From: Serratia grimesii NBRC 13537
GTDB lineage: Bacteria; Pseudomonadota; Gammaproteobacteria; Enterobacterales; Enterobacteriaceae
Assembly: GCF_001590905.1 (NCBI RefSeq)
Contig: NZ_BCTT01000007.1
Coordinates: forward strand, 1 to 64,000
DNA: 64,000 nt
Reading direction: 5' to 3'
The notes beneath the pieces are model-generated. The model searched no databases. It worked only from the letters and a program-made list of their open reading frames with translations, and had not been told where the DNA came from. Of the stretch, positions 1 through 64,000 are shown piece after piece. A program made the position numbers and the translations under genes. The first letter of the stretch is position 1; each line of letters opens with the position of its first letter.

Positions 1-106
1 TTCAAATAATCATCAAAAAAGCCATTTTAGGATGTTTATTAGTCAGAAAAGTGGTGTTTTAAGGCTGTTACCCCGTAAAGAACCAGAAGCCCAAGGAAAA
101 CAGATA

Positions 107-137
107 AAGAAAAGGGAGCGGTTTCCCGCTCCCTTTT
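107..137 (-). terminator. Rho-independent terminator of clpB
   Basis: GGGAGCGG (114-121) pairs with CCGCTCCC (126-133). The A-rich stretch at 105-113 reads as a T-run on the minus strand just past the clpB stop at 161. Positions 1-106 show no gene I can support. Confidence 0.85.
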
Positions 138-160
138 ATCGTCATAACACGCTATTGCCG

Positions 161-2734
161 TTACTGTTTGGCAACGATGTGCTCGTTTTCCACATCCAGC
201 GTAACCAGTTTGCCTGGAATCAGCTTGCCAGAAAGGATTTGCTGCGCCAGCGGGTTTTCGATCTCCTGCTGGATAGCACGTTTCAGCGGACGCGCCCCAT
301 ATACAGGGTCGAACCCCGTTTTGCCCAGCAACGCCAACGCAGGTTCGGTCATCGTCACTTCGTAACCACGCTCTTCCAAACGTTTGTACAGACGCGCCAA
401 CTGGATCTTGGCAATCTCGGCGATGTGTTTCTGACCGAGCGGATGGAACACTACCACCTCATCTATACGGTTAATGAATTCCGGACGGAAATGGTGGCTC
501 ACCATTTCCATGACGGATTCCTTCATTTGTGCGTAGTTCATCTGACCGAAGTGCTCTTGGATAAGATCGGACCCCAGGTTAGATGTCATGATCACCACAG
601 TATTGCGGAAATCAACAGTACGCCCCTGGCCATCGGTCAGGCGCCCATCATCCAATACCTGCAACAGGATGTTGAAGACATCTGGATGCGCCTTCTCCAC
701 TTCATCGAGCAGAATCACCGAATAAGGTCTACGACGCACAGCTTCAGTCAGGTAACCCCCTTCTTCATAACCGACATAGCCTGGAGGTGCCCCCACCAGC
801 CGTGATACCGAGTGTTTTTCCATAAACTCGGACATGTCGATACGCACCATCGCATCGTCACTGTCGAACAGGAACGAAGCTAACGCCTTACAGAGTTCGG
901 TTTTACCTACCCCGGTCGGGCCGAGGAACAGGAACGAACCGATAGGCCGATTCGGATCTGAAAGCCCAGCGCGACTACGACGAATGGCATTGGATACGGC
1001 ACTCACTGCCTCATCCTGACCAATAACCCGTGTATGCAGTTCATGCTCCAGCCGTAATAGCTTGTCACGTTCACCTTCCAGCATTCTGGCGACCGGAATA
1101 CCGGTGGCACGTGCCAGCACTTCGGCAATTTCTGCGTCAGTCACCCGGTTACGCAACAGCTTCATGGTTTTGCCTTCAGCCAATGTGGCAGCGGCAAGCT
1201 GTTTCTCCAACTCTGGAATCTTACCGTACTGCAGTTCCGACATACGCCCCAGATCGCCGACGCGACGCGCCTGCTCCAGGGTGATCTTGGCCTGCTCAAG
1301 TTCCGCTTTGATATTCTGCGTACCGGAGAGTGAAGCTTTTTCCGCCTTCCACTCTTCTTCCAGCTCTGAATATTCACGCTCTTTCTGTTCCAGCTCACCG
1401 CTAAGCATTTCCAGGCGTTTCTTACTGGCGTCATCTGACTCTTTACTCAGTGCCTGCTGCTCCAGTTTAAGCTGGATGATGCGGCGCTCCAGACGATCAA
1501 GTGATTCTGGTTTTGAGTCCATCTGCATACGGATGCTGGACGCGGCCTCATCGATCAGGTCAATGGCCTTATCCGGCAACTGGCGATCAGAAATGTATCG
1601 GTGCGACAATGTCGCCGCCGCAACAATCGCCGGGTCCGTGATCTGCACATGATGATGCAGTTCATAACGTTCTTTCAGGCCACGCAAGATAGCGATGGTG
1701 TCTTCAACGCTAGGCTCTGCCACATAGACTTTCTGGAAACGACGTTCAAGCGCCGCGTCCTTCTCTATATACTGGCGATATTCGTCCAGCGTGGTGGCAC
1801 CGACGCAGTGCAGTTCCCCACGCGCCAGCGCCGGTTTCAACATATTACCGGCATCCATCGCGCCATCGGCTTTACCCGCGCCGACCATTGTGTGCAGTTC
1901 GTCAATAAACAGAATGACACTGCCTTCCTGTTTGGACAGATCGCTCAGCACCGCTTTCAGACGTTCTTCAAACTCACCGCGGTATTTGGCCCCGGCGATC
2001 AGCGCCCCCATATCGAGGGACAGCACACGTTTATGTTTTAGGCCTTCCGGGACTTCACCATTAATAATGCGTTGCGCCAAACCTTCGACGATGGCGGTTT
2101 TACCCACGCCTGGCTCGCCGATCAACACCGGGTTGTTTTTGGTACGACGTTGCAGCACCTGAATGGTGCGACGGATCTCTTCGTCACGGCCGATAACCGG
2201 GTCAAGTTTGCCCTGCTCGGCACGCTCGGTCAGATCAATAGTGTATTTCTTCAATGCCTGACGTTGGTCTTCAGCACCTTGGTCTTCCACGCTGTCTCCA
2301 CCTCGCATTTGCTCAATAGCCTTGCTGATTTTATCGGTTGTCGCACCGGCCGCTTTCAACAGATCGGTCAATGTCCCGCGATCCTCAAGCACCGCCAGTA
2401 CAAAGAGTTCGGAAGAAATGAATTTGTCCGCCCGCTTTTGCGCCAGCTTGTCACACAGGTTAAGGACACGCACCAGTTCATGAGACGGTTGAACGTCACC
2501 ACCGGTACCTTCGACTTGAGGCTGACGAGACAGTGCCTGTTCGATTTCAGTGCGCACGCGCCCTGCATCAATACCGGCAGAAGTTAAGAGTGGACGAACC
2601 GTGCCCCCTTCCTGATTAAGCAGGGCGCTCATCAGATGTAACGGCTCAATAAACTGGTTGTCGCGCCCAAGTGCAAGAGATTGGGCATCGGCGAGGGCAA
2701 GCTGGAATTTGTTGGTAAGACGATCCAGACGCAT
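161..2734 (-). CDS. clpB: ATP-dependent chaperone ClpB
   Basis: Hexameric AAA+ disaggregase that works with DnaK/DnaJ/GrpE in the cytoplasm to thread polypeptides out of aggregates. The 857 residues match the E. coli length. Seen in order: N-terminal Clp repeat domain (about 1-145), first AAA+ module with Walker A GEPGVGKT at 206-213, a coiled-coil middle domain (about 400-520) and a second AAA+ module with GPTGVGKT near 605. No ClpP-binding loop is evident, as expected for ClpB. The gene is monocistronic and preceded by a heat-shock type promoter at 2773-2800. The ATG at 2734 matches the usual MRLDRLT start. Confidence 0.98.
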
Positions 2735-2772
2735 AACACCTCCAAGATTGGTCGAAATTGCTACTGGAGATT

Positions 2773-2800
2773 AAATGAGGTCATCCCTCAAATTTTCAAG
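2773..2800 (-). promoter_or_regulatory. Sigma-32 (heat-shock) promoter of clpB
   Basis: On the minus strand CTTGAAA (2800-2794) is followed after 13 bases by CCTCATTT (2780-2773). This closely resembles the RpoH consensus CTTGAAA-N13-CCCCATNT. It lies about 40 bases upstream of the clpB start, which fits the known heat-shock control of clpB. Confidence 0.85.
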
Positions 2801-2864
2801 GTTATTTCGACTGTATATTTTCGGTACTACATCATGCGTCTTTGGACCGTCCTAATTCAATAGG

Positions 2865-3596
2865 TTATATCACCCAGATTAAACTTGCCAGACGTCCGGT
2901 TATTCCATCGCGGCGATAGGAGAAAAAATGACTGATTTCGCTCACCGTACAGCGATCACCACCGTAGATAGCGTGGATACCTGCGCGCTGTAAGCGCTGG
3001 CGTGCCAGTAGATAGATGTTAGCCAGGAATTTATCACCCTGTGGGGTAAAAGCAGCGGCAGCGTCGGCATCTACATTTATAAACGCAGTACGCACCTCTG
3101 GCCCGACTTCAAACTGCTCTGGACCAATCGCCGGACCGAGCCAGGCGGTAATGTTTGCTGGCTCAGTGGCAAACTCTGCCACCGTGTGTTCCAGCACGCC
3201 ATTACACAACCCGCGCCAACCGGCATGGGCTGCGGCCACTTCATCACCGGCCTGCGAGCAAAACAGCACCGGCAAGCAATCTGCCGTCATCACTGCACAC
3301 ACCTGCCCCGGCACATTACTGTAAACCGCGTCCGCACGCAGATCGGTCGGCGTTCGCCCATCTAACCGCACGACACGCGTACCATGTATCTGTTCCAACC
3401 AAAGCGGCATCTGCGGTAGAGCTGCCCCCACCACCAGCCGTTGGCGGTTATCCGCGACTGCCCGAGCCTCATCACCCACGTGGGTTCCGAGGTTGAGCGA
3501 ATCATAGGGTGGCACACTAACGCCACCACTACGGGTTGTGCTGCAGGCTTTTACGCCTGCAGGCAGCGGCCAATCCGGCAAGATGAGCGAATCCAT
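2865..3596 (-). CDS. pgeF: Purine nucleoside phosphorylase / polyphenol oxidase family protein PgeF (YfiH)
   Basis: DUF152 multicopper-type protein of 243 residues, the usual family length. E. coli PgeF (YfiH) is reported to correct peptidoglycan composition by removing L-serine-containing precursors, and other family members act on purine nucleosides. Family metal-site motifs are visible: TADCLPVLF (Cys) and HAGWRGLCNGV (His). The start codon overlaps the rluD stop by one base (TAATG), so the two genes are translationally coupled in an rluD-pgeF operon as in E. coli. The family is certain; the physiological role is taken from the E. coli orthologue. Confidence 0.92.
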   Translation of the reverse strand: MDSLILPDWPLPAGVKACSTTRSGGVSVPPYDSLNLGTHVGDEARAVADNRQRLVVGAALPQMPLWLEQIHGTRVVRLDGRTPTDLRADAVYSNVPGQVCAVMTADCLPVLFCSQAGDEVAAAHAGWRGLCNGVLEHTVAEFATEPANITAWLGPAIGPEQFEVGPEVRTAFINVDADAAAAFTPQGDKFLANIYLLARQRLQRAGIHAIYGGDRCTVSEISHFFSYRRDGITGRLASLIWVI

Positions 3597-4573
3597 TACC
3601 AGTTCATCTGATCTTTGAATTCTTCGGTGTCAGCTTTCAGTGCGTTAATCAGATCGACCATATCCTGTGGCAGCGGCGCATGCCACTCCATTTGGATACC
3701 GCTGATCGGATGATATAAACGCAGCATGGTGGCGTGCAGCGCCTGGCGATCGAAACCGCGCAGTGTGGCAATAAATGCGTCTGACGCACCCTTTGGCGGA
3801 CGTGGACGGCCACCGTATAGCTGATCACCCACCAGCGGATGGTTAATGTGCGACATGTGCACACGGATCTGGTGAGTACGACCGGTTTCCAGACGCAAAC
3901 GCAAACGAGTATGTGCGCGGAAGTGCTCCATAATACGGTAATGCGTCACCGCCGGTTTGCCCATTGGGTGTACTGCCATATGGGTACGTTTGGTTGAGTG
4001 GCGCGAAATTGGCTCCTCAACGGTACCGCCTGCAGTCATGGTACCGATAGCAACCGCTTCATATTCACGCGTAATTTCACGCGCCTGCAGTGCTTCGACC
4101 AGTCGAGTTTGTGCTGGAACGGTTTTCGCCACCACCATCAGACCGGTGGTGTCTTTATCCAAACGGTGCACGATACCAGCACGTGGCACATCGGCAATTT
4201 CAGGATAATAGTGCAGCAATGCATTGAGCACAGTGCCGTCCGGATTACCGGCGCCAGGGTGCACAACCAGATCGCGTGGTTTGTTGATCACCAAAATATC
4301 ACTGTCTTCGTAAACGATATTCAGGGCGATATCCTGCGGTTCCCAGCGTGCCTCTTCTTCTATCTGTGCATCAATGGCGACCGTCTCTCCCCCCAGCACC
4401 TTCTCTTTCGGTTTGTTTATCGTTTTGCCATTGACCTGCACCCGATTGTCCAGGATCCAATCTTTTATGCGAGATCGTGAATAATCAGGGAACAATTCGG
4501 CCAAAGCCTGATCTAAACGTTGTCCGAGTTGAGATTCGGCCACCGTTGCGGTGAGTTGTACTTGTTGTGCCAT
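3596..4573 (-). CDS. rluD: 23S rRNA pseudouridine synthase RluD
   Basis: Forms pseudouridines 1911, 1915 and 1917 in helix 69 of 23S rRNA. The protein has 325 residues with an N-terminal S4 RNA-binding domain (about 18-75) and an RluA-type catalytic domain containing HRLDKDTTGL, whose Asp139 is the expected catalytic residue. It is divergent from bamD across about 130 bases and overlaps pgeF downstream. Nothing is missing. Confidence 0.97.
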   Translation of the reverse strand: MAQQVQLTATVAESQLGQRLDQALAELFPDYSRSRIKDWILDNRVQVNGKTINKPKEKVLGGETVAIDAQIEEEARWEPQDIALNIVYEDSDILVINKPRDLVVHPGAGNPDGTVLNALLHYYPEIADVPRAGIVHRLDKDTTGLMVVAKTVPAQTRLVEALQAREITREYEAVAIGTMTAGGTVEEPISRHSTKRTHMAVHPMGKPAVTHYRIMEHFRAHTRLRLRLETGRTHQIRVHMSHINHPLVGDQLYGGRPRPPKGASDAFIATLRGFDRQALHATMLRLYHPISGIQMEWHAPLPQDMVDLINALKADTEEFKDQMNW

Positions 4574-4598
4574 ATGCAGCTTCTTCGTTAACGTTGGG

Positions 4599-4626
4599 TT
4601 TTCACGGCGATGCCGTTTAATATAAT
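4599..4626 (+). promoter_or_regulatory. Candidate sigma-70 promoter of bamD
   Basis: A perfect TATAAT at 4621-4626 has TTTTCA 16 bases upstream at 4599-4604. It lies in the divergent rluD/bamD gap, about 80 bases before the bamD start. The -10 is strong and the -35 moderate. Confidence 0.55.
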
Positions 4627-4704
4627 GTGCTATTGTACCTGGTCTTTGTCGGGAGCTTAACGGACAGTCTCCCGGAATAACACCCTGAGGATAATCAAAA
4701 CGTC

Positions 4705-5436
4705 ATGACGCGTATGAAATATCTGGTGGCGGCAGCCACGTTGAGCCTGGCGCTGGCAGGTTGCTCCACATCCAAGGATGCGGTTCCCGACAACCCACCT
4801 TCGGAAATCTATGCTACTGCCCAGCAAAAACTGCAGGACGGTAACTTTAAGGGCGCGATTACGCAACTCGAAGCGTTAGATAACCGCTATCCTTTCGGGC
4901 CGTACTCTCAGCAGGTCCAGTTGGATCTGATTTATGCCTACTACAAATCTGCCGATTTACCGCTGGCTCAGGCGTCTATCGATCGTTTCATGCGTCTGAA
5001 CCCAACGCACCCGAACATCGACTACGTGATGTACATGCGTGGTCTGACCGATATGGCGTTGGATGACAGTGCATTGCAAGGCTTCTTCGGGGTCGATCGT
5101 TCAGACCGAGATCCTCAGCATGCACGCGCGGCGTTTCGCGATTTCAGCCAGCTGATTCAGCAGTACCCGAACAGCCAGTACGTGACCGATGCAAACAAGC
5201 GTCTGGTGTATCTGAAAGACCGCCTGGCCAAGTATGAGCTTTCGGTGGTGGAATACTACACTAAACGCGGTGCCTACGTCGCGGTCGTTAATCGCGCCGA
5301 GCAGATGCTGCGTGAATACCCAGATACCAAAGCGACGCGCGATGCGTTGCCGCTGATGGAAAATGCGTATAAGCAGCTGCAACTGAACGGCCAGGCCGAC
5401 AAAGTGGGCAAAGTGATTGCTGCCAACCCAGCATAA
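4705..5436 (+). CDS. bamD: Outer membrane protein assembly factor BamD (lipoprotein)
   Basis: Essential lipoprotein of the BAM complex that binds BamA and inserts beta-barrel proteins into the outer membrane. It has 243 residues. The signal peptide ends in a lipobox LALAGC with the lipidated Cys at residue 20. The rest is the helical tetratricopeptide-like repeat fold ([31 protein letters not shown] motifs). The MTRMKYL start is as in E. coli. A terminator follows at 5461-5486. Confidence 0.97.
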
Positions 5437-5460
5437 CCTGATTGGCAACAGCAGAAAAAC

Positions 5461-5486
5461 AAAACGGCAGCCGAGGCTGCCGTTTT
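5461..5486 (+). terminator. Terminator of bamD
   Basis: AAAACGGCAG (5461-5470) pairs with CTGCCGTTTT (5477-5486) around a short loop. The arms end in A and T runs, so the hairpin could work on both strands, but only bamD ends into it. The rest of the bamD-raiA gap (to 5748) holds the raiA promoter region and no other gene that I can see. Confidence 0.8.
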
Positions 5487-5668
5487 CATTTGCCGAATAC
5501 TTAGCCAAAACAGGATAAATACACAAGCAAAAACACAGTGTTAGCAAGAATGCCCCACCGCGCATCCCCTCAATAATGCGCGTTCCGCTCACAAGACTCA
5601 AGCGTTAGATAGCCAATACAAATGCTGAATCACAGATTGAACTAACTTTGCAAAAAGTGACAAAAAAA

Positions 5669-5710
5669 CGTGATTTACATCACGCATTTAAACAAAAAGC
5701 GAGGTATGCT
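5669..5710 (+). promoter_or_regulatory. CRP-dependent promoter of raiA (class II geometry)
   Basis: CGTGATTTACATCACG at 5669-5684 is a palindrome matching CRP half-sites GTGA-N6-TCAC. A -10 element TATGCT follows at 5705-5710. With a start near 5718 the CRP site centres about 41.5 bases upstream, the class II spacing. No good -35 is present, which fits activator dependence. cAMP-CRP control of raiA is described in E. coli. Confidence 0.75.
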
Positions 5711-5748
5711 GGATCCATCCAAGACGGAAAGACAGAGAGGTAAGTTAT

Positions 5749-6090
5749 ATGACATTGAACATTACCAGCAAACAAATGGATATCACTCCCGCAATCCGCA
5801 GTCACGTCGAAGACCGTCTCACCAAACTGGAAAAATGGCAGGCCCAACTGATTAACCCGCATATCGTTCTATCCAAAGAACCACAAGGGTTTGTTGCCGA
5901 CGCCACCATTACCACACCTAACGGCCCGCTGGTTGCCAGCGCAAAACATGATGACATGTACACCGCCGTTAACGATTTGATCGCCAAGTTGGAGCGCCAG
6001 TTGAATAAGGTGCAGCATAAAGGCGAAGCACGCCGTGCCGCGACCAGCGTGAAGGACATTATTCCGGAAGTAGAGCCGGAACAGGAATAA
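5749..6090 (+). CDS. raiA: Ribosome-associated inhibitor A (short HPF family hibernation factor)
   Basis: Binds the decoding region of the 30S subunit in stationary phase or cold shock and keeps 70S ribosomes inactive while opposing 100S dimer formation. It has 113 residues, the short form of the S30AE/HPF family, with the N-terminal [20 protein letters not shown] typical of RaiA. The C-terminal acidic tail (EVEPEQE) separates RaiA from HPF. The start has a purine-rich site (GAGAGG) upstream. It lies directly before pheL-pheA as in E. coli. Confidence 0.95.
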
Positions 6091-6113
6091 CCGTTTAGCG
6101 GCTGTTTCACATC

Positions 6114-6138
6114 AAACGCGCCTGAGGGCGCGTTTTTT
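6114..6138 (+). terminator. Terminator of raiA
   Basis: AAACGCGCC (6114-6122), loop TGAG and GGCGCG (6127-6132) followed by six T. It begins 24 bases after the raiA stop. Confidence 0.88.
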
Positions 6139-6211
6139 GTCTGGTTTTTTTATTGACGAGATAAAAGCCTGCGGTTACTTTAAAACCTGTATCACACACT
6201 CTGGATAACAC

Positions 6212-6259
6212 ATGGTCCGTAAACCGTTTTTCTTCGCATTCTTTTTTACCTTCCCCTGA
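6212..6259 (+). CDS. pheL: pheA leader peptide PheL
   Basis: A 15-codon ORF encodes MVRKPFFFAFFFTFP with seven phenylalanines. Ribosome stalling on these Phe codons when charged tRNA-Phe is scarce is the sensor of pheA attenuation. The FFFAFFFTFP core is as in E. coli, while the first residues differ. A terminator at 6306-6331 and the start of pheA at 6380 follow, giving the complete leader architecture. It is too short for ordinary gene calling. Confidence 0.93.
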   Translation: MVRKPFFFAFFFTFP

Positions 6260-6305
6260 TTGGGAGGCGTTTCGTCGTGTGATAAAGAATGCGAAGACGA
6301 ACAGC

Positions 6306-6336
6306 AAAGCCTCCTTAAAACAGGGGGCTTTTTTTA
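6306..6336 (+). terminator. pheA attenuator (regulated terminator)
   Basis: AAAGCCTCC (6306-6314) pairs with GGGGGCTTT (6323-6331), with one G-T wobble, and runs into a T tract. It is 47 bases past the pheL stop and before the pheA start, so it is the terminator arm of the Phe attenuator. The overlapping antiterminator was not folded in detail. Confidence 0.88.
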
Positions 6337-6379
6337 TGGCTATTTTACAACGTATAAAAATACAAGGCAGAAGCTGATT

Positions 6380-7537
6380 ATGACTGACAACCCGTTACTC
6401 GTGCTGCGCAAACGCATCAGCGCATTGGATCTGAAATTGCTGTCCTTGCTGGCAGAGCGCCGTGAGCTGGCGGTAGAAGTAGGCAAAACCAAACTCCACT
6501 CCCATCGGCCAATCCGCGATAAAGAGCGTGAGCGCGACTTGCTGGATGCCCTGATCGCTGCAGCCAAGCCGTATGACCTGGACGGATTTTACGTCACTCG
6601 CTTGTTCCAACTGATTATCGAAGATTCTGTGTTGACTCAGCAGGCGCTATTACAGAGCCAACTCAATCAAATCAGCCAGCATTCCGCCCGTATCGCATTC
6701 CTTGGCCCTAAGGGGTCTTATTCACACTTGGCTGCGCGTCAATACGCCGCTCGTCATTTCGATCAGTTGATCGAATGCGGTTGCCAGAAATTCCAAGATA
6801 TCTTTACCCAGGTCGAAACTGGTCAGGCGGATTACGCCATTCTGCCAATCGAGAATACCAGTTCAGGTTCGATTAACGACGTCTACGATCTGCTGCAGCA
6901 CACCAGCCTGTCGATCGTCGGCGAACTGACCAACCCTATCGATCACTGCGTCCTGGTTGCCAATGATACTGACCTTGCACAGATCGAAACCGTGTATAGC
7001 CACCCTCAGCCATTCCAACAGTGCAGCCAATTCATTAACCGCTACCCGCACTGGAAAATTGAGTATTGTGAAAGCACCGCAGCAGCGATGGAAAAAGTTG
7101 CCAAATTGAACTCACCAAAAGCTGCCGCATTGGGCAGCGAAGCTGGCGGTGCACTCTATGGTCTACAGGTGTTGGAACATAATCTGGCCAATCAACAGCA
7201 GAACATTACCCGCTTCATTGTGCTGGCGCGTAAAGCTATTGACGTCTCAGAACAAGTCCCGGCTAAAACGACGTTGATTATGGCTACCGGTCAACAGTCA
7301 GGCGCGTTGGTAGAAGCATTGTTGGTACTGCGCGATAACGGCATCATCATGACCAAACTGGAGTCTCGCCCAATTAACGGTAATCCGTGGGAAGAAATGT
7401 TTTATATCGATGTGCAGGCTAACCTGCGTTCTGAAGCGATGCAGAAAGCGCTGAGGGATCTGACGCCAATCACGCGTTCGCTGAAGGTGCTGGGTTGCTA
7501 CCCCAGTGACAACGTGGTCCCGGTCAATCCGTCCTAA
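6380..7537 (+). CDS. pheA: Bifunctional chorismate mutase P / prephenate dehydratase
   Basis: Converts chorismate to prephenate and then to phenylpyruvate, the committed step to phenylalanine. From the ATG at 6380 it has 385 residues, against 386 in E. coli. An in-frame upstream ATG at 6260 is rejected because it lies in the attenuator leader. Domains: AroQ-type chorismate mutase (about 1-90), prephenate dehydratase (about 105-285) and a C-terminal ACT domain with the Phe-binding LESRP motif. Controlled by pheL attenuation and probably by feedback through ACT. Confidence 0.97.
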
Positions 7538-7544
7538 ATGCGAT

Positions 7545-7571
7545 AAAAAAGGGTTCGGCAGTGCCGAACCC
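7545..7571 (-). terminator. Terminator of the aroF-tyrA operon
   Basis: GGGTTCGGCA (7551-7560) and TGCCGAACCC (7562-7571) form a near-perfect hairpin. The six A at 7545-7550 give a T-run only on the minus strand, so the terminator serves tyrA rather than the convergent pheA. Confidence 0.85.
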
Positions 7572-7581
7572 CAATACGCTA

Positions 7582-8703
7582 TTACTGCCGGCTGTCGTTC
7601 GCCTGACGTAACAACGAGCGACTTTCCACCAAGAAACGCTGCGCATAGTCACCAAACCAATGCTCTACTTTCTGGAAACTTTGAATAAAGGCCTGTTTAT
7701 CGCCCTGTTCCAGCAGCTTTATCGCCTCACCAAACCGTTGGTAGTACCGCTTGATCAATGCAATGTTCTCTTCCGACGACATGATGATATCCGCATACAG
7801 TTGCGGATCCTGAGCAAACAGCCGCCCGACCATCGCCAGCTCTAACCGATAAATCGGTGAAGAGAGTGCCAGTAACTGTTCCAACTGAACGTTTTCTTCT
7901 GCCAGGTGCAAGCCATAAGCAAAGGTCGCAAAATGGCGCAGTGCCTGAATGAAGGCCATGTTCTGATCGTGCTCAACCGCGCTAATACGGTGCAAACGCG
8001 CGCCCCATACCTGCAGCTGCGCCAGCAACCATTGATAGGCTTGCGGCTCGCGACCATCGCAATACACCACAACTTGTTTGGCTACACTGCCAACGTCTGG
8101 ACCAAACATCGGATGCAGACCTACCACAGGACCGGCATGAGCAGCCAACATAGCATTCAACGGACGATTTTTTACCGACGCCAGATCAACCAGAATACAG
8201 TCTGCCGGCAGCTGCGGTAACCGTTCAATGACGCTTTCGGTCACGTGAATAGGTACGCTGACAATCACCATTCCGGCGTCTGCCAGCAAAGCATCGGCCT
8301 GCGGCCAATCTTGCTGATCCAATACTTTGACTTGGTAGCCTGACAGCGTCAGCAGACGATTAAATAGCCGTCCCATTTGGCCATTACCGCCGATAATGAC
8401 AATCGGACGCAGCTGTGGGTTCAGGGTTTTAAAGCCTTTGTCATTCTCACTGACGTAAGATTCACGCATAACCCGACGTAATACGTCCTCGATCAAGTCA
8501 GGCGGTACACCAAGATTGTCTGCTTCCTTACGCCGTGAGGCCAACATTGCGGCCTCACGTTCAGGAACATAGACGGGTAAGCCGTGGTGGCTTTTCACCT
8601 CACCCACTTCCGCTACCAGTTGTAAACGTTTTGCCAACAGCTCCAGCAGCGCTTTATCCACTTCATCAATTTGATCGCGTAGCGCGGTCAGTTCAGCCAC
8701 CAT
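7582..8703 (-). CDS. tyrA: Bifunctional chorismate mutase T / prephenate dehydrogenase
   Basis: Makes prephenate from chorismate and oxidises it with NAD to 4-hydroxyphenylpyruvate for tyrosine. The 373 residues match E. coli. An N-terminal AroQ chorismate mutase domain (about 1-90) is followed by the dehydrogenase with the Rossmann motif IIGGNGQMG near residues 103-111. It starts 6 bases after the aroF stop, so the two are co-transcribed, and TyrR control comes from the aroF promoter. Confidence 0.97.
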
Positions 8704-8709
8704 AACTTA

Positions 8710-9783
8710 CTACTCTCCAGTGCGAGCCGTCAGCGCGGCGCCGAGTTCCTGGTGCATATGGCGCAGCAGCGTCTCTGTACTTTCCCAGTTAATGCAAGCG
8801 TCAGTTACAGAAACACCGTAGCGCATATCTGCACGCGGTTGTTCAGAAGACTGGCTACCTTCGTGCAGGTGGCTTTCCAGCATAATGCCGGTGATCGAAC
8901 GGTTACCCGCTTTGATCTGCTCTACCACGGACTCAGCAACCGCCGGTTGACGGCGATAGTCTTTATTCGAGTTACCATGGCTGCAATCTATCATCAAGGA
9001 CGGGTGGAGTCCCGCGTCCTGCATCTGTTTTTCACAGGCTGCAACATCTTCGGCACTGTAGTTTGGTGTTTTGCCGCCACGCAGGATCACATGGCCATCC
9101 GGGTTACCCTGCGTTTGTAACAGGCATACTTGTCCTGCCTGGTTAATGCCGACAAAACGGTGTGGCATCGCCGCAGCACGCATGGCATTGATTGCCGTAC
9201 CCAGGCTGCCATCGGTACCGTTTTTGAAACCCACCGGCATCGACAAACCTGAAGCCATCTCGCGGTGCGTCTGCGATTCTGTGGTGCGCGCACCAATCGC
9301 TGACCAGCTGAATAAGTCGCCCAGGTATTGCGGGCTGTTCGGATCCAACGCTTCTGTCGCCAACGGCAGGCCCATACCCACCAAATCCAGCAACAGGCGA
9401 CGCGCGATGTGCAAACCGGCTTCAACATCAAACGAACCATCCATGTACGGATCGTTAATCAGGCCTTTCCAGCCGACCGTGGTTCGTGGTTTTTCAAAAT
9501 AGACGCGCATAACGATATACAGCTGATCGCTCAATTCAGCCGACAGGGTTTTCAAATGACGGGCGTAATCCAGTGCAGCATCCGGGTCGTGGATAGAACA
9601 AGGTCCGCATACCACTAGCAGGCGATGATCGCGCCCCTGCAAAATATCAGCGATGGTTTTGCGCGCGGTCGCGATTTCATTTTCATCGCTGGCGCTGAGC
9701 GGGAACTGGTTCTTCAGTTCTTCCGGAGTGATCAGAATTTGTTCTGCACTGATATGAACGTTATTGAGCGCGTCTTTTTGCAT
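8710..9783 (-). CDS. aroF: 3-deoxy-D-arabino-heptulosonate 7-phosphate synthase, tyrosine-sensitive type
   Basis: Condenses phosphoenolpyruvate and erythrose 4-phosphate, the first step of the shikimate pathway. It has 357 residues, class I DAHP synthase. Conserved PCSIHDP and GxxARxTESQ-type motifs are present (VVCGPCSIHDPDAAL, IGARTTESQTHREMASGLS). The operon with tyrA and the flanking TyrR boxes identify it as AroF rather than AroG or AroH. Confidence 0.96.
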   Translation of the reverse strand: MQKDALNNVHISAEQILITPEELKNQFPLSASDENEIATARKTIADILQGRDHRLLVVCGPCSIHDPDAALDYARHLKTLSAELSDQLYIVMRVYFEKPRTTVGWKGLINDPYMDGSFDVEAGLHIARRLLLDLVGMGLPLATEALDPNSPQYLGDLFSWSAIGARTTESQTHREMASGLSMPVGFKNGTDGSLGTAINAMRAAAMPHRFVGINQAGQVCLLQTQGNPDGHVILRGGKTPNYSAEDVAACEKQMQDAGLHPSLMIDCSHGNSNKDYRRQPAVAESVVEQIKAGNRSITGIMLESHLHEGSQSSEQPRADMRYGVSVTDACINWESTETLLRHMHQELGAALTARTGE

Positions 9784-9849
9784 GATGCTATTCCTGTCGT
9801 TTGCCGTTATGCGTAAGCGTTAATACAACCTTGAGCGTTTCAGGTCCTT

Positions 9850-9904
9850 ACCATACCATGGTATGTAAAGTTTTCAATCCGATATCCGTAAATAAAAAAT
9901 TACC
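9850..9904 (-). promoter_or_regulatory. aroF promoter with adjacent strong and weak TyrR boxes
   Basis: On the minus strand TTGAAA (9877-9872), a 16-base spacer and TATGGT (9855-9850) form a promoter about 67 bases before aroF. A TyrR box (consensus TGTAAA-N6-TTTACA) at 9904-9887 reads GGTAAT-N6-TTTACG on the minus strand. A weaker one at 9881-9864 reads CGGATT-N6-TTTACA and overlaps the -35. Both keep the key G at position 2 and C at position 17. Their centres are 23 bases apart, the usual strong/weak pairing that allows tyrosine-dependent repression. Confidence 0.65.
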
Positions 9905-10049
9905 ACTGATAAACCAGCTTGAAATGCCATATTAAAAGAGAGATAAAAAAGAAATCAATTACATGATTTACAAGAAAAAATAAACAAAACAAATCAAGGT
10001 TGTCGTTTATCCTTTTTAACCTTTAAGAATCGGAGTTATCGCCACAAAG

Positions 10050-10067
10050 TGTAAATAATAATATACA
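10050..10067. promoter_or_regulatory. Distal TyrR box upstream of aroF
   Basis: TGTAAATAATAATATACA differs from TGTAAA-N6-TTTACA by one base and lies about 155 bases upstream of the promoter-proximal pair. E. coli aroF also has a distal third box. The rest of the 583-base aroF/ydiY gap (9784-10366) is AT-rich with no ORF I can support. Confidence 0.6.
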
Positions 10068-10316
10068 CAACATTTTCCACAACAATACATCAGGCCACGA
10101 TACGCCTCTCGGCCTCATCCGGATTATCAAGCACTGCTGCCACCCACCGTTGCCACAAGACGACAACCTTAGCTAAAATCCAGCCAAACGCTAAGGATAC
10201 TCAGCATGATATGCCACAGGAAGGAGTTAATTAAGTAGAAGAAAAGTGAATAAGTGATGATGAGAAATTAAAAACTTAAGCTAATCGTAGCTATTTTGGT
10301 CGCCATGACGAACCGA

Positions 10317-10343
10317 TATAATGTGACCGAAATCACTTATAAT
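10317..10343 (+). promoter_or_regulatory. ydiY promoter region with CRP site between two TATAAT boxes
   Basis: TGTGA-CCGAAA-TCACT at 10322-10337 matches nine of the ten conserved CRP bases. It is flanked by TATAAT at 10317-10322 and another TATAAT at 10338-10343. The ydiY ATG is at 10367. A CRP site at this place would occlude the upstream -10 and start. Confidence 0.55.
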
Positions 10344-10366
10344 CACTCTTAACAACTGGATCCAAA

Positions 10367-11131
10367 ATGCTCTCTTTACGCGCTCGCCGCGCTATTCCGC
10401 TGTTCATTAGCTGCTTAACGACTTTCACCAGTGTTTCAGCCCTTGCCGACAATACGCTTTTTACCGCGATGGACGATCCGGCCACCGCGAAAAAGCCGTT
10501 TGAAGGTAACGTCCAGGCGGGTTACAACTCTCAGTCAGGCAATTCGCAAAGCTCAACCCTGTTGGCCAACACCAGCATGACCTGGTTCAACAGCGATGCT
10601 GCCTACAGCCTCTGGGGAGCTGCCAACAACACCACCTCCTCTAATGTGCGTTCGTCAGAAAAGTATCAGGCCGGTGGCCGTACCCGTTATAACCTGACCG
10701 ATCGAAACTATTTGTTCGGCCAAGCAAGTTGGCTGAGTGACCGCTTCAACGGATATGACTCCCGTTCCACGCTGACCGGCGGTTATGGTCGCCAAATCTT
10801 AAACGGGCCTCTCAGCGATCTGCGTGTTGAATTTGGTCCAGGCGTTCGTCACGATGAATATCATGGTGGTGGTCGTTCAACCAAAGCGCTGGCCTACGGT
10901 GCAGCTAACTATTCGTACCAGTTAACCGACAACACCAAGTTCTCCGAAGGTGTGTCCGCACTGGCTAACGAAGAAACCACCTTGAACTCGGAAACCGCGC
11001 TAAGCGTCGCGATTAACGAAAGGTTCGCACTGCGTCTGGCTTACAACGTGACTTACAACAGCAAGCCGCCAGCGTCCGCACCGAAGAACACTGATACCAC
11101 AACGTCCATCAGCCTGGTATACGGTCTGTAA
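10367..11131 (+). CDS. ydiY: YdiY-like outer membrane protein (DUF481)
   Basis: Predicted outer-membrane beta-barrel of 254 residues. A signal peptide (1-27, ending SVSALA-DN) is followed by alternating beta-strand sequence with repeated YSLWGAANN and YLFGQASWLSDRFNGY motifs, and it ends on an aromatic-rich strand (SLVYGL). It resembles E. coli YdiY closely over the full length (FTAMDDPATAKKPFEGN, EKYQAGGRTRYNLTDRNY). Function is not established; the family is sometimes called salt-induced outer membrane protein. It is single-gene, with a possible CRP site upstream and a terminator at 11161-11187. Confidence 0.88.
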   Translation: MLSLRARRAIPLFISCLTTFTSVSALADNTLFTAMDDPATAKKPFEGNVQAGYNSQSGNSQSSTLLANTSMTWFNSDAAYSLWGAANNTTSSNVRSSEKYQAGGRTRYNLTDRNYLFGQASWLSDRFNGYDSRSTLTGGYGRQILNGPLSDLRVEFGPGVRHDEYHGGGRSTKALAYGAANYSYQLTDNTKFSEGVSALANEETTLNSETALSVAINERFALRLAYNVTYNSKPPASAPKNTDTTTSISLVYGL

Positions 11132-11160
11132 TTTCCCGCCTCTATACCTAATCTTCTCTA

Positions 11161-11187
11161 AGCCCATCATTGATGGGCTTTTTTTAT
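11161..11187 (+). terminator. Terminator of ydiY
   Basis: AGCCCATCA (11161-11169) and TGATGGGCT (11171-11179) form a hairpin followed by a T-run to about 11185. It lies 30 bases after the stop. Confidence 0.88.
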
Positions 11188-11235
11188 GTCCAAAGTTCGA
11201 GGTTAAACATTTTGCTAAAAACATCACGTGAGCTA

Positions 11236-11280
11236 TTGACGACTTTAGCAAATAGCTTAATACTGTATATATACACAGTA
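11236..11280 (+). promoter_or_regulatory. SOS promoter: sigma-70 elements overlapped by a LexA box
   Basis: TTGACG (11236-11241), a 17-base spacer and AATACT (11259-11264) form a promoter. TACTGTATATATACACAGTA at 11261-11280 fits the LexA operator CTGT-N8-ACAG with matching flanks and covers the -10 and the expected start near 11271. The only downstream coding sequences on this strand are a 15-codon ORF and the Ogr-like gene. Confidence 0.8.
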
Positions 11281-11283
11281 ATT

Positions 11284-11376
11284 ATTGAACGGGTACAGAG
11301 CATGAACACTATCAATTATCACAGTAGATACTGCGAGCATCACGCTTAGGAGCGCTGATACCACTTCCCGTTCAAT
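11284..11376 (+). other. Long-range inverted repeat enclosing a 15-codon ORF in the SOS leader
   Basis: ATTGAACGGG (11284-11293) and CCCGTTCAAT (11367-11376) are perfectly complementary 10-base arms about 73 bases apart. Between them an ATG at 11302 opens MNTINYHSRYCEHHA, stopping at 11349. In the transcript predicted from the LexA-controlled promoter the arms would close a large stem. The small ORF has no clear ribosome site and may not be translated. Apart from this and the LexA promoter, I see nothing else in the 11132-11454 gap beyond the ydiY terminator. Confidence 0.45.
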
Positions 11377-11454
11377 AGACAGGGCAGTCTCTAAACTTTT
11401 TGATTTTGGCCCATGCCCGATCCGTTCTCACTTAATACATTGCAAGGGGGTTTT

Positions 11455-11673
11455 ATGATGCACTGTCCACTCTGCGGTAGCGTGGCCCATACCCGCTCTA
11501 GCCGTTACCTCAGCGAAGCGACCAAAGAACGCTATCACCAATGCCAGAATATTAACTGTAGCTGCACCTTTGCCACGCATGAGTCCGTCGCACGAGTGAT
11601 CGTAAAGCCTGGCGATATTATTCCGGCTCAGCCGCACCCGGAAAAAACCAAGCCGCGTGCCGCCGCGCTATAG
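11455..11673 (+). CDS. Ogr/Delta-like zinc-finger late gene activator
   Basis: Small protein of 72 residues, the length of phage P2 Ogr. Ogr-type proteins bind upstream of phage late promoters and contact the RNA polymerase alpha C-terminal domain. The HCPLCGSVAHTRSSRY and ERYHQCQNINCSCTF stretches carry the zinc-binding Cys pairs of this family. The ATG at 11455 matches the MFHCP start of Ogr and has AAGG 7 bases upstream; the ATG at 11458 is an alternative. No other phage gene is in the window, so this is a prophage remnant or a domesticated regulator. The LexA-type promoter upstream suggests DNA-damage control. Target genes are unknown. Confidence 0.85.
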   Translation: MMHCPLCGSVAHTRSSRYLSEATKERYHQCQNINCSCTFATHESVARVIVKPGDIIPAQPHPEKTKPRAAAL

Positions 11674-11676
11674 CGC

Positions 11677-11707
11677 AAAAAGTCTGCCTATGACAGCAAA
11701 CTTTTTT
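11677..11707 (+). terminator. Likely terminator of the Ogr-like gene
   Basis: AAAAAGTCTGC and GCAAACTTTTT form an imperfect hairpin with one mismatch, ending in six T, immediately after the stop codon. Confidence 0.5.
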
Positions 11708-11725
11708 ATATCTAAATTTATACGC

Positions 11726-11758
11726 ATAAAAAAAGGGGTTGGCATATGCCAACCCCTT
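11726..11758 (-). terminator. Terminator of the rpsP-rimM-trmD-rplS operon
   Basis: AAGGGGTTGGCA and TGCCAACCCCTT form a perfect hairpin within 11733-11758. The A-run at 11728-11734 is a T-run on the minus strand. It lies just past the rplS stop. Confidence 0.92.
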
Positions 11759-11785
11759 CATAGATATTAACTTTTGGATGCAGCG

Positions 11786-12157
<372 letters not shown>

Positions 12158-12196
12158 CTAGGTAAACTGATATATCGGTCCCGTCGAGCCAGTTGC

Positions 12197-12964
12197 TCAG
12201 ACGTTCCCTTCATAGTCCTGCTGCTTGGACTGATGTTCCCGTTGGAACTCAGCCAGCAACACCGCTTGCTCGTCAGTCAGAGCTAGGCTTTCTAGAAGTT
12301 CAGGTCTTCTAAGCCAGGTACGGCCCAGCGACTGCTTTAAGCGCCAGCGACGTATCTCGGCATGGTTGCCCGACAGTAAAACTGGCGGAACCTCCATCCC
12401 TTCCAACACCTCAGGACGGGTATAATGCGGGCAATCCAGCAATCCGTCGGCAAAAGAATCTTCTTCTGCTGAAGCCTGATGGCCCAGTACGCCCGGTATA
12501 AAGCGGGCAACTGAATCGATCAGGGTCATTGCCGGCAGTTCCCCACCGCTGAGTACGTAATCGCCGATTGACCATTCTTCATCAATTTCGGTTTGGATTA
12601 CGCGCTCATCTACCCCTTCATAACGACCGCACACCAGAATCATCTTCTGGTTGGTCGCCAGTTCGCACACACCGGTTTGATCCAGCTTGCGTCCCTGAGG
12701 TGACAGATAAATCACCTTTGCTCCCTCGCCTGCCGCTGCTTTTGCTGCATGAATGGCTTCCCGCAAGGGTTGCACCATCATCAGCATTCCCGGGCCGCCG
12801 CCATAAGGGCGATCGTCCACGGTACGATGCCGGTCGTAGGTGAAGTCACGAGGACTCCAACACTGCACGCTCAGCAGGCCATTTTTTACTGCCCGGCCAG
12901 TCACCCCGTAATCGGTGATTGCGCGGAACATCTCAGGAAACAGGCTTACAATACCAATGAACAC
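12197..12964 (-). CDS. trmD: tRNA (guanine-37-N1) methyltransferase TrmD
   Basis: Essential SAM-dependent enzyme that methylates G37 of tRNAs reading codons starting with C or G (Leu, Pro, Arg), preventing +1 frameshifts. It has 255 residues with a SPOUT fold. The trefoil-knot SAM loop segments [11 protein letters not shown] and [15 protein letters not shown] are visible. The C-terminal helical tRNA-binding part is present. It lies between rimM and rplS in the conserved ribosomal operon. Confidence 0.98.
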
Positions 12965-13016
12965 AAGCCAATCCCCATACTGTCATTCCACTTGTTTCGA
13001 CCGTTTAATTCGGAGG

Positions 13017-13565
13017 TCAAAAACCAGGATCCCAATCTGCTTCAATCACGCGAGCAGTGAGATCGACTTTCTTGATAACCTGCCCATGAAGAAACGGGAC
13101 CAACCGTTCCTTCATGCCGAATGCATCTTTCAGGTTAGCTTTCACAACCATCACATCGTTCGAACCGGTTTCCATCATATCGATGACTTTACCCAGTTCG
13201 TAGCCGGTGGTGGTGACGACCTGGCAGCCCATAAGGTCTTTCCAGTAATAATCATCACCCTCCAGCGGAGGAAGTTGTTTTGAATCTACCAGGATCTCGC
13301 GATTGGTCAGTAGATTCGCAGCATCCCGATCATCAACGCCTTTGACTTTGATGATCAGATCCTGACTGTGGCGCTTCCAGTCTTCCAACTCGACAAGCTG
13401 CCATTGACCCGCCTGCTGGATAAACCAGGGCTGATAGTCAAAAATGCTTTCGGCGTTCTCGGTGGATGAAAATACTCTGAGCCAACCACGGATGCCGTAA
13501 GTAGACCCCATTTTACCGAGTACAATCGGCGCGATCGGTGCTACCGGTTTGAGTTGCTTGCTCAT
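13017..13565 (-). CDS. rimM: Ribosome maturation factor RimM
   Basis: Assists late 30S assembly at the 16S rRNA head and binds protein S19. It has 182 residues from the MSKQL start at 13565, equal to E. coli; the in-frame ATG at 13574 would only add three residues. An N-terminal RimM domain ([21 protein letters not shown]) and a C-terminal PRC barrel ([20 protein letters not shown]) are present. Confidence 0.97.
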
Positions 13566-13583
13566 TGCCACCACCGCGACAGA

Positions 13584-13832
13584 TTAAGCTGCTTTCTTAG
13601 CGTCTTTGATCAGCGCGTGAACGCGATCAGAAACAGTTGCACCCAGGCCGACCCAATGTTCGATGCGGTCCAGGTCCAGACGCAGTGCTTCAGCCTGACC
13701 AGATGCGATCGGGTTGAAGAAGCCTACGCGCTCGATGAAACGACCATCACGAGCATTGCGGCTGTCGGTCACTACTACTTGATAGAACGGACGCTTTTTA
13801 GCGCCGCCACGTGCCAAACGAATTGTTACCAT
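13584..13832 (-). CDS. rpsP: 30S ribosomal protein S16
   Basis: Primary assembly protein of the small subunit. It has 82 residues, the standard length, with the N-terminal [20 protein letters not shown]. First gene of the rpsP-rimM-trmD-rplS operon, with a strong GC-rich hairpin just upstream at 13859-13887. Confidence 0.98.
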
Positions 13833-13858
13833 AACATCCTCTTTAGTTAATAAAACAG

Positions 13859-13887
13859 CCGGGCCCCATTGAGGGAACGGGGCCCGG
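13859..13887 (-). terminator. GC-rich hairpin in the rpsP leader (possible attenuator)
   Basis: CCGGGCCCC (13859-13867) pairs perfectly with GGGGCCCGG (13879-13887). On the minus strand it is followed by CTGTTTTATT, a short T-run. It lies about 30 bases before the rpsP start, so it is either an attenuator of the ribosomal operon or the end of ffh transcription. Confidence 0.55.
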
Positions 13888-14048
13888 TTGCAATATAAAA
13901 AGCCCGAAAATTTTACTCATTTTGGCGCAAAAAGCAATCGAAAGCGTAGATCGTCGTCAACTACTTTTTATCGCCAGTCATATTTCGGGCGGTTTTCACC
14001 GCGAACGGCAAATGCTTAAACGCGCTCACCCCAGAGGGCAAGCACCTG

Positions 14049-15410
14049 TCAGCGGCCAGGGAAGCCCGGCGGCATCATACCTTTCATGCCGCGCATCATC
14101 TTCGCCATTCCGCCTTTTTTCATCTTTTTCATCATGCGTTGCATGTCGTCAAACTGTTTTAACAAACGGTTAACGTCCTGCACCTGCATGCCGGAGCCCA
14201 CCGCAATGCGACGCTTGCGCGAGCCTTTGATGATTTCCGGTTTAGCGCGTTCTTTCAGCGTCATCGAATTGATGATCGCTTCCATACGCACCAGAACTTT
14301 ATCGTCCATTTGCGATTTCACATTGTCCGGCAATTGGCCGGCACCAGGCAGTTTGCTCAGCATGCTGGCCATACCGCCCATGTTACGCATCTGCTTAAGC
14401 TGCTCCAGGAAGTCGGTCAGATCGAAACCGTCACCCTTCTTCAGCTTGTTAGCCAGTTTTTCCGCTTGTTCACGGTCAACTTTGCTTTCGATATCTTCGA
14501 TCAACGACAGCACATCGCCCATGCCGAGAATGCGTGAAGCCACACGGTCCGGATGGAATGGTTCCAGCGCTTCTGTTTTCTCGCCCACGCCGAGGAACTT
14601 GATCGGTTTGCCGGTAATGTGACGGATGGACAATGCAGCACCGCCACGCGCGTCACCGTCGACCTTGGTCAGCACCACACCAGTCAACGGCAAGGCTTCG
14701 TTAAAGGCCTTGGCTGTATTGGCCGCATCCTGACCGGTCATGGCGTCGACCACAAACAGGGTTTCTACTGGCTTTATCGCCGCGTGCACCTGTTTGATTT
14801 CGTCCATCATCGCTTCGTCAACGTGCAAACGGCCCGCGGTATCGACGATCAATACATCGTAGAATTTCAGCTTGGCTTGTTGCAGCGCACGGTTAACGAT
14901 ATCGATCGGTTTTTCTTTAACATCCGAAGGGAAAAAGTCGATGCCGACACTTTCCGCCAGTGTTTCCAACTGTTTGATCGCCGCAGGGCGATAAACGTCG
15001 GCGGAAACCACCAACACTTTCTTCTTCTGTTTTTCTTTCAGGAATTTGCCAAGTTTGGCAACGCTGGTCGTTTTACCTGCCCCTTGCAAGCCCGCCATCA
15101 ACACCACTGCCGGCGGTTGCGCCGCCAGGTTCAGTTCGGTGTTCACTTCGCCCATCGCGGCAATCAGCTCGCTCTTGACGATTTTGACGAACTCTTGCCC
15201 CGGCGTCAGGCTTTTGTTGACTTCATGACCGACCGCGCTTTCTTTTACGCGATTGATAAAGTCCCGCACTACCGGTAGCGCAACGTCCGCTTCCAGCAAT
15301 GCCATACGCACTTCACGCAGGGTTTCTTTGATATTTTCTTCGGTCAGCCGCCCACGGCCGCTGATATTGCGCAGGGTGCGCGACAAACGATCGGTTAAAT
15401 TTTCAAACAT
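14049..15410 (-). CDS. ffh: Signal recognition particle protein Ffh
   Basis: GTPase subunit of SRP that, with 4.5S RNA, binds signal sequences and docks at FtsY for membrane targeting. It has 453 residues. N domain, G domain with GLQGAGKTT at 107-115 and TKVDGDARGG, and a methionine-rich M domain at the C terminus (MQRMMKKMKKGGMAKMMRGMKGMM) that binds RNA and signal peptides. Divergent from ypjD and upstream of rpsP, as in E. coli. Confidence 0.98.
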   Translation of the reverse strand: MFENLTDRLSRTLRNISGRGRLTEENIKETLREVRMALLEADVALPVVRDFINRVKESAVGHEVNKSLTPGQEFVKIVKSELIAAMGEVNTELNLAAQPPAVVLMAGLQGAGKTTSVAKLGKFLKEKQKKKVLVVSADVYRPAAIKQLETLAESVGIDFFPSDVKEKPIDIVNRALQQAKLKFYDVLIVDTAGRLHVDEAMMDEIKQVHAAIKPVETLFVVDAMTGQDAANTAKAFNEALPLTGVVLTKVDGDARGGAALSIRHITGKPIKFLGVGEKTEALEPFHPDRVASRILGMGDVLSLIEDIESKVDREQAEKLANKLKKGDGFDLTDFLEQLKQMRNMGGMASMLSKLPGAGQLPDNVKSQMDDKVLVRMEAIINSMTLKERAKPEIIKGSRKRRIAVGSGMQVQDVNRLLKQFDDMQRMMKKMKKGGMAKMMRGMKGMMPPGFPGR

Positions 15411-15579
15411 CGTCTCTTGCTCAACGTGTAATAACAGGCCGCTCTGGCGACATAATTGCGGCGATTATAACACGAAGCGTAGAGGATCTCTGCCTCAGCG
15501 TTGGAGATCGGTTGGAGTGGGACGCGCTGGACGCTATACTGACAATCCAATTCACCACGCCGAAGCAAAATTAAACGCT

Positions 15580-16371
15580 ATGCCAGTTTTCTCCATTGTG
15601 GCTTTGATCGCCTACCTGCTCAGCCTTGGACTGATTATTCCCAGTTTGTTGCGGAAGAACAGCGCATACCGTCGGCTTGCTCTCGTCTCGGCGGTGGTAG
15701 CGTTGGTTTGCCACGCCATCGCACTACAACAGCGTATTTTTGATGTCAGTGCCGGGCAAAACCTCAGCTTGCTCAATATCGGCTCGATAGTCAGCCTGAT
15801 CATCTGCTCGGTCATGACGTTTGTCGCTTCACGCGATCGCGGCTGGTTCTTGCTGCCCATCGTTTATAGCTTCGCGATGATCAATCTCGCCTTTGCCAGT
15901 TTTATGCCTGGTGAGTTTATTACGCATCTGGAAGCCAGCCCTGAACTGATGGTGCACATCGGCCTGGCACTGTTTTCCTACGCCACGCTGATCATCGCCG
16001 CACTTTATGCGTTGCAGCTCGCCTGGCTGGACTATCTGCTGAAAAATAAAAAGCTGTCCTTCAGCGCCGATATGCCGCCACTGATGAGCATCGAGCGTAA
16101 AATGTTCCATATCACCCAAATCGGTGTCGTGCTACTGACTCTCACGTTGTGCACAGGCTTGCTTTATATGGATAACTTGTTCAGCAAAGAGAATGTGCAC
16201 AAAGCTGTGCTGTCCATCATGGCATGGTTTGTCTATATCGTTTTGTTGTGGGGTCATTACCATGAAGGCTGGCGTGGCCGCCGTGTCGTTTGGTTCAGTT
16301 TTGCCGGCGCCTTCTTGCTAACATTAGCCTACTTCGGCAGCCGTCTGATCCAACAAGTGATGGTTCGTTAA
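15580..16371 (+). CDS. ypjD: Inner membrane protein YpjD (cytochrome c assembly / HemX family)
   Basis: Multi-spanning inner-membrane protein of 263 residues from the ATG at 15580, equal to E. coli YpjD. An in-frame ATG at 15253 lies inside ffh and is rejected. About eight hydrophobic segments and the CcmC/HemX-like domain are visible, including MVHIGLALFSYATLIIAALYA. The role is not well defined. It is followed 40 bases later by a CorB-type transporter gene on the same strand, suggesting co-transcription. Confidence 0.92.
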   Translation: MPVFSIVALIAYLLSLGLIIPSLLRKNSAYRRLALVSAVVALVCHAIALQQRIFDVSAGQNLSLLNIGSIVSLIICSVMTFVASRDRGWFLLPIVYSFAMINLAFASFMPGEFITHLEASPELMVHIGLALFSYATLIIAALYALQLAWLDYLLKNKKLSFSADMPPLMSIERKMFHITQIGVVLLTLTLCTGLLYMDNLFSKENVHKAVLSIMAWFVYIVLLWGHYHEGWRGRRVVWFSFAGAFLLTLAYFGSRLIQQVMVR

Positions 16372-16411
16372 CGTCTCAGACTCTCTTTCTCCATATATAA
16401 GGAATACCGCG

Positions 16412-17701
16412 TTGGAGCATGTTTCGACAGGAACCCTGATCATTATCCTGGTGGTTATGATTGTGGTTTCCGCTTACTTCTCAGCATCCGAAACCGGCAT
16501 GATGACGCTAAACCGCTATCGTCTCCGTCATCTCTCCAAGCAGGGTAACCGCTCTGCCCGCCGGGTCGAAAAGCTACTGAAAAAACCGGACCGTCTGATT
16601 GGCCTCGTCCTGATCGGCAATAATCTGGTGAATATTCTCGCCTCCGCGTTGGCGACTATTGTCGGTATGCGTCTATATGGCGATTTTGGTGTCGCTATCG
16701 CCACCGGTGTATTGACGTTTGCCGTACTGTTGTTCGCCGAAGTACTGCCGAAAACCTTCGCTGCACTGTATCCGGAACGCATCGCCTTCCCCAGCAGCTT
16801 TTTACTGGCGCCGCTGCAAAAGGTCATGTTTCCGCTGGTATGGCTGCTCAATGGCATCACCACGTTAGTTCTGCGCCTATTCGGTATCCATACCAACGTG
16901 CGCGTCAGCGACGCCGTCAGCAAAGATGAGCTGCGTACTATCGTTAACGAATCCCACTCGCAGATATCTCGTCGCAATCAGGACATGCTGATTTCAGTGT
17001 TGGACCTTGAAAAAGTGACCGTGAACGACATCATGGTGCCGCGTAATGAAATCGTCGGTATCGATGTCAACGACGACTGGAAATCAATCATGCGTCAACT
17101 CACACACTCGCCGCACGGCCGTATTGTGCTGTACCGCAGCTCGCTGGATGACGCTATCGGAATGCTGCGGGTACGTGAAGCCTACCGTCTCATGACCGAG
17201 AAGAAAGAGTTCAATAAAGAGAACCTGCTGCGCGCCGCCGATGAGATTTACTACGTACCTGAAGGGACTCCACTGAATGTCCAACTGGTGAAATTCCAAC
17301 GTAACAAAGAAAAGGTTGGCATCGTCGTAGACGAATACGGTGATATTCAGGGGTTGGTGACGGTTGAAGATATCCTGGAAGAGATCGTCGGTGATTTCAC
17401 AACCTCCATGTCACCAACGTTGGCGGAAGAGGTCAATCCGCAGAGCGATGGTTCAGTCTTGATAGACGGTACTGCCAACGTGCGCGAGTTAAACAAGGCG
17501 TTCAATTGGACCCTGCCGGCCACTGATGCGCGTACGGTTAACGGTATGCTGTTGGAAGAACTGGAAGAAATCCCTGAAATCGGCACTCGAGCCCGCGTAG
17601 GCCACTATGATATCGATATCCTCGACGTACAGGACAATATGATCAAACAGGTGCGGGTCACGCCGATAAAATCACTGCAATCCAGTGTTCAGCAACACTG
17701 A
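16412..17701 (+). CDS. yfjD: CNNM/CorC-type transporter with CBS domains (YfjD / CorB)
   Basis: Membrane protein of 429 residues of the HlyC/CorC (CNNM) family, linked to magnesium or cobalt efflux and resistance. Order: DUF21 transmembrane domain (about 1-180) with SASETGMMTLNRYR, paired CBS domains (about 200-335; DIMVPRNEIVGID, EYGDIQGLVTVEDILEEIVG) and a C-terminal CorC_HlyC domain (about 345-425). The start is a TTG at 16412 with AAGGA upstream, as it aligns with the usual MEHIS start. A terminator follows at 17713-17741. Confidence 0.93.
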   Translation: MEHVSTGTLIIILVVMIVVSAYFSASETGMMTLNRYRLRHLSKQGNRSARRVEKLLKKPDRLIGLVLIGNNLVNILASALATIVGMRLYGDFGVAIATGVLTFAVLLFAEVLPKTFAALYPERIAFPSSFLLAPLQKVMFPLVWLLNGITTLVLRLFGIHTNVRVSDAVSKDELRTIVNESHSQISRRNQDMLISVLDLEKVTVNDIMVPRNEIVGIDVNDDWKSIMRQLTHSPHGRIVLYRSSLDDAIGMLRVREAYRLMTEKKEFNKENLLRAADEIYYVPEGTPLNVQLVKFQRNKEKVGIVVDEYGDIQGLVTVEDILEEIVGDFTTSMSPTLAEEVNPQSDGSVLIDGTANVRELNKAFNWTLPATDARTVNGMLLEELEEIPEIGTRARVGHYDIDILDVQDNMIKQVRVTPIKSLQSSVQQH

Positions 17702-17712
17702 CCCTGGAAAGA

Positions 17713-17741
17713 AAAAAGACGCGAATATCGCGTCTTTTTTT
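17713..17741. terminator. Bidirectional terminator between yfjD and luxS
   Basis: AAAAAGACGCGA and TCGCGTCTTTTTTT flank a three-base loop. The A and T runs on both sides let it stop yfjD and the convergent luxS. Confidence 0.9.
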
Positions 17742-17762
17742 ATCGTTGAAACCGGGACCGAA

Positions 17763-18278
17763 CTAGATGTGCAGTTCTTGCAACTTCTCTTTCGGCAGCG
17801 CCAACTCTTCGTTGTGGTTCACTACCACGTCGTGATCAAGAATATGCTTAGCGATTTCCTGCGCTTCTTCCAATGAGTGCATGTGGTAAGTCCCACACTG
17901 GAACTCATTCAGCTCAGGAATTTTACGCTGATCGGTCACTTTCAGCACATCGCCCATTGCGGCTTTCCACGCATCGGCAACTCGCTGTTCTTCCGGTACA
18001 CCAATCAGGCTCATATAGAAGCCGGTACGGCATCCCATCGGGGAGATATCGATAATCTCAACACCCTGACCATTCAGGTGGTCACGCATAAAACCGGCAA
18101 ACAGGTGTTCCAGCGTATGAATACCGCGCTCAGGCATCACTTCCAGGTTCGGACGGCAGAAACGCAGATCGAACACTGTGATGGTATCGCCATGAGGAGT
18201 TTTCATGGTTTTCGCTACGCGGACAGCCGGAGCTGCCATGCGAGTATGGTCTACGGTGAAGCTATCCAGCAATGGCAT
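17763..18278 (-). CDS. luxS: S-ribosylhomocysteine lyase LuxS
   Basis: Cleaves S-ribosylhomocysteine to homocysteine and the AI-2 precursor DPD in the activated methyl cycle. It has 171 residues. The metal ligands His54 and His58 in HTLEH and Cys128 are present, with Cys83 as the catalytic thiol. The sRNA gene micA is encoded just upstream on the opposite strand. Confidence 0.98.
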
Positions 18279-18331
18279 TTCGTTACCTCCTCGTAAAAGA
18301 GTATTTATTTCGAAACTTTTTTATCTAACCA

Positions 18332-18360
18332 GGAAACCTTTTCTAACTCAGCGAGTCTGA
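18332..18360 (+). promoter_or_regulatory. Sigma-E type promoter of micA
   Basis: GGAAACCTT at 18332-18340, a 15-base spacer and TCTGA at 18356-18360 resemble the RpoE consensus GGAACTT-N15/16-TCTRA. The predicted start at 18367 is 6 bases after the -10. micA is a known RpoE target in E. coli. Confidence 0.75.
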
Positions 18361-18366
18361 ATATGT

Positions 18367-18439
18367 GAAAGACGCGCATTTGTTATCATCATCCCTGTCA
18401 TCAGAGATGCATATTTGGCCACATTGATGTGGCCTTTTT
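18367..18439 (+). ncRNA. micA: Small RNA MicA
   Basis: The 5' part GAAAGACGCGCATTTGTTAT is identical, as I recall it, to E. coli MicA, including the seed that pairs with ompA mRNA. The 3' end is the terminator GGCCACA-TTGA-TGTGGCC followed by T5 (18417-18439). The position between luxS and gshA, divergent from luxS, is the conserved micA locus. With Hfq it represses outer-membrane protein mRNAs during envelope stress. The middle (CCTGTCATCAGAGATGCATA) has drifted. Confidence 0.93.
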
Positions 18440-18444
18440 CTTTT

Positions 18445-20007
18445 TCAGCTCCCGCCATGTTGCTTCAGGAACTCTTCAAAGCTTAGCGTATCACTGGCTT
18501 CTACGTTACGTTGACGCTCCCACGAAGCTTCCTGTTCATTTGCCAGATCGGCTTCAGTCAGGATTTCCAGCGGCTCTTCTATCAACATCTGACGGTATTG
18601 TTCAGCCAGTTCCAGGCCCACACGCCCCGTCCCCTCTTCCTTCATCGCTTTCAGGATGCGGGCAGAGAATGTCAAATCCGGATCGTCAAACGCCGCGACC
18701 AGTTCATCGCACACTTGCTGGTACTGACTATCGCCGGCTTCGCTATCCAGCACTTCCGCCACGCGGCGCAGATCGTCAAACAGTGCTTTACCTACTTTTG
18801 CCAGCGGCTCACGGCTGTCATCACAGCCCATACCAATCGTTTGACCCGGTTTACGGCCTTCGAGGATCACACGATTCCAGTTTTTACGCGTGCACAGCAA
18901 CTCATCGCTGCTCATCTCCGGCGCATCGGCCAGCACACACCACACCAGGAACAGGTCCAGGAAACGTGCCTGTACCGCATCTACACCGATTGGTGAGAAT
19001 GGGTTGATGTCCAGCGAGCGAACTTCAATGTATTCGATACCGCCGCGCAGCAGCGCATCTGACGGTGTCTCTCCGCTGTTGGTCACACGCTTAGGTCGAA
19101 TTGGCGCATAGAGTTCGTTTTCGATCTGCAGCACATTGCTGTTCAACTGCAGATAACGATCGCCGTCCTTTACGCCCAACTTGGCAAACTCTTCTGATGG
19201 CGTGGCAATTGCCCGCTTCAGGCCTTCAACATAACTTTGCAGATCGTTGAAAGTAATGCCCAGGTTGCTCTGCGATTTGTTGGTATAACCGAGATCGCTC
19301 AGACGCAACGAGGTGGCATACGGCAGATAACACATCCCTTGTTCAGTACGTTCAAATGGCAACGTGGTTTCACGCCCTTTCAGGAATGAAGAACAGATCG
19401 CCGGCGATGCACCAAACAAGTACGGAATGACCCAACCAAAACGGTAATAGTTACGGATCAGGCGGAAATATCCCGCTGAGATCTGCTCCTTACCACTTTC
19501 AGCATCTTTAACACCAGCCCATGCCTGCCAGAACTCCAGCGGCAGTGAGAAATTGTAGTGCACACCGGAAATGGTTTGCATCAACGCGCCATATCGGTTC
19601 TTCAACCCTTCACGATACAGCGTTTTCATGCGACCAATGTTCGACGAGCCAAACTGCGCCAGCTCAATGTCCTGCTCGGCTTCAATAAAGCACGGCATGC
19701 TAAGCGGCCACATACGCTCGTCACCCAGGTTACGCGCGACGTGACGATGAATATCACGTAAGAACGTCAGCAAGTGATCGAGGTTGTCGTCAACTGGCGT
19801 AATGAACTCTAACAATGCCTCAGCAAAGTCTGTGGTTATCCAGTGGTGCGTTAATGCCGCCCCCAATTTCTCCGGATGCCCGGTTGTTGCAAGCTTACCG
19901 TCCGCGGTAACACGCAGCGTTTCACGCTCAATGCCGCGACGGATGCCTTTTAATGCATGGGGATGGGCTTCCAACCAAGAAAGCGCCTGAGATACGTCCG
20001 GGATCAA
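18445..20007 (-). CDS. gshA: Glutamate-cysteine ligase GshA
   Basis: ATP-dependent first step of glutathione synthesis, joining glutamate and cysteine through the gamma-carboxyl. It has 520 residues with the proteobacterial GshA signature segments [26 protein letters not shown] and [12 protein letters not shown]. The start codon is TTG at 20007, the same rare start as in E. coli. Convergent with micA. Confidence 0.97.
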
Positions 20008-20089
20008 ATTGACCTCCCGCTTCTAAAAACAAGAACTCGTAAGCATACTGAATCCGCACCCGAGAGAATATTGAGTTATATTCACGTCG

Positions 20090-20518
20090 TTAATGCCACC
20101 AGGCCATTCCCTGTAACGTTATCATCGTCAGAATGATGTAACGCACCGCCTTTCCGATACACAGAAACAGCGCGACAGGGCCCCAGGGCATGCGCAGCCA
20201 ACCTGCCAACACGCACAATAAATCGCCCACTACCGGTACCCAACTGAGCAATAGCGCAGCCGGGCCGAAGCGTTGCATCCACCCGAGCGCTGTATCCAGT
20301 CCTCGCTGTGGTTTCAACGCCGGTAACAGGCGCCCGATAATGACATTGGTCAACCCACCGAGCGTATTACCCAACGTCGCGGCCAGCACCAGTATTTCCG
20401 GTGAGACACGGCTGTTGGTCAGCAAGGCGACCAAAACAATTTCTGAATTTCCCGGCAGCAACGTCGCACTGAGGAAGCTGCTGCCAAACAACGACATAAC
20501 GACCAGCGTACTACTCAC
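20090..20518 (-). CDS. yqaA: Inner membrane protein YqaA (DedA/SNARE-associated family)
   Basis: Short DedA-like membrane protein of 142 residues with about four hydrophobic segments. Conserved PGNSEIVL near the N terminus and GDLLCVLAGWLRM near the C terminus are DedA-type motifs. The GTG start at 20518 overlaps the yqaB stop by four bases (GTGA), so the pair is coupled. Function is unknown; larger DedA proteins act in lipid scrambling and proton-motive force. Confidence 0.88.
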   Translation of the reverse strand: MSSTLVVMSLFGSSFLSATLLPGNSEIVLVALLTNSRVSPEILVLAATLGNTLGGLTNVIIGRLLPALKPQRGLDTALGWMQRFGPAALLLSWVPVVGDLLCVLAGWLRMPWGPVALFLCIGKAVRYIILTMITLQGMAWWH

Positions 20519-21081
20519 AGCGTACGAACGTCTACCACAGCCATATTGGCGCTTTTAGCGGCCTGAATACCGAAGTCTGCGTCTTCAAACACCACGCATT
20601 TCTCTGGCGGCACACCAATCAATTCGGCACAACGCAGGAAGGTGTCTGGCTCCGGCTTATGACGTTGCACGTCATCGGCGCCCACGATCGCATCAAAGCA
20701 GTGGAACAGACCCAGATGGCGTAACAAGGTTTCTGCCATGCGGTGCTCGCTGCCCGTGCCCACGGCCATAGGACGACGACCATGGTAGGCCTTCACCACC
20801 TCGATCAACGGCAAGGGACGAACGCTGTCCAACAGCATCGCTTCTACCGCACGGGTTTTCTCCGCAGCCAACTGATGGGGATCGAGATCGGCCTGGTGGC
20901 TGGCAATAATCGCCTGGGCAATACTCCAGGTCGGGGAGCCGCTCAACGCCACCATTGCCACCTCATCAAACGTCATACCGTAACGGGACAACACCTCGTG
21001 CCACGCTTTGCGGTGCGTTGGCTCAGTATCGAGAATGGTGCCGTCCATATCGAAAATAAGACCCTGATAGCGGTCGTACAT
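20515..21081 (-). CDS. yqaB: Fructose-1-phosphate / 6-phosphogluconate phosphatase YqaB (HAD family)
   Basis: HAD-superfamily sugar phosphatase of 188 residues. The nucleophile motif DMDGTILDTEP (Asp11, Asp13), GTGSEHRM and FEDADFGIQAA are the HAD motifs in order. E. coli YqaB dephosphorylates fructose-1-phosphate and 6-phosphogluconate. Upstream gene of the yqaB-yqaA pair; in E. coli it also sits beside the argQZYV-serV tRNA cluster. Confidence 0.93.
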   Translation of the reverse strand: MYDRYQGLIFDMDGTILDTEPTHRKAWHEVLSRYGMTFDEVAMVALSGSPTWSIAQAIIASHQADLDPHQLAAEKTRAVEAMLLDSVRPLPLIEVVKAYHGRRPMAVGTGSEHRMAETLLRHLGLFHCFDAIVGADDVQRHKPEPDTFLRCAELIGVPPEKCVVFEDADFGIQAAKSANMAVVDVRTL

Positions 21082-21223
21082 CGTTACTCCATGATCGTTG
21101 AGGAAAGAAAACTACTTTAGCGTAAAGCCGGAAGGTTGTCGCTGATCGCGTAATAGCGGAATGTGCTGTGCAGATGCCTAAGGATGGCGGGATAACAGCA
21201 GTGTGTTGCTGAATGCCAGAAAA

Positions 21224-21362
21224 CGAAAAATCCGCCGAAGCGGGTTTTCTTAGATGGTGCATCCCGGAGGATGATTCGGCTACGCCTCTCCCTTCGGGCC
21301 GTTGCTGAAGCAACGTTGTCTCGCTGCGCCCGGCTCGAACCTCCAACCGCTCTGCTCGCGGT
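21224..21362 (-). repeat. Degenerate downstream copy of the terminator / tRNA-Arg 3'-end unit
   Basis: A unit of about 148 bases at 21371-21425 and beyond recurs here. A hairpin with arms AAATCCGC and GCGGGTTTT (21228-21248) is followed by the reverse complement of a tRNA-Arg 3' end (GGTGCATCC at about 21256). Further on is a T-arm-like stretch (TCGAACCTCCAACCGCTC near 21324). Between them lies a small hairpin CGTTGC-TGAA-GCAACG. This resembles the tRNA-tail repeats after E. coli tyrT. It cannot fold as a tRNA. Confidence 0.6.
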
Positions 21363-21369
21363 CGGAAAA

Positions 21370-21400
21370 GCGAAAAACCCGCCGAAGCGGGTTTTTCTTA
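21370..21400 (-). terminator. Terminator of the tRNA-Ser/tRNA-Arg operon
   Basis: AAAAACCCGC, loop CGAA and GCGGGTTTTT at 21373-21396 form a perfect hairpin with T-run on the minus strand. It is 3 bases after the last tRNA-Arg. A diverged duplicate lies at 21226-21249. Confidence 0.88.
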
Positions 21401-21402
21401 GA

Positions 21403-21479
21403 TGGTGCATCCAGGAGGATTCGAACCTCCGACCGCTCGGTTCGTAGCCGAGTACTCTATCCAGCTGAGCTATGGATGC
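21403..21479 (-). tRNA. tRNA-Arg (anticodon ACG)
   Basis: 77 bases including an encoded CCA. Acceptor arms GCATCC/GGATGC, D arm AGCTCAGCTGGATAGAGT, anticodon loop CTACGAA giving ACG (read as ICG) and T arm GGAGGTTCGAATCCTCC are all present. Last of three identical copies in the operon. Confidence 0.98.
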
Positions 21480-21529
21480 ATTACTAATTTTTGATTTGTC
21501 TGCTTGAAGAAACAAGTTGACAGAAAGAA

Positions 21530-21606
21530 TGGTGCATCCAGGAGGATTCGAACCTCCGACCGCTCGGTTCGTAGCCGAGTACTCTATCCAGCTGAGCTAT
21601 GGATGC
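21530..21606 (-). tRNA. tRNA-Arg (anticodon ACG), second copy
   Basis: Same 77-base sequence as the copy at 21403, with encoded CCA. The spacer to the next copy is 50 bases and shows no similarity between copies. Confidence 0.98.
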
Positions 21607-21667
21607 ACAGGAATTCTTTTTTGATACCGTATGGTACGTTGTTACTACCCCACCATACTGCAAAATA

Positions 21668-21744
21668 TGGTGCATCCAGGAGGATTCGAACCTCCGACCG
21701 CTCGGTTCGTAGCCGAGTACTCTATCCAGCTGAGCTATGGATGC
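21668..21744 (-). tRNA. tRNA-Arg (anticodon ACG), third copy
   Basis: Same 77-base sequence with encoded CCA, 3 bases downstream of tRNA-Ser. E. coli has four such copies (argV, Y, Z, Q); here there are three. Confidence 0.98.
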
Positions 21745-21747
21745 AAA

Positions 21748-21840
21748 TGGCGGTGAGGCGGGGATTCGAACCCCGGATGCAGCTTTTGACCGCATACTCC
21801 CTTAGCAGGGGAGCGCCTTCAGCCTCTCGGCCACCTCACC
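21748..21840 (-). tRNA. serV: tRNA-Ser (anticodon GCT)
   Basis: 93 bases with a long variable arm, as expected for a type II tRNA. Anticodon loop CTGCTAA gives GCT. The sequence appears identical to E. coli serV from memory, with encoded CCA. First tRNA of the operon. The 21841-22102 stretch upstream holds no gene that I can see, only AT-rich promoter-like sequence. Confidence 0.98.
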
Positions 21841-22102
21841 ATACGCTTCTTTCGAATTGTGCCTAACTTGCTTTAGAGAAGCTCATCGGCACTGCGTGGC
21901 GCACATATTACTTTCTCCGACTTTTAAGTCAAACAATTTTTCCCAACTCACGTGCGTTTGCACAATTCACGCTCAACATGGGCGATTTCACGGCAAAAAG
22001 AGTGTTTTATCAACAAGCCGCTACTGTGAAATAGCAAACAAAGTGAAGAAGAGAGCTGGAAGATTTTGCAGAAGAAGTCAGGGAATAGTTTGTGGCGGGC
22101 AT

Positions 22103-22141
22103 AAAAAAGCGCAGTAGCGTCTCGCTGAGCAACGAGACGCT
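22103..22141 (-). terminator. Terminator of csrA
   Basis: AGCGTCTCG (22116-22124) and CGAGACGCT (22133-22141) form a 9-bp stem. The A-run at 22103-22108 is a T-run on the minus strand. It lies 10 bases past the csrA stop. Confidence 0.8.
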
Positions 22142-22150
22142 GCTTCGAAA

Positions 22151-22336
22151 TCAGTAAGTCGTCTGTTGAGACTTCTCTGCCTGAATGCGCTGATAGATTT
22201 CTTCGCGGTGAACTGACACCTCTTTAGGGGCATTCACACCAATACGAACCTGGTTGCCCTTGACCCCTAACACTGTGACAGTGACCTCATCGCCAATCAT
22301 GAGGGTTTCACCAACTCGACGAGTCAGAATTAACAT
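22151..22336 (-). CDS. csrA: Carbon storage regulator CsrA (RsmA)
   Basis: Homodimeric RNA-binding protein that represses or stabilises mRNAs with GGA motifs, controlling glycogen, motility, biofilm and virulence traits. It has 61 residues. [51 protein letters not shown] is nearly invariant in enterobacteria, and Arg44 (VSVHREEI) is the key RNA contact. Located between alaS and the serV tRNA operon as in E. coli. Confidence 0.98.
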
Positions 22337-22532
22337 TCTTTGCTCCTTGAAAGATTAAAAGAGTCGGGTCTCTCAGTTTCCCCGTCATTATCCATCATAT
22401 GCTGTGAAAACGTAAGCCATGTTACCCACAATAAATGTAAGCAGACTTGGTCTCACCTCAGATAATGATAAGTTTAGCCGACCTGAAAAACTTTGTTCCC
22501 GGAATTGTAACCAAATTGTGTTAGCACAGGTT

Positions 22533-22567
22533 AAAAACGCCATAATCAGTAATGAGTTATGGCGTTT
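22533..22567 (-). terminator. Terminator of alaS
   Basis: AAACGCCATAA (22535-22545) pairs with TTATGGCGTTT. The A-run at 22533-22537 gives minus-strand T. It lies about 20 bases beyond the alaS stop. Confidence 0.82.
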
Positions 22568-22588
22568 GTAAGTGCTATTTATTTATAT

Positions 22589-25216
22589 TCACAGTTTCGA
22601 GGCCACCCAGGCTTCTACGCTGTCTAATGCCGCTGGCAGGGCACTGACATCTGTCCCCCCGGCCTGCGCCATATCAGGGCGTCCGCCCCCTTTACCGCCA
22701 ACCTGTTGTGCTACGGTACCGATCAACTCGCCGGCTTTTACTCGGTCGGTCAGATCTTTGGTCACGCCAGCAATCAAACTCACCTTATCATCAGCCGTGG
22801 TGGCCAGCACGATAATCGCGGAACCCAATTGATTTTTCAGATCATCAACCATGGTGCGCAGCATTTTGGCCTCAACGTTATCAAGCTGACTGACCAACAA
22901 GCGTACGCCGTTAACCATTTTCGCCTGGCTAGACAATGAAGCACTTTCCTGAGCCGCCTGCTGGTCCTTCAACTGCTGCAGTTCTTTCTCCAGTGCGCGG
23001 GTACGATCGAGAACTGCACGCACTTTGTCCGTCAGAGTGTTACTGTCGCCTTTAACAAGGTGTGCAACGTCCTGTAACAGATCGCTTTGCTGATGCAGGG
23101 TAGCAATCGCACCTTCACCGGTTACCGCTTCAATACGACGGATACCTGCGGCAGTCCCTGACTCACTTAGAATCCGGAACAAACCGATATCGCCAGTACG
23201 GCTGGCGTGAGTACCGCCACACAGCTCAGTCGAGAAGTCACCCATGGTCAGTACACGCACGCTGTCGTCGTACTTCTCACCGAACAGCGCCATTGCGCCC
23301 TTCTCTTTGGCATCTTCCAACGCCATCACTTCGGTTTGCACCGGCAGGTTACGGCGCACTTGCTGGTTAACCAAATCTTCTACTGCGCGAATTTGCTCTG
23401 GCTTCATCGCTTCAAAATGTGAGAAGTCGAAACGCAGGTATTTATCGTTAACCAACGAGCCTTTCTGCGCTACGTGCTCACCCAGCGTCTGACGCAGTGC
23501 AGCATGCAACAAGTGTGTCGCGGAGTGATTCAGGCGAATGCGATTGCGGCGAACCGTGTCAATTTGCGCATCAACGCGATCTTTCACTTTCAGAGAACCA
23601 TGAGACAGCTTGCCCTGATGGCCGATAGCCTGGCCGTATTTCTGGGTATCGCTTACCTCAAAATCAGCACCCGCGGCTTTCAGCACGCCTTTATCGCCCA
23701 CCTGACCACCTGACTCACCGTAGAACGGGGTCTCGTCCAGCACCACTACAGCTTCTTCACCGGCGTGGATTTCATCCACTGGCTGGCCGTCACGGAACAA
23801 TGCAGTCACAGTAGATTGCTGCTGCTCGTGGTCATAGCCGTTGAATTGGCTGGCACCATCAACACGGATCATGCTGTTGTAGTCAGCACCGAAGCCGCTG
23901 GATTCACGCGCACGGCGACGTTGTGCTTCCATTGCTTGTTCGAAACCAGCTTCATCCACTTTCAGGCCACGTTCACGGCACACATCTGCAGTCAGATCGA
24001 TCGGGAAACCGTAGGTATCGTACAGACGGAATGCGGTTTCACCGTCCAGAGTATCGCCTTCCAGCTTGGCCAGTGCCTCGTCCAGCAGGATCAAACCACG
24101 CTCCAGAGTGCGCGCAAACTGATCTTCTTCAGTTTTCAGGACTTGCTCAACCAGTGACTGCTGACGCTTCAACTCGTCGGCTGCCGGCCCCATTACGTCG
24201 ATCAATGGCGCAACCAGCTTGTAGAAGAAGCTGTCTTTCGCGCCCAGCATGTTGCCATGGCGAACAGCACGACGAATGATGCGGCGCAACACATAACCAC
24301 GGCCTTCGTTCGACGGCGTCACGCCATCGGAAACCAGGAAGGCACAAGAACGGATATGGTCGGCAATGACGCGCAGAGATTTGTTATTCAAATCTGTGGC
24401 ACCCGTCACCTTGGCTACTGCGGCAATCAATTTGCTGAACAGGTCAATTTCATAGTTGGAGTTAACATGCTGCAATACTGCGGCAATACGCTCCAGACCC
24501 ATACCTGTATCTACCGAAGGTTTTGGCAACGGTAACATGGTACCGTCTGATTGACGGTTGAACTGCATGAACACTAGGTTCCAGATCTCAATGTAGCGAT
24601 CGCCATCTTCTTCCGGGCTACCTGGTGGGCCACCCCAGATGTGATCACCGTGATCATAGAAAATCTCGGTACATGGGCCGCATGGGCCGGTATCACCCAT
24701 CTGCCAGAAGTTATCAGAGGCAAAAGCCCCGCCTTTATTATCGCCAATGCGGATAATACGTTCTGCCGGCACACCAATCTGTTTCTGCCAGATATCGAAA
24801 GCTTCGTCATCGGTTTCGTAGACGGTTACCCACAGCCTTTCTTTCGGCAGATTAAACCAGTTTTCACCGGTCAGCAGTTCCCATGCATAGCTAATAGCAT
24901 CGTGTTTGAAATAGTCGCCGAAGCTGAAGTTACCCAACATTTCAAAGAAGGTATGGTGACGTGCGGTATAACCGACGTTCTCCAGATCGTTATGCTTACC
25001 GCCCGCACGCACGCAACGCTGTGAGGTGGTTGCTCGGGAATAGGCGCGCTTGTCCAGCCCCAGGAAAACATCTTTAAATTGGTTCATGCCGGCATTGGTA
25101 AACAGCAATGTCGGATCATTGTCAGGTACCAGGGAGCTGCTTGCTACAACCTGATGCCCCTTACTATGAAAGAAATCGAGAAACGCTTGACGGATCTCAG
25201 CGGTGCTCTTGCTCAT
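22589..25216 (-). CDS. alaS: Alanyl-tRNA synthetase
   Basis: Class II synthetase charging tRNA-Ala, with an editing domain that clears Ser and Gly. It has 875 residues from the [10 protein letters not shown] start at 25216 (E. coli 876). The in-frame upstream ATG at 25267 adds 17 residues not seen in the family. Order: catalytic domain, tRNA recognition, editing domain with zinc motif ([11 protein letters not shown] near 565, CGGTH near 666) and C-Ala oligomerisation domain with [15 protein letters not shown]. Confidence 0.98.
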
Positions 25217-25349
25217 AATTTTCCCGGAAAGGCTAGAATAACGACACGTGAGCAAGATACGTGACATCCTGACGATGACATCTAGCTCACGAACAAAAAG
25301 TGGGGATAAGATAAATTTTCTTCAAGGGGAAGTAAAACCCCGTGTGCGT

Positions 25350-25856
25350 TCATTGCGCAAAATCACGGTAAATTGACTGAATTTCTTCCTGGAAGAAGCC
25401 ACGATAGAGTAGATAACGCTGTACTTTGGCTTTCTCTTTCCAGTCCGTTGGTAACTCGTCACCAAATTTACGTTGCGCCACCTGTTTGGCCTGCTCACAC
25501 CAGTCAATATCGCAGTCCGCCAACGCGGCCTGTGTTAGCTCTTTATCCATCCCTTTTTGCATCAGTTCAGAACGGATCCGTTGCGCACCATAGCCTTTAC
25601 GACTGCGGCTACCAATGTAGCTTATGGCAAAGCGTTGATCGTCCAGCCAATTATGCTGATAGCAATAAGCGATGACCTGTTCAATAACGGCAGGATCAAC
25701 AGGTTCTTCAGGAGGTAGAACAGCGGATGAGGGAGATTTTGCACCAAATCGGGCTTTCGCCATAAATGGCTGCGCCGCAAGTTTGCGGCGCAGTTCAGCT
25801 TCACTATGATCGCGTTGCGACAGCAGGCGCATGGCGCGGCTTAGCAAGTCATTCAT
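25350..25856 (-). CDS. recX: Regulatory protein RecX
   Basis: Inhibits RecA by capping or destabilising the nucleofilament. It has 168 residues made of three-helix repeats (RRKLAAQPF, WLDDQRFAISYIGSRSRKGYGAQRIRSELMQKG). It follows recA by 68 bases containing a hairpin at 25876-25917 that probably limits read-through, as in E. coli. SOS-controlled through the recA promoter. Confidence 0.95.
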   Translation of the reverse strand: MNDLLSRAMRLLSQRDHSEAELRRKLAAQPFMAKARFGAKSPSSAVLPPEEPVDPAVIEQVIAYCYQHNWLDDQRFAISYIGSRSRKGYGAQRIRSELMQKGMDKELTQAALADCDIDWCEQAKQVAQRKFGDELPTDWKEKAKVQRYLLYRGFFQEEIQSIYRDFAQ

Positions 25857-25875
25857 TATTCAAGCCTGATTTAAT

Positions 25876-25917
25876 TGATGTTCGTGGTGCCTTAAACAAC
25901 GGCACTCACGAACATCA
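25876..25917 (-). terminator. recA-recX intergenic hairpin (leaky terminator)
   Basis: TGATGTTCGTG (25876-25886) pairs with CACGAACATCA (25907-25917). The stem extends inward by TGCC/GGCA with a mismatch. No long T-run is present, which fits partial read-through into recX. Confidence 0.7.
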
Positions 25918-25924
25918 GCAGCGA

Positions 25925-26986
25925 TTAAAACTCTTCGCTGGTTTCAGCTTCATCGTCGAAGCCTTCATTGGTTGCAGCAACCAGTTCACCGCTGCTGTGC
26001 AGCAGCAGATCACGCAGTTTTTTATCCAACTCAGCGGCAACCGCAGGGTTTTCTTTCAAGAAATTACAGGCGTTTGCCTTACCTTGACCAATTTTATCGC
26101 CGTTGTAGCTGTACCAGGCACCCGCTTTCTCGATCATCTTGTGCTTAACGCCCAGATCGACCAATTCACCGCGGCTGTTGATACCTTCACCGTACAAGAT
26201 TTGGAACTCGGCCTGTTTGAACGGAGCAGCGATTTTATTTTTTACCACTTTAACGCGGGTTTCGCTGCCGATCACTTCGTCGCCTTCTTTCACCGCGCCG
26301 ATACGGCGGATATCCAGACGGACAGAAGCATAGAACTTCAATGCGTTACCACCGGTGGTCGTTTCCGGGTTACCGAACATCACACCAATTTTCATACGGA
26401 TCTGGTTGATAAAGATCAGCAGCGTGTTGGCGTTTTTCAGGTTACCGGCCAGTTTACGCATTGCCTGGCTCATCATACGTGCCGCCAGGCCCATGTGTGA
26501 GTCACCGATTTCGCCTTCGATTTCTGCTTTTGGCGTCAACGCTGCTACGGAGTCAACGATGATCACATCAACCGCGCCAGAGCGGGTTAAGGCGTCACAG
26601 ATTTCCAATGCTTGCTCACCCGTATCTGGCTGAGAACACAGCAGGTTGTCGATATCAACGCCCAGCTTTTTCGCATATACCGGATCCAGCGCATGTTCAG
26701 CATCAATGAACGCACAGGTTTTACCTTCGCGCTGCGCTGCAGCGATAACCTGCAGGGTCAGGGTCGTTTTACCTGAAGACTCTGGACCGTAAATTTCAAC
26801 GATACGGCCCATTGGCAGGCCGCCCGCACCCAATGCGATATCAAGTGACAGTGAGCCGGTAGAGATCGTTTCTACGTCCATAGAACGGTCTTCACCCAGA
26901 CGCATGATGGAGCCTTTGCCGAACTGTTTCTCAATCTGGCCCAGTGCCGCAGCTAGCGCCTTTTGCTTGTTCTCATCAATAGCCAT
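25925..26986 (-). CDS. recA: Recombinase RecA
   Basis: Forms ATP-dependent filaments on single-stranded DNA for strand exchange and for LexA self-cleavage. It has 353 residues from the [11 protein letters not shown] start at 26986, equal to E. coli. Walker [10 protein letters not shown] is near residue 66, and L1/L2 DNA-binding loops ([21 protein letters not shown]) and the acidic C terminus ([10 protein letters not shown]) are present. The in-frame ATG at 27007 is rejected. A LexA box lies upstream. Confidence 0.99.
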
Positions 26987-27066
26987 TTTTGCTCCTTCGT
27001 TACGCAATGTCGGTGTTACCCCACACTGCCACTGAATGTATGTTGTGCAGGAAATGTCACTAATTA

Positions 27067-27086
27067 TACTGTATGGTCATACAGTA
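27067..27086. promoter_or_regulatory. LexA box of recA
   Basis: TACTGTATGGTCATACAGTA is a near-perfect palindrome with CTGT-N8-ACAG, about 80 bases before the recA start. It is the SOS operator known at this place. Confidence 0.95.
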
Positions 27087-27098
27087 TCAAGCCTAATT

Positions 27099-27587
27099 TT
27101 ACAAAAATTCATCAAGGGCGGTTTGCAGCGCGAAAATCGTCGCTTGAAGCCGCACTGCATCGCGATCGCCAGCAAATTGCATCTTACGCGCCAATACTCG
27201 CCCGGTGCGTTCAGCAAAACCAAACCAGACCGTACCCACCGGTTTTTCCGCACTACCACCATCCGGCCCGGCAATACCACTGACCGACAGTGCCAAATTG
27301 GCCTGTGCTGCATGTAATGCTCCCTGAGCCATTTCACGCACCACTTCTTCGCTCACGGCACCGTGCGCCACCAATGTACCTTCAGCCACGCCCAGCAAGT
27401 CATGTTTCGCGGCATTACTGTAGGTGACAAAGCCACGATCAAAATAGGCAGAACTGCCGGCAATGTCAGTGATCGCTTTGGCGATACCACCGCCAGTACA
27501 AGATTCCGCACAGGTGATCCACTGACCATTAGCCTTCAGTTTTTCCCCTACCGCAATACTGAGTTTACGCAGTTGGTTTTCACTCAT
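27099..27587 (-). CDS. pncC: Nicotinamide-nucleotide amidohydrolase PncC (CinA C-terminal family)
   Basis: Deamidates NMN to nicotinate mononucleotide in NAD recycling. It has 162 residues, the single-domain form of the CinA C-terminal family. Conserved ITCAESCTGGGIAKAITDIAGSSAYFDRGFVTYSN and VSGIAGPDGGSAEKPVGTVWFG are visible. Upstream of recA on the same strand, as in E. coli (ygaD). Confidence 0.93.
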   Translation of the reverse strand: MSENQLRKLSIAVGEKLKANGQWITCAESCTGGGIAKAITDIAGSSAYFDRGFVTYSNAAKHDLLGVAEGTLVAHGAVSEEVVREMAQGALHAAQANLALSVSGIAGPDGGSAEKPVGTVWFGFAERTGRVLARKMQFAGDRDAVRLQATIFALQTALDEFL

Positions 27588-27838
27588 AACCTCTCCTTAG
27601 CGAATCAAGGTATATGCGCCCGATAGTAGCATTTATCAACCTTGCCTGACGCTGTGGTGACAGAAATGCGCGATGCTTCGCAAGGGATACGGTGTTAAGC
27701 CGCAGACCAAACTGCTAGTATCGAATGTAACGCTCTGGTTAACGGGCAGTGTTTTGCACGAGGGATATCACCGGGTTGTCTTTGCCGTCAGCATAGTCAG
27801 CGCCAGGGCAAATCAGAATAAAAGATTAGGATGATAGA

Positions 27839-29233
27839 GTGAAAAAAACGTTAGGTGTTTTCTTTCCGTTGTATACCACCACCCTACTAATGCTACTGGG
27901 TTCAGGGTTGCTCACGACGTACATCTCCTTGCGTTTAACCTCTATCCACGTGACCGGTGCGTTGATCGGTGCCATTATCGCCGCCAACTATATCGGGCTG
28001 GTGATCGGCGGCAAAGTCGGTCATTTTCTGATTGCTCGTGTCGGGCATATCCGCGCCTACGTATCCTGCGCCGGTATTATTACCGCAGCAGTGCTGGGAC
28101 ACGGGCTGACGGAATACATCCCCGTGTGGGTCGTGCTGCGGCTGATTATCGGCTTGTGCATGATGTGTCAATTTATGGTGCTGGAAAGCTGGCTGAACGA
28201 TCAGGCGGAATCCAACCAACGCGGCATGGTTTTCGGCTTCTATATGGCGGCCACCTATCTGGGCATGTCATTGGGCCAGGTGGTCTTAATGCTGCAGACT
28301 AATCTTGGCATCACCACCCTATTGGTTATCGCCCTGTGCTTTGCACTCTGCCTTGTCCCTATCGCCCTCACAACCCGTACCAATGCCCGACACATGTCAC
28401 CGGCGCCGATGGAGTTGCGCTATTTTATTGGCGCTATTCCCAAAGTACTGGCGACCACGTTGGTGATCGGCATGGTAGTCGGTTCTTTCTATGGACTGGC
28501 ACCGGTGTATGCGAGTATGCAAACGCTAACCACCCAGCAGACGGGCTTGTTTATGGCGATAGCTATCTTCGCCGGGCTGGTGGCGCAGTTCCCGCTCAGT
28601 TGGCTGTCAGACCGTTACAACCGCACATTGTTGATGCGTATCAACGCTATTTTATTGATCGTGGCTTCACTGCCGTTGGCGCTGGTGCCACACATTGACT
28701 TCCCGGTATTGCTGGTGGTGGGCTTTATCGTCAGTATGTTGCAGTTCACGCTGTATCCATTGGTGGTTGCTCTGGCTAACGATTTGATCGAACCGGAACG
28801 GCGCGTATCCCTCGCCGCCTGTTTGCTGATGGCCTTTGGCGTCGGTGCCAGTATCGGCCCATTGGCGGTCGGTTCACTGATTGAACCGTTAGGCGGCAAT
28901 ATTCTATATGCCTTCTTCGCACTTTGCGGTGTGTTGCTGGTGGCCTTCAGCCGGACGGTAAAACAGGACGAATCGCAGTTTGTGCAGGATGCGCCATTAC
29001 CTCATATTCCCCTGCCGGACAGCCTGACCAGTTCCCCTCTTTCCCCGGCACTGAACCCAACGTTTGATGAGCAGATCATCCATGACACTATGCCGCCACC
29101 GGAAGCGGCCCCTGATCCGATAGAACAACAGGACACAGACGCATCAGAGGAAGAAGAACCTGAAACGCCTATCCCGCAGGGGGCCGATCCCGATGAAGAT
29201 ACCGGGCTGAAAAAAGCGCATTCGATGCTGTAA
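27839..29233 (+). CDS. MFS transporter, YcaD-like
   Basis: Major facilitator permease of 464 residues with about 12 hydrophobic segments. The loop motif GKVGHFLIARVGHIR (2-3) and WLSDRYNRTLLMRI (8-9) are standard MFS features. It resembles the YcaD family of unknown substrate. The last 85 or so residues are a hydrophilic Pro/Asp/Glu-rich tail (ASEEEEPETPIPQ) not typical of a transporter core. The start is GTG at 27839 with AGGATGATAG upstream. In E. coli mltB occupies this neighbourhood, so the gene is accessory here. It ends 4 bases from the convergent chbG stop. Confidence 0.85.
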   Translation: MKKTLGVFFPLYTTTLLMLLGSGLLTTYISLRLTSIHVTGALIGAIIAANYIGLVIGGKVGHFLIARVGHIRAYVSCAGIITAAVLGHGLTEYIPVWVVLRLIIGLCMMCQFMVLESWLNDQAESNQRGMVFGFYMAATYLGMSLGQVVLMLQTNLGITTLLVIALCFALCLVPIALTTRTNARHMSPAPMELRYFIGAIPKVLATTLVIGMVVGSFYGLAPVYASMQTLTTQQTGLFMAIAIFAGLVAQFPLSWLSDRYNRTLLMRINAILLIVASLPLALVPHIDFPVLLVVGFIVSMLQFTLYPLVVALANDLIEPERRVSLAACLLMAFGVGASIGPLAVGSLIEPLGGNILYAFFALCGVLLVAFSRTVKQDESQFVQDAPLPHIPLPDSLTSSPLSPALNPTFDEQIIHDTMPPPEAAPDPIEQQDTDASEEEEPETPIPQGADPDEDTGLKKAHSML

Positions 29234-29237
29234 GCTG

Positions 29238-29999
29238 TTACAGATCCAGGAAGGATCCCAAACGATAGCCACGCTCCGCTATCGCGTTTTTAATGCCCGG
29301 CGATGTCAAAACCTCCACTTCGGCAAGCCGTGGGTAGCAATACTTGCTCGCTAAAATAGTTTTATCCAGAAACGCCGGGTGGCACATCATCTCTACCGAT
29401 TTGGCACCGCGTTGATCCGTGCGTTCAAGCACCTGTAAAAACAACGCCTCGGATATCTCTTCACCGTAAAAGCCGGCATCAAACCACTCGGTGCTGTGGT
29501 CGTAACGCAATGGAATATCTTGTCGCTCTACGTCCTGGCGCCCTATGCGCAGTGGGATGGATTTAGATTGGGCAAACGCCTCCACCAGCGAGTAAATTTG
29601 CGGCAGCATATGCACATGATGGTGGCTATCTATATGCGTTGGCGCTTTACCAAATACGGCAATAAATTTGTCATATTGGCTAATCAATTCATCGTGGATT
29701 TCATTCAGATCAAGTTGTGCAGACTCGGCCTTTTCCCATAACCACTTGCCCAACTCCCCACGTTCGTTAACCAACGACGGCATGGCCGTCAATGGATACC
29801 CATGGGTCAACACAAAGTGCAGGCCAATCTGTAACCCCGGATAACGCTGGCTGAGGTTGGCGGCATGCTGGATATGCGCGCTATTTACCATCGCGGTAGT
29901 TGAAGAGACAACGCCATAGTGAAACGCCTCAATAACGCCATAATTTTGGCCCTTGCTCAGACCAAAATCGTCGGCATTCACTATCAGTAACTTTTCCAT
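29238..29999 (-). CDS. chbG: Chitooligosaccharide / carbohydrate deacetylase, YdjC/ChbG family
   Basis: Predicted deacetylase removing an acetyl group from chitobiose- or chitotriose-type sugars, in E. coli to form the inducer of ChbR. It has 253 residues from the [13 protein letters not shown] start at 29999 (E. coli about 250). An in-frame ATG at 30011 adds four residues. The metal motifs ADDFG near the N terminus and DSHHHVHM mid-protein are present. It lies 152 bases downstream of the AraC regulator. If the linked hydrolase is a beta-glucosidase, its substrate may differ from that in E. coli. Confidence 0.85.
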
Positions 30000-30151
30000 T
30001 TTGGCATCCATTTAACAAATTTTTGGCAAGGGAATACCGTCCGTCAGGTACGGCAATTCCCCTTCGCTTAAGCAAAGTAATTTATTTTGTCAGGCTATCG
30101 TCGGCCTGAAAGTATTCGGAATATCAGCGTTAATACTTATCGGAAGCGGCC

Positions 30152-31015
30152 CTAAATAGGGCCGTAGAACTTTTTTCGGTAATTACCCGGCGTCACTTCC
30201 GTGAGTCTTTTAAAGTTTTTAATAAATAAGCTCACATCACCATAACCCGAATCAAAGGCAATATCCGAAACCGAATAGTTGGTGACCTCAAGCTGCGTTT
30301 TGGCGAAGTTGATGCGGATTTCATTGATCACCTGCATTGGCGTTTTATGGTAATAACGCCGCATTGCACGGGTCAGGTATTCCTGAGTTTTTCCCGATAA
30401 CTCAACCATATTGAGCAACGCTTTTTCACCAAACATCGCTTTATCATGCATACCCGCCAACGTATTCTTCAGCCACTGCGGGATGTCATCCCCTTCACCG
30501 CTGTCTTCCTTATAGTGGCGAATGCGGCTGATGATATAAAAGGTCAGTGTTTCCAAGAACTCAGCAAAGTCATCCTCACGAAACTGCGGTGAACCCACCA
30601 CCGACTCAATATACGCAAGGAATTCATTTTTTAAGCTATAGGCCTGAGAAGCGACAAAGCAGCGCGGCAACTGTTGTAGGTAGTTCTCTTCAAAGAAAAC
30701 CTTGCCGATTGCCACGTTGAAGATTTTTGCAGCGCCAAACTCATAAAAACTTTGATGATGCGAACCAATAGGAATAAAGACAAAGTCCCCTCGTTCCAGC
30801 AACACCCGTTTGCCGTTAATCTCCTGGTAGCATTTACCGCTCAGGACGATAGTGAACTCGTAGTAGTCATGCTGATGCAGCCCGGTAGCGCTTTCCACCT
30901 TGTTATAGATAAACAAATGGAAGTCTTTGCAGTTAAAGAAATCCTGCTCCCGAATCAGCTTAACGTCGTTCGCATTTAGCGAAACCAGGTTCTCAGACAC
31001 CGCGTGCGCCCTCAT
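30152..31015 (-). CDS. chbR: AraC-family regulator of the PTS locus (ChbR-like)
   Basis: Transcription factor of 287 residues. An N-terminal cupin sensor domain ([37 protein letters not shown], about 43-90) is followed by two helix-turn-helix motifs (about 190-285; [36 protein letters not shown]). It resembles E. coli ChbR, which switches the operon between repression and activation by sugar and CRP. The start overlaps the stop of the GH1 gene by one base, so it is in the operon. Confidence 0.85.
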
Positions 31016-32400
31016 TAGTCAAAGCCATTTTGCCTGGCTGTTTCGGCAAACCAATAGCCACTTTTCTTAAGCGTGCGTTGTTGGCTTTCCCGCTCCAGCC
31101 GCACTAACCCGTAGCGATTCTTATAGGCATTAAGCCAGGACCAGCAGTCAATAAAGGTCCATAAATGGTAACCTTTACAGTTTGAACCTTCTGACAATGC
31201 CTGATGCAGCCATTTCAAATGGTCGCGAATGAAATCGATCCGATAATCATCCTCCACCCGCCCGTTGGCGCCGATAAAAGCCTCTTCCCCCTCAACGCCC
31301 ATGCCATTTTCTGAAATATAGCAGGGAATATTGCCGTAGTTTTCCTTCAGATCCATCAGGATGTCATACAGGCCTTTTTCATAGATCTCCCAGCCACGGT
31401 GCGGGTTAATCTTGCGCCCCGGCATCTCGTAATAGCTGAACACATCTTCCGGCATAGTCACTGGATCTGTCGCCCGGTAGCCTTCTTTCGCTTTGACCCT
31501 GCGCGGTTGGTAGTAATTAACACCCAGAATATCCACCACCCCATCGGCAATCAGCTGCGCGTCTTCCGGCGCTGTCTGCGGCAACAGATCATGAACACGC
31601 AGTAAATTCACCAAATCGTCCGGATAGCGCCCTTTGGTTACCGGGTCGAGGAAACTCTTATTCAGTAGCAGATCCGCATAGTGCGCCGCCACGCGATCTT
31701 CCTCACTGTCCGAGCGAGGATAAGTTGGGCTCAGGTTCAAAATAATGCCTATCGTGCCTGCATTATCCAACGCCCTGAACTCACTCACTGCTTTGGCATG
31801 GGCCAAAACGCTGTGATAAGCCACCGTGATCGCTCTTTTGAAATCGACCACACAAGGATAATGCAGGTCGTTCAGATACCCCGCTTCTACCGGCACAATC
31901 GGCTCATTAAATGTGAACCAATGGGTGACTCTATCGCCAAACAAGCTGAAGCAGGTTCTGGCATAACGCGCATAGGCCTCAACGACTTTCCGGCTTTCCC
32001 AACCCCCTTGTTGCTGCATACACATTGGCATATCAAAGTGGTAAAGATTGATAAATGGCGTAATGCCCTGGGCCAGCAGACTGTCAATCATCGCATTATA
32101 GAAAGCCACTGCTTTTGGGTTCACTTCGCCATCCCCCTGCGGGATCAATCGAGACCAGGAGATGGAGGTTCGGAAGGTATTATGCCCGAGGGTCTTTAAC
32201 AGCAGGATGTCTTGCTGGAAATTGTCATAAAACGTGGAGGTTTCGGACGGACCAACCTGATGATGAAAATGTTCAGGTGCAATCTCATACCAGTAATCGA
32301 AGATGTTTTGGCTTTTGCCATCCCGTGCGGCTGCGCCTTCCGACTGTGGTGCAGAGGTGGCACTGCCCCACCAGAAATCGTCAGCAAATTGATATTTCAT
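31015..32400 (-). CDS. 6-phospho-beta-glucosidase, glycoside hydrolase family 1
   Basis: Retaining beta-glycosidase of 461 residues, expected to split phosphorylated disaccharides brought in by the PTS. The GH1 acid/base is Glu166 in TFNEP and the nucleophile is Glu364 in YISENGM. The phosphate-binding loop typical of 6-phospho-glucosidases is present (Ser421, Lys427, Tyr430 in [14 protein letters not shown]). E. coli chb encodes the unrelated GH4 enzyme ChbF at this job. Cellobiose, chitobiose or aryl-glucosides are all possible substrates. Confidence 0.9.
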
Positions 32401-32449
32401 CCGAAGCCCCTCTAAAACAGGGGCAGCGGACTGCTGCCCCAGACTACAG

Positions 32450-33811
32450 TTAGAATTTCAACGCCTTGGCGATGTCTTCTTCGCTTTCCGTCGCTTGATC
32501 GATCTGGCTCTGCGCTTTGTTGGAGATCATGACAAACGGCAGATAAATCATGGTCGCTACGCCCAGGTTGAAGAAACTCAACAACATGGCAACGATACTG
32601 CCGTTGGTGTTGAAGAATGCTCCCAAACCAACCGGCATGGTCCATGGTGCAATGTTGGTGATTGGCGGAATCAACCCGGTGTAATAAGCCACCGTTGTGA
32701 TAATCGTCAATACTGGCTGAACCAAGATGAACGGAATAAACATCACTGGGTTCATAATCACCGGCAGGCCGAACAAGATAGGTTCGTTAATCTGGAAGAT
32801 ACCTGATGGCGTTGCCAGCTTGGCGACCTGACGATAATCCTCACGGCGTGAAGCGATGAAGATAGCGATAATCAGCCCCAGCGTTGAACCTGTCCCGCCC
32901 AGATAGATGTAGGAGTCGACGAACGGCTTCGCCCACATGTGGAACTCTTTACCCGCAGCCACCGCAGCTTCGACAGAACCATACTTGTTGTAGAGTTCAA
33001 CGTTCTCCAGTGCGAATGGGGTCATGATACCGCTGTCCAATGCCGCCAGTGCCATCGAACCATGCACACCGAAGAACCACAGCAGCGAGGAGAACATCAC
33101 ATATACCCATCCCACCACGCTGCCCATTTTCGCCAACGGTGCGGAGATGCTGTCCATGATGATTTGGTGGAAGTTGGTTCCCCACAGCGTGAGGCAGTAA
33201 GCCAGCACACCCATAATGGACAAAATAATAAAGCCCGGGATCAGCGCAGAGAACGAGCGCGACACTGAAGAAGGTACGCTGTCTGGCAGGCTGATCACCC
33301 AGTTGCGGCGAACCACAAAGGCAAACATTTCAGCCACGACCAGGCCGATCACCATACCGGAGATGATGTTGGCACCACCCAGCCAGTTAGCGCCAACGGC
33401 ATAGGCTTCACCGACGCTGAACGGGGTTACGGTCATAAAGGCAGCCACCGCCAGCAGTGCTGCCGCTAATGGGTCGACCTTTCTCTCTTCAGCCAAAGCC
33501 ATACTGATAAAGAATGGCGTCATCAGGGACATAATGCCCAGGGTGCCGTTATAAACGCTGCCTCCGATGGCCTTCAAGCCATTCAGCGTTTCAATGGTGG
33601 ACGGATCCAGCCGCACGCCCAATGAAAAAAAGAATGACCCTTCACCGAAACTGAGAAACACGTTATTGATCAGAACGAACATCGCCCCGGTCAACGTCAG
33701 TGGCATTAAACGAATGAACCCGTTTTTGATGGCATTAACATGGGGCTGTTTACCAATTTTCACAGCAAAAGGCAGTATGACCTTTTCCAACGAGGCAATT
33801 AACGTATTCAC
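32450..33811 (-). CDS. chbC: PTS EIIC component, lactose/cellobiose family
   Basis: Sugar-translocating membrane subunit of the Lac/cellobiose PTS (EIIC). It has 453 residues and about ten hydrophobic segments. Signature regions include [36 protein letters not shown] and [22 protein letters not shown]; the QINEP Glu is part of the sugar site. It follows EIIB by 11 bases and precedes the GH1 gene. No EIIA domain is fused to it and none is encoded nearby. Confidence 0.93.
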
Positions 33812-33822
33812 GGCAGTCCCCT

Positions 33823-34140
33823 TTATTGGTTAGCTTTTTTTATGGTGGCGACCGCAGCCTTCAACACGCCAAGGCCATCGAGCTTGCCGTATAAAGCAGA
33901 ATCAATCACTTCAACGGGCTTATTCGGCAATTGTTTTTGTACTTCGGCAAGCGTGTAGGCAATCTGCGGCCCCAGAAGGATCAAATCTGCTTCAGCGCCC
34001 TTTTCTGCCGCCAGTGCCTCAGGATAAGCGGCAATGATCACCGGCACTTCGTACTTCTCGGCTTGCGCTTTCATTTTCGAAACCAGCAGGGAAGTCGACA
34101 TACCGGCAGAACAAAACAGATAGATTTTTTTCTTTTCCAT
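33823..34140 (-). CDS. chbB: PTS EIIB component, lactose/cellobiose family
   Basis: Cytoplasmic phospho-carrier subunit that passes phosphate from EIIA to the sugar. It has 105 residues from the [17 protein letters not shown] start at 34140, with GAGGG upstream, and Cys10 in FCSAGMSTS is the phosphorylation site. A longer in-frame reading from 34293 adds 51 residues not seen in the family and is rejected. First gene of the PTS operon. Confidence 0.93.
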
Positions 34141-34294
34141 ACCAAGTCCCTCAAGATAATCAAAAAAGCCCCATGTCATTTGTTTGCCAGATGCAATAGC
34201 TATCGCCTCACGCACATTCCTTATGAAAACTTCCGTTACGTTGCCCTGGTTACAGACAGTATACGGAGGCATCGAAGTGGACCGGTAAGCCATC

Positions 34295-34350
34295 AGTATA
34301 AAGAACCGTCTCTGCTTGACCTTGTCGATTGACCCTCTTCACATTTCACA
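34295..34350 (-). promoter_or_regulatory. Candidate control region of the PTS operon (-10 and CRP-like sites)
   Basis: On the minus strand TATACT (34300-34295) is a -10 with no good -35. Upstream lies TGTGA-AGAGGG-TCAAT (34343-34328), with a further TGTGA at 34350-34346. These partly match CRP sites, which fits PTS sugar operons. Spacing is not exactly a known class. The remaining gap to 34634 is AT-rich with no gene I can support. Confidence 0.4.
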
Positions 34351-34634
34351 TAAAAAAATAGTGTGATCCATCTCCCAAATAACCTTTAATTGTTGAATGA
34401 ATTCATCTAAAACAAACAAATAACAATTATAAACAATAAGTTATAAACATGCAGAATGTTTATGGATAATTCTATGCGCAGGGTCATCCATCGAGTGATT
34501 GATGAACAAAAAATAGTTCGACCTTGATTAGCGCGCATCATCAAGATATGACGATACAAGCGATGCTATAGCGGTGGTAAATGATTGGTGTTTTGGGGAA
34601 AGGAATTTGACTGCTCGGGCTCAGGCAGAGCACA

Positions 34635-35549
34635 TTACTCTTCGGGACGGATCACCTGGTTGGGATAACGCACTACGTTGATCACCGTCGTCAATGCTAC
34701 GGGATGGTTTCTGCGGTTCGGATAGTAAAGATAAAAACCTGGGAATGGTGCGCACCAATCGGCCATCACTTGCTCCAGCCGCCCTGCTGCCAGATGTTCA
34801 CTCACTTCTTCCTCAATGGCGAAAGCAATGCCTGCGTGATCTAACGCGGCCTGCAACATCAATCTCGCATCATCGAGTATCAGCAAGCTATTCACTGAAA
34901 CAGAAAGCACTTGAGCACCTTTTTGAAACTTCCATTTGTAGAGTTCTCCCGAAGCAATTTTTCGCCATCCTATACAGCGATGATTCAACAGGTCTTCGGG
35001 ATGATTTGGCTTTCCATTCTGTTGGAAATATTCAGGTGTTGCCACAATAGCCATTCGTAAATCAGGAGTAACGCGCACAGCTCGCATGTCGTTGTGTAGA
35101 TCCTCGCCAAGCCTGATACCGGCATCAAAGCCTTGTTCAACGATATTGGCAAAGCCCTCTTGCGCCACAATTTCCAGCGTAATTCCTGGGTAATCTCGGG
35201 CCAGTCGCCCTAAATGCGGCACCAGCGCAAGTTCTATTGCCGTTCGTGGCGCATTGATCCGCACCAACCCCTGTGGCCGATCGCGAAAGGTATTCAGGCT
35301 CTCCAGCGCCGTATCGATATCGGCAAATACCGGAGCCAACTTCGACAACAAATGCTCGCCCGCCTCTGTTGTTGATACGTTGCGTGTAGTCCGATTCAAC
35401 AAACGGATGCCAACCTGCGCCTCCAAATCACGCATGGTATGACTGAGTGTCGGCGGTGTAACGCCAAGCCTGGCGGCAGCTCGCCTGAAACTGCGCTCTT
35501 TGGCGATGGTCACAAAGGCCGCCAGCCCTGACAAGTCGGTTTTTTTCAT
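34635..35549 (-). CDS. LysR-family transcriptional regulator
   Basis: DNA-binding regulator of 304 residues. An N-terminal winged helix (about 5-65; SFRRAAARLGVTPPTLSHTMRDLEAQVGIRLLNR) is followed by a periplasmic-binding-protein-like effector domain. It is divergent from the SDR gene at 35656 and likely controls it and the two following genes. The effector is unknown. The gap holds an imperfect palindrome at 35552-35568. Confidence 0.9.
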   Translation of the reverse strand: MKKTDLSGLAAFVTIAKERSFRRAAARLGVTPPTLSHTMRDLEAQVGIRLLNRTTRNVSTTEAGEHLLSKLAPVFADIDTALESLNTFRDRPQGLVRINAPRTAIELALVPHLGRLARDYPGITLEIVAQEGFANIVEQGFDAGIRLGEDLHNDMRAVRVTPDLRMAIVATPEYFQQNGKPNHPEDLLNHRCIGWRKIASGELYKWKFQKGAQVLSVSVNSLLILDDARLMLQAALDHAGIAFAIEEEVSEHLAAGRLEQVMADWCAPFPGFYLYYPNRRNHPVALTTVINVVRYPNQVIRPEE

Positions 35550-35551
35550 TG

Positions 35552-35568
35552 GATTGATATAAATAATC
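35552..35568. promoter_or_regulatory. Possible LysR operator in the divergent gap
   Basis: GATTGATATAAATAATC has complementary ends GATT/AATC and contains T-N11-A, the LysR-type motif. It abuts the start codon of the LysR gene and is about 90 bases upstream of the SDR gene, a place fitting autoregulation and target control. Confidence 0.35.
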
Positions 35569-35655
35569 TAATAGTGAAGTGAATTTTTAACGGATAGTTA
35601 TCTTTTTTGCAACAACATAGCATGGCGAGGTGTTCAATAACTGAGTATTAATGCC

Positions 35656-36459
35656 ATGACTCAATACGCTGATTCTGTACATACCACCCCGCACAAACGT
35701 TTGGAAGGCAAAGTCGTACTGGTCACCGGCGGGGGGACAGGTATCGGGCGCGCCGCAGTACTGGCCTATGCCCGGGAAGGGGCAAAAGTGGCTTTGGCTG
35801 GGCGTCGTTCCGCTGAGCTAGAGGCCACCGCCCATGAGGTTTCTCTCGCTGGCGGAGATGCGCTGGCCGTCGTTGCGGACGTCTCGCAGGAAGAGGATGT
35901 CCGCCGCCTGCTCGCCACAGTGACCTCTCACTACGGACGACTTGATATTGCCTTCAACAACGCCGGCATTCTCGGCAACTTTGCCCCTATCCATCAGCAA
36001 ACCAGCGCAGATTTCGATACGGTGATTGCCACCAATCTCCGAGGTGTCTGGTTATCGATTAAATACGAGGTCGAGACTTTTCTGGCGCAAAATTCAGGCG
36101 GTGTGATCGTCAATACTTCGTCCTGGCTTGCCAAAGGCGCGCTTGCCGGCTCATCAAGTTATTCTGCCAGCAAGGGCGCGCTCGATGCGCTGATCCGCGC
36201 GGTTGCACTCGAATATGGCAATCAAGCTATCCGGATCAACAACATCAATCCCGGCATCATCGACACACCAATGGCCCATAGCAGCATATCTGATCCATCC
36301 GCATTCACACCGTTCATCGCACATACGCCTGCCCAACGATTGGGCCAGTCTGAAGACATCGGTGATGTCGCCGTCTGGCTTTCAACGGATGATGCCCGCT
36401 TTGTCACCGGGCAAAGTATTTTGGTGGACGGCGGTTATACCATCGCCGGAATTCGTTGA
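35656..36459 (+). CDS. Short-chain dehydrogenase/reductase
   Basis: NAD(P)-dependent oxidoreductase of 267 residues, classical SDR. The cofactor motif TGGGTGIG lies at 24-31, NNAG at 101-104, a Ser around 155 and the catalytic YSASK at 169-173. Substrate unknown. It is first in a likely three-gene unit: an aldo-keto reductase starts 48 bases later and an SMP-30-like gene follows. No clear ribosome site is seen before the ATG. Confidence 0.9.
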   Translation: MTQYADSVHTTPHKRLEGKVVLVTGGGTGIGRAAVLAYAREGAKVALAGRRSAELEATAHEVSLAGGDALAVVADVSQEEDVRRLLATVTSHYGRLDIAFNNAGILGNFAPIHQQTSADFDTVIATNLRGVWLSIKYEVETFLAQNSGGVIVNTSSWLAKGALAGSSSYSASKGALDALIRAVALEYGNQAIRINNINPGIIDTPMAHSSISDPSAFTPFIAHTPAQRLGQSEDIGDVAVWLSTDDARFVTGQSILVDGGYTIAGIR

Positions 36460-36507
36460 GAGATAACCCTGTATTTACCCAACCCGACGCCCCCAGGAGG
36501 GAAGATG

Positions 36508-37479
36508 ATGAACTATGTTCGCCTTGGTAATAGCGGTTTGAAAGTCTCCAAACTTTGTCTGGGGTGTATGACTTTTGGGGAACCTAGCTGGCGCCCTTGG
36601 GTATTGCAGGAGGATCAAGCCCGTCCTTTCATCCGGGCGGCTCTGGAATCAGGCATTAACTTTTTCGACACTGCAAATATCTATTCTTCTGGCGAGAGCG
36701 AACTCATTCTCGGGCGCGCGTTGAAGGACTTTGCACGCCGAGACGATATAGTGATCGCTACCAAGGCGTTCTTCCCGATGAGCGAACAACCCAACAACCA
36801 CGGGCTATCACGCAAACATATCATTCAAAGCGTTGACGCCTCGCTGCAACGCCTGGGGACAGATTATATCGATCTGTTCGTCATACATCGTTTCGATGAG
36901 GAAACCCCAATTGAGGAAACGGCTGAAACGCTCGATACCCTGGTACGGGCCGGCAAGATCCGCTATCTCGGCGCATCCTCAATGCAGGCCTGGCGTTTTA
37001 TGAAAATGTTGGCGTTTCAACGTGATAACAAGTTGGCCACCTTTATTTCCATGCAAAGCCAATACAACCTGATCACTCGCGAGGATGAGGAGGATTTAAT
37101 CCCGCTTTGTCTGGAAGAAGGTATCGGCCTAACCCCTTGGTCGCCGTTGGCAAGAGGCTTACTGGCCGGAGCAAGAAAATCCGGGACAGTGCGCGCCGAA
37201 ACTGACGAACAAACGCCGCGCTGGTACGGCGGCAGAGATGAAGTGGAACAAACTATTAAGGCTGTTGAAGCCATCGCGACTGCCCGAGGCATACCAGCTG
37301 CCCAGATCTCTCTGGCATGGATACTGGCTAAAACGGCAGTTGCCGCGCCCATTGTAGGCATGTCCAAGTCACACCATCTTCAAGATGCACTCAAAGCGCT
37401 CTCACTCACACTGTCTCATGAGGAAATCACAGCACTTGAGGCCCCCATGAAAGAACGAGCTCGCCCCCAACGCTGGTAG
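36508..37479 (+). CDS. Aldo/keto reductase (YajO/Tas-like)
   Basis: NADPH-dependent carbonyl reductase of 323 residues with a TIM barrel. FFDTANIYSSGESELILGRAL carries the catalytic Asp and Tyr region, DDIVIATK the Lys and YIDLFVIHRFDEETPIEET the His. The cofactor segment AAPIVGMSKSHHLQDAL is near the C terminus. AGGAGG ends 7 bases before the ATG at 36508, so it is preferred over the ATG at 36505. Physiological substrate unknown. Confidence 0.92.
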   Translation: MNYVRLGNSGLKVSKLCLGCMTFGEPSWRPWVLQEDQARPFIRAALESGINFFDTANIYSSGESELILGRALKDFARRDDIVIATKAFFPMSEQPNNHGLSRKHIIQSVDASLQRLGTDYIDLFVIHRFDEETPIEETAETLDTLVRAGKIRYLGASSMQAWRFMKMLAFQRDNKLATFISMQSQYNLITREDEEDLIPLCLEEGIGLTPWSPLARGLLAGARKSGTVRAETDEQTPRWYGGRDEVEQTIKAVEAIATARGIPAAQISLAWILAKTAVAAPIVGMSKSHHLQDALKALSLTLSHEEITALEAPMKERARPQRW

Positions 37480-37507
37480 TCCCCTTATTCAACTCAGGAG
37501 AGGCCAC

Positions 37508-38518
37508 ATGTTATACGTAATAAAATATCGCACGACGTGGGTAGCGCTAACAGCCCTAATATTAGCCATGGCGACGCCTGCGGCTTCCGCAGCAGCAATA
37601 TCAGACACCACCTGCACACCGGCCAGCATGACTTTGCCGTCAGGAGCGCTATACCCTAATGGCATCGCCCGCGCTTCCGATGGAACCCTGTATGTTGGCT
37701 TGGTGACTAGCGGCCGCATCTTGCGCAAACGGCCGAACGAGAATTGGGAGACCTTTTTTGCTGGCGCCGACACAGTTTTTGCCTCAACCACGCTGAGATT
37801 GGATGAGCAACGGGGGCTGTTATGGGGAAACTCTCCAGACTTCCTTCCTACAGGACAAACTCGTGCCCATCGTGTTTTTGCTTTGAATGTCTCAAATGCC
37901 ACGATTAATCGCAGCTTAACCTTACCGGAAGGAGGAATGGGTAATGACATGGTTCTCGCCAAAGATGGCACTGTTTATCTGACAGAAACCAAGGCAGGAA
38001 GCATCATGAGGCTTCGTCCGGGGGAGGCCAGTTTTCAGATAATCTTCCGTGACAAACGCCTGGCTGGCCCCAACGGCATCGGCGCCGCAGGTATTGTCCT
38101 GATAAATGACAACGTGATGGCGGTTGCCAATTTTGGCAGCGGGAAGCTCTATACCTTGAGCTATGGGGAGGCGACGCCGCAACTGGCTGAAATCCTGCTG
38201 CCTCGCACTATCGAAAACCCGGATGGGATGGGATTGGCACCAGACGGTTCGCTGATCGTGCTCGAAAATGGCATTAAAAGCGGCCAGGGCAGGATCCTGC
38301 GAATTACCGACCCCGGTGCTGCCGGTATGCATTCTATTGAAGTTATTCGTGAGGGAATGGAGTCGCCGGTCAATCTGGACATCACACCACAGGGTTGCGC
38401 CTTTATCAGCGAAGCTCGCATTCGCCACCGTCTGCTGCCTGGGCGTGAAACCGAAGTGCCCGACAGCTTTCGCATTTACCAACTTCAGTTGCCTTTATCT
38501 GCATCTACCACTAACTAA
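37508..38518 (+). CDS. Exported SMP-30/gluconolactonase-like beta-propeller protein
   Basis: Secreted protein of 336 residues with a signal peptide (about 1-33, ending PAASAAAIS). The rest has repeats of a six-bladed propeller: PNGIARASDGTLYVG, RLDEQRGLLWG, NDMVLAKDGTVYLTE, NPDGMGLAPDGSLIVLENG. Such proteins are lactonases or strictosidine synthase-like hydrolases. AGGAGAGG is close upstream. Linked to an SDR and an aldo-keto reductase, which suggests oxidation/lactone chemistry, but the substrate is unknown. Confidence 0.75.
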   Translation: MLYVIKYRTTWVALTALILAMATPAASAAAISDTTCTPASMTLPSGALYPNGIARASDGTLYVGLVTSGRILRKRPNENWETFFAGADTVFASTTLRLDEQRGLLWGNSPDFLPTGQTRAHRVFALNVSNATINRSLTLPEGGMGNDMVLAKDGTVYLTETKAGSIMRLRPGEASFQIIFRDKRLAGPNGIGAAGIVLINDNVMAVANFGSGKLYTLSYGEATPQLAEILLPRTIENPDGMGLAPDGSLIVLENGIKSGQGRILRITDPGAAGMHSIEVIREGMESPVNLDITPQGCAFISEARIRHRLLPGRETEVPDSFRIYQLQLPLSASTTN

Positions 38519-38532
38519 AACTCCAACTACCC

Positions 38533-38565
38533 CGGGCTTGATAAATAATATGTTCTTCAAGCCCG
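38533..38565 (+). terminator. Possible terminator after the SMP-30-like gene
   Basis: CGGGCTTGA (38533-38541) pairs with TCAAGCCCG (38557-38565) around a 15-base loop, without a T-run. The rest of the 344-base gap to mutS (38519-38862) shows no other ORF that I can support. Confidence 0.4.
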
Positions 38566-38862
38566 CCTGTAGGCAGTCTCCCTATTCCCCCATATTCTGA
38601 TGACATAACAACGAAAAATACGTTCTATCGATTCAACGCTACCCCGCTTTAAAAACCGACTTTGCGTAAAGCTTCCCATTTTTACCTGTGACAGCGGATT
38701 GCCCGCTGGGCTAGTATAGCGACAGTATAAAGGGCTTATTGATCCTTAGCGCCACCAGCCTCTGCCATATAGGGTGAGTTTCTGTAAAACGGCGTGATAC
38801 CTAATGATGACACTCAACATCACAACCAACTTTAAATTCAATGGATTGGAAACAGTAATCTT

Positions 38863-41418
38863 ATGAATAGCACCAATAAGCTCGATTCACACACGCCAAT
38901 GATGCAGCAATACCTGCGTCTCAAGGCCGAACACCCTGAAATCCTGTTGTTCTACCGCATGGGTGATTTTTACGAGCTGTTCTACGATGACGCCAAACGC
39001 GCTTCCCAACTGCTGGATATCTCGCTGACCAAACGCGGAGCCTCAGCAGGTGAACCTATCCCAATGGCTGGCGTACCACATCATGCGGTTGAGAACTACC
39101 TGGCCAAATTGGTACAACTCGGTGAATCTGTCGCCCTGTGTGAGCAAATCGGTGATCCGGCCACGAGCAAAGGCCCCGTTGAGCGCAAAGTTGTTCGCAT
39201 CGTCACTCCGGGGACCATCACCGACGAAGCCCTGTTGCAAGAGCGCCAGGATAACCTGCTGGCAGCTATCTGGCAGGACGCACGCGGCTTCGGCTACGCC
39301 ACGTTAGATATCAGCTCCGGTCGTTTCCGGGTCGCTGAACCGGCCGATATAGAAACTATGGCCGCAGAATTACAGCGTACTAATCCTGCCGAGCTGCTTT
39401 ACCCTGAAACCTTTGAACAGATGTCGCTGATTGAACAGCGCCACGGTCTACGCCGCCGCCCACTGTGGGAATTTGAACCCGAAACCGCACGCCAACAGCT
39501 TAACCTGCAATTCGGCACCCGTGATCTCACCGGTTTCGGCGTTGAACAAGCCCATCAGGCGTTACGTGCTGCGGGCTGTCTGTTGCAGTACGTTAAAGAT
39601 ACCCAACGTACTTCATTACCGCACATCCGAGGTATTACCATGGAGCGCCAGCAAGACGGCATTATCATGGACGCCGCCACACGGCGTAACCTTGAGCTGA
39701 CCCAAAGTTTGTCCGGCGGTACTGAAAATACACTGGCGGCCATCCTGGACCGCAGTGTGACGGCGATGGGCAGCCGCATGCTCAAGCGTTGGTTGCACAT
39801 GCCAACCCGCGACATCAATGTACTGAATAATCGCCAGCAGGCGATTGGTTCCTTGCAAGATATCTACGCCGATCTCCAGCCTTCTCTACGACAAGTAGGC
39901 GATCTGGAACGTATATTGGCTCGCCTGGCATTGCGCAGCGCGCGTCCACGCGATCTGGCGCGGATGCGCCACGCTTTCCAACAGTTGCCGGATATCCACG
40001 CACTGCTGAAGGGAGTGGATACCCCACATGTACAACACTTGCTATCGCAGGTCGGTCAGTTTGATGAGCTGCAGGATTTGCTGGAACGTGCAGTAGTTGA
40101 AGCCCCGCCAGTGCTGGTGCGTGACGGCGGCGTTATCGCGCCCGGCTACAACAGCGAGCTGGATGAGTGGCGAGCACTGGCCGATGGCGCCAGCGACTAC
40201 CTCGACCGCCTTGAAATCCGCGAACGCGAAAAGCTGGGGCTGGATACGTTGAAGGTTGGCTTCAATGGCGTACATGGCTATTACATTCAGGTCAGCCGCG
40301 GGCAAAGCCACCTGGTGCCTATCCACTACGTGCGCCGCCAGACGTTGAAAAACGCCGAACGCTACATTATTCCCGAACTGAAAGAGTATGAAGACAAGGT
40401 ACTCACTTCTAAAGGGAAAGCGCTGGCGATCGAAAAAGGTTTGTACGAAGAGTTGTTCGACTTGCTGCTACCGCACTTGGGTGAATTGCAGCAAAGCGCC
40501 GGGGCATTGGCTGAACTGGACGTGTTAGCTAACCTGGCTGAGCGTGCAGAAACACTGAATTACGCCTGCCCGACCATGAGCGAACAGCCGGGTGTACGCA
40601 TCACCGAAGGCCGTCATCCGGTGGTCGAACAGGTGCTGAGTGAGCCGTTTATTTCCAACCCACTCTCACTGTCGCCTCAGCGTCGTATGTTGATCATTAC
40701 TGGCCCAAACATGGGTGGTAAAAGTACCTATATGCGTCAAACAGCACTGATCGTGTTGATGGCACATATCGGCAGCTACGTGCCGGCGAGTAAGGCCGTG
40801 ATCGGCCCAGTAGACCGCATCTTTACGCGTGTTGGTGCGGCGGATGACCTGGCTTCCGGCCGCTCTACCTTTATGGTGGAGATGACCGAAACGGCCAATA
40901 TTCTGCATAACGCCACCGAGCATAGCTTAGTACTGATGGATGAAATTGGTCGCGGCACGTCCACCTACGACGGTTTATCCCTGGCCTGGGCCTGCGCCGA
41001 AAACCTGGCCAGCCGAATCAAAGCCATGACGCTGTTTGCCACCCATTACTTTGAGCTGACGACCCTGCCGGAGAAAATGGAAGGCGTGGTTAACGTACAC
41101 CTGGATGCCCTAGAACATGGGGACACCATCGCCTTTATGCACAGCGTGCAGGACGGCGCAGCCAGCAAGAGTTATGGCCTGGCAGTGGCTGCACTGGCCG
41201 GGGTACCACGTGAAGTGATCAAGCGTGCGCGCCAAAAACTGCGTGAACTGGAGGCGATCTCCAGCCATACGGCCACCGGCACCGTTGATGCCACCCAGAT
41301 GACGCTGCTGAATGAGGAAACCTCACCGGCGGTTGAAGCACTTGAAGCACTGGATCCAGATTCACTGTCCCCGCGTCAGGCGTTGGAGTGGATTTACCGC
41401 CTGAAAAGTATGGTCTAG
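38863..41418 (+). CDS. mutS: DNA mismatch repair protein MutS
   Basis: Recognises mismatches and small loops and recruits MutL. It has 851 residues (E. coli 853). Order: mismatch-binding domain with [14 protein letters not shown] (Phe-x-Glu wedge), connector, core/lever, clamp and ATPase with Walker [10 protein letters not shown] near 614 and [13 protein letters not shown]-terminal dimerisation motif present. Convergent with rpoS through a shared terminator. Confidence 0.98.
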
Positions 41419-41436
41419 TCGTCCCATTACAGGCAT

Positions 41437-41470
41437 AAAAAAACGGTGAGCATGATGCTCACCGTTTTTA
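41437..41470. terminator. Bidirectional terminator between mutS and rpoS
   Basis: AAAAACGGTGAGCAT (41439-41453) pairs with GATGCTCACCGTTTTT. A and T runs on both sides suit both convergent genes. Confidence 0.9.
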
Positions 41471-41495
41471 TTTGGATGCGATTCAACTATCAGCG

Positions 41496-42494
41496 TTACT
41501 CGCGGAACAGTGCCTCAATACTCAGGCCCTGCATCTGCAGAATTTCACGCAGACGACGCAAACCTTCAACCTGGATTTGGCGTACACGCTCACGAGTCAG
41601 GCCAATCTCACGGCCCACATCTTCGAGCGTTGCCGCTTCGTAACCCAACAGACCAAAACGACGTGCCAGCACTTCGCGCTGCTTAGCGTTCAGTTCGAAC
41701 AGCCACTTAACGATGCTCTGCTTCATGTCATCGTCTTGTGTGGTGTCTTCCGGTCCGTTGTCTTTTTCGTCCGCCAAAATGTCCAGCAACGCTTTCTCTG
41801 AATCCCCGCCCAACGGCGTATCAACAGAAGTGATACGTTCGTTCAGACGCAGCATTCGGCTGACATCATCGACCGGCTTGTCGAGTTGCTCTGCAATCTC
41901 TTCTGCGCTCGGTTCATGATCCAATTTATGAGAAAGTTCGCGCGCGGTGCGCAAATAGACATTCAGTTCTTTGACAATGTGGATAGGCAAGCGGATGGTA
42001 CGGGTTTGGTTCATGATCGCCCGTTCAATCGTCTGCCGGATCCACCAGGTTGCGTAAGTCGAGAAACGGAAACCACGTTCTGGGTCAAACTTTTCCACTG
42101 CACGGATCAGACCGAGGTTACCCTCTTCAATCAGATCCAGCAGCGCCAGGCCGCGATTGCTGTAGCGGCGGGCGATTTTCACCACCAACCGCAGGTTACT
42201 TTCAATCATTCGGCGGCGGGACGGCACGTCACCGCGCAGTGCACGCCGCGCAAAATAAACTTCTTCCTCTGCGGTCAGCAGTGGAGAATAGCCGATTTCG
42301 CCAAGATAGAGCTGCGTCGCATCCAATACGCGTTGGGTCACGCCTTGTGACAACAACTCTTCTTCCGCTAGATCACTCTCACTGGCCTCTTCTTCAACCA
42401 GTGCTTTTTCGTCGAATGATTCCGCTTCCGTTGCGTTCTCGTCGAAATCCGCATCATCATGTAACTCGTTAACTTTCAGCGTATTTTGGCTCAT
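41496..42494 (-). CDS. rpoS: RNA polymerase sigma factor RpoS (sigma-38)
   Basis: Master sigma factor of stationary phase and general stress. It has 332 residues (E. coli 330). Region 2 ([28 protein letters not shown]) and region 4 ([37 protein letters not shown]) are intact, as is the N-terminal acidic region. No disruption, so it looks functional. Downstream of nlpD, where the main rpoS promoter is known to lie. Confidence 0.98.
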
Positions 42495-42547
42495 ATGCTG
42501 CTCCTACCCGTGATACCGCGAGCAGAATACAGCGTATTCTGCCCAAT

Positions 42548-43552
42548 CTATCGCTGCGGAAGATAACGCAGCGGGTTTACGGATTTCCCCTTGTAACGAA
42601 TTTCAAAATGCAAACGTACTGAACTGGTTCCGGTGCTACCCATGGTGGCTATTTTTTGACCCGCCTTCACTTCTTGTTGTTCCCGGACCAGCATTGTGTC
42701 GTTGTGAGCGTAGGCGCTCAGGTAATCATCATTGTGTTTGATGATGATTAGATTACCGTAACCCCGTAAAGCGTTGCCTGCATACACTACACGACCATCG
42801 GCGGTAGCGAGAATCGGCTGCCCACGGGACCCGGCGATATCGACACCTTTATTCCCACCTTCTGATGAGGAAAAGTTATCAATAATCTTACCGTCAGTAG
42901 GCCATCTCCAGGTACTTACTGGGGCGCTATTGCTGACGGTGCTGCTCACTGGTGGAGCAACAACCGGTGCGGTAACAGGGGCTGTTGCGGTAGTTGCCGC
43001 CACTGCGCCTGCTGCAGGTAACATCTTACCTACATTCTGTTTACCCGAATTATCAGAATACGCGTTAGTTGATTGAGAATCAACCGTTGCAGTTTGTATC
43101 TGAGAGCTTGATGGTGGCTTCGGAACACCGCCGCTGGTCGCGTCTGTTGCCGCCAGCATGCCACCGTTTCCGTTGGCAGAACCATTACCAAGCTGAATGT
43201 TTTGACCCACATTCAGGCTGTATGGTTCAGGAATATTGTTGCGCTGAGCCAGGTCACGATAGTCGTTACCGGTGATCCAGGCGATGTAAAACAGCGTGTC
43301 TCCGCGCTTAACCGTATAGGTATTACCGCTGTAGCTCCCTTTGGGGATCGACGTGTAACTGCGGTTATAAACAATATGGCCTTCAGAGTTCGCCGGCATG
43401 CCGGCATTGTTGGATGCGGCAGATCCGCCACCGTCCACACTACTGATAGGGGCCGATGTCGACGCGTTGTTTGTACAACCCGCCAACCACAAACTTACCA
43501 TCGTACACACCGCAACCCGGCGTAATGTAATCATTGGGCTTCCCGTGCTCAT
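42548..43552 (-). CDS. nlpD: Murein hydrolase activator NlpD (lipoprotein)
   Basis: Outer-membrane lipoprotein that activates amidase AmiC in septum splitting. It has 334 residues. Lipobox WLAGC with Cys26, a LysM domain (about 75-125; [29 protein letters not shown]) and a C-terminal M23/LytM domain lacking the metal ligands, as in EnvC/NlpD activators. The Ala/Thr/Pro-rich linker ([20 protein letters not shown]) differs from that of E. coli. Confidence 0.95.
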
Positions 43553-43859
43553 GCTTCCCCCATGACAGCAATATCAGCGATATATCCAAAATACCCTTTA
43601 CATCGTAGCTGAGCTTTTACCATTCTCTCAGTTTCTACCACGAAAGGTGCCCACGGCCGATCCCTGAACGTCAGGAAATTTCATGCCTGAGCCTCAAAAC
43701 AGCGCGCCAATGCTAACCACATTAGCGCTGCTGCACCATAAGACAACTACGCAGAAAGGCAATTGTATTGAAAATTAGTTTTATTGAAACGGTAAAACCT
43801 TAACCGGAGGTGATGAAAGTGCAACAGATTTCGTTTCCTGTCGAAAATTCAGACAATCG

Positions 43860-44486
43860 CTAGGCCAATTCACCCTTCACCAAGGGTACAAAGCGCACCG
43901 CCTCAACAGTATCGATGACAAATTCGCCCCCCTGCCGCTGAATGCGTTTAAGGATTTGGGCCTGCTCACCCACCGGCAATACCAAAATACCGCCATCATC
44001 CAACTGCTCCATAAGCGCTGGGGGGATTTCCGGCGGCGCAGCAGTGACAATAATGGCATCAAACGGGCCACGCGATGCCCAGCCCTGCCAGCCATCACCG
44101 TGACGAGTGGAAACATTGTGAAGATCGAGTTGCTTCAGGCGGCGCTTGGCCTGCCATTGCAATCCTTTGATGCGTTCAACGGAGCAAACATGTTGCACCA
44201 GATGCGCCAAGATAGCGGTTTGATAGCCAGAGCCGGTACCGATCTCCAACACCCTTGATGTGGGCGTCAGGTTCAGTAGTTCGGTCATCCGTGCGACCAT
44301 ATAAGGTTGGGAGATCGTTTGGCCGGAACCGATGGGCAGCGCTGTATTTTCATAAGCTTTGTGTTCAAGTGCCTCATCAACAAAGCGTTCACGCGGCACC
44401 GCCTCGATCGCCTGCAGCAACCGTTCGTCCCGGATCCCTTGTTGACGCAGCTGCGTCAGCAATGTTTGCATACGCTTGTTCACCAT
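43860..44486 (-). CDS. pcm: Protein-L-isoaspartate O-methyltransferase Pcm
   Basis: SAM-dependent repair of isoaspartyl residues in aged proteins. It has 208 residues from the [10 protein letters not shown] start at 44486, equal to E. coli; an in-frame ATG at 44516 adds 10 residues. Motif [16 protein letters not shown], the [18 protein letters not shown] active-site segment and the C-terminal [14 protein letters not shown] are present. The start overlaps the surE stop by 7 bases. The 307-base gap to nlpD (43553-43859) has only possible nlpD promoter sequence and a doubtful small ORF. Confidence 0.97.
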
Positions 44487-45241
44487 TCCCCGCCAACCCC
44501 TGCTTTGGTTAACCACGTTTTTACCACGTCTTGGGCCGCATAGGCGGTTAAATCCACCTGCAATGGCGTGATTGCCACGTAACCCTGCTCAACTGCAGCG
44601 AAATCCGTGTCCGGCCCGGCATCAAACTTATCACCCGGTGGCCCGATCCAATAGAGGTTTTGCCCGCGCGGATCCTGCTGACAGAACACTTTGTCGGCTG
44701 GATGTCGGCTGCCACAACGTGTCACGCGAATCCCCTTAATCTGTTCCAAGGGTAAATCAGGCACGTTGATATTCAGAATTTTACCGGTACGTAACGGCTC
44801 ACGCTGTAACGCACGCAGTATCCGGCAGGTAATCACTGCGGCAGTAGCATAATGCTGGTGGCCGTTCAGCGACACCGCCAACGCCGGCAAACCCAAATGG
44901 CGGCCTTCCATGGCGGCCGCGACAGTGCCGGAGTAGATAACATCATCACCCAGATTAGGGCCGGCATTGATACCGGAAACCACAATATCCGGTGCAGGTT
45001 GCATCAGAGCGTTCACACCCAGATACACGCAATCGGTCGGCGTCCCTTGCTGTACGGCAATATCCCCATTGGGCATCGTCAGGGTGCGCAATGGAGATTC
45101 CAGCGTCAGCGCATTGGAAGAACCGCTGCGGTTACGATCGGGTGCTACAACTTGTACTTCGGCGAACTCACGCAGTGCCGCCGCCAACACCTGAATGCCC
45201 GGGGCGGTCACGCCGTCGTCATTACTCAGTAATATCCGCAT
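44480..45241 (-). CDS. surE: 5'-nucleotidase SurE
   Basis: Metal-dependent nucleotidase/exopolyphosphatase involved in stationary-phase survival. It has 253 residues with [16 protein letters not shown] at the N terminus (Asp8/Asp9 metal ligands), [19 protein letters not shown] and YVAITPL. It forms an operon with pcm, nlpD and rpoS. In E. coli truD lies directly upstream; here an acyltransferase gene of opposite strand intervenes. Confidence 0.97.
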
Positions 45242-45295
45242 AAGAGGTTATCTTCTTTTTATCTCTCAACCAGACCCCCTTTCAACGCGGCCCAG

Positions 45296-45324
45296 CTTAT
45301 AAATACTCAGTAGAAAGTGCCCAA
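45296..45324 (-). promoter_or_regulatory. Candidate promoter of surE
   Basis: On the minus strand TTGGGC (45324-45319), a 17-base spacer and TATAAG (45301-45296) lie about 55 bases before surE. A local promoter is needed because the truD transcript is ended by the terminator at 46643-46668. Confidence 0.5.
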
Positions 45325-45495
45325 AAGGAGGCGCTTAGCCAGCAGATATTATGTTTACTCCCCCCGACATGTCCAGTCACCAAGGGAAAAGGCAACCAAA
45401 GCTGTAACCCTATCTCCCAGATGAAGCTGAAGTTCATCACGCATTCCTTACGAAAATCTGACAATACAGTCGCACTTTAGTAAAATCGAAAATCA

Positions 45496-46632
45496 ATGAT
45501 TTCAAGGTTCACTCCCTCAATGCCTATAATAAGACTGAAATACTTGGATGGCTTACGCGGTATATTTGCGTTAACTGTCGCACTAAGCCATTTTTTTGGT
45601 AGCCAATATGGCTGGCGTGACTATCCATTCCAAAATTCATATATCTCCGTTGATTTCTTTTTTATCCTCTCGGGTTTTGTGTTATCGCACGTTTATGGTC
45701 AAGCCATGACGTCAGGCCTGATGAATGATAGAAAATTTATCTTTTATCGCTTCGCACGTATGTACCCATTGCACATTGTCACTATGGTCGTCGTGGGTGT
45801 TATTTATCTGCTGACGCAACGCGGTTTTCCCTTTGACGAACCATTTATTTCTGGCATTGCTAATATCTTTCTTCTGCAGAATATGGGGTTTGTCAACAAC
45901 TGGAACTGGAATGATCCCAGTTGGTCAATCTCGGTCGAGTTTTGGGTTTCCGTTTTTTTGGTTCCCTGGTGTATCCGTCGCGTAAAAACCAATATGCTGC
46001 TATTGATCTCTTTAATGTGTTACACCGTTTTATACACATCATACGGTTCACTGATGGTCGCTCATGAAATGATGTACGGTATTGTCACCTCAGGCTTTGT
46101 TAGATGCATCGCTGGAGTCACTCTGGGGATCGCAGTTTGTCGAATGGCGCAAGGAATGAAGCAGGTAGAGCTTAACCACATACAGAAATTTGGCATAGGT
46201 TGCCTTGACGTCACTCTTTTCGCAATTGTTGTATACTTGGTTTATCAAAAAAATCCGATTGGAAAATTCAGCTTCTTGCCAATCCCACTTATCGCATTAC
46301 TCATTTTAAGTTTGGCAACACTAAGTTCATGGTTCCATCAGATTATCAGCAGCCGGATTCCCGCCTGGCTCGGTGATATCAGCTACTCTGTTTACCTTAT
46401 ACATACCCCCATTATTTTGATTATGGGGGCGGCGCTCGCTCCACTAAGCTTACCATTCGGAATAAAACTCGTGGTCTTTGTTGCTTTGACGTTGTTCCTA
46501 TCACAACTCACTCATCGCTTCTTTGAGAAGCCCTGTTATGAATGGTTAAAAAATCGTTTCTCCGATCAAACGCCTGCTAGTGTGAATGAGATAAAATTAA
46601 AGGCCGAAAAGAAATTTGCCAATCAACGCTAA
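45496..46632 (+). CDS. Acyltransferase 3 family membrane protein (OafA/YrhL-like)
   Basis: Integral-membrane O-acyltransferase of 378 residues with about ten hydrophobic segments. The family start YLDGLRGIFALTVALSHFFG with Arg and His, and later DFFFILSGFVLSHVYG, YRFARMYPLHIV and SVEFWVSVFLVP, are typical of Acyl_transf_3. Likely acylates a sugar of lipopolysaccharide, capsule or exopolysaccharide. It is more AT-rich than its neighbours, suggesting transfer. The start could instead be the ATG at 45520. It is inserted, in the opposite direction, between surE and truD. Confidence 0.85.
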   Translation: MISRFTPSMPIIRLKYLDGLRGIFALTVALSHFFGSQYGWRDYPFQNSYISVDFFFILSGFVLSHVYGQAMTSGLMNDRKFIFYRFARMYPLHIVTMVVVGVIYLLTQRGFPFDEPFISGIANIFLLQNMGFVNNWNWNDPSWSISVEFWVSVFLVPWCIRRVKTNMLLLISLMCYTVLYTSYGSLMVAHEMMYGIVTSGFVRCIAGVTLGIAVCRMAQGMKQVELNHIQKFGIGCLDVTLFAIVVYLVYQKNPIGKFSFLPIPLIALLILSLATLSSWFHQIISSRIPAWLGDISYSVYLIHTPIILIMGAALAPLSLPFGIKLVVFVALTLFLSQLTHRFFEKPCYEWLKNRFSDQTPASVNEIKLKAEKKFANQR

Positions 46633-46642
46633 GACATCAGAT

Positions 46643-46668
46643 AAAAAACCTGCTTACGCAGGTTTTTT
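46643..46668. terminator. Bidirectional terminator between the acyltransferase gene and truD
   Basis: AAAAAACCTGC, loop TTAC and GCAGGTTTTTT. It lies 10 bases after the acyltransferase stop and just past the truD stop, stopping both. Confidence 0.9.
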
Positions 46669-46669
46669 A

Positions 46670-47716
46670 TTACTCACTAATATCCGCATCACTGTTGTCC
46701 TGCCGCATAATTTCACGCACCACACTGGTGGCAAAACTGCCGGCGGGCAACCAAAAACGCAGTTCGACGGTGGCATCATCCCACCAGTCCCACTGCATAT
46801 TTTTTGGCTGTAGCAACAGTGCTCGACGTGCTGGATCAACGCGCTCGCGCGTTAAAAGCGCCATCAGCTCAGGGTGTTCCAGCAAGCACTGTTGTTCAAA
46901 ACTCAGTGCTTCCCCTGCTGTACCTGGTTCACCGTCACCCGGCAAAGGAGCCGTAATCAGCAATTCACCGGCATCAAGTCGTTGTTGCAACGTATCCAGT
47001 TCGTCCGCTTTAGCAACAAACCAGCTACCACGGCCACTGAGCTGCAAGGCATCACCTTCAAGCACAGTCTGTTGCTGCTGATTGGCCAAACGTCGACTCG
47101 TGATCAGGTTAAACAAGGCACTACGGCTGGCGGAAAGATAAAAACTGCGCTTACTCCGCTCTTTAACCCGGATCTCATCATTCGCCCAACGCCGTGCCAT
47201 CACCAGGTTATTGCCACCGCGGCCAAAACGCTGGCTACCAAAGTAATTGGGTACGCCACCGGTTGTAATCGCCTGCAGGCGCGACTCAACATCCTGACGA
47301 TCAGAGATATGACGCAATACCAACGTGAAGGCATTGCCTTTTAGCGTACCGATGCGCATTTTGCGTAGATGACGGGCGCTGGCCAGTACTTCACAACCTT
47401 CCAGTGAGAATTGAGTAAAATCGGGGGTTTCTTTGCCTGGCAGATGCAAACAGAACCACTGTTCGGTCACCGCATGGCGATCTTTCAGGCCGGCATAGCT
47501 CACGGAGCGGGCATGAATACCGGCAAAGCGTGCCAAATAATCGGCGACAAACTGAGTGTTACAGCCGTTTTTGCGGATGTTCACCAACACATGTTCACCC
47601 TCGCCGTCCGGCTCAAAACCCAGATCTTCCACCACCACGAAATCTTCCGGGTTGGCTTTCAACACGCCAGTGCTTTGTGGCTGGCCATGCAACCAGGTCA
47701 AGTTAGCCATGTCCAT
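46670..47716 (-). CDS. truD: tRNA pseudouridine(13) synthase TruD
   Basis: Makes pseudouridine 13 in tRNA-Glu. It has 348 residues (E. coli 349). Conserved motifs of the TruD family: [34 protein letters not shown] with the catalytic Asp, and [12 protein letters not shown]. Last gene of the ftsB-ispD-ispF-truD operon, 4 bases after ispF. The usual coupling to surE is broken. Confidence 0.97.
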
Positions 47717-47720
47717 GCCG

Positions 47721-48194
47721 TTATTCCTTGATCAACAAGGCAACCGCTTCGCAGGCAATGCCCTCACCACGGCCGGTAAAACCGAGCTGTTCGGTGGTGG
47801 TGGCTTTAACGTTGACGTCGTCCATATGGCATTGCAGGTCTTCCGCCAGGAAAATACGCATTTGCGGGATATGTGGCGCCATTTTAGGTGCCTGGGCGAT
47901 AATGGTGATATCCAAATTCCCCAGACGATAGCCTTTCGCACGGATACGTTTCCAGGCTTCGCGCAGCAGTTCACGGCTGTCGGCGCCTTTGAAAGCGGGA
48001 TCGGTATCCGGGAACAGTTTGCCGATATCCCCCAGCGCTGCCGCACCCAACAAGGCATCCGTCGCTGCATGCAGCGCTACATCACCGTCGGAATGGGCCA
48101 GCAAACCTTTCTCATAAGGGATACGAACACCACCGATCACCAGCGGCCCTTCGCCACCAAATTTATGTACGTCAAAACCGTGACCGATACGCAT
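47721..48194 (-). CDS. ispF: 2-C-methyl-D-erythritol 2,4-cyclodiphosphate synthase IspF
   Basis: Fifth step of the MEP isoprenoid pathway. It has 157 residues. Zinc ligands in [10 protein letters not shown] (Asp8, His10) and [32 protein letters not shown] are present, and the C-terminal [14 protein letters not shown] is typical. It lies 10 bases after ispD. Confidence 0.98.
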
Positions 48195-48204
48195 GATGCG
48201 CTCC

Positions 48205-48912
48205 TTAATTGTCCAACTGAGTTAAATAGAATGCTGCCAGCGCCAAATCTTCTGGTCGCGTGACCTTAATATTGTCCGAACGTCCGGTAACCAACAACGG
48301 ATGATAGCCGCAATGCTCCAGGGCAGAGGCTTCATCAGTGACTGTCGCACCGTCATCCAGCGCACGCTGCAAACAGAGCTTAAGCAACGCCAATGGAAAT
48401 AGCTGTGGTGTCAATGCATGCCACAGATCCTGGCGTTCAACAGTATGTGAGATCGCGTTGCGACCCGGTTCGGCACGTTTCATGGTATCACGCACCGGCG
48501 CGGCCAAAATGCCCCCCACCTCGCTGTGTTCGGTAATCGCCAGCAGACGTTCGAGATCGTCGGCATGCAGACACGGCCGTGCCGCGTCGTGCACCAGCAC
48601 CCATTTGGCCTCACCGGCCAGTTGTAGCCCAGCCATCACCGAATCAGCGCGTTGCTGACCGCCGACGGTCACACGCACACGAGGATCTTTTGCTATGGGT
48701 AACTGGTGGAACTGCTGGTCATCAGGACCGATTGCCACAATCACCTGCGGAATACGCGGATGACGCAGCAACGCATGGATCGCGTGTTCGAGAATAGTTT
48801 GGTGGCCGATGGTTAAATACTGCTTCGGGCAATCCGCCTGCATACGGCTGCCGATACCAGCAGCGGGCAGGACGGCAATCACCGATGGAAAGGTTCCTGC
48901 GGAGTGATTCAT
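48205..48912 (-). CDS. ispD: 2-C-methyl-D-erythritol 4-phosphate cytidylyltransferase IspD
   Basis: Transfers CMP to MEP in isoprenoid synthesis. It has 235 residues with [32 protein letters not shown] and [10 protein letters not shown]. Between ftsB (3-base gap) and ispF in the conserved order. Confidence 0.98.
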
Positions 48913-48915
48913 GCG

Positions 48916-49236
48916 TTACTTTTGTAGGTTATTTTGCGAGGATGACGCCGCGTTGCGTCTGGATTGATCAGGAACCAGACGATAGAAAGTCTCACCGGGC
49001 TTAATCATGCTCAGTTCATTGCGCGCACGCTCTTCGATCGCTTCCTGACCGCCGTTCAAATCGTCGATTTCGGCGAACAGCTGATCGTTACGCGCTTTCA
49101 ATTTTGCATTGCTGCCCTGTTGGAGCGCAACGTCATCATTGACCCGCACATAATCGTGAACACCATTTTTGCCCAGCCACAGTGAATACTGTAACCAACC
49201 GAGCAATGCCAGCAATAACAGCGTAAGTTTTCCCAT
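48916..49236 (-). CDS. ftsB: Cell division protein FtsB
   Basis: Bitopic divisome protein that forms a complex with FtsL and FtsQ and activates FtsWI. It has 106 residues, a single N-terminal membrane segment (about 3-20), a coiled coil with heptads (about 30-70; [31 protein letters not shown]) and a periplasmic tail. Upstream lies a 406-base gap. Confidence 0.96.
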
Positions 49237-49581
49237 CTCCGCCCCCTGAAAAACCGCCTAATCATCCCACAACTTTTCGTTGGACTCCACACTGAGAACG
49301 GCATTTCACCGCCAAATTCAGAGTAGGATGAGAATTTCCTCAGTTTATAACCTAAATTCGAGCTGAAAGCGGCAAAAAAAACCACTTTCGCCCGTTCAGA
49401 AACCTGCCAGATAAAGCAGCATGCTCTCATTCAGCAATTTCTCTGTTATGCAGTAAGAAAAACTGGCTGCCTTCGCATTTGACCAACACTTACTCCAAGT
49501 ACATACAAAAATTGCATATTTAACACTATTAAAAAATTCATCATCATGTATGAGTTGTGTTTTTATTCATTAAAGATTATT

Positions 49582-49604
49582 TTTATGCATCAATAGTGCA
49601 TAAA
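49582..49604. promoter_or_regulatory. Inverted repeat upstream of the amino acid ABC importer
   Basis: TTTATGCA (49582-49589), a 7-base spacer and TGCATAAA (49597-49604) form a perfect 8-base inverted repeat, about 40 bases before the substrate-binding protein gene. The half-site resembles some ARG-box halves, so ArgR is a possible but unproven ligand. The rest of the 49237-49642 gap is AT-rich without ORFs I can support. Confidence 0.45.
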
Positions 49605-49642
49605 TAAACTCAACACACGACATTTAATTACCGGGGATAACG

Positions 49643-50413
49643 ATGTTAAAACACCTAGTTCTGATTGGCGCCTGCCTGGCCGCCACCCTGTCGGCGTCAG
49701 TCTTGGCGGCTGAACCAACTTATGTCGTCGGCTCCGGCGGCACCTATCGTCCATTCGAGTTTGAAAACAGCAGTAAACAGCTGGAAGGTTTTGATATTGA
49801 TATTATCAAAGCCGTAGCCAACGCTGAGGGCTTTCAGGTCAAGCTGGTTAATACGCCATGGGAAGGTATCTTTGCCACACTAAACTCCGGCGATCGTGAC
49901 ATCATTATTTCGGGTATCACCATTACCGACAAACGTAAGCAAATGGTCGACTTCTCCGCACCTTACTTCCCGGCCGAGCAGGCTATCGTCGTACCCAAAG
50001 ATTCCACCGTGGATTCTATCGCTGCACTTAAAGCATTGAAGGTCGGCGTCGTAAACTCCAGCACCGGCGACATTGTGGTGTCCGATACTCTGGGCAAGAA
50101 CAGCACCGCCATCAAGCGCTTCGACAATACGCCGCTAATGTTGCAGGAGTTGTATGAAGACGGTATTGGCGCCGCAGTTGGCGACGTCGGGGTAGCCAAG
50201 TTCTACATCAAGACCCACCCGGATAAAGAATTCAAATTGGTATCCGACGCCAAGTTCGAGCGCCAATATTTCGGCATCGCCGTCGCCAAAGGCAACGACG
50301 AGCTGCGCGGTAAGATCAACGCCGGTCTGAAGAAGATCGTTGCTGACGGGACCTATGCCAAAATCTACCAGACCTGGTTTGACAGCAACGTGCCGACGCT
50401 GCCAGCTGAATAA
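49643..50413 (+). CDS. Polar amino acid ABC transporter, periplasmic binding protein
   Basis: Periplasmic receptor of 256 residues of the GlnH/HisJ family. Signal peptide about 1-22 (ending ASVLA-AEP), then the two-lobed fold with GSGGTYRPFEFENSSKQLEGFDIDIIKAVA and DIIISGITITDKRKQMVDFSAPYF. Linked to permease and ATPase genes on the same strand. Ligand cannot be read safely from sequence; a basic or other polar amino acid is likely. Confidence 0.9.
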   Translation: MLKHLVLIGACLAATLSASVLAAEPTYVVGSGGTYRPFEFENSSKQLEGFDIDIIKAVANAEGFQVKLVNTPWEGIFATLNSGDRDIIISGITITDKRKQMVDFSAPYFPAEQAIVVPKDSTVDSIAALKALKVGVVNSSTGDIVVSDTLGKNSTAIKRFDNTPLMLQELYEDGIGAAVGDVGVAKFYIKTHPDKEFKLVSDAKFERQYFGIAVAKGNDELRGKINAGLKKIVADGTYAKIYQTWFDSNVPTLPAE

Positions 50414-50456
50414 TCGACACGCTGTAGCCTGAACATTTTTTAAAAAGGATCCGACC

Positions 50457-51221
50457 TTGAATTTTCGTTGGGAGATCATCCAGGAGTACGCCCCATTGTT
50501 TATGGAAGGCGCCTGGATGACCATCAAATGCACCATTATCTGCGTGATACTGGGCACCACCTGGGGTTTGCTCCTCGGGCTAGGTCGTCTGGCACAAGCG
50601 CCGCACGGCATCTGGAAACCGATACTGCATTACGGCGTACAATGGCCGGTGCGCATTTACATCAGCGCCTTTCGCGGTACGCCACTGTTTGTGCAGATTA
50701 TGGTTGTGCACTTCGCGTTGGTGCCGCTATTTATCAACCCGCGTGACGGCCTGCTGGTCACCAACGGTCTGATGAGCAGCGACTTCGCCCGCGCACTCCG
50801 CTCAGACTACGGCGCGTTTCTGTCCTGCGTCGTGGCGATTACGCTCAACGCTGGCGCTTACGTCTCGGAAATCTTCCGCGCAGGCATTCAGTCAATCGAT
50901 CGTGGTCAGATGGAAGCGTCGCGCTCGCTGGGCATGAGCTACGGCAAAACCATGCGTAAGGTGATCTTGCCACAAGCATTCCGCCGCATGTTGCCACCGC
51001 TGGGCAATAACGCCATTGCCATCGTCAAGGATTCCTCATTGGCCTCCGCCATCGGCCTTGCAGACCTGGCCTATGCGGCCCGTACCGTTTCAGGGGCTTA
51101 TGCCACCTACTGGGAACCCTACCTGACCATTTCATTGGTCTATTGGGTCCTCACCTTCCTGCTTTCGCTGATGGTGCAACACATGGAAAAGAGGTTTGGG
51201 AAAAGTGATTCGCGTACATAA
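50457..51221 (+). CDS. Polar amino acid ABC transporter, permease
   Basis: Inner-membrane subunit of 254 residues with five or more hydrophobic segments of the HisM/GlnP family. The ATPase-contact EAA loop is [32 protein letters not shown]. The TTG start at 50457 has AAGGA 8 bases upstream; no better start is seen. Overlaps the ATPase gene by 17 bases. Confidence 0.9.
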
Positions 51222-51927
51222 CCTGCAAAAACAATTTGGCGACAGCCATGTGCTGCGAGGAATCTCCTGCGAGATCGCGGCAAATGAAGTGATCTGCGTC
51301 ATCGGCCCGTCCGGATCGGGTAAAAGCACTTTCCTGCGCTGCATCAATGCACTGGAGACCCTGTCCGGCGGCGAGATTCTGGTCAATGGTTTTGCTATAC
51401 ACAGCCAGAAAACCGATCTCAACAAAATGCGCGAGAGCGTGGGCATGGTGTTTCAGCGTTTTAATCTGTTCCCGCATATGACGGTGTTGGAAAACATCAT
51501 TATGGCGCCGATGGGGGTGAAAAAGCTCTCGCGCAGCGACGCCACTTTGCGTGCAGAAGCATTGCTCCGCAAGGTCGGCCTGCTGGACAAAATTGACGCC
51601 TATCCCAATAGCCTGTCAGGTGGTCAGCAACAACGTGTGGCCATTGCTCGTGCGCTGGCGATGGAGCCGAAAATCATGCTGTTCGACGAGCCCACATCAG
51701 CACTCGATCCCGAGCTGGTTGGCGAAGTGCTGGCGGTAATGAAATCATTGGCGCATGAAGGTATGACCATGGTGGTGGTCACTCATGAAATGGGCTTCGC
51801 CCGTGAAGTGGCCGATCGGGTGTTGTTTATTGATCAGGGGATCATTCAGGAAGAAGGGACACCACAGCAGATTTTCAGCAATCCGACCAATCCGCGAACT
51901 CAGGCTTTTCTAAGCAAAGTTTTGTAA
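51205..51927 (+). CDS. Polar amino acid ABC transporter, ATP-binding protein
   Basis: GlnQ-type ATPase of 240 residues. Walker [13 protein letters not shown] signature [15 protein letters not shown] and Walker [13 protein letters not shown] are intact. A GTG start at 51205 ([12 protein letters not shown]) is preferred; a TTG at 51196 gives three more residues. Overlaps the permease gene, showing an operon. Confidence 0.92.
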
Positions 51928-51953
51928 CCTTCAGCACGGCTTTGCAATGCGTC

Positions 51954-51973
51954 GGGCGCAGGCAACTGCGCCC
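51954..51973. other. GC-rich hairpin between the ABC ATPase and ygbE
   Basis: GGGCGCAG (51954-51961), loop GCAA, CTGCGCCC (51966-51973). No T-run follows, so it is not a typical intrinsic terminator, but it sits between two convergent genes. Confidence 0.4.
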
Positions 51974-51979
51974 GCCATG

Positions 51980-52297
51980 TCACCAGCCAGTCAGAAAACT
52001 GAATACCAGCCAGAACAGACAAAGCACAATAGTCCCTGTCAGCAGCAGCGTCAGGATCAAGCGACCACGCAACAGCATACTCAATGTAATACCGATCAGT
52101 ACCGAAACCGGCATCAAAGCCAGGAAGAACGGCCAGGTGTAGAGCAGGAAGAAGAGTGTGTTGGAGCCGTAGACCAAAAACGGCACAGCGAACGCCAGCC
52201 AGTAGAAAACAAAGCCGCAGACGCCGCCCAGGAAAGAATAAGAGGGTTCCTCTTTCTCCTGGTTTGAATCAATCAATATTGGCGAGACATTTTGCAT
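51980..52297 (-). CDS. ygbE: DUF3561 inner membrane protein YgbE
   Basis: Small membrane protein of 105 residues with three hydrophobic segments. The central VYGSNTLFFLLYTWPFFLALMPV is nearly identical to E. coli YgbE. Function unknown. In E. coli it lies between ftsB and cysC; here the ABC transporter separates it from ftsB. Confidence 0.88.
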   Translation of the reverse strand: MQNVSPILIDSNQEKEEPSYSFLGGVCGFVFYWLAFAVPFLVYGSNTLFFLLYTWPFFLALMPVSVLIGITLSMLLRGRLILTLLLTGTIVLCLFWLVFSFLTGW

Positions 52298-52382
52298 AGT
52301 GATCCCTGGTTATTCGGCACGCTCTTCGGCGGGCTTAGCGTAAAAAGCGTATGACGCAAAAACGCCACACGCTTTTCTGAAT

Positions 52383-53012
52383 TCAGGGTTTGATAATAGC
52401 CCGACCACGCAGTACGTCTAACAATTGCGCAATCAAATTTGTTACCAATTGTTGGCCATCAAGATGAATATCCGGCCGTTCCGGCGCCTCATAAACCGCG
52501 TCAATTCCGGTGAAATTTCGCAGTTCACCGGCACGGGCTTTTTTGTACAATCCTTTTGGATCGCGTGCCTCACAAACCGCCAGCGGCGTGTCAACAAACA
52601 CCTCGATAAAGCGATTTTCATCAAGCAGTTCACGTACCATCTGTCTTTCGGTACGGTGTGGTGAAATAAAGGCGGTGAGTACCACCAGACCTGCATCTAC
52701 CATCAACTTGGACACTTCGCCCACGCGGCGAATATTCTCACGCCGGTCATCGTCGGAGAAGCCCAGATCGCGGCACAGGCCGTGACGCACATTGTCCCCA
52801 TCCAGGAGATAGGTGTTGATGCCAAGGGTATGCAGCGCCTGTTCCAATGCGCCAGCGACAGTCGATTTACCCGAACCGGATAACCCGGTAAACCATAACA
52901 CCACGCCTTTATGGCCGTTACGGGCTTCGCGATCCGCACGCGCTACCGCATGCGGATGCCAGACCAGATTGTCATCATCCGGCCCGGTTGGCCGTTGCTC
53001 TACGTCGGTCAC
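52383..53012 (-). CDS. cysC: Adenylylsulfate kinase CysC
   Basis: Phosphorylates APS to PAPS. It has 209 residues with Walker [10 protein letters not shown] and [27 protein letters not shown]. One base after the cysN stop, last gene of the cysG-cysD-cysN-cysC block. Confidence 0.97.
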
Positions 53013-53013
53013 G

Positions 53014-54441
53014 TTACTTGCCCCCGATCAGGTCGCGTGCGCCCCAATGCGGGAAATGCTTACGCACCAGCGCATTCAGTTCCAGCTCAAATGCGCTGAA
53101 GTCTCCGGCTGACGCCTGAACATCCTGCAAGGCTTCGCGGATCAACCCGGCACCGACCGTGACATTGCTCAGGCGATCGATAAAGATCAGTCCGCCAGTC
53201 ACATGGTTACGTTGATAACTGTCCAGCACCAGCGGTTCATCAAAGATCAGTTCCACCAGGCCAATGCCATTCAGCGGCAATGTGTCTGCCTGATGCTGTG
53301 CCAGCGAGTTGATTTCTACCTGGTGGCGAATACCTTCCACGCGTGCGCGAGTCTTCTTACCGGCTACTTTGATGTCGTAGCTTTGTCCTGGCAACAGCGG
53401 TTTCTCAGCCATCCACACTACGTCCACCAATGCACTTTGCACTGCTTGCAGTGTTTCCCCGGCATCCACCAGTAAATCGCCACGGCTGATGTCCACTTCA
53501 TCCTTCAGCACCAGAGTAATCGCCTCACCCGGCACTGCCTCCTGCAAGTCACCGTCAAAGGTGACAATACGCGCAACGGTGGATTCAACGCCAGAAGGCA
53601 GCACCTTCACACGTTGGCCTACACGCACGACACCGGCCGATAACGTCCCCGCGTAGCCACGGAAATCCAGATTCGGTCGGTTAACATATTGCACCGGGAA
53701 GCGCAGAGGTTGCGCCTCACGTTCACTGATCACATCCACGCTTTCCAGCACCTGTAACAGTGTTGGACCACTGTACCAAGGCATATGGGTGCTTTCACTG
53801 GCCACGTTATCGCCGTCCAGTGCCGACAGCGGGACAAACTTGATGTCCAGATCGTTCGGCAACTGTTCAGCGAAGCTCAGATAATCCTGTTTAAATTGCT
53901 CGAATACCGATTCTTGGTAATCCACCAGGTCCATCTTGTTAACCGCAACCACCAGATGGCGGATACCCAACAACGTCGCGATAAAACTGTGCCGGCGAGT
54001 TTGATCCAGCACCCCTTTACGGGCGTCGATCAACAGGATCGCCAGATCGCAGGTAGAAGCCCCTGTAGCCATATTACGGGTGTACTGCTCGTGTCCTGGC
54101 GTATCCGCGATAATAAACTTACGCTTTTCGGTCGAGAAATAGCGATAAGCCACATCAATGGTGATGCCTTGCTCGCGTTCAGCCTGCAAGCCATCGACCA
54201 GCAGTGCCAAATCGAGTTTTTCACCCTGAGTACCGATACGCTTACTGTCACTGTGCAACGTTGACAGCTGATCTTCGTAGATCTGGCGAGTATCGTGCAG
54301 CAGACGACCGATCAGTGTACTTTTGCCGTCGTCGACGCTGCCGCAGGTCAGGAACCGTAACAGACTTTTATGTTGCTGCGCGTGCAGGTAGGATTCGACA
54401 CCGCCCTGTTCAGCGATTTGTTGTGCAATTGCGTTGTTCAT
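53014..54441 (-). CDS. cysN: Sulfate adenylyltransferase subunit 1 (GTPase) CysN
   Basis: GTP hydrolysis by CysN drives APS formation by CysD. It has 475 residues of the EF-Tu-like family with G1 [10 protein letters not shown]3 [17 protein letters not shown] and G4 NKMD. It follows cysD by 11 bases. Confidence 0.97.
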
Positions 54442-54452
54442 CCGGCGGCTCC

Positions 54453-55361
54453 TTAGAAATACCCTTGACGCTTTTTCAGCTCCATCGAGCCGGATTGATC
54501 GCGGTCGATCATCCGTCCCTGACGTTCACTGGTGGTGGATACCAGCATCTCTTCGATGATTTCCGGCAACGTTTCCGCCTCCGACTCCACCGCACCGGTC
54601 AGTGGCCAGCAACCCAGCGTGCGGAAACGCACCATACGCTGACTGATCACTTCACCTGGCTGCAGATCGATGCGATCGTCGTCCACCATCAGCAGCATGC
54701 CATCACGCTCTACCACCGGACGTGGTTTCGCCAGATACAAAGGGATAATGTCGATCTTTTCCAGGAAGATATATTGCCAGATATCTAGCTCGGTCCAATT
54801 CGACAACGGGAACACACGGATGCTCTCCCCCTTGTTGATCTGACCGTTATAATTGTGCCACAGCTCCGGACGCTGGTTCTTCGGGTCCCAACGGTGGAAA
54901 CGGTCACGGAAAGAATAGATACGCTCTTTGGCACGTGACTTCTCTTCATCGCGGCGAGCCCCGCCAAAAGCGGCATCAAAACCGTATTTGTTCAGCGCCT
55001 GCTTCAGGCCTTCGGTCTTCATGATATCGGTGTGCTTGGCACTGCCGTGAACGAACGGGTTAATGCCCATCGCCACGCCTTCCGGGTTTTTGTGGATCAA
55101 CAGCTCGAAACCGTATTCTTTGGCCGTGCGGTCGCGAAATTGGTACATTTCGCTGAATTTCCAACCGGTATCCACATGCAGCAGCGGGAACGGCAGCGTG
55201 CCTGGGTAAAAGGCTTTACGCGCCAAGTGCAGCATCACGGAAGAGTCTTTGCCGATGGAATAGAGCATCACCGGGTTGCCGAATTCAGCGGCGACTTCAC
55301 GGATGATATGGATACTCTCCGCCTCCAATTGCCGCAAATGAGTGAGTCGTTTTTCGTCCAT
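54453..55361 (-). CDS. cysD: Sulfate adenylyltransferase subunit 2 CysD
   Basis: PP-loop ATPase subunit of ATP sulfurylase making APS from sulfate. It has 302 residues with the PP-loop [20 protein letters not shown] and [19 protein letters not shown]. It follows cysG by 9 bases. Confidence 0.97.
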
Positions 55362-55370
55362 AACAGATCC

Positions 55371-56801
55371 TTAAGCCAAATTCACGACGGCTGGGCGTGA
55401 TACCCCTTCCGTCTTCGGTTGATGCCCAAACCAGGCGATTTGGTGATGCAACTCCACCACTTCGCCGATCACCAGCAGCGCCGGTAACGGTGCCTGTTGA
55501 GCTAATTCTTCAAGCTGTTGCAGCGTGCCGGTTTGCACCCGTTGATCCGCGCGCGTACCGCGGCTGATCACCGCCACTGGCGTCGTCGCTGCGCGGCCGT
55601 GGGCGATGAGGCGTTGGCTGATATCCGCCGCCTTCATGGTGCCCATGTAGATAGCCAGAGTCTGGCGCGCACGCGCCAAATCGGCCCAATCCATACCATC
55701 GCCGTCGGGACGGCAGTGGCCGGTAATAAAAGTGACGCTCTGTGCATGATCGCGGTGCGTCAGTGGGATACCGGCATAAGCCGTTGCACCGGCAGCCGCC
55801 GTCACGCCCGGCACCACCTGGAACGGGATACCCGCTGCCGCAGCCACCTGTAATTCTTCACCACCGCGGCCGAAGATAAAGGGATCGCCCCCCTTCAGCC
55901 GTACTACACGCTTGCCCTGCTGCGCCAGTTCCACCAGCAGACGGTTGGTTTCTTCCTGAATTACAGAATGCGCGCCAGCACGTTTGCCCACACAGATGCG
56001 CTCCGCGTCACGCCGAATCAAGTCCAGAATCTCATCGCTGACCAAATGGTCATACAGCACCACGTCAGCTTGCTGCATCACCTGTAATCCACGCAGGGTG
56101 AGTAACCCCACATCGCCTGGACCTGCCCCCACCAACGCAATTTCGCCCTGGGAACCTTCGTTGCTCTGCGCAAACTGCTGCAAGTCCTGCTCCAACTGCC
56201 GCTCAGCCTCTACGGTTTGACCATTGGCCACCAACGTTGAGAATCGGCCGTTGAAGGTTTTCTCCCAAAAACGACGGCGTTCGCCGATCGCATTCAGCCT
56301 TTGTTTCACTTGGCCGCGCCAGCGCCCAGCCACGTCAGCCATCTGCCCCAAGCTAGCGGGCAACAAAGCTTCAAGCTTTTCACGCAACATACGCGCCAGT
56401 ACGGGTGCCTGACCGCTGGAAGAGACGGCTACCACCAGCGGCGAACGGTCAATAATCGACGGGAAAATAAACGAGCAACGCGGCTGATCGTCCACCACGT
56501 TTGCCAGCACCCGGCGTTTATCCGCTTCGGCAAATACCTCCGCATTCAGCACGCTGTCGTCAGTCGCAGCGATCACCAGAAAAACCTCATCCAGTTGCTG
56601 TGCGGCAAAAGCCTGCCCCAGCCAGTGGATATGCCCTTGCTGACGCAATTGTTCGAGTATTGGCGAGAGTGACTGCGCAACTATCCGTATTTCAGCCCCG
56701 GCGCGCAGGAGAAGATCAACTTTGCGCGCAGCCACTTCACCGCCGCCAACGACCAACACAGGGCGCTGTTTCAGGTCGGCAAATATAGGTAGATAGTCCA
56801 C
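55371..56801 (-). CDS. cysG: Siroheme synthase CysG (bifunctional)
   Basis: Makes siroheme, the prosthetic group of CysI and NirB, from uroporphyrinogen III. It has 476 residues. N-terminal precorrin-2 dehydrogenase/sirohydrochlorin ferrochelatase (about 1-203; [23 protein letters not shown]) and C-terminal uroporphyrinogen III methyltransferase (about 215-460; [33 protein letters not shown]). In E. coli cysG is with nirBDC; here it heads the cysDNC operon. Confidence 0.96.
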
Positions 56802-57062
56802 AACAGCCTTTTCATATATGCAGAAAGATAGTGTGACTATACGGGCTGAGATTTAGCCTCTGAAATGACGAAAAGGAATGACTAGTTCCTTTATGGAATA
56901 TAGGCCGCAGCGTAGGGCTTAAGCGGTGATAACCCTGTTGGAAGTTTGCACATTCGCCCCAAATTTAAGAGCGGGAGAAATTGTTTAATCTCGCGTAGCG
57001 TCTCATACTGGACACCGCAAAAAATAATCGGTCTCGCCGATATCAAAGAAGGATTTTTCGGT

Positions 57063-58136
57063 ATGTTTTCCCGTTTTAATCTGAAAACCGGCCTGCTGGT
57101 AGCGGTGCTCGGCGGTGTTTTCAGCGTTTCGGCTGTAGCTCAGTCTGCGAAGGAAGCCCCGATAGGCAAATTTGCCGCTGACCAGATCCGTCACATTGCC
57201 ACCTATTTTCCCGGTCGAATGGCGGGCAGCCCGGCGGAATTGCTCACCGCAGACTATCTGAAACAACAGTTCAGCAAAATGGGCTATCAGAGCGATATCC
57301 GCAGTTTCAATACCCGCTATATCTACACCAGCAAGGACGGGAAAAAGAACTGGAATAACGTCACCGCCAGTTCAGTGATCGCCGCTAAAAATGGCAGCAA
57401 TCCGCAGCAAATCCTGATCGTGGCACATTTTGATACCTATACGCCGCAAAGCGACGCCGACCTGGATAACAACCTCGGTGGGCTGACGCTGCAGGGCGTC
57501 GATGACAATGCTTCCGGCGTCGGTGTGATGTTGGAGTTGGCGGAGCGTCTGAAGAATATCCCCACAACGTACGGCCTGCGCTTTGTCGCCACCAGCGCGG
57601 AAGAGATTGGCTTGCAGGGCGCACAGAACTACCTGCAGCGCATGAGCCCAGAAGAAAAAAGCAACACGGTGCTGGTGATTAATCTCGACAGCCTGATTAC
57701 CGGTGATCGCCTGTATTTCAATTCCGGCCTCAAAACGCCGCCGAAGATGGCAAAACAGAGCCGCGATCGCGCGCTGGACATTGCCCACCGCTACGGTATC
57801 GCCGCCGCCACTAATCCTGGCAGCAAGGCGCACCCGAAAGGCACCGGTTGTTGTTCCGATCAGGAAGTATTTGATAAAGCCGGTATTCCAGTGATGTCTG
57901 TCGAAGCCACCAACTGGTCACTGGGTGATAAAGATGGTTACCAACAGCGCGCCGTCAGCCCGCACTTTCCGCAGGGCATAAGTTGGCATCGCCCACAATA
58001 CGATAACTTGCAATACCTGGAGCGTAATCTGCCAGGGCGGATCGACAAGCGCAGCCGCGAAAGCGTGCAGATCTTGTTACCACTGATCAAGGAGCTGGCA
58101 CAGGCGCACCCGGAAAAAACACAAAAGAAAAAGTAA
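57063..58136 (+). CDS. iap: Alkaline phosphatase isozyme conversion aminopeptidase Iap
   Basis: Periplasmic M28 zinc aminopeptidase that in E. coli trims the N-terminal Arg of PhoA. It has 357 residues from the MFSRFNLKTG start at 57063 (signal peptide ending VSAVA-Q). An upstream in-frame ATG at 56946 adds 39 residues without a signal and is rejected. Zinc-site motifs VAHFDTYTPQ, GVDDNASGVGVMLELAE and ATSAEEIGLQGAQ are present. Convergent with cysH. Confidence 0.93.
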   Translation: MFSRFNLKTGLLVAVLGGVFSVSAVAQSAKEAPIGKFAADQIRHIATYFPGRMAGSPAELLTADYLKQQFSKMGYQSDIRSFNTRYIYTSKDGKKNWNNVTASSVIAAKNGSNPQQILIVAHFDTYTPQSDADLDNNLGGLTLQGVDDNASGVGVMLELAERLKNIPTTYGLRFVATSAEEIGLQGAQNYLQRMSPEEKSNTVLVINLDSLITGDRLYFNSGLKTPPKMAKQSRDRALDIAHRYGIAAATNPGSKAHPKGTGCCSDQEVFDKAGIPVMSVEATNWSLGDKDGYQQRAVSPHFPQGISWHRPQYDNLQYLERNLPGRIDKRSRESVQILLPLIKELAQAHPEKTQKKK

Positions 58137-58149
58137 TCCCTCCAAAATA

Positions 58150-58178
58150 ACAAGGGCCCAGCAAATGCTGAGCCCTTG
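58150..58178. terminator. Likely bidirectional terminator between iap and cysH
   Basis: AAGGGCCCAGCA and TGCTGAGCCCTT form an imperfect hairpin with one mismatch between the two convergent genes. No T-run, so moderate confidence. Confidence 0.5.
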
Positions 58179-58195
58179 GCAGCTTGATTGACACA

Positions 58196-58930
58196 TTAAC
58201 CTTCGTGCAGACCACACTCACGCTTTAGACCGAAGAAGCGCGTTTCTTCCTCGCTCATCCCGGGTTCCCATTTCTGCGTGGTGTGGGTATCTCCGACCGA
58301 CAGATAGCCTTGTTCCCGCAGCGGGTGGTAACTCAGGCCGTGCTCAGTCAAGTATTGATATATCTTGCGGTTGTCCCAATCGATAATCGGCAGGATCTTG
58401 AACACCCCACGCTGCACGGCTAACACAGGCAAGTGAGCACGGCTACCCGATTGTTCGCGGCGCAAACCGGCAAACCACGTCTGTCCACCCAGGGTTTCCA
58501 GCGCACGGTTCATCGGCTCAACCTTGTTAAGCAGGTTATACTTCTCAATGCCCTCAACGCCCTGTTCCCACAATTTGCCGTAGCGCGCTTCCTGCCAGGC
58601 TGGCGACTGATTGGCGCGGAACACCTGCAGATTCAACTTCAGTTTGTCAGTCAACTGATCGATAAACTGGTAGGTTTCTGGGAACAGATAGCCGGTATCG
58701 GTGAGGATCACGGGAATATCCGGTTTGATCTTGGTCACCAGATGCAGGCACACAGCCGCCTGAATACCAAAGCTAGAAGAGAGCACAAATTCGCCAGGCA
58801 GATGCTCCAGCGCCCATTCCACACGTTGCTCGGCGGAAAGGGTTTCCAGCTGACCATTAACGACCGCCAGTGCCAGTGCTTGCCCTGACTTGGGCAGTGC
58901 ATTCAGCTCCGCCAGATTGAATTCAGCCAT
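58196..58930 (-). CDS. cysH: Phosphoadenosine phosphosulfate reductase CysH
   Basis: Reduces PAPS to sulfite with thioredoxin. It has 244 residues. The PP-loop-like [15 protein letters not shown], the substrate site [15 protein letters not shown] and the redox C-terminal [11 protein letters not shown] are present. Last gene of cysJ-cysI-cysH, about 70 bases after cysI. Confidence 0.97.
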
Positions 58931-59001
58931 GTTACCTGCCTCCTGATGCTTGAATCATACCGCGCAGATCCGGCCCCCTGTGTCAGCGGGGCCAAACGGC
59001 G

Positions 59002-60717
59002 TCAGTCCCAGAAATCCTGCGCCGAATCAATCACTGGCCTAACCACACCGGTGCGGATGGTGAAATCACCAAAACCTTCACCTGCCGTGCGCTCTGTGGC
59101 CCAGCGGCCCACCAGTTGGTCAATCTCTCGCAGAATTTCTTCTTCGTTAATATTTTCGCGGTACATACGCGGTATACGCGTGCCTTCCCGGTTACCGCCC
59201 AGGTGCAGGTTATAGCGGCCAACCGCTTTACCCACCAGGCCAATCTCCGCCAGCAGTGCACGCCCACAACCGTTCGGACAACCAGTGATGCGCAATACAA
59301 TGTGTTCATCACCCACGCCATGCCGATGCAGGATCCCTTCTACCTTGGTGACAAACTCTGGTAGGAAGCGCTCCGCCTCCGCCATCGCTAGCGGACAGGT
59401 CGGGAACGAGACACAGGCCATTGAGTTTTGGCGCTGTACGCTGACCCCATCGTCGATCAGACCATGATCCCGTGCCAGAGCTTCGATCTTCGCCTTCTCG
59501 CTTTCCGGCACACCGGCGACGATCAGGTTCTGGTTGGCGGTCAGGCGGAAGTCGCCCTTGTGGATCTTGGCGATCTCGGCCACACCCGTTTTCAGCGGGC
59601 GCCCCGGGTAATCCAATAATCGACCGTTCTCAATAAACAGCGTCAGGTGCCATTGGTTATCAATGCCCTTCACCCAACCGATACGATCGCCACGGCCGGT
59701 GAATTCATACGGGCGGATCGGCTCAAAAGTGATGCCTGCACGTTTTTCTACTTCGGCGCGGAAAGTATCCACCCCGACGCGCTCCAGCGTGTATTTGGTT
59801 TTGGCATTTTTACGATCGGTACGATTGCCCCAGTCACGCTGGGTGGTCACCACCGCTTCGGCTACTGCCAGCGTGTGTTCCAGCGGGATATAACCGAACT
59901 CGCTGGCCTTGCGCGCATAGGTTTTCTTGTTGCCGTGTTCAATCGACAGACCACCGCCCACCAATAGGTTGAAGCCTACCAGTTTGCCGTTTTTGGCGAT
60001 CGCGACAAAGTTCATGTCATTAGCGTGCAAATCAACGTCATTTTGCGGCGGGATCACCACCGTTGTTTTGAATTTGCGTGGCAAGTAGGTCGCACCGAGG
60101 ATAGGTTCTTCGTCGGTAGTCGCCACTTTTTCCTGATCCAACCACACTTCCGCATAAGCGCGGGTACGTGGTAACAGGTGTTCGGAAATCTTCTTCGCCC
60201 ATTCGTAGGCTTCCTGATGCAGTTCTGACTCCACCGGGTTAGAAGTACAGAGCACATTGCGGTTAACGTCGTTAGCAGTCGCCAGCGCATCCAGACCCAG
60301 GCGGCCCAGAAGTTGATGAACCGGTTTAACGTTGCCCTTCAAAATGCCATGGAACTGGAAGGTCTGACGGTTTGTGATACGAATGCTGCCGTACAATGTG
60401 CTTTCTTGTGCAAACTTATCAATGCCCAACCATTGCTGCGGGGAGATAATGCCCCCCGGCAGACGGCAGCGCAGCATCATCGCATGGCGCGGCTCCAGCT
60501 TCTGCTCGGCGCGTTCAGCACGAATATCACGGTCGTCCTGTTGATACATACCGTGAAAACGGATCAGCAGGAAGTTGTCACCGGTAAAACCACCGGTCAG
60601 GCCGTCCTTTAAATCTTCAGCGATGGTGCCGCGTAAGAAGTTGCTTTCTTTCTTCAAACGCTCGGCATCGGCCAATTTGCCTTCAACCACCAGAGGCCCT
60701 GGGTGTTTATCACTCAT
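59002..60717 (-). CDS. cysI: Sulfite reductase hemoprotein subunit CysI
   Basis: Six-electron reduction of sulfite to sulfide using siroheme and a 4Fe-4S cluster. It has 571 residues. The cluster/siroheme Cys motif is [18 protein letters not shown] followed by [18 protein letters not shown]. Start overlaps the cysJ stop by one base. Confidence 0.98.
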
Positions 60718-62516
60718 CAGTAAACATCTCGCTGATAACGGCGCTCAAGGCGCAGCTCACTTAAAAATTCATCCGCCAGCTCGGTATCCATGCCACCATG
60801 CTCGGCCACCAGTTCCAGTAATGTGTTTTCCACGTCTTTCGCCATGCGGTTCGCATCACCACAGACGTAAATGTGCGCGCCTTCCTGGATCCAGCGCCAC
60901 ACTTCCGCACCCTGTTCGCGCAGTTTGTCTTGTACATAGACTTTATGTTGTTGGTCGCGTGACCAGGCCAGATCGATACGAGTCAGCAGGCCATCCTTCA
61001 CATAGCGCTGCCATTCGACCTGATACAGGAAATCTTCGGTAAAGTGCGGGTTGCCGAAGAACAACCAGTTCTTGCCACCAGCACCGTCAGCATCGCGCTG
61101 CTGCATAAAGGCGCGGAATGGCGCAATGCCAGTACCAGGGCCAATCATGATGACAGGCGTTTCCGGGTTAGCCGGCAGACGGAAGTTGTCGTTATGCTCG
61201 ATGAAGATCCGCACGTCGCCGTCCTCTTCCAGGCGATCGGCCAGGAAACTGGAGGCGCCGCCAGCCCGAGCACGACCGTCAATGTCGTAGCGGACTACGC
61301 CGACGGTTACGTGGACTTCGTTTTCGTTCTCGGCCTGTGAGGAAGCGATAGAATACAAGCGCGGCGTCAGCGGGCGCAGCAGACCAACCAATTGGTCAGC
61401 ATTGAGATCGGCTGGCGCCTGGCGCACCATGTCGACAATCGGCGTATTGTGCGCGTAATGTTGCAACGCAGCTTTATCTGCCAGCAGCCCGATCAATTTC
61501 TCATCACGCGATAAGGCCGCGTATTTATCCACGATCAGTGTGGTGTTCTGCGTCAGTTCAAAATGGCTGCGCAATGCCTGCGCCAACGGCAGGGTTTTGC
61601 CTTCCACATCGACTGGCTCATCACCTTTCAGCCATAGCAGTTGCACCAGTTCGTCCACCAGCGCAGGATCGTTATCGAACCAGACGCCCAGTGCGTCACC
61701 CGGTCGGTAACGCAGGCCGGAATCACCCAGGTCAATTTCGATATGGCGAACATCTTTATCAGATGCACGTCCCGTAATTTTTTGCTTCACTGCCAATTGC
61801 GCCGTCAGCGGCTGTTCTTTGCTGTACGGGCTGCTATCAAGCAGATCAACCGCACCACTGGCCAGCACACCCGGAGCAGCATTTTCCGCAGGCGCACGTG
61901 CTTTCAGTACTTCCACAACCTGTTTGCGCCAGGCAGTAGCCAGTTCCTGATATTCCACGTCAGCGTCAACCCGCTCGACCAGGCGTTCAGCACCCAATTC
62001 AGCCAGTTTATTGTCGAAGTCTTTGCCCGATTGGCAGAAGTTCTCGTAGGACGTATCCCCCAGCCCGAAGACCGCAAATGCAGTCTCGTTAAGCTTGGGC
62101 GCTTTCTTTGAGAACAAGAATTTGTGCAGTGCCACCGCCTCTTCCGCTGGCTCGCCTTCGCCCTGCGTGGAGGCGACGATCACCAACAAACGTTCTTGAG
62201 CAATCTGCTTGAATTTGTAGTCCCCGGCGTTCACCAGGGTGACACTCAATTTGGCAGCCAATAGATCGTCACGCAGCTGTTCTGCCAGACGGCGCGCATT
62301 GCCGGTCTGTGACGCGGAAATCAGCGTGATACTGGCGGCGGCGGAAGCCACCGGCGCAATAGTTACGGCGCCAGGCTGTTGATTAACCATTCCCCAGAAA
62401 TAACCTGACAGCCACGCCAGCTGCGTTGGTGAATATTCACCAATCGTCGCCTGCAGGCGCGCCAGCTGTTCGGGCGTCAGCGGGAGCAAAGATGTTGGAG
62501 GAGCCTGAGTCGTCAT
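60717..62516 (-). CDS. cysJ: Sulfite reductase flavoprotein subunit CysJ
   Basis: NADPH-dependent electron donor to CysI. It has 599 residues. Order: flavodoxin domain (about 64-210; [27 protein letters not shown]), FAD-binding domain ([11 protein letters not shown]) and NADPH-binding domain ([34 protein letters not shown]). First gene of cysJIH. The 437-base gap upstream to queD (62517-62953) is AT-rich. It contains a hairpin GCACCT/AGGTGC (62541-62560) in the cysJ leader and no gene that I can support; CysB control is expected but no operator was proven. Confidence 0.98.
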
Positions 62517-62953
62517 TGCTGTACTTATTTCCTATACTTGGCACCTATCCAGCCAGGTGCTCGCCAGTGTCAGTCGCTGTCTTTTCGTTCAGTCTGCGGT
62601 CCTGAAAAGATCAGGAGAGTTTGTAAGGTTACCCAGCAGATTAGCAACGATTAAATAAGGGATAGCAATAAATAATAACTAAAATGACTAAGCTGTTTTT
62701 CTGGTAAGCCATAACGGTTAAAGCGTTAAAGAAGGATTTTTATCCATCTGAAAATAAAGCTCTTTTTTTGAAGATTATTGAATGAATCGCATTTACCACT
62801 CATTACTCCAATCGATAGGTCGTACTCATACCAAACAAAAAAAGTGTTAACCCAACTTTTTCAACGGTACCTGTAGACTAAAGCGGTATAAATGGCAAGC
62901 AAGCGCCGTTTCCGGTAAACTTCGGCGGTTTTTGAGTCAATGAGGCCGTAATA

Positions 62954-63313
62954 ATGGCAACCACGCTGTTTAAAGATTTTCAGTTTGAAGCCGCACACCG
63001 CTTGCCGAATGTCGCGGAGGGCCATAAATGCGGCCGTCTGCACGGGCATTCGTTTATGGTGCGTCTGGAAGTGACCGGTGAAGTGGATGCACACACCGGT
63101 TGGGTGATGGATTTCGCCGAGCTTAAAGCCGTGTTCTCCCCGATCTGGGAGCGCCTGGATCACAACTATCTCAATGATATTCCAGGATTGGAAAATCCCA
63201 CCAGCGAAGTTCTCGCCGCCTGGATTTGGCAGCAGCTCAAACCTCAGTTGCCGGAACTGACTGCGGTAATGGTGAAAGAAACCTGTACTGCGGGATGCGT
63301 GTATAAAGGTTAA
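62954..63313 (+). CDS. queD: 6-carboxy-5,6,7,8-tetrahydropterin synthase QueD
   Basis: Second step of preQ0/queuosine synthesis, converting dihydroneopterin triphosphate to CPH4. It has 119 residues of the PTPS family. Zinc-binding His15, His30 and His32 (EAAHRLP, LHGHSF) and the catalytic Cys26 are present. Divergent from cysJ, with queE convergent beyond the repeat. Confidence 0.96.
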
Positions 63314-63315
63314 AG

Positions 63316-63436
63316 TACCCTTCATCTTTCAAGCTGCAGCGTTATTGGCTGCGTGCAGTCCCCCAAGTCACTTACCTTAGTAAGCTCCTGGGTTCTCGCA
63401 CTTGCCGCCAAGCTGCAGTTTGAAAGCTATTAGGTA
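63316..63436. repeat. Palindromic intergenic repeat (YPAL/MITE-like)
   Basis: A roughly 120-base imperfect palindrome between queD and queE. Outer arms TACC/GGTA, then CTTTCAAGCTGCAGC (63326-63340) matching the complement of GCTGCAGTTTGAAAG (63412-63426), and an inner CTTAC-CTTA-GTAAG. The structure is like palindromic MITE families of Yersinia and Serratia (YPAL type), from memory. In RNA it would form a long hairpin. Confidence 0.55.
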
Positions 63437-63448
63437 TGACTCAAGACA

Positions 63449-64000
63449 CTAAGCGATATTCAGATATTTATGGGTCTGCATCGACAGGCGCCAGTTGCGC
63501 GCTATGCAGGTTTCAATGCACAGGCGAGTCGCCTCTTCCTTCTGACTTATCGGCTGTAACGCAATAATCCGCGGTTTCTCATCGTGCAGCGTTGCCAGCA
63601 GCGCATCCAGTGCTTCAATATCACGCTCGCGTCCAACCGGGTGCTTCACTTCATCTGCACGTTGCAAAGCCTGGCTCAACACCTTCATGCCACCGCGCAT
63701 ATTCACTTTGGGTGAAACCGTTACCCAGGTTTTCGCTGAACACTGAATCTCGTGAGTGCCGCTGGTTTCAATCTGGCAACCGTAGCCATTATCTTCCAGC
63801 AACTCTGTTAGTGGGGTCAGATCGTAAATGCAAGGCTCCCCGCCCGTTATCACCACGTGGCGAGCGGTATAACCTTGTTGACGAATGACTGCCAACAACT
63901 GCTCAGCGCTGGCGCTGCCCCAAGCATCACTCTCTTCGGTTTTCACCAGAATCCGTTGCATATCAACTTCCCGATTGGCTTCCTTTTCCCAGGTATGTTT
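63449..64000 (-). CDS. queE: 7-carboxy-7-deazaguanine synthase QueE (partial, 5' end missing)
   Basis: Radical SAM enzyme making CDG for queuosine. The reading frame runs open to the window edge (184 codons including the stop; the full family length is about 223 residues). The ATG at 63961 is internal, because the frame continues upstream with KHTWEKEANREVD, a known QueE stretch just after the Cys cluster. HVVITGGEPCIYDLTPL and the C-terminal RLSMQTHKYLNI are typical. Confidence 0.93.
   Translation of the reverse strand, partial: KHTWEKEANREVDMQRILVKTEESDAWGSASAEQLLAVIRQQGYTARHVVITGGEPCIYDLTPLTELLEDNGYGCQIETSGTHEIQCSAKTWVTVSPKVNMRGGMKVLSQALQRADEVKHPVGRERDIEALDALLATLHDEKPRIIALQPISQKEEATRLCIETCIARNWRLSMQTHKYLNIA

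Follow-up and report, generated by a model that had tools for sequence, protein, structure and literature searches.

THE LOCUS AND ITS SOS PROMOTER

The locus raises the question of what a lone gene for a phage-type Ogr/Delta activator does behind an SOS-type promoter on a bacterial chromosome. The gene occupies positions 11455 to 11673 on the plus strand of the window (the whole 64-kb stretch of DNA analyzed), with its ATG at 11455 and the stop codon included, is preceded by an RBS-like AAGGGGG (11444 to 11450, plus strand), and encodes a 72-amino-acid (aa) zinc-finger activator, named NucC below. Its left neighbor is a DUF481 gene (10367 to 11131, plus strand; PF04338, 197 bits), which we take to be YdiY-like and which is followed by a terminator-like hairpin (11160 to 11180, plus strand). 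Its right neighbor is rplS (11786 to 12142, minus strand), presumably encoding ribosomal protein L19, with a terminator-like hairpin on its 3' side (11732 to 11759, minus strand); both hairpins are matches to a consensus only. The DUF481 gene stands left of the locus in 26 of 26 relatives (18 without and 8 with tail genes), and rplS is a 97 to 100% identical neighbor in 26 of 26. The first-pass annotation had stated that no phage structural genes are near, and this was borne out: only 330 bases separate the DUF481 gene from nucC, and a genome-wide search for a P2-type tail with PF04985, the tail tube family, gave no match.

A sigma-70-like promoter, TTGACG-N17-AATACT (11236 to 11264, plus strand), has its -10 element overlapped by a LexA (SOS) box, TACTGTATATATACACAGTA (11261 to 11280, plus strand), with one mismatch to the LexA consensus used for scoring. 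Both had been pointed out before, and both held up. The box is the sole match to the consensus with three or fewer mismatches in the 64-kb window (mean of 0.00 in 100 shuffles), and each of the 18 orthologous loci that lack tail genes, among them that of the window, has both box and promoter, a recurrence which argues that they are not due to chance. A near-consensus SOS box overlapping a promoter is the sequence mark of a LexA-regulon member.

The coding sequences reported downstream of the promoter, a 15-codon open reading frame (ORF) (11302 to 11349, plus strand) and the Ogr/Delta gene, were both found again. It is very improbable that a small RNA or the 15-codon peptide is what the SOS promoter drives, with nucC transcribed from a box-independent promoter of its own farther downstream. 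An ATG starts 22 bases past the box in many species, and a weak promoter-like match lies at 11432 to 11459, but the short ORF varies in sequence and length among the relatives, and its ATG is missing in G023, the sister of the window genome in the tree. In addition, no Rfam match at the gathering score was found in 9800 to 12200, and no terminator-like hairpin was found on the plus strand between the LexA box and nucC. A conserved SOS peptide was rejected because the ORF is not conserved, and an RNA element was rejected because of the missing Rfam match.

IDENTITY, CONSTRAINT, AND DISTRIBUTION OF NucC

The 72-aa protein matches PF04606 with 76 bits (cut-off, 26.3) and phrog_603 with an E value of 6.2e-26, and it scored 111.9 with NCBIfam NF007241, just under the cut-off of 116, with a query that started one codon late. 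It shares 64.5% identity over 62 residues with P2 Ogr, and its cysteines at residues 4, 7, 30, and 35 have the CX2CX22CX4C spacing of Ogr/Delta proteins; all four are kept in 26 of 26 orthologs. The gene is nucC, an ortholog of Serratia NucC, here in a reduced allele.

The operon of nucE (holin), nucD (lysozyme), and nucC (Ogr homolog) was reportedly so named by Jin et al. in 1996, the year in which NucC, encoded by a cryptic prophage, was reported to activate the extracellular nuclease, and McAlister et al. are said to have purified NucC in 2003. The protein printed as 'RecC' in a citing paper is reportedly the RegC of Ferrer et al. 1996. The nuclease of one relative (G022) can be aligned to all 245 aa of the chain in structure 1g8t, taken here to be the S. 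marcescens nuclease, and shows no mismatch. The nuclease of the window genome is a close relative of that of G022, which makes Serratia the probable genus. In passages of PMC2716549, NucC and 'RecC' are named as activators of nuclease and bacteriocin in S. marcescens, with binding and activation of these promoters stated for that species, and are referred to Ferrer et al. 1996 and Jin et al. 1996.

Among 30 genomes of the genus, the Ogr gene adjoins rplS in 26, and nucA (PF01223) is present in exactly those 26 genomes. A genome search found no Ogr gene in G026 to G028, and G025 has five Ogr genes, none of which adjoins rplS within the 10 to 11 kb inspected. This co-absence is weak evidence, because the other four genomes are only 1.5 to 3.6 Mb in size. 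The nucC tree agrees in its main clades with the tree of nucA and rplS-trmD. In the 5.07-Mb window genome, nucC is the sole PF04606 match.

The gene is under purifying selection where it stands alone. The pN/pS ratio among seven nucC-only alleles is 0.033. The nucC genes of the window and of G018 have 13 synonymous and 0 nonsynonymous differences, so that their products are identical in the 71 residues compared.

THREE FORMS OF THE SITE

Flanked by the DUF481 gene and rplS, the site has three forms in the 26 genomes. The bare form, with nucC only, is found in 7 (the window genome G000, G005, G006, G007, G017, G020, and G023), with 99 to 184 bp between box and nucC. The lysis form, found in 11, has the box, a holin gene, a lysozyme gene, and nucC in that order, the proteins of G003 being a holin of 73 aa and a lysozyme of 171 aa.

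The remaining 8 (G004, G009, G013, G014, G015, G018, G019, and G029) have a tail form, examined in all eight over everything that lies between the DUF481 gene and nucC. Genes X, R, V, W, J, I, H, G, FI, FII, E, T, U, and D were detected in 8 of 8 by tblastn with P2 queries. Queries with nucE and nucD of G003 likewise detected a holin and a lysozyme gene in each of the eight, and nucC is the last gene in every case. Genes like A or B precede the tail genes, with A undetected in G009 and G015 and present as fragments only in G004, and B undetected in G029; FI of G019 is split over two frames and may be broken. Queries with P2 Q, P, O, N, M, L, Int, C, and Cox gave no match in the eight intervals at an E value of 0.001. 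The tail form thus has the gene content of a putative R-tailocin, with no capsid genes detected.

An SOS promoter heads 8 of 8 tail clusters and is similar to that of the alleles without tail genes; the head promoter of G018, ATTGACGCCTTTAGCGTTTTGCTTAATACTGTATAAATAAACAGTA, is visibly like the bare-form promoter of the window, ATTGACGACTTTAGCAAATAGCTTAATACTGTATATATACACAGTA. By this resemblance, the SOS promoters of the bare form and of the tail-cluster head appear to be homologous. The bare form accordingly resembles the two ends of a tail cluster, its SOS head promoter and its terminal ogr gene. The lysis form did not arise by recent deletion from the present tail clusters, since the holins and lysozymes of the two forms are only 59 to 62% and 66 to 69% identical. 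Mapped on the tree, the forms require 9 Fitch changes (mean of 12.4 and minimum of 8 with shuffled labels), and because tail, lysis, and bare states are interleaved, a simple one-way loss along the tree is not established. An old reduction followed by exchange between the forms is favored, the direction of gene loss being one that we infer. No nucC-only allele or tailocin at this site was found in the literature searched, which comprised titles, abstract openings, and some passages, the best 20 of longer lists, and thin coverage of subscription journals.

CANDIDATE TARGETS OF NucC

The search for Ogr-type palindromes elsewhere in the genome that the first-pass annotation had proposed found TGT-N12-ACA before nucA and before a colicin gene. 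In the window genome, TGTACCAACGCTGACACA lies 115 bp ahead of the nucA ATG and TGTACCAGACATTGCACA lies 114 bp ahead of the ATG of a gene for a 573-aa protein with ColA N-terminal and colicin pore-forming domains. The LexA half-sites CTGT-N8-ACAG stand downstream of both, at gaps of 58 (nucA) and 59 (colicin). Scored against the LexA consensus, the nucA box agrees in 17 of 20 positions; the colicin box is weak, at 13 of 20, which was counted against the NucC model. The more specific TGTACCAN8ACA occurs in 9 copies in the window genome versus 5 for the reversed control; of the seven copies not at nucA or the colicin gene, five fall within long open frames, one is followed by no ORF, and one precedes a lipoprotein-like ORF. 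The last (L108; G000:C5:184976-184993) lies 94 bp before a gene for a 395-aa lipoprotein-like protein and has no LexA box.

A composite of LexA half-sites (CTGT-N8-ACAG), 43 to 73 bp, and TGT-N12-ACA was defined, with the reversed pattern as the control. It gave 47 matches versus 2 for the control in the 30 genomes of the genus, and 4 versus 1 in the window genome. Nineteen of the 47 belong to nucA, every one with a gap of 58, and 7 belong to bacteriocin-type genes with gaps of 57 to 59: those of G000, G001, G006, and G010 (PF01024), G007 and G020 (PF06958), and G005 (assigned by N-terminal resemblance alone). The other 21, belonging to neither nucA nor bacteriocins, were counted against the NucC model; 9 are at recA, in the wrong orientation and with a gap of 43, 3 precede phage-fiber-like genes, 2 precede genes for related 117-aa proteins, and 7 are others, two of them (one in the window genome) with gaps of 57 to 58. 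Because the 19 nucA matches represent one orthologous promoter, the independent support comes from nucA together with the bacteriocin genes. In each of the 26 nucA promoters, a LexA box scores 17 to 19 of 20. Their TGT-N12-ACA is perfect in 19, off by one base in 5, and off by two in 2, and these seven imperfect sites were also counted against the model.

The genus has 12 PF01024 genes, of which 4 have the composite, 7 have TGT-N12-ACA without a LexA box, and one, in G011, has the box but not the site. In the box-less group, the site lies 145 to 166 bp upstream of six genes, presumably bacteriocin-28b-like, and at -102 for one gene of G020; since the motif is so short, these seven are weak evidence.

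The Ogr-type site is also present in the tail clusters, with TGT-N12-ACA at -88 of FI in 8 of 8. The strict form was found upstream of V in none of the eight, the sequence there resembling P2 pF, and in none of the promoter regions of P2 that were inspected, where the sites annotated for pF and pO/pP (AF063097) are, by eye, TGT-N12-CCA. With the strict form missing in these P2 regions and at V, TGT-N12-ACA is only one version of the Ogr-type site, a point that was counted against the model. In the tail promoters the distance from site to -10 element is 52 by eye, and no obvious -10 element lies at that spot in nucA, which was counted against the NucC model.

Two candidate targets were rejected. 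The composite at the recA promoter (window 27008 to 27084) has its Ogr-like match downstream of the LexA box relative to recA; this orientation was checked in the window, and the other eight genomes have near-identical letters. The LexA half-sites there (27069 to 27084) lie upstream of a minus-strand gene (25925 to 27007) judged by eye to be recA-like; farther upstream is a CinA-like gene (27099 to 27587). Autoregulation by NucC was also rejected: the stretch that separates nucC and the DUF481 gene contains no TGT-N12-ACA, and TGTRYCN9ACA does not occur in the window (1.82 expected by chance).

Several other features were observed in these promoter sets. Three genes of G001 and G002 for phage-fiber-like proteins (L137, L118, and L159) lie behind a LexA box and an Ogr-like site with a gap of 51 to 52; Gp34 trimer and S74 chaperone domains were found in L137, and L118 and L159 were assigned by N-terminal resemblance. 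Two similar 117-aa proteins (L128 and L162, of G015 and G023) are encoded behind a LexA box and an Ogr-like site with a gap of 47. The 26 aligned nucA promoters share a conserved block that separates the LexA box from the Ogr-type site and reads ACACATTC-N7-GAATGTGTTGCATTGTTGTATTCG in the window genome (L110; G000:C6:557231-557322). By eye, this block varies less than the left half-site of the Ogr-type site; it could be the real binding site, which was counted against the NucC model. A sequence resembling the Fur-box motif (AATGATAATNATTATCATT type) stands, by eye, beside the Ogr-type site in the bacteriocin promoters L158 (the clearest), L161, L133, L122, and L114; the resemblance is weaker outside L158, including at the colicin gene of the window genome. 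If real, it would make iron a third input.

NucC BEYOND THE GENUS

NucC had a match in 81 of 198 genomes of the family, and 11 of these 81 places were inspected around the nucC-like gene. It adjoins rplS directly in 8 of 11 (G060, G106, G045, G115, G197, G053, G063, and G200) and lies 3.6 kb from rplS in G190, with I, H, and G genes between; rplS was not found near it in the other two places (G193 and G068). The nine rplS-linked genomes fall in six other genera. Three of the nine (G060, G045, and G190, in two other genera) have nucA, and 3 of 3 of their nucA promoters carry the composite with a gap of 58 to 59. The nine genomes gave 12 composite matches versus 5 controls, of which, beyond nucA, 3 were at recA and 6 were unassigned; this low excess and the lack of nucA in six of the nine were counted against the NucC model. 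In the six genomes without nucA, the nucC-like gene stands by tail genes (G197, G053, G063, and G200) or in the lysis form (G106 and G115), and NucC must therefore have other work there.

These clusters bear on whether nucC works in trans for a tailocin or for P2-type prophages resident in the genome, as Ogr does in P2; the first-pass annotation had considered resident prophages as one use for a domesticated activator. In 8 of the 26 genomes, the P2-type tail cluster found here ends with the ortholog and has the Ogr-type site before FI, and the nucC-like gene ends a tail cluster in four genomes of other genera in which nucA was not found. However, the window genome has neither a PF04985 match nor a second Ogr gene, and nucC is strongly constrained in seven species without a cluster at the locus, so that this service is a most unlikely explanation of the window gene. 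About as unlikely is that nucC is a nonfunctional leftover of a tail cluster retained by chance beside rplS. The absence of neighboring lysis and tail genes speaks for it, as does the partly degraded cluster of G045, in another genus, which retains X, holin, lysozyme, and lysB genes together with R and W fragments and is perhaps a decaying intermediate. The low pN/pS ratio of the bare alleles, the four cysteines, the SOS box in 18 of 18 loci, and the co-occurrence with nucA in 26 of 26 genomes all argue against it.

A PROPOSED TWO-KEY CIRCUIT

The reading preferred here, to which we assign a probability of roughly 0.86, is that LexA represses nucC and its targets and that NucC, encoded in a reduced allele related to a tail cluster, would activate nucA and probably the ColA-like colicin gene. 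Upon DNA damage, cleavage of LexA would release the promoter at 11236 to 11264, and NucC would be made. NucC would bind TGT-N12-ACA upstream of the secreted-nuclease gene nucA and recruit RNA polymerase, and it would probably act likewise on the gene for the ColA-like pore-forming colicin elsewhere in the genome. With LexA half-sites near their start codons, nucA and the colicin gene would need both the loss of LexA and the presence of NucC. Such a circuit would be a coherent feed-forward loop of the AND type, which should delay and sharpen firing. The nuclease would be released by secretion. No lysis function accompanies the window locus, since holin and lysozyme are absent there.

A broader reading is somewhat favored over its negation: the late activator of a tailocin turned into a genus-wide core regulator, the site alternates among tail, lysis, and activator-only forms, and NucC commands a scattered regulon of nuclease and colicin or S-pyocin genes through one layout (Ogr-type site, 57 to 59 bp, LexA box, and start) under two-key control. 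If this is true, cells without the tail weapon retain its trigger for other weapons. It would also offer a plausible stepwise path from a phage regulator to a core bacterial regulator, with its states preserved in living species, and the single promoter layout predicts a wider NucC regulon that includes several unrelated bacteriocins.

The earlier proposal of a domesticated SOS-responsive activator acting in trans thus survives in part: the conserved box, the purifying selection, and the sites at nucA and the colicin gene point to host promoters as its probable targets, whereas the missing PF04985 match speaks against resident P2-type prophages. A host-acting SOS-responsive activator was right in kind and is not new, for it is the published activator NucC, and with NucC dating from 1996 as a nuclease activator, the surprise is moderate. 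The nucC-only allele, the connection to a tail cluster at the same site, and the promoter layout shared by nuclease and bacteriocin genes are new.

COMPARISON WITH KNOWN SYSTEMS

Serracin P and xenorhabdicin are P2-type R-tailocins. Dickeyocin P2D1 is another. Like these, the site of the eight tail-bearing relatives has contractile-tail, holin, and lysozyme genes behind an SOS box, without matches to P2 capsid, portal, terminase, or integrase proteins. The tail function of the relatives is predicted from their genes, and the window differs in retaining only the head promoter and the last gene. With P2 Ogr, NucC shares the zinc-finger family and, in the eight tail-bearing alleles, the place after gene D. 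Unlike ogr, nucC of the window stands behind an SOS promoter, with no phage genes at the locus, and its proposed targets are chromosomal.

The closest counterpart is NucC of S. marcescens, with which the window locus has in common an Ogr/Delta protein, the same place in nuclease-bearing relatives, an SOS box at the head, and nucA with an Ogr-type site. The nucE-nucD-nucC operon differs in its holin and lysozyme genes, which are present in 11 of the 26 genomes and absent in the window species and six others; nucC stands alone in the window only because its allele lacks the lysis and tail genes that relatives have at this site. In addition, the candidate second target in the window genome is a ColA-like colicin and not bacteriocin 28b.
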